Assembly: GCA_029975295.1 (NCBI GenBank)
Contig: JARKPK010000095.1
Span: 1-38,591 of the forward strand
Origin: Thermoguttaceae bacterium
GTDB lineage: Bacteria; Planctomycetota; Planctomycetia; Pirellulales; Thermoguttaceae
Direction of reading: 5' to 3'
Length of the DNA: 38,591 nt
Positions 1 through 38,591 of this stretch are shown here, in pieces (within the stretch, counting starts at the first letter, position 1; every line of letters starts with the position of its first letter). The translations under genes were made by a program, and so were the position numbers. The notes beneath the pieces are model-generated. The model made no database searches. It was not told the DNA's origin and saw nothing but the letters and a program-made list of their open reading frames with translations.

Positions 1-3000
1 AGGGCGGTTGGGCGGGATCGAATCGCAGCGAAGGCTTGCCCGAGCCGGCCGCGCCTGAGCCGGCGCCCGAGGCTTCAGCCGGCGCAACTCCCGATCGTTC
101 CGGCGTTGCATCGGCGTACGCCGGTGTCGAGGCTTCCCTCGTAGGCGCTGTTGCCTCGCTGGCGGCCCCGTCGCGGCGCACCAGCGGAGCGTGTTCGCGC
201 CCCGAATGGGCCGCAGCCGCGTTGGCATCGTCGCGCAGCAAGCCGGGCACGGTGCGAATATGCACGTCTTGCTGCGGGAAGGCGATTTCGATGCCCGCTT
301 CCCGGAAGAGCCGATCGATGGCCGAGTTCACCTCGTGCAGCACGGTGTTGCGGTTGTCCATGTTGGGCAGGAAGCATCGCAGGACGAAGTCGAGCGAGCT
401 GGACCCGAACGAATGGAAGACCACCTGGGGGGCGGGATCGTCGAGCACCAGCGGGTGTTCTTTGGCGGCGCGGAGCAGCAGTTCGGTGGTCTTCTGCGTG
501 TCGGAACCGTAGGCCACGCCCACATTGATCACCAGCCGGTTCACCTGATCGGAAAGCGTCCAGTTGAGCACGCGCCCGGTGATGAATTCCTTGTTGGGGA
601 CGATCAGCTCCTTGCGGTCCCAATCGACGATGGTTGTAGCGCGCATGCGAATTCGGGCCACTTTGCCGTTGACCTCGCCGACGGTGATCACGTCGCCCAC
701 GCGGATCGGCCGTTCGAGCAGAATGATCAGGCCCGATACGAAGTTGGCGAAAATCTCCTGCAACCCGAAGCCCAACCCCACGCCGACCGCCGCGACGAGC
801 CATTGCACCTTCGACCAGCTCAAACCGATCATGCCGCACGAGGTAGTCAATCCGACAATCACGATCAAGTAGCGCGACACCGTGGCGCATGCGTAGCGCA
901 CTCCGGCATCAAACGGCAAGTGTTGCAGCAGGGCCAGTTCCAGCAACCCGGGGATGTTTCGGGCGGCCGTGACCGTCATGCCCAACACCACCAGGGCCAG
1001 AATCAGATTGGCCAGCGTGATGGCGGCCGGCCGCTCGACGGTGCGGGTTTCCATCGTGCCGCCGGGCGTCTTTTCCACGACCGACTCCAAGACCGTCGTT
1101 TCCCAAAGCCGCACTTCGTTGAGGAATCGCAGAGCGGGCGTGACATCGACCCATACCATCCAGGCCGAAAGCAGTCCGCCGACAATCAGCGTGTATTCCA
1201 CGAGCCGGCGCGTTTGAGTGTTGATCGCGGCCAAGTCGCGTTCGGCGGGCAAGGGCGTGGGCAGCTCGGCGGCGGCAGCGTCGTCGCCGGCGGCTTCGAG
1301 CTGCGCGCGGCGCCGCCGCGCCTCTTCGATCGCCAGCTTGCGGCGGCTGACCAGAATCCATCGCAGCAGCAACGATCGCAACAACACGAAGGCGAAAGCC
1401 AGGTAGGCCGTCAGCGCCAACCGCGCGGCCAATTGCTGGGCAGTGTAGTAGTATCCTACGGCAGCCAGCACGGCCAGCGCCACGGGCATGAGCACGGCCG
1501 CCGGATACCAGACGTAGCGAAGCCGATCGAACCAACCGCCGCGATGCTCGACGAGCCATTGATGAAACACCCCGCCGCTCGGCCGAAGGATGCGTTGCAG
1601 CGCCAGCGACGAGAGCAGCAGAGCGGCGATGAACGCCATGCGCCCCAGCGAGCCGTCCCATCGGTCGTTGCTTTGTTGATCGAGAGCGGCCACCAGAAAG
1701 GCCGTCGCCGCGCCGGGCCAGCGGAGCCACCCGGCGCCTTGGCGCAACGCGCGGACGGCCCACTCCGACCAGGCGAAATGGGCCTCGGCCAAACCGGCCG
1801 TCCGACAACTCACATAAATCAACTGAATCACGAAGAAAGCCTTGGCTGCGGCGAGCAAGCCCGAACCGACGGCTTTGCACAACTCCGAGGCGTCGAACGG
1901 CGCCGCAAGCCGCCAGCCCAAGTAGGCCGCCGGCGCGGCCCAGGCCGCCGAGGCCAGCAGGGTGAGCACCAGCGCATGGATCGTCAAGCTGAAGCGATAG
2001 CAGTTGGCCTTGCGCACCTGTTCGCCCAGTTCGCGCAAGCGGCGCAACAACGCCGGGCGAAGGAAAATCAGCGGAACCAGCGCGAGCAGCGCCAACAGCG
2101 GAAGAGCCGGCTTGTGCATGGCGTCGGTTGCCAGCGCCCGGCCCAGTTCCGACCAACCTTCGGGCCCCAAAAGCCACCACGCGGCGTCGCCGCCGTGCCG
2201 CAAATCGTCGGTTTGCAGCGGGGCGTCGCTGGTGATCCACAGCACGCGCTCGTCGATGAAGCGGGCGCATTGTTCAGTGGCCTCCACCAATCGGCGTTCG
2301 GCATTGTCGAGATCGACGAGTTTCTCGAAGTAGGAGTGGTGATCGTTGATCAGGGCGTCGAGGTAATCTTTCTGATTGCGGATCGCATCGCGGACCAGCG
2401 GCCCGATCGACGCAGGATCGACCCCGGCCGCCCCGACCAATTGCGCCATCATCTGCTGAGTTCGCGATTCGACGTCGGCCGATTCCGCCCGCCGATCACG
2501 AAGTTGCAGCAGCGTCAGTTGCGTTTCGGCGATCAACATCTGCCGCGCGCTCAGGTCGCGCCGCCGTTGCGATATGCTGGGCAGAGCGTCGCGCTGCTTG
2601 CGGAGCAGCAGGCCGATGGCGTTGGTCAGCCCCACCGCATCGACCTTTTCGCGGGCCCGCTTGAACTGGTCTTCCACCTGATGCAGCAGTTGCGTGGTTT
2701 GCTCCAACTGCGACGTCAACGCCGTGATCTTGTGCGCGATCTCTTTGCGTTGCTCGGCCATGGCCGCGTTCTCTTCGGCCAATCGGCGAACGGCCGGATG
2801 GGCGCGCAACGCGTCGAGTTTGGCGGTTTGCGCCTGGCGGGCGGCCTCCGCTTGGCGCCGTGCGTTGACCATCTCCTGCAACTGCTTGATCTCTTGTTCG
2901 GCCAACACGACGCGCCGCTGCCCGAGGTCGCGTTGCACCGGCAGAAGCTCGGCGGTCGCTTCGAAGGCCGCCCCTTGCCGGTCGATCGCCATCAGCTCCT

Positions 3001-3631
3001 GTTCGGCCGCGCGGCGTTGCGCCCAACTAAGCACGCGACGGGCGGCCGCAAGCGGGTCGCGCTCGTCGCTGGGCGTCTGCAACTCGGCGCTGAGTTTGCT
3101 CAACGTCTGGCGAAGTTCGCCCGACCGCTGCGCGGTCTGTTCGCGCTGCACGGCGCGCCGCTTCGGCTCGGCTTCCAGTTTTTCCAGCTCGGCGCGAAGC
3201 CGCGAAAGCTCGCTTTCGCGGTTGACGATCGCCTGTTCGATCTCCTTGATGGTCGCCTCGGGCGGCACGACGATCGTCCGCTCGGCCGGTTGGGCAGCCA
3301 ACTCGGCCTTGGTTTGCTCGATCATCGAAGGCGCGTGCAGCGCCATTTGGGCGAACTGCGTGGTCTTCTCCGACCACTCCCGCACCTTGCCCAACGATTG
3401 TTGCGCCTCGTCGTAGATCGTCTTCAGCGTCTTCCGCGTGGCCTCGTCGAGGCCCGGGCTCTGCTCAATCTGGCGCAAGCGCAACTGGATCAACTCGGCC
3501 ATCGAATCGTCGCCCGAGGGCGACATGGCGGCTTCCGACGCTCGGCCGGGCGCGAGCCGGCCGCCAAGAATCAATGCCGCCAAAACGACAAAGAACCCAG
3601 CACGAAAAGAAGAACCGCAGATACCCCACAT
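1..3631 (-). CDS. MscK/KefA-type mechanosensitive ion channel (3' end outside window)
   Basis: The frame is open from an ATG at 3631 to the left edge (1210 codons, no stop), so the C-terminus is missing. It encodes a signal peptide (MWGICGSSFRAGFFVVLAAL), then a long Glu/Gln/Arg/Ala-rich coiled-coil periplasmic region (about residues 50-320), a multi-helix membrane region (about 500-860) and a C-terminal MscS module. The MscS module is recognised by a Gly/Ala-rich pore helix running into GLGFGLQEIFANFVSGLIIL, then ERPIRVGDVITVGEVNGKV and the beta-domain segment IVPNKEFITGRVLNW. This is the order found in large MscK/KefA/MscM channels, which open under membrane tension to release osmolytes during hypo-osmotic shock. 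The visible end is an Ala/Pro/Glu-rich tail that looks disordered. The ATG was chosen because the signal peptide starts there. Long open frames on the opposite strand are shadows. Confidence 0.9.
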   Translation of the reverse strand, partial: MWGICGSSFRAGFFVVLAALILGGRLAPGRASEAAMSPSGDDSMAELIQLRLRQIEQSPGLDEATRKTLKTIYDEAQQSLGKVREWSEKTTQFAQMALHAPSMIEQTKAELAAQPAERTIVVPPEATIKEIEQAIVNRESELSRLRAELEKLEAEPKRRAVQREQTAQRSGELRQTLSKLSAELQTPSDERDPLAAARRVLSWAQRRAAEQELMAIDRQGAAFEATAELLPVQRDLGQRRVVLAEQEIKQLQEMVNARRQAEAARQAQTAKLDALRAHPAVRRLAEENAAMAEQRKEIAHKITALTSQLEQTTQLLHQVEDQFKRAREKVDAVGLTNAIGLLLRKQRDALPSISQRRRDLSARQMLIAETQLTLLQLRDRRAESADVESRTQQMMAQLVGAAGVDPASIGPLVRDAIRNQKDYLDALINDHHSYFEKLVDLDNAERRLVEATEQCARFIDERVLWITSDAPLQTDDLRHGGDAAWWLLGPEGWSELGRALATDAMHKPALPLLALLALVPLIFLRPALLRRLRELGEQVRKANCYRFSLTIHALVLTLLASAAWAAPAAYLGWRLAAPFDASELCKAVGSGLLAAAKAFFVIQLIYVSCRTAGLAEAHFAWSEWAVRALRQGAGWLRWPGAATAFLVAALDQQSNDRWDGSLGRMAFIAALLLSSLALQRILRPSGGVFHQWLVEHRGGWFDRLRYVWYPAAVLMPVALAVLAAVGYYYTAQQLAARLALTAYLAFAFVLLRSLLLRWILVSRRKLAIEEARRRRAQLEAAGDDAAAAELPTPLPAERDLAAINTQTRRLVEYTLIVGGLLSAWMVWVDVTPALRFLNEVRLWETTVLESVVEKTPGGTMETRTVERPAAITLANLILALVVLGMTVTAARNIPGLLELALLQHLPFDAGVRYACATVSRYLIVIVGLTTSCGMIGLSWSKVQWLVAAVGVGLGFGLQEIFANFVSGLIILLERPIRVGDVITVGEVNGKVARIRMRATTIVDWDRKELIVPNKEFITGRVLNWTLSDQVNRLVINVGVAYGSDTQKTTELLLRAAKEHPLVLDDPAPQVVFHSFGSSSLDFVLRCFLPNMDNRNTVLHEVNSAIDRLFREAGIEIAFPQQDVHIRTVPGLLRDDANAAAAHSGREHAPLVRRDGAASEATAPTREASTPAYADATPERSGVAPAEASGAGSGAAGSGKPSLRFDPAQPP

Positions 3632-3782
3632 AGCCGGCGCCCTCGTCCATCGCAGCCGACAGGTCCGAACAAACCACGGCCTGTCGCCCAAAGGGCGTCT
3701 TGTACTGCAATGAGCCGAGGGGGTGAAGACCAATTCGGCCCAGAGGGCAGGATGGGTAATGTGCGCAGGTTGCGGGCCGGGC

Positions 3783-4250
3783 TTATGCGGCGTCGGCCGC
3801 GGGAGCGAGCCGCGAAATCAGTTGCCGCACCGCTCGCTCCAACGCAGTCAATGCCTCATCCGGTTCGGCGCAGTCGAGGTCGTCGATGTGCCAATACTCG
3901 ATGCGTTTGGCCCACTCGGGGAACAGTTGCATCATGGCGGGCCGATGCTCGGCCTCTTTGACGGCCACAACCAAGTCGGAGTGGACCAAATCGACGGCCG
4001 TTAGCTGCTTCGGCTGACGCGGGGCGGCGGGCGGGTCGATGCCGCGGCGGCGCAGCCCATCGATCGTGTAGGGAGAGATCGGGCCGATGTTGCCCCAATG
4101 GCCCACCATCAGCCCGCGCGAGTCGGCTCGCCAATCCAAGCCCGATTGCTCGGCCCAGTGATTAAACACGTGCTCGGCGAATCGACTGCGGTAGTAGTTT
4201 GCCGAACAGAGAAAAAGCACCGTCTTATGTCGGGTATTCATATTCTTCAT
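3783..4250 (-). CDS. Low-molecular-weight phosphotyrosine phosphatase-like protein
   Basis: 155 residues, the usual size for the LMW-PTP/arsenate reductase fold. Residues 10-22 (TVLFLCSANYYRS) form a hydrophobic beta strand running into the CX5R(S) phosphate-binding loop, with nucleophile Cys15, Arg21 and Ser22. A second Met four codons in (4241) is an equally possible start, and no strong ribosome site separates the two. Family members dephosphorylate protein tyrosine (often on polysaccharide-export kinases) or reduce arsenate. The acidic segment HIDDLD near residue 122 lies where the family carries its general-acid Asp, but the canonical DP pair is not obvious, so the substrate is open. No tyrosine kinase or ars genes lie nearby. 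It sits 150 bp upstream of the mechanosensitive channel on the same strand. Confidence 0.75.
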   Translation of the reverse strand: MKNMNTRHKTVLFLCSANYYRSRFAEHVFNHWAEQSGLDWRADSRGLMVGHWGNIGPISPYTIDGLRRRGIDPPAAPRQPKQLTAVDLVHSDLVVAVKEAEHRPAMMQLFPEWAKRIEYWHIDDLDCAEPDEALTALERAVRQLISRLAPAADAA

Positions 4251-4590
4251 TTCGAGCCGGAATAGCCACGCGGCCGGGCTGATGGACAGTCGAGGACCGT
4301 GGCCAAAGACAAGCGCCGTTGCGCTTTCATCCGTTTCGCGGGCAGCCGAACATGCTTTCGCCGGATCGAGTGTCGATCGACGGAGCGGCGCGGTTCATTC
4401 CCGCCGGCAGATCTCACGACCTAGATTGGAACGGCCCTCCGCGTCTTTGGCAAGGGCCTTGGTTGGTTGGCAAGGCTGATTCGGTCTGCACATCTGCAAA
4501 GAACAGACAGACGGTTGCGGGTCTTGCGAGCGGGGCGTTGTTCAATTTCGGCGGCTTGATTGCGAACCGAGTCTGAGAGCGTTTGAATTG
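4251..4590. other. Intergenic gap, nothing recognised
   Basis: 340 bp between the phosphatase-like gene and the 3' end of the RND pump. I see no gene, RNA or convincing terminator here. It should contain the promoter of the phosphatase-like gene. Confidence 0.5.
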
Positions 4591-7500
4591 TTAGCCCTTT
4601 GTTTTGCGAAGGCGCATAACCCAACCGCGCAGCGTATCGAGGTAGAGATAGATTACTGGGGTGATGTAAAGGGTGAGCAACTGCGAAACCAGCAGGCCGC
4701 CCAGCACGGCCAAGCCCAATGGGCGGCGCGATTCCGAGCCGGGGCCCACGCCCACCGCTACCGGAATGATGCCCATCAGGGCCGCCATCGTGGTCATCAT
4801 GATCGGGCGAAAGCGGACCAAGCAGGCGTCGAAGATCGCATCGCGCGGGCTCTTGCCCTCGGTGCGTTCGGCTTCAAGGGCGAAGTCGATCATCATGATC
4901 GCGTTCTTCTTGACGATGCCCACCAGCATAATCAGCCCGACGAACGAATACACGTTCAACTCCGACCCGAACAGCAGCAACGTGGCCAGCGCGCCTACCC
5001 CGGCCGAGGGCAGGCCGGATAGGATCGTCAGCGGATGGACGAAGCTTTCGTAGAGGATGCCCAAGATCAGGTAGATGACGAAAACGGCCATCAACAGCAG
5101 AATGCCCAATCCGCGTTGCGAGGCCTGATAGGCCTGTGCGGTGCCTTGGAAACTGGTGCTGATCGAGTCGGGCAGTGTTTCCACGGCCACACGGGTGACG
5201 GCATCGACGGCGTCGCCGAGCGACACGCCGGCGTCGAGGTTGAACGAAAAGGTGACCGAAGGCAATTGACCCGTGTGCGACACGACCAACGGACCGACGC
5301 CCGGGCGAACCTCGACCAGCGATTCGAGCGGCACGAGTTGGCCTTGGCCGCTGCGCACATAGAGCTGGGGCAGGTTGGTCGGGTCGCGTTGGAACTCGGG
5401 CAGCAACTCGACGATCACGCGGTTGTCGTCGTTACCCGAGTAGATCGTGGAAACTTGCCGCGTTCCGTAGGCGCTGTAGAGGGCGTCTTCGATCTGTTGA
5501 GCGGTGACGCCGCGGGCGGACGCTTCGTCGCGGCGGATGCGCAAGTCGATTTGCGGATTGCGAATCTGCATGTCGCTGTTGACATCGCGGAGGATCGGGA
5601 TGTTCTTCAGCTTGTTCTCGATCAACGGCGCGTAGTGATACAGCTCCTCGACATCGGGACTGAGGATGGTGAACTGATAGAGCCCCTTGGTGAGCTGTCC
5701 GCCGATGCGGATCGACGGCGGGATTTGCGGATAGGCGGTGATGCCGGGCACCTTCGCCAGTTCGGGCCGGAGTTTTCGGATCACTTCATCGATCGAATCC
5801 CGCTGGTCGCGCGGCTTGAGCTTGCAGATGATCCGTCCACTGTTGGTGCCGACCATCGCCCCGCTGGGACCGATGCCCGACATGTAATCAGAGATGTTCG
5901 GATCGTTGCGGATGACATCCACCAACCGTTGCTGACGCTCGACCATTCCTTCGAACGAGGTGCCCTGCTCGGCCTCGGTCATGACGAAGATGCGGCCTTG
6001 GTCTTCCAGCGGCAGGAAGCCCTTGGGCACAATGCGAAACAGGTGCCATGTGGCCGCGCCCAACCCGACGGCGATGAGAAACACCACCACATGCGCCCGC
6101 AGCGACCAGCGCAGCGTAACCTCGTATCCCCGCACCATGGCGTTGAAGAGCGACTCGAAGGCGCGGAACAGCAGCCCGCTTTTCTCCGGTTCGTGCGGGC
6201 GGAGGAAGCGGCTGCACAACATCGGCGTAAGCATCAGCGAAACCACGCCCGAGATCAGAATCGCCACGGCGATCGTTACGGCGAACTCGCGGAGCAAGCG
6301 GCCCATCAAACCCTGCATGAACAGCACGGGAATGAACACCGCGGCCAACGAGAGGGTCATGGAGATGATGGTGAAGGTGATTTCTCGGGCGCCTTCGATG
6401 GCCGCCTGGCGCACGGGCTTGCCCATTTCGACGTGCCGGACGATGTTCTCCAGCATCACGATCGCGTCGTCAACGACGAACCCCACGGAAAGCGTCAGCG
6501 CCAAGAGCGACAGGTTGTCGAGCGAATAATCCAACACGTACATCACGGCGAACGTGCCGACGATCGACATCGGCAACGCCAGGCTGGGAATGGCCGTGGC
6601 GGTCAGTTTCCGCAAAAAGAGGAAGATCACCAACACCACCAAGCACAGCGTGAGCACCAGGGTGAACTTCACCTCATTGACCGATTCCTCGATCGAAAGC
6701 GAACGATCGTACAGCGTGTTGATGCTCACCGAGGCGGGCATTTGCGCAGTGATTTCGCCGAGCAGCGCTTTGCAGCGACGGGCGACTTCGATCGTGTTGG
6801 TTCCCGGCTGGCGTTGGATCGAGAAGATGATCGAGCGATCGCCGTTGTACCAAGCGGCGATCTTGTTGTTCTCCACGCTGTCGATCACCTGGCCCAGCTC
6901 GGCCAGTCGCACGGGCCGACCGCCGCGGTAGGCCACGATGACCGACTCGTACTCTCGGGCCGAGCGGAGCTGGCCCGAGGATCGGATGATGTAGGCGTTT
7001 TGCCGCCCGTCGAGCCGCCCGGTGGGAAGCAGCGTGTTCGCCCGAGCCACGGCCGAGGTCACTTCGTCGATTCCCAGTCCGCGGCTGGCCAGCAGTCGCG
7101 GATCGAGCTGGGCGCGGACGGCGTATTTCTGCGAGCCCATGATCGTCACCTGAGCGACGCCTTCGATCATCGACAGGCGTTGGCCCAGAAACGTATCGCC
7201 CAATTCGTGCAGCTTGTAGAGCGGCAACGTGGGCGACGTGAGGCAGAGATACATGATCGGCTGGTCGGCCGGATTGACTTTGCTGAACGACGGCGGCGAA
7301 GGCATGTCGCGGGGCAGGCGGCCTTGGGCGCGGGCGATGGCCGACTGCACGTCGAGCGCGGCGGCGTCGATGTCGCGTTCCAGCGAAAAGGTCAGCGTGA
7401 TCTGCGTGGTGCCCTGCCCGCTGGCCGAGGTCATCGAGTCGATGCCGGCGATCGTGGCGAACTGGCGCTCCAGCGGCATGGCGACCGTCGAGGCCATCGT

Positions 7501-7671
7501 TTCCGGGTTGGCGCCCGGCAACGAAGCCGACACTTGAATCGCTGGGAAGTCCACATTCGGAAGGTCGTTGACCGGCAGCGCGCGATAGGCCATCGCCCCA
7601 TAAAGCAACAGGGCGAGCATGACCAGCGTGGTCATCACGGGACGGCGAATGCTCAGTTCGGTAATGCTCAT
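4591..7671 (-). CDS. RND multidrug efflux pump, inner-membrane permease (AcrB/MdtB-C type)
   Basis: 1026 residues, the normal length for an HAE1-type RND transporter. It begins MSITELSIRRPVMTTLVMLA, the usual cytoplasmic stub and first membrane helix (family pattern: S-x-x-F/L-I-x-R-P-V). The proton-relay pair is visible in TM4 (SVGFVVDDAIVMLENIV). The second half repeats the layout with a GLPSAGVGALATLLLF helix and GIVKKNAIMMIDFALEAE, the TM10 motif. The sequence is closest in character to the MdtB/MdtC/AcrB group. It would form a trimer that exports hydrophobic compounds using proton motive force, together with the adaptor encoded 10 bp upstream. No TolC-like outer-membrane factor or local regulator lies next to the pair, so that partner must be encoded elsewhere. 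Confidence 0.95.
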   Translation of the reverse strand: MSITELSIRRPVMTTLVMLALLLYGAMAYRALPVNDLPNVDFPAIQVSASLPGANPETMASTVAMPLERQFATIAGIDSMTSASGQGTTQITLTFSLERDIDAAALDVQSAIARAQGRLPRDMPSPPSFSKVNPADQPIMYLCLTSPTLPLYKLHELGDTFLGQRLSMIEGVAQVTIMGSQKYAVRAQLDPRLLASRGLGIDEVTSAVARANTLLPTGRLDGRQNAYIIRSSGQLRSAREYESVIVAYRGGRPVRLAELGQVIDSVENNKIAAWYNGDRSIIFSIQRQPGTNTIEVARRCKALLGEITAQMPASVSINTLYDRSLSIEESVNEVKFTLVLTLCLVVLVIFLFLRKLTATAIPSLALPMSIVGTFAVMYVLDYSLDNLSLLALTLSVGFVVDDAIVMLENIVRHVEMGKPVRQAAIEGAREITFTIISMTLSLAAVFIPVLFMQGLMGRLLREFAVTIAVAILISGVVSLMLTPMLCSRFLRPHEPEKSGLLFRAFESLFNAMVRGYEVTLRWSLRAHVVVFLIAVGLGAATWHLFRIVPKGFLPLEDQGRIFVMTEAEQGTSFEGMVERQQRLVDVIRNDPNISDYMSGIGPSGAMVGTNSGRIICKLKPRDQRDSIDEVIRKLRPELAKVPGITAYPQIPPSIRIGGQLTKGLYQFTILSPDVEELYHYAPLIENKLKNIPILRDVNSDMQIRNPQIDLRIRRDEASARGVTAQQIEDALYSAYGTRQVSTIYSGNDDNRVIVELLPEFQRDPTNLPQLYVRSGQGQLVPLESLVEVRPGVGPLVVSHTGQLPSVTFSFNLDAGVSLGDAVDAVTRVAVETLPDSISTSFQGTAQAYQASQRGLGILLLMAVFVIYLILGILYESFVHPLTILSGLPSAGVGALATLLLFGSELNVYSFVGLIMLVGIVKKNAIMMIDFALEAERTEGKSPRDAIFDACLVRFRPIMMTTMAALMGIIPVAVGVGPGSESRRPLGLAVLGGLLVSQLLTLYITPVIYLYLDTLRGWVMRLRKTKG

Positions 7672-7681
7672 CGGCAGTCGA

Positions 7682-8968
7682 TTATCGATCGGATTCGGCG
7701 GGGCTTGGGGCGGGCGAGGCGGCCGGCGCCGCCGGTTCGGCCGGAACGGCCGACGAAGACGCGCCGGCCGAACTGCCGTTGCGCTGTTTGATGACCACCG
7801 GCGCGCCGGGCGTGAGGCGCATGTGGCCGTCCACCACGACGGTTTCGCCGCCGGCCAGTCCCTCGGCGATCACGGCGTCGTTGCCGACGTTCAACCGCAC
7901 GACGACGGGCTTCATTTGGGCCTGCTGCCGGTCGTCCACGATGAAGACATACGTACCTTGTTGCCCAACCTGCACGGCCTCAGCCGGAACGACGACCGCG
8001 CCGCGAAGGACATCGAGCGTGAGCACCGCCTCGACGAACTCGCCCGGCCACAACTCGCGCTGGTGATTGTCGAACGTGGCTTTCAGCGCAATGGTGCCGG
8101 TGGCCCGATCCACCATGTTGTCGATGAACGTCAGCTTGCCCTCGACCGCCGGCCGATTGGCGGGCGGCAGCACGCGGACCGAGAGCGTTTTTTCGGCTGC
8201 CCGAGCGCGGATTTCGGCCAAATACTTCTCTGCGGCCATGAAGCGAACGTAGATCGGCTCGATCTGGGTGATCACCAACAGCGCCTTGGCGTCGTCGGCC
8301 TTGACCAAGTTGCCTTCGTCCACGAGCATGTCGCCCGTTCGGCCCGAAAACGGCGCGCGAACTTGGGCATACTCGAGCATCAATTGCGCGGAAAGCACGG
8401 CCGCCTGGGCGGCTTCAACGGCCGCTTGGCCGGCCTGAACCGTGGCGGCCAGCGTCTTCTGACGCAGAACGTACTCTTGGAAGATCTCGTCGGAAATCGT
8501 GTTCGACGCGCGAAGCGAACGATACCGCAACACGTCGGCATCGGCTTTTTCTAATGCAGCGCGATCGCGGGCCAATTCGGCCTCCTGCCGATGCAGGTTG
8601 GCCTGCGCCTGGGCCAAGGCGGCCTCGAAGGGGCGCCGATCGAGATCGAACAACGGCTGATCGGCCTCGACATCCTGTCCTTCGGCAAAGCGAACCTTGG
8701 TGATCTGCCCTCCGACCCGCGCTTTGATCTCCGCGGTCCGATAGGGCTCGACCGCGCCGATGTTGCGAACCTCGACGGGCACATCGCGCAACTCGGCGCG
8801 CGCCACCAGAACCGGCGCCGGCGGCCGGCCTTGGGATTCGGCCTGCCCCGTTTCACGATGGCACCCGCCAACACTGAAGAACACGGCCGCCAGAACGAGC
8901 GACCACCCAAATGCCGAAACGGCGGCCTTCGCCCCGCCCGGCGCGTTGCAGCAGCCTCGGACGCCCAA
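7682..8968 (-). CDS. RND efflux periplasmic adaptor (membrane fusion lipoprotein)
   Basis: The adaptor core is clear: a split biotinyl-lipoyl domain (IGAVEPYRTAEIKARVGGQI, then VRFAEGQDVEADQPLFDLD), an alpha-helical hairpin rich in Ala/Gln/Glu, the second lipoyl half (YAQVRAPFSGRTGDMLVDEG) and beta-barrel/membrane-proximal domains with RATGTIALKATFDN. A lipoprotein signal ends in VGGC, with the acylated Cys encoded at 8861-8863. The start is uncertain. The frame stays open to 9466 with in-frame ATGs at 9151, 9208 and 9301, but the peptide upstream of about 8970 has non-coding character and contains a perfect hairpin (9068-9096). I therefore place the start at the in-frame TTG at 8968, 35 residues before the lipobox Cys; no clear ribosome site supports it. 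The gene forms an operon with the permease (10-bp gap). The C-terminus is a low-complexity Ala/Pro/Ser tail. Confidence 0.88.
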   Translation of the reverse strand: MGVRGCCNAPGGAKAAVSAFGWSLVLAAVFFSVGGCHRETGQAESQGRPPAPVLVARAELRDVPVEVRNIGAVEPYRTAEIKARVGGQITKVRFAEGQDVEADQPLFDLDRRPFEAALAQAQANLHRQEAELARDRAALEKADADVLRYRSLRASNTISDEIFQEYVLRQKTLAATVQAGQAAVEAAQAAVLSAQLMLEYAQVRAPFSGRTGDMLVDEGNLVKADDAKALLVITQIEPIYVRFMAAEKYLAEIRARAAEKTLSVRVLPPANRPAVEGKLTFIDNMVDRATGTIALKATFDNHQRELWPGEFVEAVLTLDVLRGAVVVPAEAVQVGQQGTYVFIVDDRQQAQMKPVVVRLNVGNDAVIAEGLAGGETVVVDGHMRLTPGAPVVIKQRNGSSAGASSSAVPAEPAAPAASPAPSPAESDR

Positions 8969-9681
8969 AATAGAACTGAAGCACGGCCGACGGACGAAAA
9001 GCGACTCCTTGCGGACGGAGGACCGTCGCGGAGTTGCTCCGGTGTTTTGGTGATCAAAAGACGCTACCTTCCCAGTCGGGTTGGCCGACTGGGAAGCGCC
9101 CCGGCAACCGGATGCCGACGCGCCGTTTGTGAGAAAATCGTCAGGGTCCATCAGCCATTCCCTATACGGTTCGCAAACGGAAATACTGCGGCCTGTTGCG
9201 AAAGCCATCGCGTTGTCCCGCAAGATGTTGTCCGTCAGAGAGGCAATGCCGCTGGCAACGGACGGAATAACCAAGTCCCCAGGCCGGTACGCGGGTGTCA
9301 TTCGGTCGGTACGGCAAGCCGTAGGCGGCGCCGCTATGCCTATCGGCGGTTCGACAACCGCCAGTTGGTAGGCGACCGGAAACGCCACAGAAGGCGGTGC
9401 AGGTGGCGGCCGTTTTCTCGACTCTTCGCGGCGATTTGCTCTACCGGATAAAACCCGCGGCGGCATTCCATGGTAGCTTCAATTCGGGATCATCGAATCA
9501 TTATAAACTGCAACTATCGTTGCGCCAAACACTTGCGAATCCAAAATAATCGACCCATTAGTGTCGAACCGTCGCGGATCAACCGGAACCTTTGCATTGC
9601 CTTGGGGTTTGAGTACGTTGAGCGGCGGAGTCGGCACGGGGCCGAGCTTCGCGAAGCCATGTTTCATGGGAGGTGGGTACG
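8969..9681. other. Divergent intergenic region between RND adaptor and EF-hand gene
   Basis: About 710 bp if the adaptor starts at 8968. It holds a perfect 12-bp hairpin (9068-9096), listed separately. An AT-richer stretch at about 9480-9570 is the likeliest promoter zone for the EF-hand gene. No coding signal is convincing on either strand. Confidence 0.45.
9068..9096 (-). promoter_or_regulatory. Perfect 12-bp inverted repeat upstream of the RND efflux operon
   Basis: The arms CTTCCCAGTCGG (9068-9079) and CCGACTGGGAAG (9085-9096) are exactly complementary around a 5-base spacer. It lies about 100 bp before the proposed adaptor start, so it could be an operator for a dimeric repressor or a hairpin in the mRNA leader. 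There is no U-tract directly after it, so an intrinsic terminator is unlikely. If the adaptor instead starts at 9151, the repeat lies inside the coding region. Confidence 0.5.
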
Positions 9682-10008
9682 ATGAAGGCTTGGTTCAGCC
9701 CCACATTGGCGGCATTGTTCGTCGGTTTGTTCGCCGCCGCAGCTTTTGCTGCGGAAGGTCGTCGCGGAGAAGGCCAGCGGCCCGACCCCGAGGCCGTGTT
9801 CAAAAAGCTCGACGCGAACGGCGACGGGAAGGTGTCGAAGGAAGAGTGGATGAAGTCGCCGATGGCCCAACGGAACGAGGAAGCGGCCAAGAAGCGGTTC
9901 GACGCCATGGACACCGACAAGGACGGCTTCCTGACCCTCGATGAGTTCAAGGCCGGCCGTCGCGGCGGCGGCGAAGGAAAACGCGAAGAACCGAAAAAGG
10001 AAAAATAG
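9682..10008 (+). CDS. Small secreted EF-hand calcium-binding protein
   Basis: 108 residues: a signal peptide (MKAWFSPTLAALFVGLFAAA, cleavage near AFA-AE) followed by two canonical EF-hand loops, DANGDGKVSKEEW and DTDKDGFLTLDEF. Both have Asp/Asn at positions 1, 3 and 5, Gly at 6 and Glu at 12. A highly charged Gly/Arg/Lys/Glu tail follows. The ATG at 9682 is preferred over an in-frame GTG three codons upstream because GGAGGTGGG lies just before it at normal ribosome-site spacing. The protein is predicted to bind calcium outside the cytoplasmic membrane. Short EF-hand proteins of this kind are common in Planctomycetes, but no specific partner is known. The gene stands alone and the flanking genes give no functional hint. 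Confidence 0.85.
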   Translation: MKAWFSPTLAALFVGLFAAAAFAAEGRRGEGQRPDPEAVFKKLDANGDGKVSKEEWMKSPMAQRNEEAAKKRFDAMDTDKDGFLTLDEFKAGRRGGGEGKREEPKKEK

Positions 10009-10845
10009 GGGTTACGATAGGCCCTGCGCACATCCAGTCCCACTACCGGGCAACGATGGCCGGCATGAGGCGGCCGATCTGACGGAGCGGAGAACTCGCT
10101 TCCGGCCAAGTTGAATGGGTTGAGGGCGGCAAGCCAATTCCGGCCGCGCCGGCCAAGGCCAAGGATGTTTTCGCTTGGCGGCCGGTTCGGGCTTGGGTTG
10201 CCCATTTTTACAAGATCAGACACACCCGTCCGTTCCGTCCCGATTCCATCCTCGTCGCAGTGCGGCCCAAAAGCCACGGCCCCGGCGGGAAAGACGACGG
10301 GTTACGTTTGCAACATCTTATCAAAAAACAACTTATCAATCGCCAATCGCGGCCGAGTCACCGAAACACCGGAGGCTCAGCCGCGATCGCTTTTGTTGGG
10401 CTGCGTCGATTGGCCGAGCTTCGGGCGACGCATTCGCCCGGCCGTAACGGTGCAGATTGGTTCGCCCCGGCCAGCCGGTAGGGCCAGTACAGAACAGACG
10501 AGGGCGTCCGATCTTTTCCGGCGAGATCCCCAGATTCTGCCGAGTTGCCCGCCAGGTCGCTTTCCCCTGTGCCCTTCCCCACTTCCCCCGGCGACCGTAT
10601 CGAGGTCAATCGCGTCGAATCGCTGCGGCTTTGCGCCGCGATATTTCGCACTGGGATCACAACGGGGATTCGTTTAGAATCGTCGCACCTTTCCAAATGG
10701 GGAAATGGGTTGGCTGGCGCACGGGCGTCGCCCTCTTGCTTCTGAAACCGGGGCAGGCCGACGGCGACCGATGGCGGCCGGGCCGCAACCGCGACGCTTC
10801 GCCGCCCTTGGGGGCAATTCCTTCCGCAACGCTTTGGGCCGACTT
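10009..10845. other. Intergenic gap, nothing recognised
   Basis: About 840 bp between the EF-hand gene and the proposed start of the glycosyltransferase. Small open frames exist on both strands but none has a recognisable motif or coding-like composition. Part of its right end would be coding if the glycosyltransferase starts further upstream. Confidence 0.45.
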
Positions 10846-12549
10846 ATGGACGAGCGACGCCCGACCGACACCGAATCGGCCCGCCCGTTTCCGGTCCCGC
10901 TACGCTCAGGGTGTTTTGAGCCCCTTCCGTCCCGGACGGGCCTGGTGCTCTTGCTCGTGGCGGTATGTTTCGTGCCGCGGGCGGTGTTCGCGATTGGGTG
11001 GAATCAGCTTTGGACCGACAGCGTTTCGTTCCACAACGCCAGCGTGGCCTTGGCGCAGGGGCATTGGGATGCGGCCTTTGGCGAGTTCGGGCTGAATTTG
11101 TACCCGATCGTGCTTTGGCTGCTTCGTTCGTTGTTTGCCGATTGGGAGACGGCGGCCAAATGGTTCAGTGTGGCGGCGGCCTCGGCCGCCGTGTTGCCGT
11201 TGTTCGGTTGGACGCGGCGACAATTCGACGACCGCGTGGCCACCGTCGCCTGCCTGTGCTACGCCGTTCACGGCAAACTGGTGGCGATGTCGTGTCTGGC
11301 GATTCGCGATCCGTTGTTCTGGTTGCTCGTACTGACCGCGTTTTACCTGTTTTGGCGGGCGGCCGTCGAGCAGCGTTGGTGGTTGCACCTTGCCTCCGGC
11401 GTGGTGTTGCTGCTGACGGTTCATCTGCGCACCGAGGGCTGGCTGCTTCTGGTCCCTTTGTTGGGCTGGAACGCCATTCGGGCTTATTGGGGTGGACGGC
11501 CCGCGCTGGCTCGGGCGGCCTTAGGCGTGGCGATGGCCACGGCCACCGTTCCGCTTTGCCTATGCTTGGTGAACACCATCTGGCTGCGCGACGCCCCGCA
11601 ATGGTCGCTGCTCCGCCGCGATCATGCTCGGTTGTTGCGAGAATACCTTTGGTCGCTATCGGGGAAAGACGCCGCGGCGCGGTCCGGCGGTGCTGCGTCT
11701 CCGGAGGGCATCGACGGCAAACCCGCGGCGGACGAGTCGCCGCCGACGGCCGCAAACGACGGCGCTTGGGCCACCGATTTCAATCCCTTGCTGCCCGGGG
11801 CGATGTCGTCGGCCGTGGTGGCCCGAAAGCTGGTTGTCCAGTTGATCAAGGCCTATACCTATCCGCTCGGCCTCCTGGCGATCGTGGGAACGACAGCGTG
11901 GTTCTCGGTTTATCGTCGCGGCGAGCATCTGATCATGCTCTTGATGGGCCTGCTGCTGCTGGCCGCCGTGTGGATCCGATCGGCCGTGCATAGCAACGAT
12001 CCGCGGTATTTCATTCCCATCGTGTTGGCCTCGCTGCCCTGGATGGCGTTGGGCGCGTTTCGCATCGGCGCGAAACTCGAAGGTTTGCTGGCGCGATTCG
12101 GGGCGGTTCGTTGTCGGAACTTGTGGGCCGCGGCCTTGTTGGGGGCCGCCGTGCTCATTCCCAGCGTGGCCGATATGAAGCTCTCGTGGGGCCGCTACAT
12201 GGTTGCGCACGCCCAACTGGGGCGATGGATCGAGGCGCAATTCGGCGGAGAGCACACAATCGCCGCCAACACGGCCGAATTGCGCCTGGTGCAATACTAC
12301 TCGAACAGCCGCTTGGCCGGCTTCTTTCACGCCGTTTGGCCTCATCCGCCCGAACCGCCCGCCGTTTTGGCGTTGCAACCCGATTTCGTTTTGATATGGT
12401 ACGAAGACAGCGACGCGGGCTTTTCGCAGTTTGCCGATCACCTTTGCGCCGCCAGCGACGGCCGCTACATTCGAGTGCCGGCCGAGCAACTGCCGCCGCA
12501 TTGGATCGTCTGCCGTCGAGCCGAACTGGCCCCGCGCCGGCCGCAATAG
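10846..12549 (+). CDS. GT-C family membrane glycosyltransferase (ArnT/PMT-like)
   Basis: 567 residues from the chosen ATG. The N-terminal half has the order of PMT_2/RgtA-like lipid-linked-sugar transferases. A first membrane helix (GLVLLLVAVCFVPRAVFAIG) is followed by an extracytoplasmic loop with acidic residues (LWTDSVSFHNASVALAQGHW), where the catalytic Asp of GT-C enzymes lies. Then come about ten hydrophobic helices, with a loop carrying AIRDP after the third or fourth helix. A C-terminal soluble part contains TIAANTAELRLVQYYSNSRL. Such enzymes move a sugar from a polyprenyl-phosphate donor to a lipid or protein outside the membrane; the acceptor cannot be told here. The frame is open upstream to 10705, but that segment is Arg/Gly/Ala-rich and lacks a signal or membrane helix, so ATG 10846 (MDERRPTDTES) is preferred. 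No strong ribosome site is seen. Confidence 0.75.
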   Translation: MDERRPTDTESARPFPVPLRSGCFEPLPSRTGLVLLLVAVCFVPRAVFAIGWNQLWTDSVSFHNASVALAQGHWDAAFGEFGLNLYPIVLWLLRSLFADWETAAKWFSVAAASAAVLPLFGWTRRQFDDRVATVACLCYAVHGKLVAMSCLAIRDPLFWLLVLTAFYLFWRAAVEQRWWLHLASGVVLLLTVHLRTEGWLLLVPLLGWNAIRAYWGGRPALARAALGVAMATATVPLCLCLVNTIWLRDAPQWSLLRRDHARLLREYLWSLSGKDAAARSGGAASPEGIDGKPAADESPPTAANDGAWATDFNPLLPGAMSSAVVARKLVVQLIKAYTYPLGLLAIVGTTAWFSVYRRGEHLIMLLMGLLLLAAVWIRSAVHSNDPRYFIPIVLASLPWMALGAFRIGAKLEGLLARFGAVRCRNLWAAALLGAAVLIPSVADMKLSWGRYMVAHAQLGRWIEAQFGGEHTIAANTAELRLVQYYSNSRLAGFFHAVWPHPPEPPAVLALQPDFVLIWYEDSDAGFSQFADHLCAASDGRYIRVPAEQLPPHWIVCRRAELAPRRPQ

Positions 12550-12597
12550 TTGCAACCGGGCGTTGATCGGCGCTCGGGGCGCCCAAGCACCCAGGCC

Positions 12598-12635
12598 GAC
12601 CGGCGAAAGGCCGGTCTCGAGGACCGAAGATCCTC
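12598..12635 (+). terminator. Two adjacent hairpins after the glycosyltransferase gene
   Basis: GACCGGC (12598-12604) pairs with GCCGGTC (12610-12616) around a GAAAG loop, and GAGGA (12619-12623) pairs with TCCTC (12631-12635). They lie 50-90 bp past the stop codon. No U-tract follows, so they may protect the 3' end or be a REP-like repeat rather than an intrinsic terminator. Confidence 0.4.
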
Positions 12636-12807
12636 TCGCTGTTGCCTTGCTCTTTCGAGAGGTAATAACTGCGGCCTGTTGGGCGGGCTTGGCCGCGGCA
12701 TGCTCGGCGCCGACGTCGCCGCCGCCTTGGGCGGCGATCCTTGTCGGCGCGCTGCCTCGGAACGGTTTTCGAACGATCATCGGTTTCAGACAGGGGGCTT
12801 GAACACC

Positions 12808-13413
12808 ATGAACGAATTGTTGGAAAAGATCACTGGTTGGTTGGGTGCAGCAGCGAGCTGGGCGGTATGGGCCGCAGCGGCCGCTGGAGCAATTGTGGTG
12901 CTGTGGTTCGTGTGGAAGGCGGTGGGAAAACGCGGCTCCACGGCATCGTCGCCCTCCGATGAGTTGACCATCGATGTGATGCGGTTGGGAACCGAAGGGC
13001 CGCCGCCGACTTCGCCGCGATTGGAGTTCTATAATCTGCCGGTGCGATTGGCACTGATCGTCATGGCGCCGGCCGGCCGAGTCCGCGATTTGCCGCCGAT
13101 ACCGCAATGGGGCGATCTCTACGACGCGATCGTGCCCGGCCTTTCCGCGGTTGTCGCCGCCCATCGTCCGAAGATTTGCCGCTGGCCTGCCCAACCCAGC
13201 GCCCGAGGCTTCGCCCATCTCTTCTTCCAGCACGTCCGTTTGCCGGGCCAAAGCGGCAAGGGCACGCCGTGGTCGTCGGCTGCCGGGATGATGAAGGTCG
13301 AAGGCCAAACGGTGCTGGTGGGCATGGTTTTTCGCACCGCCGAGCCGAGCGCGCATGGCCAGGAAGTCATCGAATCGGAAGAGCACTGGCTCCGCATTCT
13401 TCGCGTCGTCTAA
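12808..13413 (+). CDS. Membrane-anchored protein of unknown function
   Basis: 201 residues from the ATG at 12808, preceded by a G-rich stretch (CAGGGGG). One strong membrane helix lies at residues 16-37 (ASWAVWAAAAAGAIVVLWFV) and is followed by a basic KAVGKRG stop-transfer segment and a globular domain of about 150 residues. That domain begins TIDVMRLGTEGPPP and has distinctive Trp/His/Pro positions (IPQWGDLYDAIVPGL, RPKICRWPAQPSARGFAHLF). I do not recognise the family. The pattern of conserved-looking aromatics and the consistent coding composition argue for a real gene, possibly a planctomycete-specific one. The frame extends upstream to 12550, but that part contains the hairpins after the glycosyltransferase and looks non-coding. 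It converges with the histidine kinase. Confidence 0.7.
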   Translation: MNELLEKITGWLGAAASWAVWAAAAAGAIVVLWFVWKAVGKRGSTASSPSDELTIDVMRLGTEGPPPTSPRLEFYNLPVRLALIVMAPAGRVRDLPPIPQWGDLYDAIVPGLSAVVAAHRPKICRWPAQPSARGFAHLFFQHVRLPGQSGKGTPWSSAAGMMKVEGQTVLVGMVFRTAEPSAHGQEVIESEEHWLRILRVV

Positions 13414-13512
13414 CGCGGCCCGACGAAGTCTTGTTCTGCGCCGGAACGACGGCGAGAAAAGGCGGAAAAACGAACAGGCGAACAAGCGAACGGGCCGATT
13501 TCGCACCGGAGG

Positions 13513-13533
13513 CGGCCGTATCCGAAACGGCCG
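13513..13533 (+). terminator. Hairpin between two convergent genes
   Basis: CGGCCGT (13513-13519) and ACGGCCG (13527-13533) pair perfectly around a 7-base loop and are followed by TTTC. It lies 100 bp after the unknown membrane protein gene and 10 bp beyond the histidine kinase stop, so it could serve as terminator on the plus strand. The T-run is short. Confidence 0.45.
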
Positions 13534-13542
13534 TTTCGACCG

Positions 13543-15003
13543 TCAATTGACGGGGCCTGCGTCGTGCGGCGCTAGCGGGAGACAGACGGTCACCCGCGTG
13601 CCGACACCCTCTTCGCTGGTCAGCCGGATCGTGCCACCGTGCTCCTCGACAATGCCTTTGGCGATGGCCAACCCCAAGCCACAGCCTCCGGATTGACGCG
13701 AACGAGCTCTATCGACGCGGTAGAATCGCTCGAATAGATGCGGCTGATCGGCGGCGGGCACGCCCAATCCGTTATCGCTTACCTCGAGCACGGCGTTCGC
13801 TCCGTCAACGGCAAGCCGCACGTCCACGGCGCCGCCCGGCCGGTTGTACAGGATCGCATTTTCCACAATTGTCTCGACCATAAGCGAGACCCGGTCGGGG
13901 AGGCCGTGAATCTGCAAGGCCGCCGCCTCGGTCGAGCATGCGACCTCGCGCGACTCTGCCAGCGGCGCCAACCGCTCAACGACCTCGCGGACCAAATCCG
14001 CCAGGTCGATCGTTTGAGGCTGCTGCGCTGCAAGCCCGGCATCAACCCGCGCCAAGGCAAGCAGCTTGGCGATCACCTCTTCCATGCGCCGCGCCGCCGC
14101 GAGGCATTGCGTCAGCGTGCTGCGGTACTGCTCGGGCGACCGCTCGCGCCGCAGCGCCAGATCGAGGGAGGTGATCAACACAGTCAGCGGCGTGCGCAAC
14201 TCGTGCGAAGCGTCGGCCGTGAACGCAACCTGCCTGTCGAGAGCTTGTTCAAGCCGATCGAAGGCGCCGTTAAGCACCTCGGCAAGCCGCCCGAATTCCG
14301 ATTCCGTCTCCTCCACCGCAATGCGTTGGGAAGTGTTCTGCAACGAAATGGTCTCGGCCGTTGCAGTGATTTTGGCAATCGGCGCCAAGGCCTTCCGGGT
14401 CAAGAGCCAACCGCCGGCCAGCGCCGCCGCCAGCGCCCCCGACCCAATCGCAATCAAACGGGCGAGGAAATGTTGCAAATGACGTTGAACGCCCTCGGTG
14501 CTCCGGCCGACCAGCACAAGCGTGCCATGCGGACCGGCCACGACCGCCTCGCGCCAAATGTCTCGATCGCGCCATCGCAGTTTGTGCGGATCGTGCGGCG
14601 GCGGCTTCGGCGCAAAAAGGGGAACGGCCGAGGGCAGCGGCGAAGCGTCGATCACCGCGCCGTCAGAGTCCCAAATCAAGTAGTACGGGCGTTCGCCCGG
14701 CTCTTCGGAGTGCGGCTGATCGGGCTTCGGTTTCGGCCGCCCGAAATAGCGAGCAAGTTCCTCCGGCAACCGGCATTCGGCGGCCGACCGCGCTGAGGCG
14801 GCCAGCGCCACCGCAATGCCGCGCGCACGCGATTCGATCTGCGCGTCGAAATCCTCGAATTCGGCCCGACGGGTGGCAAAATACAGGGCAACGCCGGAGC
14901 CGCCCAAAATGAACATCAATGCCGCGCTGTACCAAATCAGCAATCGGACCCGAATCGAGCGAGTCCAGCGCGACGGGCGAGTCCTTGCGGGCAACTCAGG
15001 CAT
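13543..15003 (-). CDS. Two-component sensor histidine kinase
   Basis: 486 residues with the classical OmpR-partner layout. TM1 is at about residues 20-43, a periplasmic sensor of about 135 residues follows, and TM2 is at about 180-202. A HAMP-like linker ends near 255. The HisKA motif is FTADASHELRTPLT, with phospho-acceptor His267. The HATPase domain has an N-box (ETIVENAILYNRPGG, Asn382), G1 box SDNGLGVP (410-415), an F-box-like LFERFYRVDRARS and G2 box GGCGLGLAIAKG (439-450). All key catalytic residues are present. The sensor domain contains a proline-rich stretch (GRPKPKPDQPH) and a PYYLIWDSDG segment that may be a small PAS/Cache-like strand. The start codon overlaps the end of the response-regulator gene by 8 bp, indicating translational coupling. 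The signal is unknown. Confidence 0.93.
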   Translation of the reverse strand: MPELPARTRPSRWTRSIRVRLLIWYSAALMFILGGSGVALYFATRRAEFEDFDAQIESRARGIAVALAASARSAAECRLPEELARYFGRPKPKPDQPHSEEPGERPYYLIWDSDGAVIDASPLPSAVPLFAPKPPPHDPHKLRWRDRDIWREAVVAGPHGTLVLVGRSTEGVQRHLQHFLARLIAIGSGALAAALAGGWLLTRKALAPIAKITATAETISLQNTSQRIAVEETESEFGRLAEVLNGAFDRLEQALDRQVAFTADASHELRTPLTVLITSLDLALRRERSPEQYRSTLTQCLAAARRMEEVIAKLLALARVDAGLAAQQPQTIDLADLVREVVERLAPLAESREVACSTEAAALQIHGLPDRVSLMVETIVENAILYNRPGGAVDVRLAVDGANAVLEVSDNGLGVPAADQPHLFERFYRVDRARSRQSGGCGLGLAIAKGIVEEHGGTIRLTSEEGVGTRVTVCLPLAPHDAGPVN

Positions 15004-15649
15004 GAACGATGTATCCCTGACCGCGGCGTGTGTGAATGATCTCGGCGCCCAGCTTCTTCCGCAAAGCGGCGATATAAACCTCGACGACGTTCGACACGGT
15101 TTCGTCGTGTTCGTCGTACAAGTGATCCTGGAGCATTCGCCGCGTCACCAAACGGCCGCGGTGCATTATCAGATACTCCAAGGTGGCGTACTCTTTCGCA
15201 GACAGCGGCGTCTCGGCATCGCCCTTAAAAACGCGACAGGCCGACAAGTCGATCGTGACGTCGCCCACGCGAACAATCGGCGCCGGCTGCTTCGCCGCTC
15301 GGCGCACCAGCGAACGAAGCCGGGCGAACAGTTCTTCCAGCGCGAAGGGCTTGGTCAGGTAATCATCGGCGCCGGTATTAAGGCCCCGCACCTTGTCGGT
15401 TAGGGCGTCGCGCGCCGTCAGAATCAAAACCGGCGTATTCTTATCCTCTCGGAGCCGATTGAGGACGGTCCAACCGTCGAGGCTGGGAAGCATCACATCG
15501 AGAACGATTGCGTCGTAGTCCCGGGTCAAGGCTTTGGCCAATCCTTGGCGGCCGTCGGCGGCCCAATCGGTGGAAAAGCCCTCTTCTTCCAGCGCATCGC
15601 AAAGCGTCTTGCCCAAGTCGCGATCATCCTCCACAACAAGCACACGCAT
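14996..15649 (-). CDS. OmpR/PhoB-type response regulator
   Basis: 217 residues. The receiver domain (1-115) has the acidic pair in VVEDD (8-9), phospho-acceptor Asp51 in AIVLDVMLPSLDGW, Thr78 (ILTAR) and Lys100 (DYLTKPFAL). The C-terminal winged-helix DNA-binding domain (about 125-215) carries LSAKEYATLEYLIMHRG, the HDETVSNVVEVYIAALRKKL recognition region and HTRRGQGYIV. The start at 15649 is chosen because the receiver fold begins there and AAGAGAT lies 5-10 bases before it; the frame extends a further 30 codons without sense. It is co-transcribed with the kinase (stop codon inside the kinase start, ATGCCTGA). By family it controls promoters of envelope or metal-response genes. The Spy-like gene directly upstream on the same strand is a reasonable target, by inference. 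Confidence 0.95.
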   Translation of the reverse strand: MRVLVVEDDRDLGKTLCDALEEEGFSTDWAADGRQGLAKALTRDYDAIVLDVMLPSLDGWTVLNRLREDKNTPVLILTARDALTDKVRGLNTGADDYLTKPFALEELFARLRSLVRRAAKQPAPIVRVGDVTIDLSACRVFKGDAETPLSAKEYATLEYLIMHRGRLVTRRMLQDHLYDEHDETVSNVVEVYIAALRKKLGAEIIHTRRGQGYIVHA

Positions 15650-16035
15650 AACGATCTCTTGTGCGTCGCAAAGCGCCGTCCGAACGATTCCCGAAGCGCG
15701 AAGGGAGGATCGGAGTAACGTCTGTTTTTTGAGGCCCAATGGGTTCGCGTGCGGCCGGCTTCACGTCGTTCGATCTCCCGAGGACGATCATCCAAATCGC
15801 AGAAATCGGTTGAGGCAAGGGACTTCCGCCGTTCTCGCGGATTCGAGAGCCGGCGCGATTCGCGTTCGCCGCGCATCCGGTTCGTGCGGCCGAGCCCGCA
15901 TCGGGCAAACCCCGAAACCATTATCGGACTTCGTTCTTCCAACTGCCACTGGCGCCGGGATCGCGTATAGAGCTTGCAAATGCGGAAGCGGAAAACGCAC
16001 CCGGGCTCGCTGGGGTATCAAAAGAGAGGCTGCCG

Positions 16036-16088
16036 CTTCGGTGGCACGGGCTTCGGTCCGTGACGCTCGAAATCCCGTACCACCGAAG
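16036..16088. repeat. Long imperfect palindrome (REP/MITE-like)
   Basis: The arms CTTCGGTGGCACGGG (16036-16050) and CCCGTACCACCGAAG (16074-16088) match at 14 of 15 positions around a 23-base centre that itself contains CTTCGG and GTCCGTGACGC. It lies downstream of the Spy-like gene. The GTGGCACGGG/CCCGTACCAC style of arm resembles interspersed palindromic repeats I associate with Pirellulales genomes, from memory and unverified. Confidence 0.55.
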
Positions 16089-16089
16089 A

Positions 16090-16113
16090 CGACAGCCATG
16101 GTGGCGGCTGTCG
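16090..16113. terminator. Perfect 8-bp hairpin after the Spy-like gene
   Basis: CGACAGCC (16090-16097) and GGCTGTCG (16106-16113) pair around an 8-base loop, 28 bp past the stop of the Spy-like gene on the minus strand and abutting the longer palindrome. There is no U-tract, so termination is only a possibility. Confidence 0.4.
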
Positions 16114-16140
16114 ATCGCCGCCTTCACACAGCGAACCGAA

Positions 16141-16746
16141 TCAGTCTTTGTCTTTCGGACCGCCATGTTTCCCCGGCGGCGGGCCTTTTTTCTCGGGCTT
16201 CGGGCCGTCGTGCTTCCCCGGCGGCGGACCTTTCTTCTCGGGCTTCAGGTCGTCGTGCTTTCCCGGCGGCGGGCCTTTCTTCTCCGGCTTCGGAAGGGCG
16301 TCCTTCTGCTCCGGAGTCAAAAGGCTCATCACTTCGGCTCGAATCTCCTCTTCAAGCTTCTTCTTGGCTTGTTGCGCCTCGGCGCGCTTGGCCGCTTGTT
16401 CGTCGCTCAACTTCACCACGGCATCGACGCGCTCGTTGGCCTCTTTGCCGCGCAACCCTTCGGCATGCGCGGCCTGCCGCGCCGCATCGCGGGCTTTCTT
16501 CTGTTCGGAGGTGAACACGGCATCAGCCTTCTCCTCCAACTCCCTGAGCTTGGGCAGATACTTCTCGACCAGGGCGTCGATCTTGACCTGCTGCTCGGCT
16601 GTGATCTCCACGTGTTTGGGCAATCGGAAAACGCCCGGCACTGGCTTGTCCTTCTCTCCCTTTTGGGGCGGGGCCCCGGCATTCGCCGCGGGCACAACGG
16701 CCAACGCCATGGTTGCAGCCACGATAAAGGCTACGATTCGTCGCAT
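16141..16746 (-). CDS. Spy/CpxP-like secreted helical protein with C-terminal tandem repeats
   Basis: 201 residues. A signal peptide (MRRIVAFIVAATMALAVVPA, cleavage after ANA) is followed by an all-helical Lys/Glu/Ala-rich region (about 45-150). This contains ITAEQQVKIDALVEKYLPKL and LTPEQKDAL, which resemble the paired LTPEQ-type motifs of Spy/CpxP/heavy-metal-sensor proteins of the periplasm. The last 48 residues are three near-identical 15-residue units built on PEKKGPPPGKH (residues 154-198), ending KDKD. Family members act as envelope chaperones or metal-responsive partners of sensor kinases. The location just upstream of a response regulator/kinase pair on the same strand fits such a role, by inference only. 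The repeat tail is strongly basic and proline-rich, probably disordered, and could bind anionic polymer or nucleic acid. Confidence 0.75.
   Translation of the reverse strand: MRRIVAFIVAATMALAVVPAANAGAPPQKGEKDKPVPGVFRLPKHVEITAEQQVKIDALVEKYLPKLRELEEKADAVFTSEQKKARDAARQAAHAEGLRGKEANERVDAVVKLSDEQAAKRAEAQQAKKKLEEEIRAEVMSLLTPEQKDALPKPEKKGPPPGKHDDLKPEKKGPPPGKHDGPKPEKKGPPPGKHGGPKDKD
16153..16287 (-). repeat. Three tandem 45-bp repeats inside the Spy-like gene
   Basis: Three consecutive 45-bp units encode PEKKGPPPGKH followed by DDLK, DGPK and GGPK. The core 11 residues are identical in all three, with a few synonymous DNA changes. Such repeats can change copy number by slippage. Confidence 0.85.
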
Positions 16747-17420
16747 CAGATGATCTCCTTGCTGCTCGGGCCGGAACGGGCCGTCGGTTGTTCCAGCGGA
16801 ACGACATCTTCGGCGTCCCGTGTCCGCATCCCATGTTCTCAGCCAGTCTATCCCGGAAACCTGAAGTCACGATTAAGGCACCAAAGAACCGATCGAGAGC
16901 GGCCCAGCCGCGCCACGACGTTGCACGCGGCGTCGCGACACTGCGATTCTCTGCGGCTTTTCACTGAGAAATCGGCTTCCGTTTCGTTCGGGTGAGCTCG
17001 TTCCATTGCCTGTCGGCGGAACAATTATGAGTCGAAAGTCGAGCGTCCAAGTTCGCGAAGCCAGACGACGCAAGGTGCTGTGCCATCGTGCAATAGGGCG
17101 ACGAATGCGTCAGCAATCTTGTTGGGCATGTGTCTAAATCGCAACAGGTTCCGGCAGAGTGAGAGGGCGTCGCCCGGTCCTTCCGCAAGGCGCGTGTGCT
17201 GAATCCCTGCCCAGATTTGGCAGAGGGTCAACACGATGGCCAGAAAAAAACAACCGCAGGCGGGGGGTGCGTTTGCAGGTTTGATACGTGCCTGCCACCG
17301 GCAACGGAGTTCGATGCCGAACCGCCGGCGGCAAACAACGATCCGTATTGCCTGATACAATAAAAGACCTGTTTGAATTTGCGATTTTTCCACACCTTTT
17401 GAATCTGTTCCGAGGAATCG
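16747..17420. other. Intergenic region upstream of the M60-like peptidase
   Basis: 674 bp between divergent genes. A minus-strand frame (about 17025-17330) is open but has no recognisable motif. The 100 bp before the peptidase is markedly AT-richer (runs such as CAATAAAAG and GATTTTTCC) and is the likely promoter zone. GAGGA lies 9 bases before the peptidase ATG. Confidence 0.45.
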
Positions 17421-18971
17421 ATGAGACGAATCGTTTGCAACCTGGGGATGGTTGTTTTTCTTGGATGGTCGATCATCGGTTCTTCGGCGATTGGTCAGAC
17501 GGCCGACTCGGCTGAGTCGCTCTCGGCTGATGTGCGGTTCTTCACCGACCCGAGTTGCAGCCAACTGCGGCCCACGGTGAACCAGCGCGACCTGGCCCGA
17601 TTCCGCAGCGAAGTTTTGAAGAGCACGGCCGCGGCCATGCTCGCCGGCGACTACGACAAAGCCCATCGAGCGGCCCAATACGAAGCCTATCCCTCGCCCA
17701 AACAGCTCAGCGAAACGCTGAAGCTCGGCCAAGGGTTCAGCCGCTACGAGAACATCACGGGCATCTATCTCGAGGCGGGCGAGCACTGGGTGTTCGTGGG
17801 CAAGACGCAGGGAAAGCAGATTTCGCTGCTCATTCCCGACTGGATGCGCCAGCCGCCCGAAGGCGTCGAGCCGACCAAAGATCCCAACGGCTGGGGCCTG
17901 AAACGGCAAGAGATCGCCGTGCAAGAAGGCCCGAATCTGATTGAAGTGAAAAAGAGCGGCAACGTGTACGTCAGCTATTTCGACGATCATGCCGAACGGG
18001 CGCCGAAGATTACCGTCCACTTTCCTACCGGCAAGGTGAACGGCTACTTTGACATCGCCAAGCACACCAACGCCGATTGGGATCGGCTGCTCGATCAGGC
18101 GGTCGGCCCGATCATGGACGCCCGCGGCAAACATATCCAGGTGGCGTATCCGGTGGAGTGGTTCAAGGTGTACGCCCGCGGCAAAGGCGCCGAGCTGATC
18201 AACGCCTACGACACGATGTTGCATCACCATTACACGTTCATGGGGCTGGTGAAATACCGGAGAATGCCCAAGAATCGCATCTTGGCCCGCGTGAACTTCA
18301 ACTACTACATGTTCCGCGATGGCGACGGCGTGGCCTATTTAGGCAACAAGAACACGATGCGGATGGTGGCCGACCCGAGCGCGGTCGTCAAAGGCGACCC
18401 CTGCTGGGGTTTCTGCCACGAAGTGGGGCATGTGCTGCAAATGCGGCAGATCACCTGGGGCGGCATGGGCGAGGTGAGCAACAACATCTTCACGATGTAC
18501 ACCACCACCGCCTTGGGCAACCCCAGCCGGTTGAAGAAGCAGAACAACTATGCCTCGGCCCGCAAAAATATCATCGAGGCCGATCCGAAAATCTCGTACC
18601 TGGGATGCAAAGACGTGTTCGATCGGCTGGTGCCCTTCTGGCAGCTCCATTTGTATTTCGCGCGGAACGGCAAGCCCGACTTCTACGCCGATGTGATGGA
18701 GGAAATGCGCCGCCGGCCCGACGCAGGCAAGGGCGACGACTCGATTCTCAACCAATTTGAGTTCATCAAGATCTGCTGCGACGTGGGCAAGACCGACCTG
18801 ACCGATTTCTTCGAGAAATGGGGGTTCTTCTGGGTCGGCGAATTGGAGATCGGCGATTACGGGAAGTACCGTTTCAAGATCACACAACAAATGGTGGACC
18901 AAACCAAAGCCTATATCGCCGCCAAGAAGTACAAAAAGCCCACGGAAGACATCACCCTGATCGAAGACTGA
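17421..18971 (+). CDS. Secreted M60-like (enhancin/mucinase-type) zinc metallopeptidase
   Basis: 516 residues: signal peptide (MRRIVCNLGMVVFLGWSIIG, cleavage after AIG), an accessory region including a strand-rich part (about 100-200), and the M60 catalytic domain. The zinc site is in WGFCHEVGHVLQM (His333, Glu334, His337), with the third-ligand/structural Glu351 in GMGEVSNNIFTMY. This matches the family signature HEXXHX(8-24)E and the typical EVxxNI segment. FHFPTGKVNGYFDI-like and LGNKNTMRM segments before it are also typical. M60-like peptidases cleave heavily glycosylated proteins such as mucins. With four carbohydrate-active proteins following, the protein likely helps dismantle glycoprotein or proteoglycan-like material. 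The start is backed by GAGGA 9 bases upstream and by the signal peptide. Confidence 0.88.
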   Translation: MRRIVCNLGMVVFLGWSIIGSSAIGQTADSAESLSADVRFFTDPSCSQLRPTVNQRDLARFRSEVLKSTAAAMLAGDYDKAHRAAQYEAYPSPKQLSETLKLGQGFSRYENITGIYLEAGEHWVFVGKTQGKQISLLIPDWMRQPPEGVEPTKDPNGWGLKRQEIAVQEGPNLIEVKKSGNVYVSYFDDHAERAPKITVHFPTGKVNGYFDIAKHTNADWDRLLDQAVGPIMDARGKHIQVAYPVEWFKVYARGKGAELINAYDTMLHHHYTFMGLVKYRRMPKNRILARVNFNYYMFRDGDGVAYLGNKNTMRMVADPSAVVKGDPCWGFCHEVGHVLQMRQITWGGMGEVSNNIFTMYTTTALGNPSRLKKQNNYASARKNIIEADPKISYLGCKDVFDRLVPFWQLHLYFARNGKPDFYADVMEEMRRRPDAGKGDDSILNQFEFIKICCDVGKTDLTDFFEKWGFFWVGELEIGDYGKYRFKITQQMVDQTKAYIAAKKYKKPTEDITLIED

Positions 18972-19210
18972 CCGGTCGCGGCAACGGCGGCTCTCGGCGA
19001 AACCGCGGAAGGAAAAGCGGCCTGGACGAACGGAACGGCGCGCTTGGGCCGCCCGGCTGCATTGGCGGCCGCTTGCTTGCGCGAGTGGCGATACGGCCCA
19101 AAGCGCGCCGGCGGCGTTTGCGTCTTGGTCGGCGTTTCAGTATCTTTCAGTGATGGTCCGTAACTGCCCGCGGCGCCCTGCTGCGGCCCCTCCCCGAAGG
19201 AACCCGCCTC

Positions 19211-20812
19211 ATGCGAACCCGCCTGTGTGCGCTGTTGTTGTCGATCGTTTTGCTGCTCGGATGGAGCGTTGGCGTCGCGGCCGAGCCGGCTCGTTCCGCC
19301 CCGCCCCCGTCCGTCGCGGCCGTTGCCGAGCCGAGTGCTTCGCCTGCATCGCCCACGCCGGCTGTTGCGCCGGCCGAGGCGCCGGCCATGGTTCCGGCCG
19401 CTACGCCGGTCGAGGTCGCCCCCGGAGTTCGCGTGCTCGACATCGCACCGGTTTGGTCGGGCCATCCGGTGGAGTTCGCCCTGCTGACCGCGGGGCGGCG
19501 GCAGTACGTGGCCTTCTTCGACGCCGATCGGCAGATGACCGTTGCCGCCCGCTCGATCGACGAGCCTCGCTGGCAACTGGTGCGGCTGCCGTCGGTGCTG
19601 GGGTGGGATAGCCACAACTACGTAACGATGGCCGTCGATGCCCAAGGCCATCTCCATGTCAGCGGCAACATGCATTGCCATCCCTTAGTCTATTTTCGCA
19701 CCGAACGGCCCGGCGACATCGAGAGCTTTCGCCCCGAGCCGGCCATGGTGGGACGCAACGAAAAGCGATGCACCTACCCGCGGTTTCTTCATGGGCTTGA
19801 AGGCGAATTGATCTTCACCTACCGCGACGGCTCAAGCGGCAACGGCGATCAGTACTTCAATGTGTACGATCCGACTACGCGCCTTTGGCGGCGGCTGCTC
19901 GACGCTCCGTTGTTCGCCGGCGAGGGGAAGATGAACGCTTACTTCGTCGGGCCCGAGCGCGACGCCGCCGGTGTCTTTCACATTTGCTGGGTTTGGCGCG
20001 ATACGCCCGATTGCGCCACGAACCACGATCTGTGCTACGCCCGCAGCAAAGACCTGGTTCATTGGGAAACCAGCGACGGCCGACCGCTGGCGTTGCCGAT
20101 CACGCTTGCTAAGGCGGAAGTCGTCGATCCGGTTCCGCCGGGCGGCGGCATGATCAACGGCAACACGCGGATCGGTTTCGACGGGCAAGGCCGACCCGTG
20201 CTCAGTTACCACAAGTTCGACACGGAGGGCCGTACCCAGCTTTTCAACGCGCGACGCGAAACCGGCGGCTGGCGCATCTATCAAACCAGCCAATGGGATT
20301 ACCGTTGGGAATTCAAAGGCGGCGGCACGATTCGCTTCGAGATCGGTTTCGGGCCGGTTGTTGCTCGGCCCGACGGATTGCTCACGCAAAGTTGGCGCCA
20401 CATCAAGTACGGCTCGGGCCGTTGGACGCTCGACCCGCAGACGCTTCGGCCCGTAACGGATCGGGCGGCGGCCGACAGCGCCGGCGGCGCGACGGGCAAA
20501 GTGGGCGGCGCGACAAGCGATGCCGGCGGCACGATGGGCGAAATTAGCGCCGCGGGCAGCGATGAGGGTGTCTCCGATCGGGCAGCAGCTCAGCGACCCG
20601 CCCGACGCGGCGTGTTGCCCAAAAGCTTCTGGCAAGTCGAATCGGATTGGCCGGGCATGGAAGTTCGCACGGCCGAAGACTTGGGCAAGCCCGACGTTCC
20701 GGTCCGCTACGTCCTCCGCTGGGAAACGCTGCCGTCGAACCGCGACCGCCCGCGTTCGCCGCCGCTGCCTCCGCCGAGCATGCTGCGGCTTTATGAGATT
20801 GATCGGCGGTGA
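19211..20812 (+). CDS. Secreted BNR_4-type beta-propeller protein (polysaccharide lyase/sialidase-like)
   Basis: 533 residues: signal peptide (MRTRLCALLLSIVLLLGW, cleavage near VAA-EP), an Ala/Pro linker to about residue 70, then a propeller domain. Its repeated motifs include GWDSHNYVTMAVDAQGHLHV, SGNMHCHPLVYF, KRCTYPRFLHGLEGELIFTY, YARSKDLVHWE and MINGNTRIGFDGQGRPVLSY. These are the hallmarks of the BNR repeat-containing family (BNR_4), which includes PL24/PL25 ulvan-type lyases. Whether this member is a lyase, a hydrolase or only binds sugar is not decidable by eye. A Gly/Ala/Thr-rich insert with three GGAT/GGTM repeats sits near residues 420-450. It lies downstream of the M60-like gene on the same strand (240-bp gap) and converges with the DUF4832 gene. 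Confidence 0.82.
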   Translation: MRTRLCALLLSIVLLLGWSVGVAAEPARSAPPPSVAAVAEPSASPASPTPAVAPAEAPAMVPAATPVEVAPGVRVLDIAPVWSGHPVEFALLTAGRRQYVAFFDADRQMTVAARSIDEPRWQLVRLPSVLGWDSHNYVTMAVDAQGHLHVSGNMHCHPLVYFRTERPGDIESFRPEPAMVGRNEKRCTYPRFLHGLEGELIFTYRDGSSGNGDQYFNVYDPTTRLWRRLLDAPLFAGEGKMNAYFVGPERDAAGVFHICWVWRDTPDCATNHDLCYARSKDLVHWETSDGRPLALPITLAKAEVVDPVPPGGGMINGNTRIGFDGQGRPVLSYHKFDTEGRTQLFNARRETGGWRIYQTSQWDYRWEFKGGGTIRFEIGFGPVVARPDGLLTQSWRHIKYGSGRWTLDPQTLRPVTDRAAADSAGGATGKVGGATSDAGGTMGEISAAGSDEGVSDRAAAQRPARRGVLPKSFWQVESDWPGMEVRTAEDLGKPDVPVRYVLRWETLPSNRDRPRSPPLPPPSMLRLYEIDRR

Positions 20813-20872
20813 AGGAAGTGATGGGCCGCGGTTCGTCCGGCCGTATTGCATGGTTGGATCGGCCGATCGACC

Positions 20873-22438
20873 CTACCGGCCCAGGGCGGCGACCGAAGCC
20901 TCGCCGATCGCGTAGAATCCGCGGCGGTCGAGCAGGTCGGCCTTCAAGGGCAGCTTCACGTCGCGTTGGGCCTGCGGCGAATAGAGCTTGATCTTCACTC
21001 GGTACGGGCCCGGCGGCAATGTCGGGGGAACTGCCAGCGTGTAGCGTTCCTCCCAGGTCTTTTCGCCGGGAAGCCAGCGCGTGTTGCCGGCCGGGGTGCG
21101 CATTTCGGCCTCGCCCGGGCCTTCCAGCCGCACCACCAGATCGTAGTCGAAATACGCTCGGGCGACGCCGCGGTTCCGCCAACGGATGGTCAACTCGGCC
21201 GCCCGTCCGGCAACGAGCCGATCGGGCAATGTCGCCGACTCGGGAAAGAACCAATACCCGCAGCGGTTGAGCAGTTCGACGGTCCGTTGCGGGTTGTCGG
21301 CGATCCACTCGCGCGCGTAGCCGTGGTAGCCGATGTAGGTGGCCTGAAGCAGTTCGAGCGCGCCGCGGAAGAAGTCGGGCCCGGTCTTCCCGCCGCCGTG
21401 CTTGGCCAGCGACGAACCCTCGGCCGCCGTCCAGTTGCCCAGTCGCTTCACGTGGCCGTAATGTTCCAGCTCGAACACGGTGGGCATGGTGCGCGCCGCT
21501 TCGGCGAAGAACTCCGGACTGCGGACGGTGAACGTCGCCGAGTAGTGGGGAATGTAGCCGTTGACCAAGATGCTGTCGTCGCGGAAGCTCACTTTGTTGT
21601 CGATCAGGTAACGCAGCATTCGGGCGCGATCCTCCGACGAAGAAAAATGAACGACGAAATCGTCGGAGATCACCAGTTGCGTTCGGCGGAAGTGCTTCAG
21701 GTGCAGATCGACATGCGTTTTCAGCACTTCGAAGTCGTATTTCCGCGGGCCGGTATGGCCCTCGCCCCAATCGCCGAAGCTGCCGATGTCGAGGTAGCGC
21801 ATCCACGGCTTGCCGTCGTATCGGGCGGCGAAGGCGGCCAAAAACCGATCGAGCTTTTCCAAGAAGATCGGGTCGTCGTAGTCGGGCTGCCAAGGGAGCT
21901 TTGGTTGGCCGTCGGCGGGCGCGGCGCCGGGCGTTGCGGGCGGGGCCCGACGGGCGTCGAAGTGGCCCTTCGCGCCGGCGTCGCGCACCCAACGCGGTGT
22001 GGCGAACTGCTGCTCGGGCCGATCGGTCGAGGTCTCTTTGCACGAAATCCGAAACGCCACGCCCAGCCCTCGAGCGGTCCACTTCTCGATCGGCCGGTCG
22101 ATCACCTCCCAATCGAAACGGTTTTCCTCGGGCTGCAAGTAGGCCCAGGCCAGCCGCAGATAGATGTGGTCCATGCCCGGGAAACGGAGCAATTCGTCGT
22201 CCGATTCCAGGCGGTACTTTTCGATGTGGTTGTCGAACAGGTGGTGATACCATCCCTTGTGCGGATTGGCCAACGCGATCGTGTCGTCGAAGTGCGGGCG
22301 CAGATCGAACTCGGCTGCCGGGGCCGCGGGCAGAGTGCTGGCGAAGATGACAACTCCAACGGCGAAGCTAACGGCAACACGGAAAACAACTCCGGCAAGA
22401 ACATGCCCGGCGGAAACACGCAGTGAGTTTGTTCGCAT
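20873..22438 (-). CDS. Secreted DUF4832-containing glycoside-hydrolase-like protein
   Basis: 521 residues from ATG 22438, which gives a clean signal sequence (RTNSLRVSAGHVLAGVVFRV onward, cleavage after APA-A). The body begins with DTIALANPHKGWYHHLFDNH, the characteristic entry of DUF4832/DUF4874 proteins. A TIM-barrel-like region follows (HIYLRLAWAYLQPEENRFDW, RYLDIGSFGDWGEGH, QLVISDDFVVHF), and then a C-terminal beta-sandwich (ELTIRWRNRGVARAYFDYDL) of the DUF4832 type. Such proteins occur in polysaccharide-use clusters; the enzymatic activity is uncharacterised as far as I know. Glu residues in FDWEV and GDWGEGH are candidate catalytic residues. An in-frame extension to 22537 exists but is Arg/Pro-rich with no signal. 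The gene is divergent from the GH2-like gene across 157 bp and probably shares its control region. Confidence 0.82.
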   Translation of the reverse strand: MRTNSLRVSAGHVLAGVVFRVAVSFAVGVVIFASTLPAAPAAEFDLRPHFDDTIALANPHKGWYHHLFDNHIEKYRLESDDELLRFPGMDHIYLRLAWAYLQPEENRFDWEVIDRPIEKWTARGLGVAFRISCKETSTDRPEQQFATPRWVRDAGAKGHFDARRAPPATPGAAPADGQPKLPWQPDYDDPIFLEKLDRFLAAFAARYDGKPWMRYLDIGSFGDWGEGHTGPRKYDFEVLKTHVDLHLKHFRRTQLVISDDFVVHFSSSEDRARMLRYLIDNKVSFRDDSILVNGYIPHYSATFTVRSPEFFAEAARTMPTVFELEHYGHVKRLGNWTAAEGSSLAKHGGGKTGPDFFRGALELLQATYIGYHGYAREWIADNPQRTVELLNRCGYWFFPESATLPDRLVAGRAAELTIRWRNRGVARAYFDYDLVVRLEGPGEAEMRTPAGNTRWLPGEKTWEERYTLAVPPTLPPGPYRVKIKLYSPQAQRDVKLPLKADLLDRRGFYAIGEASVAALGR

Positions 22439-22595
22439 AGCAAACGGGCTCCTCGGCAAGACCAGACGGGGATGCAGTCGTGAAGGCCGACACAAGCGTC
22501 GCGGACGCCGGTGAATTGCGGTCCAGCCCCTTGGCAACTATCATGCGATGATTGTATTGGGTGTTTCTCGGCCCGGCAACGAATCGCTTTCTACG

Positions 22596-24695
22596 ATGAT
22601 GACCAGAACTCGAATCGCCTGTTCTGCGGCCTTGATTCTGCTGACCACCGCGCCGAGCTGGGCGGCGGCCCCGCCGTTGCGCGAGCAGATTTCGCTCAAT
22701 GGGCCGTGGCAGCGGGACGGCGCCGAGGTGAACGTGCCGCAGTACTTCGGCGAAGCGTTCACCGGCACACGGGCCTATCTCCGCCGAGTTGTTGTGCCGG
22801 CCGATTGGCAGGGCAAACGCGTAAAGCTGGCGTTCAACCAAATCGCGCATCAAGCCCGAGTTTTTGTCGACGGCGCATTGGTCCACCGGCAACAAGGCGG
22901 TTGGGCATTTTTCGAGGTCGATGTGACCGACCGCGTTCGGCCGGGCAAGCCGTTCGAGTTGAAGGTGGAGGTGTCGGGCAGCGATGCCGTGAAGAACCGC
23001 CGCGGAAAAGTGACGCATCCGGTGGGCGCTTGGATGGCGAAGGCCGGGATCAACGACGATGTGTGGCTCCGCGCCTACGGCGAGGTTCACATCGAAGACG
23101 CCTTCATCAAAACGTCCTTCCGCCGACGGCAATTGAGCGTGGTCTATGCGATTCGCAATGCGGGCAAGTCTCCGCAAACGGTCACGATCGTTGGAAAGGC
23201 GCGTCGCCCCGGCGGACCCGTGGAAAAGACCTTCGAGGTTCAGGCAACCGTTGCGGGCGGCGAAGTGAAGGAGGCCACCGCCGTGGCGGCGTGGGACGAC
23301 GCCCAGTTGTATTGGCCCGACGCGCCGACGCTGTATCACCTCGAAAGCGAAGTGCGCGTTGCCGGCCAAGTGCGCGATCGGCAAACGAATCGCTTCGGCT
23401 TCCGGGAGATCTGGACGGAGGGCAACCGCATTTATCTCAACGGCGTGCGGACCAATCTTTTCGGCGACTACCAGTCGATCAACACGGGCGGCTACCACAC
23501 CGACAGCAGCAATCTGACGCGCGAAGGTTGGCCGGCCACGGTCGACCGCATCCAAGCGATGAACATCCGCTGCCTGCGGTTTCACCACCAGCCGGTTCCG
23601 CTCTACATTTTGGAAACGGCCGAGGAGAAGGGATTGCTCGTTTGCAGCGAGGCCCCGAACTACGCCCGAGATTATCTGGCCGGGCTGACGGACGAGGAGC
23701 GCGAGACGTACATCCAGAACTTCAATGCCGACATCGTGCCCGGCTGGATTCGCCGCGAGCGCAATCTGGCCTGCATCTACCTTTTCAACGCCACGAACGA
23801 AATGACCTACAAGGCGCTGGGCAATTTCAGCCCGGCACAGTGCAAGGCGATGGGCGCGGCCGTCCGCGCTTTCGACGGAACTCGGCCGGTGGGTTACGAC
23901 GGCGACGCCAATTTCGGCGTCACCGAGGAGTTGCGCAACGTCCATTACCCCAACGGTTACAACACAGAGCCGACCGGCAGCATCTACCGCATGAACGCGC
24001 AGGCGAAAGGACTGCAAAAGGTCTTTGCCGATGTTCCCACCGGCACGGGTGAAATGCTGCACACGCACGACGGCAAACTCGCGGGCAAGCCCGAATACGC
24101 GCACGTGATTCGCAACCGCTGGTGGTTGTGCTTCTGGCTGCGCGGGCTGAGATACACCGATTGGACCGACGTCCGCCCAGCGTGCTACTGGTTTGCCGCC
24201 AACGATCTGGCCGGGCGCCCGTCGCGAGGAAATGACCCGGGGCATTTAATTCGCGGGCAGAGCCTTAAGAACGCGCTGGCGCCGATTGCCCTGTTCGACA
24301 AGGAGTACGACGATCTGGGAATCGCTCCGTACGTCGGCGACGGCATCCGCTTTGTGGGCCGCTGGCCGGAGATTCGCGCCGGCTCAACTCAGCGGCGCAC
24401 GTTGATTCTCTACAACGACGAGTTCCGCGATACGGCCGTGACGGCCGAGGCGCTGGTGCGGATTGGAGAAGCAACGCATGCCCGCGGCTCGATCACATTG
24501 AACGTGCCGCTGGGGGAACGCCGGGAGATCGCCTGCCAATCTCAGGCCCCCGACGAACCGGGCAAAACGATGTCGCTTGTTTTGCGGACCAAAAAGGGCG
24601 GCAAAGTTCGCTTCGAAGAGGAGCGCTGCTTCGCGCTGGTCGGCAGCGCTCAAGGCGCGCGCAGTTCCGATGCCGTCCGGCTCGAAGCCCACTAG
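22596..24695 (+). CDS. Secreted glycoside hydrolase family 2-like enzyme
   Basis: 699 residues from ATG 22596 (a second ATG follows directly). It has a signal peptide (MMTRTRIACSAALILLTTAP, cleavage after SWA-A) and a jelly-roll sugar-binding domain (about 25-165: ISLNGPW, YLRRVVVPADWQGKRVKLAF, ARVFVDGALVHRQQGG, GINDDVWLRAY). Next come an immunoglobulin-like domain (about 170-275) and a TIM barrel entered through FGFREIWTEGNRIYLNGVRT. The barrel has AMNIRCLRFHHQPVPLYILE, the acid/base Asn-Glu in YLFNATNEM (Glu402) and a plausible nucleophile Glu in PTGTGEMLHT (Glu486). This is the GH2 order (beta-galactosidase, glucuronidase, mannosidase). Substrate specificity cannot be assigned, and the family match is somewhat remote (NATNE in place of WSLGNE). 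It converges with the next gene, leaving 29 bp. Confidence 0.85.
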   Translation: MMTRTRIACSAALILLTTAPSWAAAPPLREQISLNGPWQRDGAEVNVPQYFGEAFTGTRAYLRRVVVPADWQGKRVKLAFNQIAHQARVFVDGALVHRQQGGWAFFEVDVTDRVRPGKPFELKVEVSGSDAVKNRRGKVTHPVGAWMAKAGINDDVWLRAYGEVHIEDAFIKTSFRRRQLSVVYAIRNAGKSPQTVTIVGKARRPGGPVEKTFEVQATVAGGEVKEATAVAAWDDAQLYWPDAPTLYHLESEVRVAGQVRDRQTNRFGFREIWTEGNRIYLNGVRTNLFGDYQSINTGGYHTDSSNLTREGWPATVDRIQAMNIRCLRFHHQPVPLYILETAEEKGLLVCSEAPNYARDYLAGLTDEERETYIQNFNADIVPGWIRRERNLACIYLFNATNEMTYKALGNFSPAQCKAMGAAVRAFDGTRPVGYDGDANFGVTEELRNVHYPNGYNTEPTGSIYRMNAQAKGLQKVFADVPTGTGEMLHTHDGKLAGKPEYAHVIRNRWWLCFWLRGLRYTDWTDVRPACYWFAANDLAGRPSRGNDPGHLIRGQSLKNALAPIALFDKEYDDLGIAPYVGDGIRFVGRWPEIRAGSTQRRTLILYNDEFRDTAVTAEALVRIGEATHARGSITLNVPLGERREIACQSQAPDEPGKTMSLVLRTKKGGKVRFEEERCFALVGSAQGARSSDAVRLEAH

Positions 24696-24699
24696 CCTC

Positions 24700-24726
24700 G
24701 ACGAGACGGCCTCTGTGTTTCTCGTC
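24700..24726. terminator. Inverted repeat between two convergent hydrolase genes
   Basis: GACGAGA (24700-24706) and TCTCGTC (24720-24726) are complementary around a 13-base spacer in the 29-bp gap between convergent genes, and could act on both strands. The stem is modest. Confidence 0.35.
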
Positions 24727-26956
24727 ACTCGAGCGGTTCGAGGTCGATGGCCAGCACTTCGTGGATTTCGACGTTCGGCACCGTCGCGCGGAGGCCATCA
24801 GGCGTCTTCACGGCCTCGATCTCCTTACCCGCCTTGAGCAGGCGGACCGCAGCGGCCCGAGTTCCAACGGGCAGCCGCACCTGAACCTCCAGCGGCCCGA
24901 TCGGATAGATTTCGCGGATGTTTCCCGCCATGGCCATCGGGTTCGTCAGATTCACCAGGTGAACGGTCATCGACTGTTTCTGCCGCCAAACGGTCACGTC
25001 AACAAGTCCTTTTCCCGCAACCACGGCCGGCGACGGACGGCCGTTGGCCCATTCCACGGCGTTACGCAGCAATGCCAGATGGTCCTTTTGCTGGCACTCG
25101 CGGAAAACTCGCGATAGGTCCCAGGGGAAATACACCACTCGTCCCCCTTCCGTCTCTCGAATGATCGCCTCGGGCAGGTTGGTTCGCGGAGTCCGCGGGT
25201 AGAGCTGTTCCATGGGCAGCGAGGGATAGGGCGGCACGTAGGTAAGCGGGTTGGCAACCAGTGGTCCGGTCGGCCAGATAGGCACGCGATAGCCGCCGTA
25301 AACGATCCGCCGGTGCTCCTCAAGCCCGCGAACCAACGGGTGAAACACGCCGTTCCGCCCCGGCTCGATGTTCAGGTAGGCGTTTTGAATCGGCCCTTCT
25401 TCCTGGCCAGCGGCCGAAGCGCCGAACAGGTCGGCCAAGCCGAAGTCATTGCGCCGCCGGCCCGATTCGTCGTAAAGCGACGTTTCGTGCGTTGCCACGA
25501 TGTTGCCTCCGCGGCGCACAAACGCGCGAATCTGCTCGCATTGGCGATCGCTCAGCGCGGCGATGTTCGGCAGCACGAGCGTGCGGAAGTCTTTCAAACG
25601 CTCTTCGTCGAGCAATTCGTCGTGAATCAGCTCGAAGGGAATTCGCGATTCGAGCAGCGCCTGGTAGAAGCCGTCGAGGTGCGCCAACACCCGCTCGCCG
25701 ACGTTGCTCTTGCCGTAGTTGCACGCAGTCTGTTGAGAATAGACCACGGCCACATCGGCGATCGGGGCGACGTTGCGCAAGTACCGCTCGTTGGCGTGAA
25801 GCCAGGTGAAAAGCTCAACCACCGGCTTCTCCCAGACGCTGTTGTAAACAACGCCCGAATGCTTGGTGAAACGCGGCACCATGCCGTTGGCAATGCCTTC
25901 GGCATACCACAGCAACAGCTCGGCCGGCTCGCGCGTCGAATCCATCCAGCGAAACCGGTTGTCGCCCACGCCCACATTCACCCCCGCCAGCACGGGCTTG
26001 CGGCCCAACACCGCGCGGAATTCCTTGGCATAGACCCCGTTGCGCCAAATGGCGTCGCCGTTGGGCCGCGCCTTCCGGTCGGCAATCAGGAACGGAACCA
26101 TCGCGGCCAATTCCGGCCCCGGCATCGGCGCTGTCGGCCCGCAAACACTGTTGGGGATGAATCGCGCGCCGGGCTTGATTTTCTGAATCTCGCAGTTCCA
26201 AAAGGCGGCCAACTCCGCGACCTTCTCCCGATGCCACCGGACAAGCGGATCGTCCGGCGTCGGCGGCATTTCGCGCCCCGTATCTTTCTGATATTGCTCT
26301 CGGCAACGGCCGCAGTAGCAAATGCCCATCCCGTCCCAGCGATTGCAGAAGATGAAATCGACGTCGTAGTCGCGGATGATCTCTTTGTGGACCTCGTTCA
26401 TCAACTCCCGCGAGAACGGCCCAAGCACGCAGGTCAGGTAGGCGTCGGCATCGTTGGGGTGTTTGCGCTGCCGGCCCGCCGCATCGACGGCCACCCATTC
26501 GGGCTTGGCCGCGGCAACGCTCTTGTGAATGGCGTGTCCGTCCGTCCGCGCAAAGATATACTTCATGCCCAACTTGCGGCAGCCGGCCGCAAGCGTTCCA
26601 AACAGATCTTGACCGGGCTTCAGGTACGGGCTGCGGTAGTGATGCGGCACTTTCGACGGATAGAAGGCCATGTAACCGCCCGCCGCCAGCGTCACGGCAT
26701 CGGCGTGTGTCCTCCGAAAAAGATCGAGCCAGTAGTCAACGTCAATCACCTCCGGATCGTTCTCAACCATCAGCAACACGGGCGCACGCATCGGAAAGGT
26801 GTCGAAAAATTGCTCCCAGCAGTCACAGTCGCCAATGCGCACCGCGCCGGGCGCGGCCGCATGAGGCTCGGCCGTCCATCCGCTTGCAGCGTTCAGGGCC
26901 GCAAGCCAACAGAAGGCCGCCACGATCAACTGTCGCCTGCCAGATTGCCGCATCAT
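24725..26956 (-). CDS. Secreted GHL6/GH42-like hydrolase with beta-galactosidase trimerisation-type domain
   Basis: 743 residues from ATG 26956. GGGGGAA lies just before it and a signal peptide follows (RRQLIVAAFCWLAALNAASG); the frame extends upstream to 27334 without sense. The N-terminal half is a barrel of the hypothetical glycosyl hydrolase 6 type: DYWLDLFRRTHADAVTLAAG, YIFARTDGHAIH, and IFCNRWDGMGICYCGRCREQ with a typical CxCxxC cluster. The middle/C-terminal part resembles the GH42 trimerisation (glutamine-amidotransferase-like) domain: FELIHDELLDEERLKDFRTL, LPNIAALSDRQCEQIRAFVR, RGGNIVATHETSLYDE. A C-terminal beta domain includes MTVHLVNLTNPMAM. Relatives act on galactose- or fucose-containing glycans, but catalytic residues cannot be fixed here. 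It closes the 17.4-27 kb cluster of secreted enzymes. Confidence 0.83.
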   Translation of the reverse strand: MMRQSGRRQLIVAAFCWLAALNAASGWTAEPHAAAPGAVRIGDCDCWEQFFDTFPMRAPVLLMVENDPEVIDVDYWLDLFRRTHADAVTLAAGGYMAFYPSKVPHHYRSPYLKPGQDLFGTLAAGCRKLGMKYIFARTDGHAIHKSVAAAKPEWVAVDAAGRQRKHPNDADAYLTCVLGPFSRELMNEVHKEIIRDYDVDFIFCNRWDGMGICYCGRCREQYQKDTGREMPPTPDDPLVRWHREKVAELAAFWNCEIQKIKPGARFIPNSVCGPTAPMPGPELAAMVPFLIADRKARPNGDAIWRNGVYAKEFRAVLGRKPVLAGVNVGVGDNRFRWMDSTREPAELLLWYAEGIANGMVPRFTKHSGVVYNSVWEKPVVELFTWLHANERYLRNVAPIADVAVVYSQQTACNYGKSNVGERVLAHLDGFYQALLESRIPFELIHDELLDEERLKDFRTLVLPNIAALSDRQCEQIRAFVRRGGNIVATHETSLYDESGRRRNDFGLADLFGASAAGQEEGPIQNAYLNIEPGRNGVFHPLVRGLEEHRRIVYGGYRVPIWPTGPLVANPLTYVPPYPSLPMEQLYPRTPRTNLPEAIIRETEGGRVVYFPWDLSRVFRECQQKDHLALLRNAVEWANGRPSPAVVAGKGLVDVTVWRQKQSMTVHLVNLTNPMAMAGNIREIYPIGPLEVQVRLPVGTRAAAVRLLKAGKEIEAVKTPDGLRATVPNVEIHEVLAIDLEPLE

Positions 26957-27451
26957 TTCCCCCGCTCCTCGTTGGTAGAGACTGTCCCGACTGTGGTCGA
27001 AATGGGAAGCCGTCGATTCTCCGGCCGAGGCGCCGCACACTCGGACCGATTCCGACCAAAAGACGAGAAACCGCCACGAGCAGGGTACCTTATGCCGGCC
27101 CCGATCGGCAAGGGTTTGGCGGCACTGCCGCACCGTGGTTGCCGGCCGAACTTGCTCAGGGGGGCGAGCCTGCAAGCACGGGAAAAGCCGCCAGTCCGGC
27201 CGCTGGCAAGACAGTGTTTTTCGGGCAAAATCCTTGACACCGATTCCATGCGACGGGTAATATCGAGGTGTGACTAATACTGGGCCGTTCGCCAAGTTGC
27301 CGGCGTTCCGGCCCGTTCCATCAGTTCTAGCCACGTCGGTTGCAGCCGTTCATTCAGGCGAGTTGAAGAGGCAGCGTCGGTTGACAGAGAAGGGTTGAAG
27401 GCAACTGTCTGTTGACTCGGGTTTTGCTTCTTATCATTAAGGGCTCGCCTG
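26957..27451. other. Divergent promoter region between hydrolase and PEP-CTERM gene
   Basis: 495 bp. It contains the sigma70-like promoter at 27234-27263 for the PEP-CTERM gene and should contain the hydrolase promoter. A second TTGACA (27381 area) and an inverted GACAG/CTGTC pair lie in the leader. No gene is seen. Confidence 0.5.
27234..27263 (+). promoter_or_regulatory. Sigma70-like promoter of the first PEP-CTERM gene
   Basis: A perfect -35 box TTGACA (27234-27239), 18-bp spacer and TAATAT -10 box (27258-27263). Transcription would start near 27270, giving a leader of about 180 nt. The same box combination (TTGACA, 17-18 bp, TAATNT) precedes the second PEP-CTERM gene. Confidence 0.6.
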
Positions 27452-28174
27452 ATGCGTCGCTTCGATCTGTTCTTCGTCGGCTTTTGCGCGGTTGCGGCCT
27501 GCGCGGCCACCGCTGCCCGAGCCGATATGCTTCTGCAATACACGTTTCCGACCACGGGCGGCGGCGAGACCGGCCCGGGCTTGGATCCTGATTACGCACA
27601 TCCCGACCTCGATGCCGCGGTTTTGATGGCGATTCGGGATACGAGCAGCAAGATCACGATGGCCGTCGAAACCCCCACGCCCGCCTACGCTTCGCAACCC
27701 GTGCTCCGGGTCAATCCCGATGGCAATGCCTCGTCGGCCGCCGCGGCGATTACGAATGGAGTCTATTTCTCATTTTCGCTGAAGCCCGACGACGGATACT
27801 TTGTCAACCTGACGAACCTGACGTTTCAGGCCGGTCGCGGCGGGGCCGGCACGCCCAGAGGTTGGGCGCTGCGGAGCAGTCTCGATGGATATGCAGCAAC
27901 GATCGCCGGAGCCGACATCCCTACGGTTCGGCCAAACCGGACGGCATACGATATCGACCTGTCGGACGCACTGTACCAGAACGTAACCGATAGCATTACT
28001 TTTCGCGTTTACGTCTATTCGCCCGCTGCCGGCAGTACGATCGAATTCGACAATGTCGTCCTCAACGGAACGATTCAGCCCGTGCCCGAGCCGGCCGCCT
28101 GGGCAATCTTGCTTGGCGCGTTGTGCGTGCCGCTTCTTGTCCGATCGCGGCGATGCTTCTGCAAAGCCGCCTGA
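27452..28174 (+). CDS. PEP-CTERM sorting-domain secreted protein
   Basis: 240 residues. Signal peptide MRRFDLFFVGFCAVAACAAT, cleavage after ARA-D. The body is a beta-rich domain with YTFPTTGGGETGPGLDPDYA, VYFSFSLKPDDGYFVNLTNL, a LRSSLDGYAATIAG strand and a SITFRVYVYSPAAGSTIEFD strand, consistent with a jelly-roll of the kind common in such proteins. The C-terminus is the tripartite sorting signal: PVPEPAAW, a hydrophobic helix (AILLGALCVPLL) and an Arg cluster (VRSRR). PEP-CTERM proteins are exported, cleaved by exosortase and thought to be attached to the surface or matrix. No exosortase is in this window. A TTGACA promoter lies about 190 bp upstream. The role of the body is unknown. Confidence 0.85.
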   Translation: MRRFDLFFVGFCAVAACAATAARADMLLQYTFPTTGGGETGPGLDPDYAHPDLDAAVLMAIRDTSSKITMAVETPTPAYASQPVLRVNPDGNASSAAAAITNGVYFSFSLKPDDGYFVNLTNLTFQAGRGGAGTPRGWALRSSLDGYAATIAGADIPTVRPNRTAYDIDLSDALYQNVTDSITFRVYVYSPAAGSTIEFDNVVLNGTIQPVPEPAAWAILLGALCVPLLVRSRRCFCKAA

Positions 28175-28200
28175 CAGCAAAAGACCGGCCGCTATGACTT

Positions 28201-28266
28201 GAACTGCCGCTGTGATGAAAATTGCGGTGGCGATGAGAACTGCGGCACCGATGAGGACTGCGGACG
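28201..28266. repeat. Degenerate 18-bp tandem repeat
   Basis: Three full units (28201-28218, 28219-28236, 28237-28254) and a partial one (to 28266) follow the pattern GAACTGCGGCNNCGATGA. They sit 27 bp after the first PEP-CTERM gene. On the minus strand they would read as a six-residue hydrophobic repeat, but no convincing gene is present. Confidence 0.65.
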
Positions 28267-28469
28267 AACTCTGCGTTGCTTGATACATCCAAAGGGATAG
28301 AACCTGCGGACTCGGTCCGACTTGCGGACAGAACGAGACCTGCCGACGAGCGTCTCGCCGACGAAGAGCAATCGACCGTCTCTCCGCACGCTTCGCAAAA
28401 ACGTACGCAGGCGCCCAGCCCCTCTCGGGCATTGCGGAAAACGGCCTTCTTATCGACAGATTTTAATAA

Positions 28470-28542
28470 TAGGCCCGGCAGGATTCGAACCTGCGACCAA
28501 GGGATTATGAGTCCCCTGCTCTCACCGCTGAGCTACGGGCCC
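28470..28542 (-). tRNA. tRNA with CAU anticodon, probably tRNA-Ile2 (lysidine-type)
   Basis: A complete 73-nt cloverleaf can be folded: acceptor GGGCCCG/CGGGCCT with discriminator A73, D-arm GCTC/GAGC with loop AGCGGTGA, anticodon stem GGGGA/TCCCT with loop CTCATAA, variable loop TGGTC and T-arm GCAGG/CCTGC with TTCGAAT. CCA is not encoded. The CAU anticodon could mean elongator Met or Ile2. C4-G69 and C5-G68 in the acceptor, and the GACTCATAATC..TTGGTCGC segment shared with E. coli tRNA-Ile2, favour Ile2, which needs TilS to convert C34 to lysidine and then reads AUA. Confidence 0.92.
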
Positions 28543-28861
28543 AAGACACTCCAACCCGCTATCGGGCCTGCATGGACCAACACCGCGACGGTCGGCCGAT
28601 GGCCGCTCGAATCGGGCAGTGTCGCCTCAATAGCCGCTAAAGGCTTCGGTTTTGCTCATCTTTGGCCGCCAATGGGCCGCCGCACGGTCGCGGTCGTCCA
28701 GCCCGAAATTAGCGAACATAGCTCGGCAGCGGCAAGAACCGATCTGGCCTGCCGACCGGCGCCCGTCGCAAAGCTCGAAATCGTTCAAACGCGGCTCGTC
28801 GGGCGGTCTGACGACCGCTTGGCCATTATGCCCATGCCAACGGCCCGCCGCAACGCCGCCT

Positions 28862-28962
28862 AGCAGCCCGTTGAAAAACAAAAACTTGCACAAGCCCTTG
28901 TGGGCAACATCGATTGCAACCGCTACCCAGTGTGCTTGCAAGTACGAATTCAACAGACTGCC
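28862..28962 (-). mobile_element. MITE-like element, copy A
   Basis: About 101 bp bounded by imperfect 14-bp terminal inverted repeats (AGCAGCCCGTTGAA at 28862-28875; complement of GGCAGTCTGTTGAA at 28949-28962). In reverse complement it aligns along almost its full length with copy B at 30649-30743, sharing blocks such as TTGCAAGCACACT, GGTTGCAATC, CAAGGGCTTGTGC and TTTTTCAACGGGCTGC. It has no coding capacity and an internal CACAAG/CTTGTG hairpin. It is probably a non-autonomous element. Confidence 0.7.
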
Positions 28963-29454
28963 GGACACGCAACGGCGTGTTCCGGCGAGTCGGTTCGTTG
29001 GCTGCAACCGTCGTGCGGGGCTCTGCCAACCGCACGCCCGATGCGAGTGCCGCGGAAATCGCGTCGTCAGCCTGTCGTCGGAACAAAAAGAAAAAATTGG
29101 TTCGCCGCAGCGATTGGGGGACTCTTGTGGCAACGGCGCCTCCGAACCGCCCGACTGAATGGGGGGCGGAACCGGCCGCCTCGATGCAAAGCCAACCGCC
29201 CCGATTTGAAAAAAGCACGAACGTTCGTTGCGAACCGGTTTGGGCCCAGCCCCGCGTTCCGAATCCGGCAATCGTCGGCCTTCCCAAGAAATGGCGATGC
29301 CCACCGGTCGGCATGAAAGCCGTCGAACCACGGGTGACGCCGTCGCATCCCGATTTCGCCCGGCCGACAACTCGATCCCAATGCTTTCGCATCGGCCGGT
29401 AACAGAACAAAACGGGGCATTACCGTACTCGCAGGCTCGAACAAAACCAATTGC

Positions 29455-29483
29455 TTGACAAACGGACCAGACGTGGTTAATCT
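29455..29483 (+). promoter_or_regulatory. Sigma70-like promoter of the second PEP-CTERM gene
   Basis: TTGACA (29455-29460), 17-bp spacer, TAATCT (29478-29483). The layout is the same as for the first PEP-CTERM gene. The leader would be about 230 nt. Confidence 0.5.
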
Positions 29484-29718
29484 GGTGTCTGTTCCACCCA
29501 TCCCATTCGATGAGGCGTTCGCATTCCGACCTGGCCGAATAGGTTCGCGTTGCGAGCGCCGTTTTCGTTTCTTGCGGCCGCGACGCGTCGGCCTTCTGTT
29601 AGAACGCCGGGCAATCAGTCCGGTCGCTTCGCCCGTTGGGCAGCACTTATGGTGATCGGAATGCGCGCTGCGATGTGGAGTGTACGAGACACAATCGCGC
29701 AAACCGGGGTATCACACG

Positions 29719-30663
29719 ATGGAAACGACGAATCGATGCGTGCAGGCAGGTTGGCGAGTAGGGCGGGGCGGGGCGACTGCGGTTGCGGCCGCGTTGCTCA
29801 TGGCCGCGTTTTCGGCGGCAACGCCGGTCGATGCCGGAGTTCTGGCCCATTGGGATTTCGAAGAATCGGCCCAAAGCGGCTCGCCCGACAGCTTCGGCCG
29901 CTACTTTGTCGCCGCCGATTCGACGGGCAACTACAACGCTTGGCGAACCTCGACCAGCACGGCCGTACGGCAAGACTATCCCGGCAAGTTCGGCGATGCT
30001 GCGGTAGGCGGCATCCGCTTCGCCGGCGGGGGCTCGACCACGTCGTTCATCAACATCGATCCGATTGGCGGAATGCTTTCGGGCGATTTCACCATCGCCG
30101 GATGGATCAAACCAGAAACGCTTTCCAACATTCCCACGCTGTTTGCCGACTGGGGATCGAGCTTAGCCTCGCAGTCGTTTGTCGTGCGGCTGACCAAGCC
30201 CGACGCCGAATCGCCCTACGGGCTGACCTTCATCCTCAGCGAAAACGGCACCGGCGCGCGGCTCGTCAACGGCACCTACGGCTCGATCGTCACCGATCAA
30301 TGGCAGCATGTGGCCGTCAGCTACGATCAGCTCGGTCCGACCAGTGCCGTGGCCAACTGGTACATCAACGGCTCGCTGGTGGGCACGCAGAACGTGAGCG
30401 CCGCCTCGGTCGTTCCCTACGGCCCGGCGGGCAGCGTCTATACATTCGCCCGCGACCTCTCGGGCAACACCTATTACAACTACAACGGGCTGATGGACGA
30501 GTTCTGGGTGTTCGACCGCGCGCTGACCAGCGGCGAGATCGGCGGGCTGGTGGCCAACAACTTGGTGCCCGAACCAGCCGGCCTCGCACTGATCGCCTGC
30601 GCCGGGCTATGCGCCGCTTGGTGGGGGCTGGGCCGCCGCCGGGCTAACGGCCCGTTGAAATAG
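29719..30663 (+). CDS. LamG-type PEP-CTERM secreted protein
   Basis: 314 residues from ATG 29719; a GTG 13 codons upstream adds nothing recognisable. The signal peptide has a basic n-region (RVGRGG) and a hydrophobic core (ATAVAAALLMAAFSAATPVD, cleavage after DAG). The mature part is a concanavalin A-like/LamG domain: LAHWDFEESAQSGSPDSFGR, SGDFTIAGWIKPETLSN, TDQWQHVAVSYDQLGPTSAV, WYINGSLVGTQN, GLMDEFWVFDRALTSGEI. These are the strands and the typical MDE.RI/FDRALT ending. The C-terminal sorting signal is LVPEPAGLALIACAGLCAAW followed by GRRR. It is likely a surface-exposed, glycan-binding protein handled by an exosortase encoded elsewhere. The last residues (GPLK) and the stop codon lie inside MITE-like copy B, so the native 3' end was probably altered by insertion. 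Confidence 0.87.
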   Translation: METTNRCVQAGWRVGRGGATAVAAALLMAAFSAATPVDAGVLAHWDFEESAQSGSPDSFGRYFVAADSTGNYNAWRTSTSTAVRQDYPGKFGDAAVGGIRFAGGGSTTSFINIDPIGGMLSGDFTIAGWIKPETLSNIPTLFADWGSSLASQSFVVRLTKPDAESPYGLTFILSENGTGARLVNGTYGSIVTDQWQHVAVSYDQLGPTSAVANWYINGSLVGTQNVSAASVVPYGPAGSVYTFARDLSGNTYYNYNGLMDEFWVFDRALTSGEIGGLVANNLVPEPAGLALIACAGLCAAWWGLGRRRANGPLK

Positions 30664-30743
30664 TATTTGCAAGCACACTTGGTAGGGGTTGCAATCTAGC
30701 TCGCAAGGGCTTGTGCGAGCGTTTTGTTTTTCAACGGGCTGCC
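30649..30743 (+). mobile_element. MITE-like element, copy B
   Basis: About 95 bp bounded by GGCCCGTTGAA (30649-30659) and TTCAACGGGCTGCC (30730-30743), complementary over 10 bp. It aligns with copy A in opposite orientation. It carries a strong internal hairpin, with GCTCG and CGAGC flanking CAAGGGCTTG. Its left end overlaps the last codons of the LamG gene. Confidence 0.7.
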
Positions 30744-31008
30744 AAATAGGCTCCCAACCGAAGGAGCGTGCCACCGGACAATCAACATCCCCGCCGCCTT
30801 CACGAGGCGTTGGGGTACCTTTCCCCGGACGAATACGAAGCCGAATACGACGGCGGCCGCAGCGGCGAAGAAACTGCGTTTTTCGGAGTCCGCCCGTCCT
30901 GGGCCATGGCAGGCCCCAGCGCAACGCTATTCTGGCCATCGATCACAGCCAGTGCAATCGGTTCTCGGGTCTCCAATGGCCCAGGCGTCTGCGCGGGCGA
31001 TCGGACCG
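30664..31008. other. Gap after LamG gene: insertion scars
   Basis: 345 bp holding most of MITE-like copy B and the transposase remnant. The remaining sequence up to the 3' end of the DAHP synthase gene shows no gene or obvious terminator. Confidence 0.5.
30768..30890 (+). pseudogene. Remnant of an IS3-type transposase C-terminus
   Basis: The plus-strand frame reads RRLHEALGYLSPDEYEAEY, which matches the C-terminal signature of IS3/IS481-family integrase-type transposases (typically R-x-H-x-x-L-G-Y-x-T/S-P-x-E-y/f). Only this tail of some 40 codons remains, with no catalytic DDE region upstream. It directly follows MITE-like copy B. It has no function as a gene. Confidence 0.55.
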
Positions 31009-32025
31009 TTACGGCAAGAGTTTGCCGACGGCGTCGGCCACCTTGCGGCAAAGCGTCATCATCTCTTCGAACTGGGTGAAATTGAGCGATTGGTAGCCGT
31101 CGCTCAGCGCGTGTTCGGGATCGGGGTGGACCTCGACGATCAGCCCGTCGGCGCCCGACGCCACGGCCGCAGCCGCCATTCGCGCCACCAGCGGCGTGTG
31201 GCCCGTGCCGTGGCTGGGATCGACGACCACGGGCAGATGGGTCCGCTCGTGAAGCCAAGGCACCGTGGCCAACGGCAACGTGAAGCGCGTGTGCGTTTCG
31301 AAGGTGCGAATGCCGCGTTCGCAGAGCATCACTTGTTTGTTGCCCGCATTGAGTATGTACTCGGCCGCCAGCAGCAGTTCTTCGAGCGTGGCGCTGGGCC
31401 CCCGTTTGAGCAGCACGGGCTTGTCGGTTTCGCCCACCTTTTCCAGCAGCCGGTAGTTCTGCATGTTCCGCGCGCCGATCTGGAGCACGTCGGCGTAGCG
31501 GGCCACCAGGGTTACGTCGGTTTCGGAAAGGACTTCGGTGACCACCGCCAGCCCGGTTTCCTCGCGCGCGGCGGCAAGGATTTCCAGGCCGCGCTCTTTC
31601 AGGCCTTGGAAGCTGTAGGGGCTGGTCCGCGGCTTGAACGCCCCGCCGCGCAGCGCCGTGGCGCCGGCAGCCTTGATGGCCCGAGCCGTGGCGATCGTTT
31701 GCTCTTCGTTCTCGATCGAGCACGGACCGGCGATCACGCCCAAGTAGCAGTTGCCCACCGAAAGCGAACCGGCGCGAACCACCGTCGGCTCGGCCTTCAC
31801 CTCACGGCTGGCCACTTTGTAGGGCGCAAGGATCGGAACCACCTCGGCCACGCCGGGGCCGCTTTCGAGCGATTGCCGCATGTCGTCGCGTTTCTCGCCG
31901 ATGGCCGCAATCACGGTCCGCTCGGTGCCGAAGATCGGATGGGCCTTCAGCCCGAACTCTTCGATCCGGCGGATCATGTGTTGAATCTGTTCGGGCGTGG
32001 CCCCCTTCTTCATCACGACAATCAT
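31009..32025 (-). CDS. aroF: 3-deoxy-7-phosphoheptulonate (DAHP) synthase, class I type beta
   Basis: 338 residues. It catalyses the first shikimate-pathway step, condensing phosphoenolpyruvate and erythrose 4-phosphate in the cytoplasm. The N-terminal 80 residues ([20 protein letters not shown]) form the ferredoxin-like regulatory domain of type-beta enzymes. The barrel has [13 protein letters not shown] (98-110), the substrate loop [20 protein letters not shown] (127-146), [34 protein letters not shown] and [10 protein letters not shown]; the metal ligands Cys, His, Glu and Asp fall in these motifs. The ATG at 32025 is preceded by AAAGGAGCCGAAGGA, so the open frame upstream to 32220 is not coding. 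A leader peptide and terminator lie upstream (32222-32357), indicating transcription attenuation by aromatic amino acids. The likely paralogue-specific symbol (aroF/aroG/aroH) cannot be fixed. Confidence 0.96.
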
Positions 32026-32221
32026 TCCTTCGGCTCCTTTTCGATAATCGGGCGACGCCGCTGCACGGCGCGACGGTTCGCGCGCGATGTCCAACATCGA
32101 TGCGTTGCTTGCGGCTCGGCTCGGGCCGGCCGCGCTCGACGGCGGCAGGGCAATCGCGGTACTCAATGGTATTCTCCCAACGGTGATCGCGAAATGGCGA
32201 TCGAGGTTCCCAACAGCCAAT

Positions 32222-32257
32222 AAAAAAAGCCCCGCGACCGTTCAGGTCTCGGGGCTT
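32222..32257 (-). terminator. Intrinsic terminator (attenuator) in the DAHP synthase leader
   Basis: On the minus strand AAGCCCCGAGACC (32245-32257) pairs with GGTCGCGGGGCTT (12 of 13 positions, one A-G mismatch) around a TGAAC loop, followed directly by a run of seven T. It lies about 200 nt before the DAHP synthase start and well beyond the preceding deacetylase gene, whose stop is 330 bp upstream. Confidence 0.85.
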
Positions 32258-32321
32258 CTGTCCGTTGCGGGTTGATTTCAGCTAGCTACAAACCGCCTCC
32301 GGCCCCTCGACCTGCGGGGGC
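32243..32321 (-). promoter_or_regulatory. Competing pause/antiterminator segments of the aromatic attenuator
   Basis: Reading along the minus strand, segment 1 is GCCCC (32317-32321) and segment 2 is CAGGTCGAGGGGC (32302-32314). Segment 3 is GCCCCGAGACCTG (32243-32255), the terminator's 5' arm. Segments 1 and 2 can form GCCCC/GGGGC. Segments 2 and 3 can form 11 of 13 pairs, with a tandem G-A internal mismatch, and this excludes the terminator. Segment 1 starts at the codon directly after the aromatic run, so a ribosome stalled there would mask it and free segment 2. Confidence 0.75.
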
Positions 32322-32357
32322 AAAATAAAACCAAAAATAGTAAGCGGTGCGCAACAT
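32286..32357 (-). CDS. Aromatic leader peptide for attenuation of DAHP synthase
   Basis: A 23-codon ORF, far below usual calling limits, beginning MLRTAYYFWFYFAPAG and ending in a TAG at 32286-32288. Codons 6-12 are TAC TAT TTT TGG TTT TAT TTT: seven aromatic residues in a row covering Tyr, Phe and Trp, exactly the three products of the pathway whose first enzyme is encoded downstream. This is how trp, phe and his leader peptides sense charged-tRNA supply. Start at 32357, about 75 nt after the predicted transcription start; the ribosome site is weak (no clear GGAGG). The residues after the aromatic run are Gly/Ala/Arg because that stretch doubles as attenuator segments 1 and 2. I infer function from arrangement; expression is unproven. 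Confidence 0.85.
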   Translation of the reverse strand: MLRTAYYFWFYFAPAGRGAGGGL

Positions 32358-32438
32358 GCCGAAAACGTACGCCGTTCGCTCAGCGTCGGCCGACAAGCAC
32401 CCACTGCCACGGCCGCACCAAAGCGTTTCAATGGCAGT

Positions 32439-32467
32439 ATTATCGTTCGTACAACGGAAAAAAGCAA
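32439..32467 (-). promoter_or_regulatory. Sigma70-like promoter of the leader peptide-DAHP synthase transcript
   Basis: On the minus strand: TTGCTT (32462-32467), a 17-bp spacer, then GATAAT (32439-32444, five of six consensus bases). Transcription would start near 32432, 75 nt before the leader peptide ATG. The -35 box is weak. Confidence 0.6.
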
Positions 32468-32590
32468 GTCATTTCCGGTTTTCACCCGGATTTCACCATT
32501 GTTGAGCTACGGTTGGCGTCGCTCGGTCGAGATCGGACACTCGCGAAAGCCCGCGTTTGCGCGGCGGCTGCATTGGGCGCACGTTGCGGT

Positions 32591-33280
32591 TCATCGCAGT
32601 CCGCGCCAACTGGAGAGCCCCACGGTCTCGCGGCTGTAGAAGGCTTCGCCATAACGGGTTCCGATGGCCCACCCCAACGTGCCCGCCTGCTCGCGCAAGC
32701 GGTCGATCACCGTCGGCTCGCCGGCCGGCCGCCCCTCGATGAACTGGCTGGCATAGCACTCGAGGGCGGCCTGCTTTCGCGGCCAGTAGTCGCTAATGTC
32801 GACGATGAATGCCGGGGGCGGCAGCACCCGCAAGTGAACGCACAGGTAGTACCAAATGCGCTCCGGGTAGTGCGGTTGGCCGGGCAAGTCGGTTTTGGTG
32901 AGCTTGGCCCAGAATCGGGCCGCCTCGGTTAATTCGGTGGCGGCCGTGTGGTCGGGATGCGCGTCGTGCCAATACGGGGCAAAGAGCCATCGGGGCCGAA
33001 CGCGACGGATGACGCCGGCCAATTCCGCTCGGGCTTCGAGCGTCGGCAGCAGGCTCCGGTTGGGCAGGCCGAGATTCTCGCGCCACGCAAGGCCCAAGGC
33101 CTGCGAGGCGGCCAGCGTCTCGGCGCGGCGGCGCTGAGGAGAGCCGTACGGCGTGGGTTCGCCGTCGGTCAAGTCGAGTACGCCGACGGCCAATCCTTCG
33201 GCCAACATCCGCGCGATCGAGCCGCCCATGCCCAATTCGGCATCGTCCGGATGCGGTGCAATGACAAGCGCATCAAGCAT
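32591..33280 (-). CDS. PIG-L/LmbE family deacetylase, BshB1-like
   Basis: 229 residues from ATG 33280. The zinc-binding signature is VIAPHPDDAELGMGGSIARM (His10, Asp13) with the second motif DAHPDHTAA (His111); LDLTDGEPTPYGSPQRRRAE and WRENLGLPNRSL are typical of BshB1. BshB removes the acetyl group from GlcNAc-malate in bacillithiol synthesis, while other family members act on different N-acetylglucosaminyl lipids or thiols, so the exact substrate is an inference. No bshA or bshC lies nearby. The frame extends upstream to 33367 without a recognisable domain. It stands on the same strand as the DAHP synthase gene, but the promoter and attenuator between them suggest separate transcripts. Confidence 0.88.
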   Translation of the reverse strand: MLDALVIAPHPDDAELGMGGSIARMLAEGLAVGVLDLTDGEPTPYGSPQRRRAETLAASQALGLAWRENLGLPNRSLLPTLEARAELAGVIRRVRPRWLFAPYWHDAHPDHTAATELTEAARFWAKLTKTDLPGQPHYPERIWYYLCVHLRVLPPPAFIVDISDYWPRKQAALECYASQFIEGRPAGEPTVIDRLREQAGTLGWAIGTRYGEAFYSRETVGLSSWRGLR

Positions 33281-34066
33281 TTTGTTGTTCCTTGGAAAAG
33301 CAACGCGGCAAACCCGGGCAAACGGCTGGCCATTCTCGCGGAACAAACGCCATCGGGTCGCATGCAATCTCTACGCGCCGATCGACGAACGGTGCTGCGC
33401 ATGCCCCCCGCGGGAACCGCGTCTCGGCCGCCGTTTCGCAGCACAAACCGCGCGGGAGCCCTAAGCGGGCGAAATACGCGAACGGGGCTGCCGACGATCG
33501 ATTCATCGTACCGCAGGGGCGATGCCGGGCAAGCCGGCGGCAGCATTGCCTGGTTAGCCCTTGGGCGAGCCGCGTGCGAACTGCCCTTGGCTGGAGTCGC
33601 TTTTGCGCAGGCGCCAGCTGCGTTTGTTGACGCCGGGAGGACCGATCTTCACCGCGTTGGGGCTATTTTCTGTTTGGTTCTCTGTCCACGCGGCGCCTAT
33701 TCGAGTCCTCTCGCAGAGCTTTTGGCGATCTGGCGGAAAGGATCGCCCGACGACTAGCGAGTTATTGCCGACAGCGATAGACTGGAACGACGTTTGCCCA
33801 GGTTCTGCATAAGGCATGATCGCCCTGCGGCTGGTCCGGCTGGTTTTGCGGGCCACGGTTGGCTCGTTCCATCGCGATTTCGGCACGGTGCGGCAACGCC
33901 GGGCAAACGGGCGGCTGCGACCGGCTTGCGTGTCATAAGTCTCGTTTGCGGTTTTGGTTGCAGCGTAGCACGAACCTCGAGCGGCCGTGATGGAAGCCGC
34001 GCTCGCCTCCCGGATCGAAAGCAGGACCGACGATTCAAACCATTTCGAGATAAGGAGTTGTAGTCA
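33281..34066. other. Intergenic gap, nothing recognised
   Basis: About 790 bp between divergent genes. Small frames exist on both strands but none is convincing. The only clear signal is the ribosome site AAGGAG shortly before the TPR gene. Confidence 0.5.
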
Positions 34067-34402
34067 ATGCCTTCTGCCGACGAACGTTACGATGCCGCCA
34101 TTGCGTTGCAGCAAAGTGGCAAAACAACCGAAGCGGTGGCCGAATTGGAGAAACTGGCGGCCGACGAACCTCAATTCGCCTTGGCGCATTCGGCTTTGAG
34201 CGTGTTTTACAGCCGTTTGCAGCGGCACGACGACGCAGTGGCCGAAGCCCAAAAGGTTTGCGAACTTGAGCCCGACGATCCGTTCAGTTTCATGTCGATG
34301 AGCATCATCTGCCAGAAAGCCGGTCGAATCGCCGAGGCCGAGGCGGCGATGAGCCAAGCGGTCGAAAAGCAGTGGGCCGCTCGACGGGGATTTACGGCTT
34401 GA
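34067..34402 (+). CDS. Small tetratricopeptide-repeat protein
   Basis: 111 residues with no signal peptide or membrane segment. Three helix-turn-helix TPR units are visible: DERYDAAIALQQSGKTTEAV, then EPQFALAHSALSVFYSRLQR with HDDAVAEAQKVCELEPDDPF, and SFMSMSIICQKAGRIAEAEA. The G/A-A-P pattern at TPR positions (8 Ala/Gly, 20 Ala, 32 Pro/Glu-Pro-Asp) is kept. It probably acts as a cytoplasmic protein-protein adaptor; partners are unknown. AAGGAG at 34052-34057 supports the ATG at 34067. It is followed 193 bp later by murE on the same strand and could share the transcript, though a functional link is not implied. Confidence 0.82.
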   Translation: MPSADERYDAAIALQQSGKTTEAVAELEKLAADEPQFALAHSALSVFYSRLQRHDDAVAEAQKVCELEPDDPFSFMSMSIICQKAGRIAEAEAAMSQAVEKQWAARRGFTA

Positions 34403-34595
34403 CATCGGCGGCGAAATCGAGACAATCCGCCGACCATCAGCGGCCGCTTTCGACGCCGAAAAGGAGTTTGGCGTTGGGTCGCGATTCGAGCGTTGCGTGC
34501 GTTGTCCGCCGCTCGATTGAGGTCGCGTACCGCCGGGCCGATGGCTGCGGCAGCGACGGTTCCGAGCACGTGCTTCAGGCAGGGAGGCCGAGGCC

Positions 34596-36086
34596 ATGCA
34601 ACTCTGTTCCGCGATTACCGGCGGAGTGCCGCTGGGCAAGCTCTTGCCCGATGCCGGCGCCCACGCTGCCGCCGACCTTCGGGTGTACGGCTGCGCCTGC
34701 GATTCGCGGTCGGTGTCGCCGGGCGATCTGTTTGTGGCGATTCGCGGGCGGCGCGTCGATGGAACTCTGTATGCCGCCGAGGCCGCCGAGCGCGGCGCGG
34801 CGGCCATCGCTTGCGAAGAGCCGCTGATCGAATCGACGCTGCCGGTGATTCGCGTGGCCGATGCCCGCGAAACCTACGCCCGGCTTTGCCAACAGTTCGC
34901 CGGCAATCCCGGCGACCAACTGAAGCTGGTCGGCGTGACCGGCACCAACGGCAAGACGACCACTTCCCACCTCGTTGCCGGAATCCTTTCCGCGGCCGGC
35001 TACGATTGCGGACTGATCGGCACGCTGGGCAATTTTGACGGCGTGGACCTCGAACCGGCCTCGTGGACGACGCCTCCGGCCGACGTGCTGGCCGATCTCC
35101 TCGGCCGAATGGCCGCCCACGGGTGCTCGCACGCCGTCATGGAAGTTTCGAGCCACGGGCTCGATCAGTCGCGCGTGGCCGGTTTGAAGTTCGAGGCGGC
35201 CTGCGTGACCAACGTCCGCCGCGATCATCTCGACTATCATCGCACCTGGGACGAATACCGCGCGGCCAAAGCGAAGCTGTTTCGGCATCTGAAACCGAGC
35301 GGGCTGGCCGTAATCAATGCCGACGACGCAGGAGCGGCCGGAATGCTGCCGATGCTCGGCGGCGCAGCGCTGACCGTGGGAATCGAGGCCGAAGCCGACA
35401 TCACCGCAACGATCGTCGAACAGTGCCTCAGCGAACAGACCTTCCTGCTCACCGCCGGCAGCGACACCGTGCCGGTGCGCACGCGCATGGTCGGCCGGCA
35501 TCATGTGTACAACTGCCTGACGGCCGCGGCCGTCGGGCTGGCTCAGGGCATCGACCTGCTGACGGTGGTTCGCGGGCTGGAATCGGTCAAACGCGTGCCC
35601 GGCCGGCTCGAACGCTTGGAATGCGGCCAACCATTCGGCGTGTTCGTCGACTACGCCCACACGCCCGACGCCTTGGCAACGGTGCTCGCCACGCTGCGGA
35701 GCCTGACGGCGGGCAAGCTGATCTGCGTGTTCGGCGCGGGCGGCCAACGCGATTCTGGCAAGCGGCCGCTCATGGGCCAAGCGGTCGATCGCCTGGCCGA
35801 TCTGGCGATTGTCACCAGCGACAACCCGCGGCGCGAGAACCCGGCCCAAATCATCCGCGACATCGTCTCGGGCTTCCAATCGACCGAGCGGGTCGAAGTG
35901 GTGCCCGATCGCGCCACGGCAATCCGCTGGGCCCTGAGCGCCGCCGAGCCGGGCGACTGCGTGCTGATCGCCGGCAAAGGCCACGAACGCTATCAGGTGA
36001 TCGGCGACCAACGCATCGCCTTCGACGATGCCGAAGTCGCCTGCGAATGGCTCTATGAAGTTTGCCCCTACGCAGACGCCGCCTGA
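34596..36086 (+). CDS. murE: UDP-MurNAc-L-Ala-D-Glu:meso-diaminopimelate ligase
   Basis: 496 residues, the normal MurE length. It adds meso-diaminopimelate to the peptidoglycan precursor in the cytoplasm, using ATP. The N-terminal UDP-binding domain contains CDSRSVSPGDLFVAIRG. The ATP loop is VGVTGTNGKTTTSHL (112-125). VMEVSSHGLDQSRV and TNVRRDHLDYHRTWDEY follow, with the carbamylated-lysine site in AAKAKLF (Lys225). The C-terminal domain has FVDYAHTPDAL, FGAGGQRDSGKRPLM and the DNPR motif (409-412), which selects meso-DAP rather than lysine. A ribosome site GGGAGG lies about 15 bases before the start. The gene fits the view that planctomycetes make DAP-type peptidoglycan. murF follows on the same strand. 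Confidence 0.97.
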   Translation: MQLCSAITGGVPLGKLLPDAGAHAAADLRVYGCACDSRSVSPGDLFVAIRGRRVDGTLYAAEAAERGAAAIACEEPLIESTLPVIRVADARETYARLCQQFAGNPGDQLKLVGVTGTNGKTTTSHLVAGILSAAGYDCGLIGTLGNFDGVDLEPASWTTPPADVLADLLGRMAAHGCSHAVMEVSSHGLDQSRVAGLKFEAACVTNVRRDHLDYHRTWDEYRAAKAKLFRHLKPSGLAVINADDAGAAGMLPMLGGAALTVGIEAEADITATIVEQCLSEQTFLLTAGSDTVPVRTRMVGRHHVYNCLTAAAVGLAQGIDLLTVVRGLESVKRVPGRLERLECGQPFGVFVDYAHTPDALATVLATLRSLTAGKLICVFGAGGQRDSGKRPLMGQAVDRLADLAIVTSDNPRRENPAQIIRDIVSGFQSTERVEVVPDRATAIRWALSAAEPGDCVLIAGKGHERYQVIGDQRIAFDDAEVACEWLYEVCPYADAA

Positions 36087-36112
36087 AGCCGACCAGCCAC
36101 CCGCGAAATCGT

Positions 36113-36160
36113 TGCCCAGCGCGGGCGGCATTGTCGGCGCATCCCACCGTGCGCTGGGCA
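36113..36160 (+). repeat. Perfect 10-bp inverted repeat between murE and murF
   Basis: TGCCCAGCGC (36113-36122) and GCGCTGGGCA (36151-36160) are exactly complementary around 28 bases. It lies 27 bp after the murE stop and 70 bp before the proposed murF start. It may be a processing or stability hairpin, and it argues that this stretch is not murF coding sequence. Confidence 0.5.
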
Positions 36161-36229
36161 GGGCCGAGCATGCCGAAGACGCCCGCCCGCAAGGGCCGAT
36201 GTAAGCTTTCTGCGTTTTCACTGAGAACA

Positions 36230-37873
36230 ATGGATCGGCTCATCCGCGCCAACAGCCATCGTCCAACGAGCGAGCATCGGCACGCCGAGCGTGCGGCCCG
36301 CGCCCGAGGCGATGCCCCGCTGCCGACCCGCTGCCGGCCGACGTTGGCCGAACTGATCGAGGCGATTGGCGGCACTGTTGTCGCCAAGCCGCCTTCCGTC
36401 GCTGTGTCGCCTTCGGTCGGCAAGCCGTTTACGGTCGGCCGAGCGATCGATCCGCGAAACGCGGCCGTGGGAGCATCGGCCATCGACAGCCGAGCGGTGC
36501 AACCGGGCGAGATCTTCTGGGCCCTTCGCGGCGCGCGTTGCGACGGCAACGAATATGCCGCCGATGCGCTGCGCCGAGGAGCGGCTGCGGCCGTGGTGGA
36601 ACGAATCGTCGAACCGGCCGCGCCGTTGGGCACCGACGGTTCCACGGCGATCGCGCACGGGGGCAACGCATCATCAGGCGCCGCCATTCAACCCTGGATG
36701 GAGACAACCGATCCGCCCGCGGCGATCGGGCCGCGAATTCTTGTCGGCCATGTGCCGGCGGCGTTGAATCGTTGGGCTGTTTGGCGCAGGCAGCGTTTTG
36801 ACGGGCTGATGATCGGCGTCACCGGCAGCGCCGGAAAGACCACCACTCGGTCCATGATCGACCATTTGCTCGGCGCATCCGCTCAGGGCACGGCCACGCC
36901 GGGCAACTGGAACAACGAGCTGGGAGTGCCGTTGAGCCTGGCGCGGCTGCAACCCGGCGACGACTATGCCGTAATCGAGATGGGCGCGCGGCGCTCGGGC
37001 GACATCGCCCACCTGGCCGCGCTGGCCCGCCCGCACTGGGGCGTCATCACCTGCATCGGCGACGCCCACCTCGAATCGTTCGGCAGCCGCGAAGCGATCG
37101 CGCAAACCAAGACCGAATTGCTCGCCGCACTGCCTGCCGACGGACTGGCGCTGTTGGGCGACGACGATCACCTGCGGCGCGCGGCCCGCCGGTGCCGCTG
37201 CCAAGCGATCATCGTCGGCACGTCGGAGGACTGCCGCCTGCGGCCCGATTGCGTGGAGCATCGCCCCGGAAGCCTTCGGTTCCGGCTGGAGGGCCAAGCG
37301 TTCCATCTGGCAGTTTGGGGCGAACATCATCTGACCTCGGCCCTGCTTGCCGCAGCCGCGGCGCGCGAGTTCGGCCTCGATTGGCCCGAAATCGCCGATC
37401 GGTTGGCCGCCTTCCGGGCCGTGCCGCAACGATGCCAAGTGTTCCACCGCGAGGGTGTGACGATCATCGACGACACCTACAACGCCAGCCCCTCGGCCGC
37501 GTTCGCAGCGCTGAAGCTGCTCGGCGCAATCGAGCCGGCGGCGCGGCGGATTGCGATCCTCGGCGAAATGGCGGAACTCGGCGACGAAGCCGCATCGCAC
37601 CACTGGCTGCTGGGAGAAACCGCTGTGCGCGAGGGCAGAATCGATCTGCTGATCGCGTGCGGCCCCAGCGCCCGATGCACCGTGGCCGGGGCCCGCAACG
37701 CCGGTTTGTTGCGCCGTTGGGCGATTGCCTGCGGCGCTGTGGAGGAACTGCTTCCGTACGTCCCTCGAACGATTCGACCCGGCGATGCCGTGCTGATCAA
37801 GGGTTCGCGGGTGATGGCGATGGAACGGGTTGTTGAAGCCGTGCGCCCCGCGCCGGCGACCAAGTGCGCCTAA
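36230..37873 (+). CDS. murF: UDP-MurNAc-tripeptide:D-alanyl-D-alanine ligase
   Basis: 547 residues from ATG 36230, longer than usual (about 450). It adds D-Ala-D-Ala to the UDP-MurNAc-tripeptide made by MurE. Motifs: the UDP-binding entry ASAIDSRAVQPGEIFWALRG, ATP loop GVTGSAGKTTTRSMIDHLL, GNWNNELGVPLSLARL, VIEMGARRSGDIAHLAALAR, the conserved WGEHHLTSALLAAAA, the MurF hallmark IIDDTYNASPSA, and AILGEMAELGDEA. The extra length comes from an N-terminal arm rich in Arg/His/Pro and a low-complexity insert (about residues 140-175) before the ATP domain. Other starts are possible: ATG 36170, or TTG 36062 overlapping murE by 25 bp. I prefer 36230 because an inverted repeat occupies the gap. It is likely in an operon with murE. 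Confidence 0.95.
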   Translation: MDRLIRANSHRPTSEHRHAERAARARGDAPLPTRCRPTLAELIEAIGGTVVAKPPSVAVSPSVGKPFTVGRAIDPRNAAVGASAIDSRAVQPGEIFWALRGARCDGNEYAADALRRGAAAAVVERIVEPAAPLGTDGSTAIAHGGNASSGAAIQPWMETTDPPAAIGPRILVGHVPAALNRWAVWRRQRFDGLMIGVTGSAGKTTTRSMIDHLLGASAQGTATPGNWNNELGVPLSLARLQPGDDYAVIEMGARRSGDIAHLAALARPHWGVITCIGDAHLESFGSREAIAQTKTELLAALPADGLALLGDDDHLRRAARRCRCQAIIVGTSEDCRLRPDCVEHRPGSLRFRLEGQAFHLAVWGEHHLTSALLAAAAAREFGLDWPEIADRLAAFRAVPQRCQVFHREGVTIIDDTYNASPSAAFAALKLLGAIEPAARRIAILGEMAELGDEAASHHWLLGETAVREGRIDLLIACGPSARCTVAGARNAGLLRRWAIACGAVEELLPYVPRTIRPGDAVLIKGSRVMAMERVVEAVRPAPATKCA

Positions 37874-38591
37874 GGTTCGGTGCGAAAGGCCGTCCGGGTC
37901 GGCGCCGAGAAAGTCCGGCGGTGCGAGCGAATCGTTGCCAACGGGAACGGCAGGACCAGCCGGGCGTGTCGGCCGAGCGCAAATTGGATGAATCGCGGCG
38001 GATTCGGATCGTTTCTGAAAAATCGGCCTTGCGTGGAAGAGCCCTGTTACGGTACCTATCCGCCTCGAACGAACGCAATAAAACCCGTTTCGCGCGAAAG
38101 TCGCTGCAACGGCAACCAAGGGAGAACGACCATCGCGAGGGCAACCGCGGCCCCGCGTCAACAATCCATGGGTGAACGTTCGCCGGCTGTGCCGTGTTTG
38201 CGGGAATACGGCACGTACCCTCCCCTCCTTGGGTAAGGAGCTTCACAGGCGTCGCACAGGCGGTTTCTGGGTCAACCGCCGCGGCGTTGGCTTCCCGGCG
38301 AACGTTCAATGACTGAGCGCCGGGGCGGCACATCACGCGCCGTCCCGGCAGCTCAGGGATACATGCGGAGAACGGACCGCCGGCCGAAATGGGATTCCCA
38401 TAAGCGAAACCGAGAATCTCCAGAACGCAAGGCCGGGGCTTCTCGCCGCGATGGAACAACTCGTGTCCCGGCCGCGGCCGATTCTCGCCGTCAACCCGGT
38501 CTTGCGACAACCCATGCACCTTTGCCGCCGCACCCTCGATCCGCAGACACCGGCCTGCCGTTGGCCGGCCCATTTGCGTTTCCATTCCGTC
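37874..38591. other. Right-edge region without a supported gene
   Basis: 718 bp after murF. Two small perfect hairpins are present: CTCCTT/AAGGAG (38225-38240) and GGCGGTT/AACCGCC (38259-38280). A frame on the minus strand (37797-38585) overlaps murF antisense and has no motif. Two YGTYPP-encoding stretches in one plus-strand frame are described in the findings. The gap may hold the leader of the next cell-wall gene. Confidence 0.45.

Follow-up and report, generated by a model that had tools for sequence, protein, structure and literature searches.

Expression of the DAHP synthase (DAHPS) gene described here appears to be governed by ribosome-mediated transcription attenuation, with charged Phe, Tyr and Trp tRNA as the sensed signal and the first common enzyme of aromatic synthesis as the target, a reading to which we assign a probability of roughly 0.9 on the basis of sequence comparison. 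The gene lies in a window (by which we mean the whole stretch of DNA analyzed) of 38,591 nt from a Thermoguttaceae bacterium (GCA_029975295.1, contig JARKPK010000095.1, positions 1 to 38,591). The initial annotation of this window had proposed a DAHP synthase attenuator with a leader peptide carrying all three aromatic amino acids, and this core claim is supported by the 96 cases, among 162 non-duplicate regions upstream of DAHPS, in which a terminator follows an aromatic-run leader, by the joint presence of Phe, Tyr and Trp in 76 of those 96 leaders, and by the co-variation of the 2:3 and 3:4 pairings. Comparison among relatives shows that the leader, its amino-acid content, these two pairings and the link to the DAHPS gene recur.

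In the scheme that we infer for leader translation, stalling, termination, readthrough and the response to each amino acid, a transcript would start upstream of the leader, at the putative promoter, and a ribosome would trail RNA polymerase along the 23 codons of the leader. In a shortage of Phe, Tyr or Trp, the ribosome would stall on one of the seven aromatic codons, leaving segment 2, perhaps extended by segment 2b, to pair with segment 3; once this antiterminator has formed, the terminator would be precluded and DAHP synthase transcribed. The locus carries the features of the attenuator class, namely an aromatic leader ORF, an intrinsic terminator and a mutually exclusive antiterminator that uses the 5' arm of the terminator (Table 1).

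Table 1. Elements of the DAHP synthase locus in the window, and the two further leaders in the same genome (last two rows).
Feature	Position	Strand	Basis or remark
Promoter-like site, TTGCTT-17-GATAAT	32439..32467	(-)	sequence; 8/12 σ70 match
Candidate transcript start	near 32432	(-)	inferred from promoter-like site
Leader ORF, 23 codons, MLRTAYYFWFYFAPAGRGAGGGL, then stop	32286..32357	(-)	sequence; recurrence in relatives
Control codons 6-12, Tyr-Tyr-Phe-Trp-Phe-Tyr-Phe	32322..32342	(-)	7/7 aromatic
Segment 1, GCCCC	32317..32321	(-)	5/5 pairs with GGGGC 32302-32306; could occlude segment 2
Segment 2, CAGGTCGAGGGGC, putative antiterminator 5' strand, within leader ORF	32302..32314	(-)	11/13 pairs with segment 3
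Segment 2b, GCGGTTTG, just 5' of leader stop codon	32289..32296	(-)	7/8 pairs with 32267-32274
Segment 2b', CAACCCGC, partner of 2b, linker ahead of terminator	32267..32274	(-)	pairing
Segment 3, GCCCCGAGACCTG, common to antiterminator and terminator	32243..32255	(-)	pairing both ways
Segment 4, GGTCGCGGGGC, terminator 3' arm	32229..32239	(-)	10/11 pairs with 32245-32255
T7 tract of intrinsic terminator	32222..32228	(-)	sequence
Whole intrinsic terminator	32222..32258	(-)	between leader ORF and gene
Shine-Dalgarno-like AAAGGAG of DAHP synthase gene	32034..32040	(-)	outside attenuator helices
Type-I DAHP synthase gene, putatively regulated, ATG at 32025	31009..32025	(-)	NCBIfam and Pfam matches
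bshB1-like gene, upstream neighbor	32591-33280	same strand	ends ~330 bases 5' of terminator
Leu leader MIRSLPNCLSLLLLGLGQARA and terminator before leuA (L290 / L113)	contig C6 ~82332-82464	minus	own genome
Ile/Val-rich leader MTPFSAYRCEHTDAAPIGGIVVIIRNVRP (IGGIVVII) and terminator before citramalate-synthase gene (L330 / L114)	contig C82 ~79627-79735	plus	own genome

The ORF, aromatic run, terminator and segments of the initial annotation were all found where it had placed them, on the minus strand, and both its 11/13 pairing of segments 2 and 3 and the 5/5 pairing by which GCCCC could sequester segment 2 were verified in the sequence. A second possible helix, 2b:2b', is nested in 2:3 and was absent from that annotation. 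The identity of the downstream gene is given by NCBIfam matches NF006421 (491 bits, cut-off 335) and TIGR01361 (384 bits, cut-off 268) and by its Pfam domains PF00793 and PF18152, with an N-terminal ferredoxin-like domain. Within the window, the seven-codon aromatic run is the sole run of at least five aromatic codons, and 200 dinucleotide shuffles of the window yielded no run of at least seven and two runs of at least five in total. Synonymous recoding of the leader, with the peptide fixed and codons drawn according to the usage of the window, produced 5000 alternative tails; 11 of them paired as well with segment 3 as the native tail did, and the other 4989 paired less well.

The comparative sample comprised 80 DAHPS relatives from GTDB contigs together with loci from genomes of the window's family, order, class and phylum. 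A leader was called when the last 600 bases before the gene contained an ORF 8-70 codons long in which 5 or more of 8 residues are aromatic, and a terminator when a hairpin with an energy below -12 kcal/mol, followed by a T-rich tail, lay 15-110 bases past the leader ORF; both sets of criteria were fixed after the first loci had been looked at. The 162 non-duplicate loci remained after six duplicates, two truncated loci and L002, which is a different enzyme, had been removed, and 8 of 68 added loci had been left out because they contained too little of the gene (L147, L152, L159, L162, L181, L182, L184 and L185). The same scan gave no hits on the opposite strand (0/162) or in dinucleotide shuffles (0/486). 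Leader-positive loci amounted to 35 of the 80 GTDB-contig relatives, 24 of 27 family loci including the window, 23 of 25 in one further set (L118-L145) and 14 of 30 in another (L146-L185); outside the window's class, 4 of 16 loci of the phylum carried a leader (L161, L176, L178 and L183). Given these counts by source, the predicted leader is common in the class of the window (Planctomycetia, judged by the names of the relatives) and patchy beyond it.

What recurs in these leaders is amino-acid content. In a stretch of approximately 12 residues about the run, all three aromatic amino acids occur in 76 leaders, Phe and Tyr without Trp in 18, and Phe and Trp without Tyr in 2, with totals of 306 Phe, 188 Tyr and 114 Trp over the 96 leaders. 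Because 86 distinct run strings occur among the 96, it is the content that is kept and not a peptide motif. Codon choice in the control region is marked: the leaders encode Phe by TTT in 235 cases and by TTC in 68, whereas the DAHPS genes downstream contain 82 TTT and 420 TTC.

The leader-negative loci, searched over upstream flanks of 540-2000 bases, include 59 of the 162 that score below 4/8 aromatic codons with a terminator, while 7 more score exactly 4, all of them within the 80 GTDB-contig relatives. Among the 59, a terminator-like hairpin was present in eight and a leader-like ORF in eight, with L179 possessing both in the wrong arrangement. Many leader-negative loci are more distant DAHPS copies, 57-63% identical. 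By eye, about 12 of them display a similar-ended upstream ORF (LEGITKNQSFGL or near) that reaches the DAHPS start or stops less than 150 bases from it (L011, L024, L028, L032, L037, L045, L046, L050, L062 and L065, with the more diverged L063 and L064). The gene therefore probably sits in an operon at these loci, which suggests that it has moved into one.

Pairing was evaluated in 95 of the 96 called leaders, those with a linker of 40-95 bases, by comparing the summed pairing of cognate segments with that of segments swapped among leaders. The cognate sum for 2:3 was -1564 against a permuted mean of -1278 (sd 24; z -12.1), and for 3:4 it was -2192 against -1344 (sd 32; z -26.5). Corresponding values were -878 against -798 (sd 21) for 1:2, with 4 of 20,000 permutations as good, and -776 against -638 (sd 22) for 2b and the linker, with none of 20,000 as good. 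Because relatives inflate permutation tests, the analysis was rerun on 23 non-redundant leaders less than 60% identical, a set in which the effect of shared ancestry is reduced, though not fully removed. In this set, 2:3 (z -5.6) and 3:4 (z -13.7) were each matched by 0 of 50,000 permutations, 1:2 (z -1.4) by 3893 of 50,000, and 2b:linker (z -1.7) by 2281 of 50,000. The 1:2 hairpin was hardly more stable than shuffled sequence, with a mean z of -0.17 over 95 leaders.

In an alignment of 33 close relatives (A1), 85.8% of 2:3 cells pair, versus 18-54% after a shift of 1-3 columns. Pairs of 2:3 changed on both sides numbered 5 in A1, not above the slid controls (2-6), and the 2:3 covariation score was reached by 12 of 500 shuffles. 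In the same alignment, 3:4 pairs at 96.0% and 1:2 at 81.8%, and the joint covariation score was reached by 0 of 500 shuffles. Far from the window, near-perfect complementarity is maintained with other letters in L060, L086 and L073 (the last with a 4/8 leader score); these examples come from 65 loci with a leader score of at least 4/8, after exclusion by hand of L002, L055, L061, L077 and L078.

On this comparison, the predicted 2:3 antiterminator and 3:4 terminator pairings co-vary, also among the 23 non-redundant leaders, and we propose that segment 2b is an extension of the antiterminator. The initial annotation had invoked the full 1:2/2:3/3:4 logic; its 2:3 and 3:4 parts hold (0/50,000 each), while the putative 1:2 protector hairpin is weakly supported, and the notion that it is strongly selected was dropped in view of the non-redundant set (3893 of 50,000 permutations). 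The aromatic run, both of the co-varying pairings and the T-tract, whose recurrence in related planctomycetes had been named beforehand as the check on the proposal, do recur there.

The expected consequences of ribosome position were modeled by folding, in 94 leaders, the exposed RNA up to segment 3, counting at least 5 pairs of segment 3 with the segment 1-2 region as a 2:3-type pairing. The leading edge of a ribosome was placed 16 bases beyond the first base of the P site. For a ribosome whose A site is on the last aromatic codon, 82 of the 94 leaders were predicted to form 2:3-type pairing; for one that has reached the stop codon, 1 of the 94 was. In the window, a ribosome on any one of the seven codons gives folds with 8 or 9 such pairs; the number is 9 without a ribosome and 0 with one at the stop. 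Without a ribosome, 73 of the 94 leaders fold 2:3 while segment 4 has yet to be transcribed, and for this reason a strong protector role for segment 1 is disfavored.

As the attenuation reading rests on sequence comparison, we considered that the same parts might serve another mechanism, with Rho or translation of the gene under the control of the ORF, or with the RNA acting as receptor for a metabolite or protein. This would accommodate a box, CCGGAGGnGGT, that lies ahead of the leader stop (32292-32302 in the window) and recurs in relatives with fixed third codon bases, its conservation exceeding the needs of the proposed helices. Set against it are a hairpin with a T-rich tail 26 to 371 bases 5' of the gene start in 95 leaders (the tail being a condition of the call), the position of the gene's own Shine-Dalgarno sequence outside the helices, and the lack of any Rfam family at gathering score at this locus, so that we consider such a mechanism quite unlikely. 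A riboswitch or T-box was rejected because none of the Rfam families scored at its gathering threshold in the leader; for the T-box specifically, there was no match at gathering score in the window, nor any among 15 matches up to E = 10 in 31900-32600. It is a speculation that the CCGGAGGnGGT box pauses the terminating ribosome through the anti-Shine-Dalgarno sequence.

The sequence after the aromatic run further distinguishes selection on RNA from selection on peptide. Synonymous recoding of 91 leaders placed 46 at p<0.05 and 35 at p<0.01. Among 29 leaders of equal length, the successive Gly codons are GGT in 20 of 24, GGG in 25 of 26, GGA in 24 of 26, then free, then GGT in 18 of 19, and L095 keeps the same RNA in another frame. 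Because the Gly third bases are fixed yet different, and because of the frame change in L095, the RNA after the run, rather than the peptide, is what appears to be conserved. These observations weigh on the idea that stalling is caused by the nascent leader peptide on sensing a free aromatic amino acid, and not by a shortage of charged tRNA. Nascent-chain arrest of this kind has a precedent in TnaC, and many relatives have Pro-Pro-Gly, a hard stretch for ribosomes, after the hydrophobic run. However, a specific arrest peptide is difficult to reconcile with 86 different run strings, with residues after the run that change while the RNA is kept, or with an aromatic content that fits the pathway in the same manner as Leu and Ile/Val fit leuA and cimA, and we therefore regard it as very improbable. 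That the terminator simply belongs to the upstream bshB1-like gene, the aromatic ORF being a chance occurrence and DAHP synthase unregulated, is barely credible: that gene does end on the same strand approximately 330 bases 5' of the terminator, but a bshB1-like neighbor was found at just one of the 96 leader-positive loci and at none of the 59 leader-negative ones (flanks of ~500-2000 bases), the leader and terminator stay with DAHP synthase and are not recovered from shuffles, and the 2:3 co-variation has no reason in a plain terminator.

Returning to the attenuator, the signals for its transcription and translation were examined separately. The promoter-like site claimed in the initial annotation is present, although it is weaker than stated: its 8/12 match to the σ70 consensus is close to the average best score of 7.7 in shuffled upstream regions, and by this consensus alone it is no better than chance. 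A promoter and terminator scan of 32000-32700 reported neither this site nor the terminator. A related pattern, TTGC-N18-20-ANAAT, occurs upstream of 28 of 94 related leaders, versus a mean of 1.3 and a maximum of 4 in shuffles; the pattern was defined post hoc, after inspection of the upstream regions of 15 leaders, and the promoter scores likewise refer to 94 leaders. Shine-Dalgarno-like motifs were not enriched at leader starts (16/96, versus 65/286 control positions), and the case for leader translation consequently comes from the ORF itself. At 13 loci (L006, L010, L019, L021, L022, L091, L120, L121, L123, L124, L126, L127 and L131), the pattern begins only 40-56 bases 5' of the aromatic run, and the leader transcripts there may therefore be nearly leaderless, which fits the lack of Shine-Dalgarno enrichment.

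To look beyond DAHPS loci, a covariance model (R1) was built on alignment A1. In the 5.0 Mb genome to which the window belongs, R1 gave one strong match, the DAHPS leader itself (4.8e-20), and, at E up to 0.001, it matched 37 of the 119 family genomes and 111 of the 196 in the order sample, with some matches at other genes. Of twenty secondary matches, chosen by eye from a longer list, 14 precede genes of the 2-isopropylmalate synthase type and 4 precede genes of the citramalate synthase type; one is upstream of another DAHPS gene and one is at a contig end. By eye, the leaders are Leu-rich at L268, L272, L281 and L286 and Ile-rich at L267 and L269. Two weak R1 matches in the window's own genome (E 0.35 and 0.96) correspond to leaders before leuA and the citramalate-synthase gene (Table 1). 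Across loci, and including this genome, a Leu leader with terminator was found at 21 of 30 leuA loci and an Ile/Val leader with terminator at 19 of 29 cimA loci (L332, too near a contig end, being skipped); at a threshold of at least 5/8, the counts are 21 and 13. Controls were empty on the reverse strand (0/30 and 0/29) and in shuffles (0/150 and 0/145), and aromatic leaders were found at none of the 30 leuA and none of the 29 cimA loci. Judged on leader and terminator, the leuA and cimA leaders appear to be of like design to the DAHPS leader.

The other DAHPS gene among these matches, at L270 (G115:C280:800-3200), is a DAHPS-chorismate mutase fusion preceded by an aromatic leader NNFYYSYYRFYWFYTNN and a terminator. 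The fusion gene falls below the curated cut-offs, is clear by domain and differs from the DAHPS of the window; its leader is possibly of independent origin or the result of leader transfer. Two other candidates were discarded. A Trp leader with terminator was found at 0 of 25 trpE-family loci (18 of which pass the family cut-off), with a leader-like ORF lacking a terminator in 6, and an aromatic leader with terminator at 0 of 25 prephenate dehydratase loci, with such an ORF in 2; some flanks end at contig ends.

The distribution of leaders also touches on Gemmata obscuriglobus, in which transcription and translation are described as spatially separate (Gottshall et al. 2014, cited by PMC5287468 and PMC5394234). 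Two of three loci titled Gemmatales or Gemmataceae carry a leader (L060 and L066, both titled Gemmataceae), with a strong predicted 2:3 pairing in L060 (-21.0 kcal/mol) and a weak one in L066 (only -10.1). No leader was found at L059 (Gemmatales) or before the second DAHPS copies in the genomes of L060 and L066, nor before eight distant DAHPS copies in four genomes of one family. As attenuation needs a ribosome close behind RNA polymerase, such leaders would be natural reporters of transcription-translation coupling, and a selected ribosome-mediated attenuator in Gemmataceae would bear on the claimed separation of the two processes.

Taken more broadly, these findings may describe a planctomycete attenuation regulon, class-wide and scattered beyond the class, in which one leader reads three aromatic aminoacyl-tRNAs at the first step, parallel Leu and Ile/Val leaders act at leuA and cimA, an extended antiterminator folds around the leader stop codon, and the leaders, including those of Gemmataceae, report transcription-translation coupling; we give this wider picture even odds. 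If it is true, a large and little-studied group of bacteria controls entry into aromatic synthesis by a single leader with the logic of an OR gate over three tRNAs, similarly built leaders serve the entry genes for leucine and for isoleucine/valine, and planctomycetes gain a predicted starvation response at nucleotide resolution.

The locus matches Rfam Phe_leader (RF01859), a leader-peptide attenuator with Phe codons, over the full model length; at 18.8 bits versus a gathering score of 55 (E = 1.9), it is not a member. The ilvGMEDA leader of E. coli senses several amino acids and is thus a precedent for a multi-amino-acid leader. Together with trpL and pheL, it belongs to the classical attenuator leaders of E. 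coli (PMC1183508, PMC11802643), with which the predicted system shares control codons, alternative antiterminator and terminator structures, and coupling of translation with transcription; trpL and pheL each respond to one end product of a terminal branch, whereas the leader of the window would respond to three branches at the common first step.

In aroR-aroF of Corynebacterium glutamicum, a Phe-Tyr-Phe leader attenuates DAHP synthase (Neshat et al. 2014, via PMC11802643 and PMC4046766). There, too, an aromatic-codon leader ORF precedes a DAHP synthase gene and stalling raises expression; by the descriptions available, it differs in having only Phe-Tyr-Phe, a response to Phe limitation and no Trp codon mentioned, and it belongs to another phylum. 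Attenuation sensing Tyr-tRNA has been proposed for E. coli aroF (Camakaris et al. 1980, cited in PMC2659441 and PMC8632094), and an aroF leader motif has been predicted in Shewanella (PMC2659441). These resemble the window in concerning a DAHP synthase gene and, as described, are set apart by their reliance on one amino acid (Tyr) and by their status as hypothesis or prediction. In Acholeplasma, the uORFC-13-1 motif upstream of aroF, with 24 representatives, has been read as attenuation (PMC8632094); like our locus, it combines a short ORF, a promoter and a terminator-linked motif, but by its description, its U-run codes for at least one Phe and no triple aromatic run is described.

The statement in the initial annotation that no case had been described in Planctomycetes agrees with our literature search, which found no planctomycete amino-acid attenuator within a scope that excluded most subscription journals; 'Rhodopirellula-1' (PMC2864571) is known here from a table row alone, and PMC4833913 gives a count of planctomycete leader ORFs and puts forward reinitiation. 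DAHP synthase attenuation is itself not new, and the mechanism has long been known. What is new is that a leader with all three aromatic amino acids stands at the first common step, and that this leader is spread among planctomycetes.
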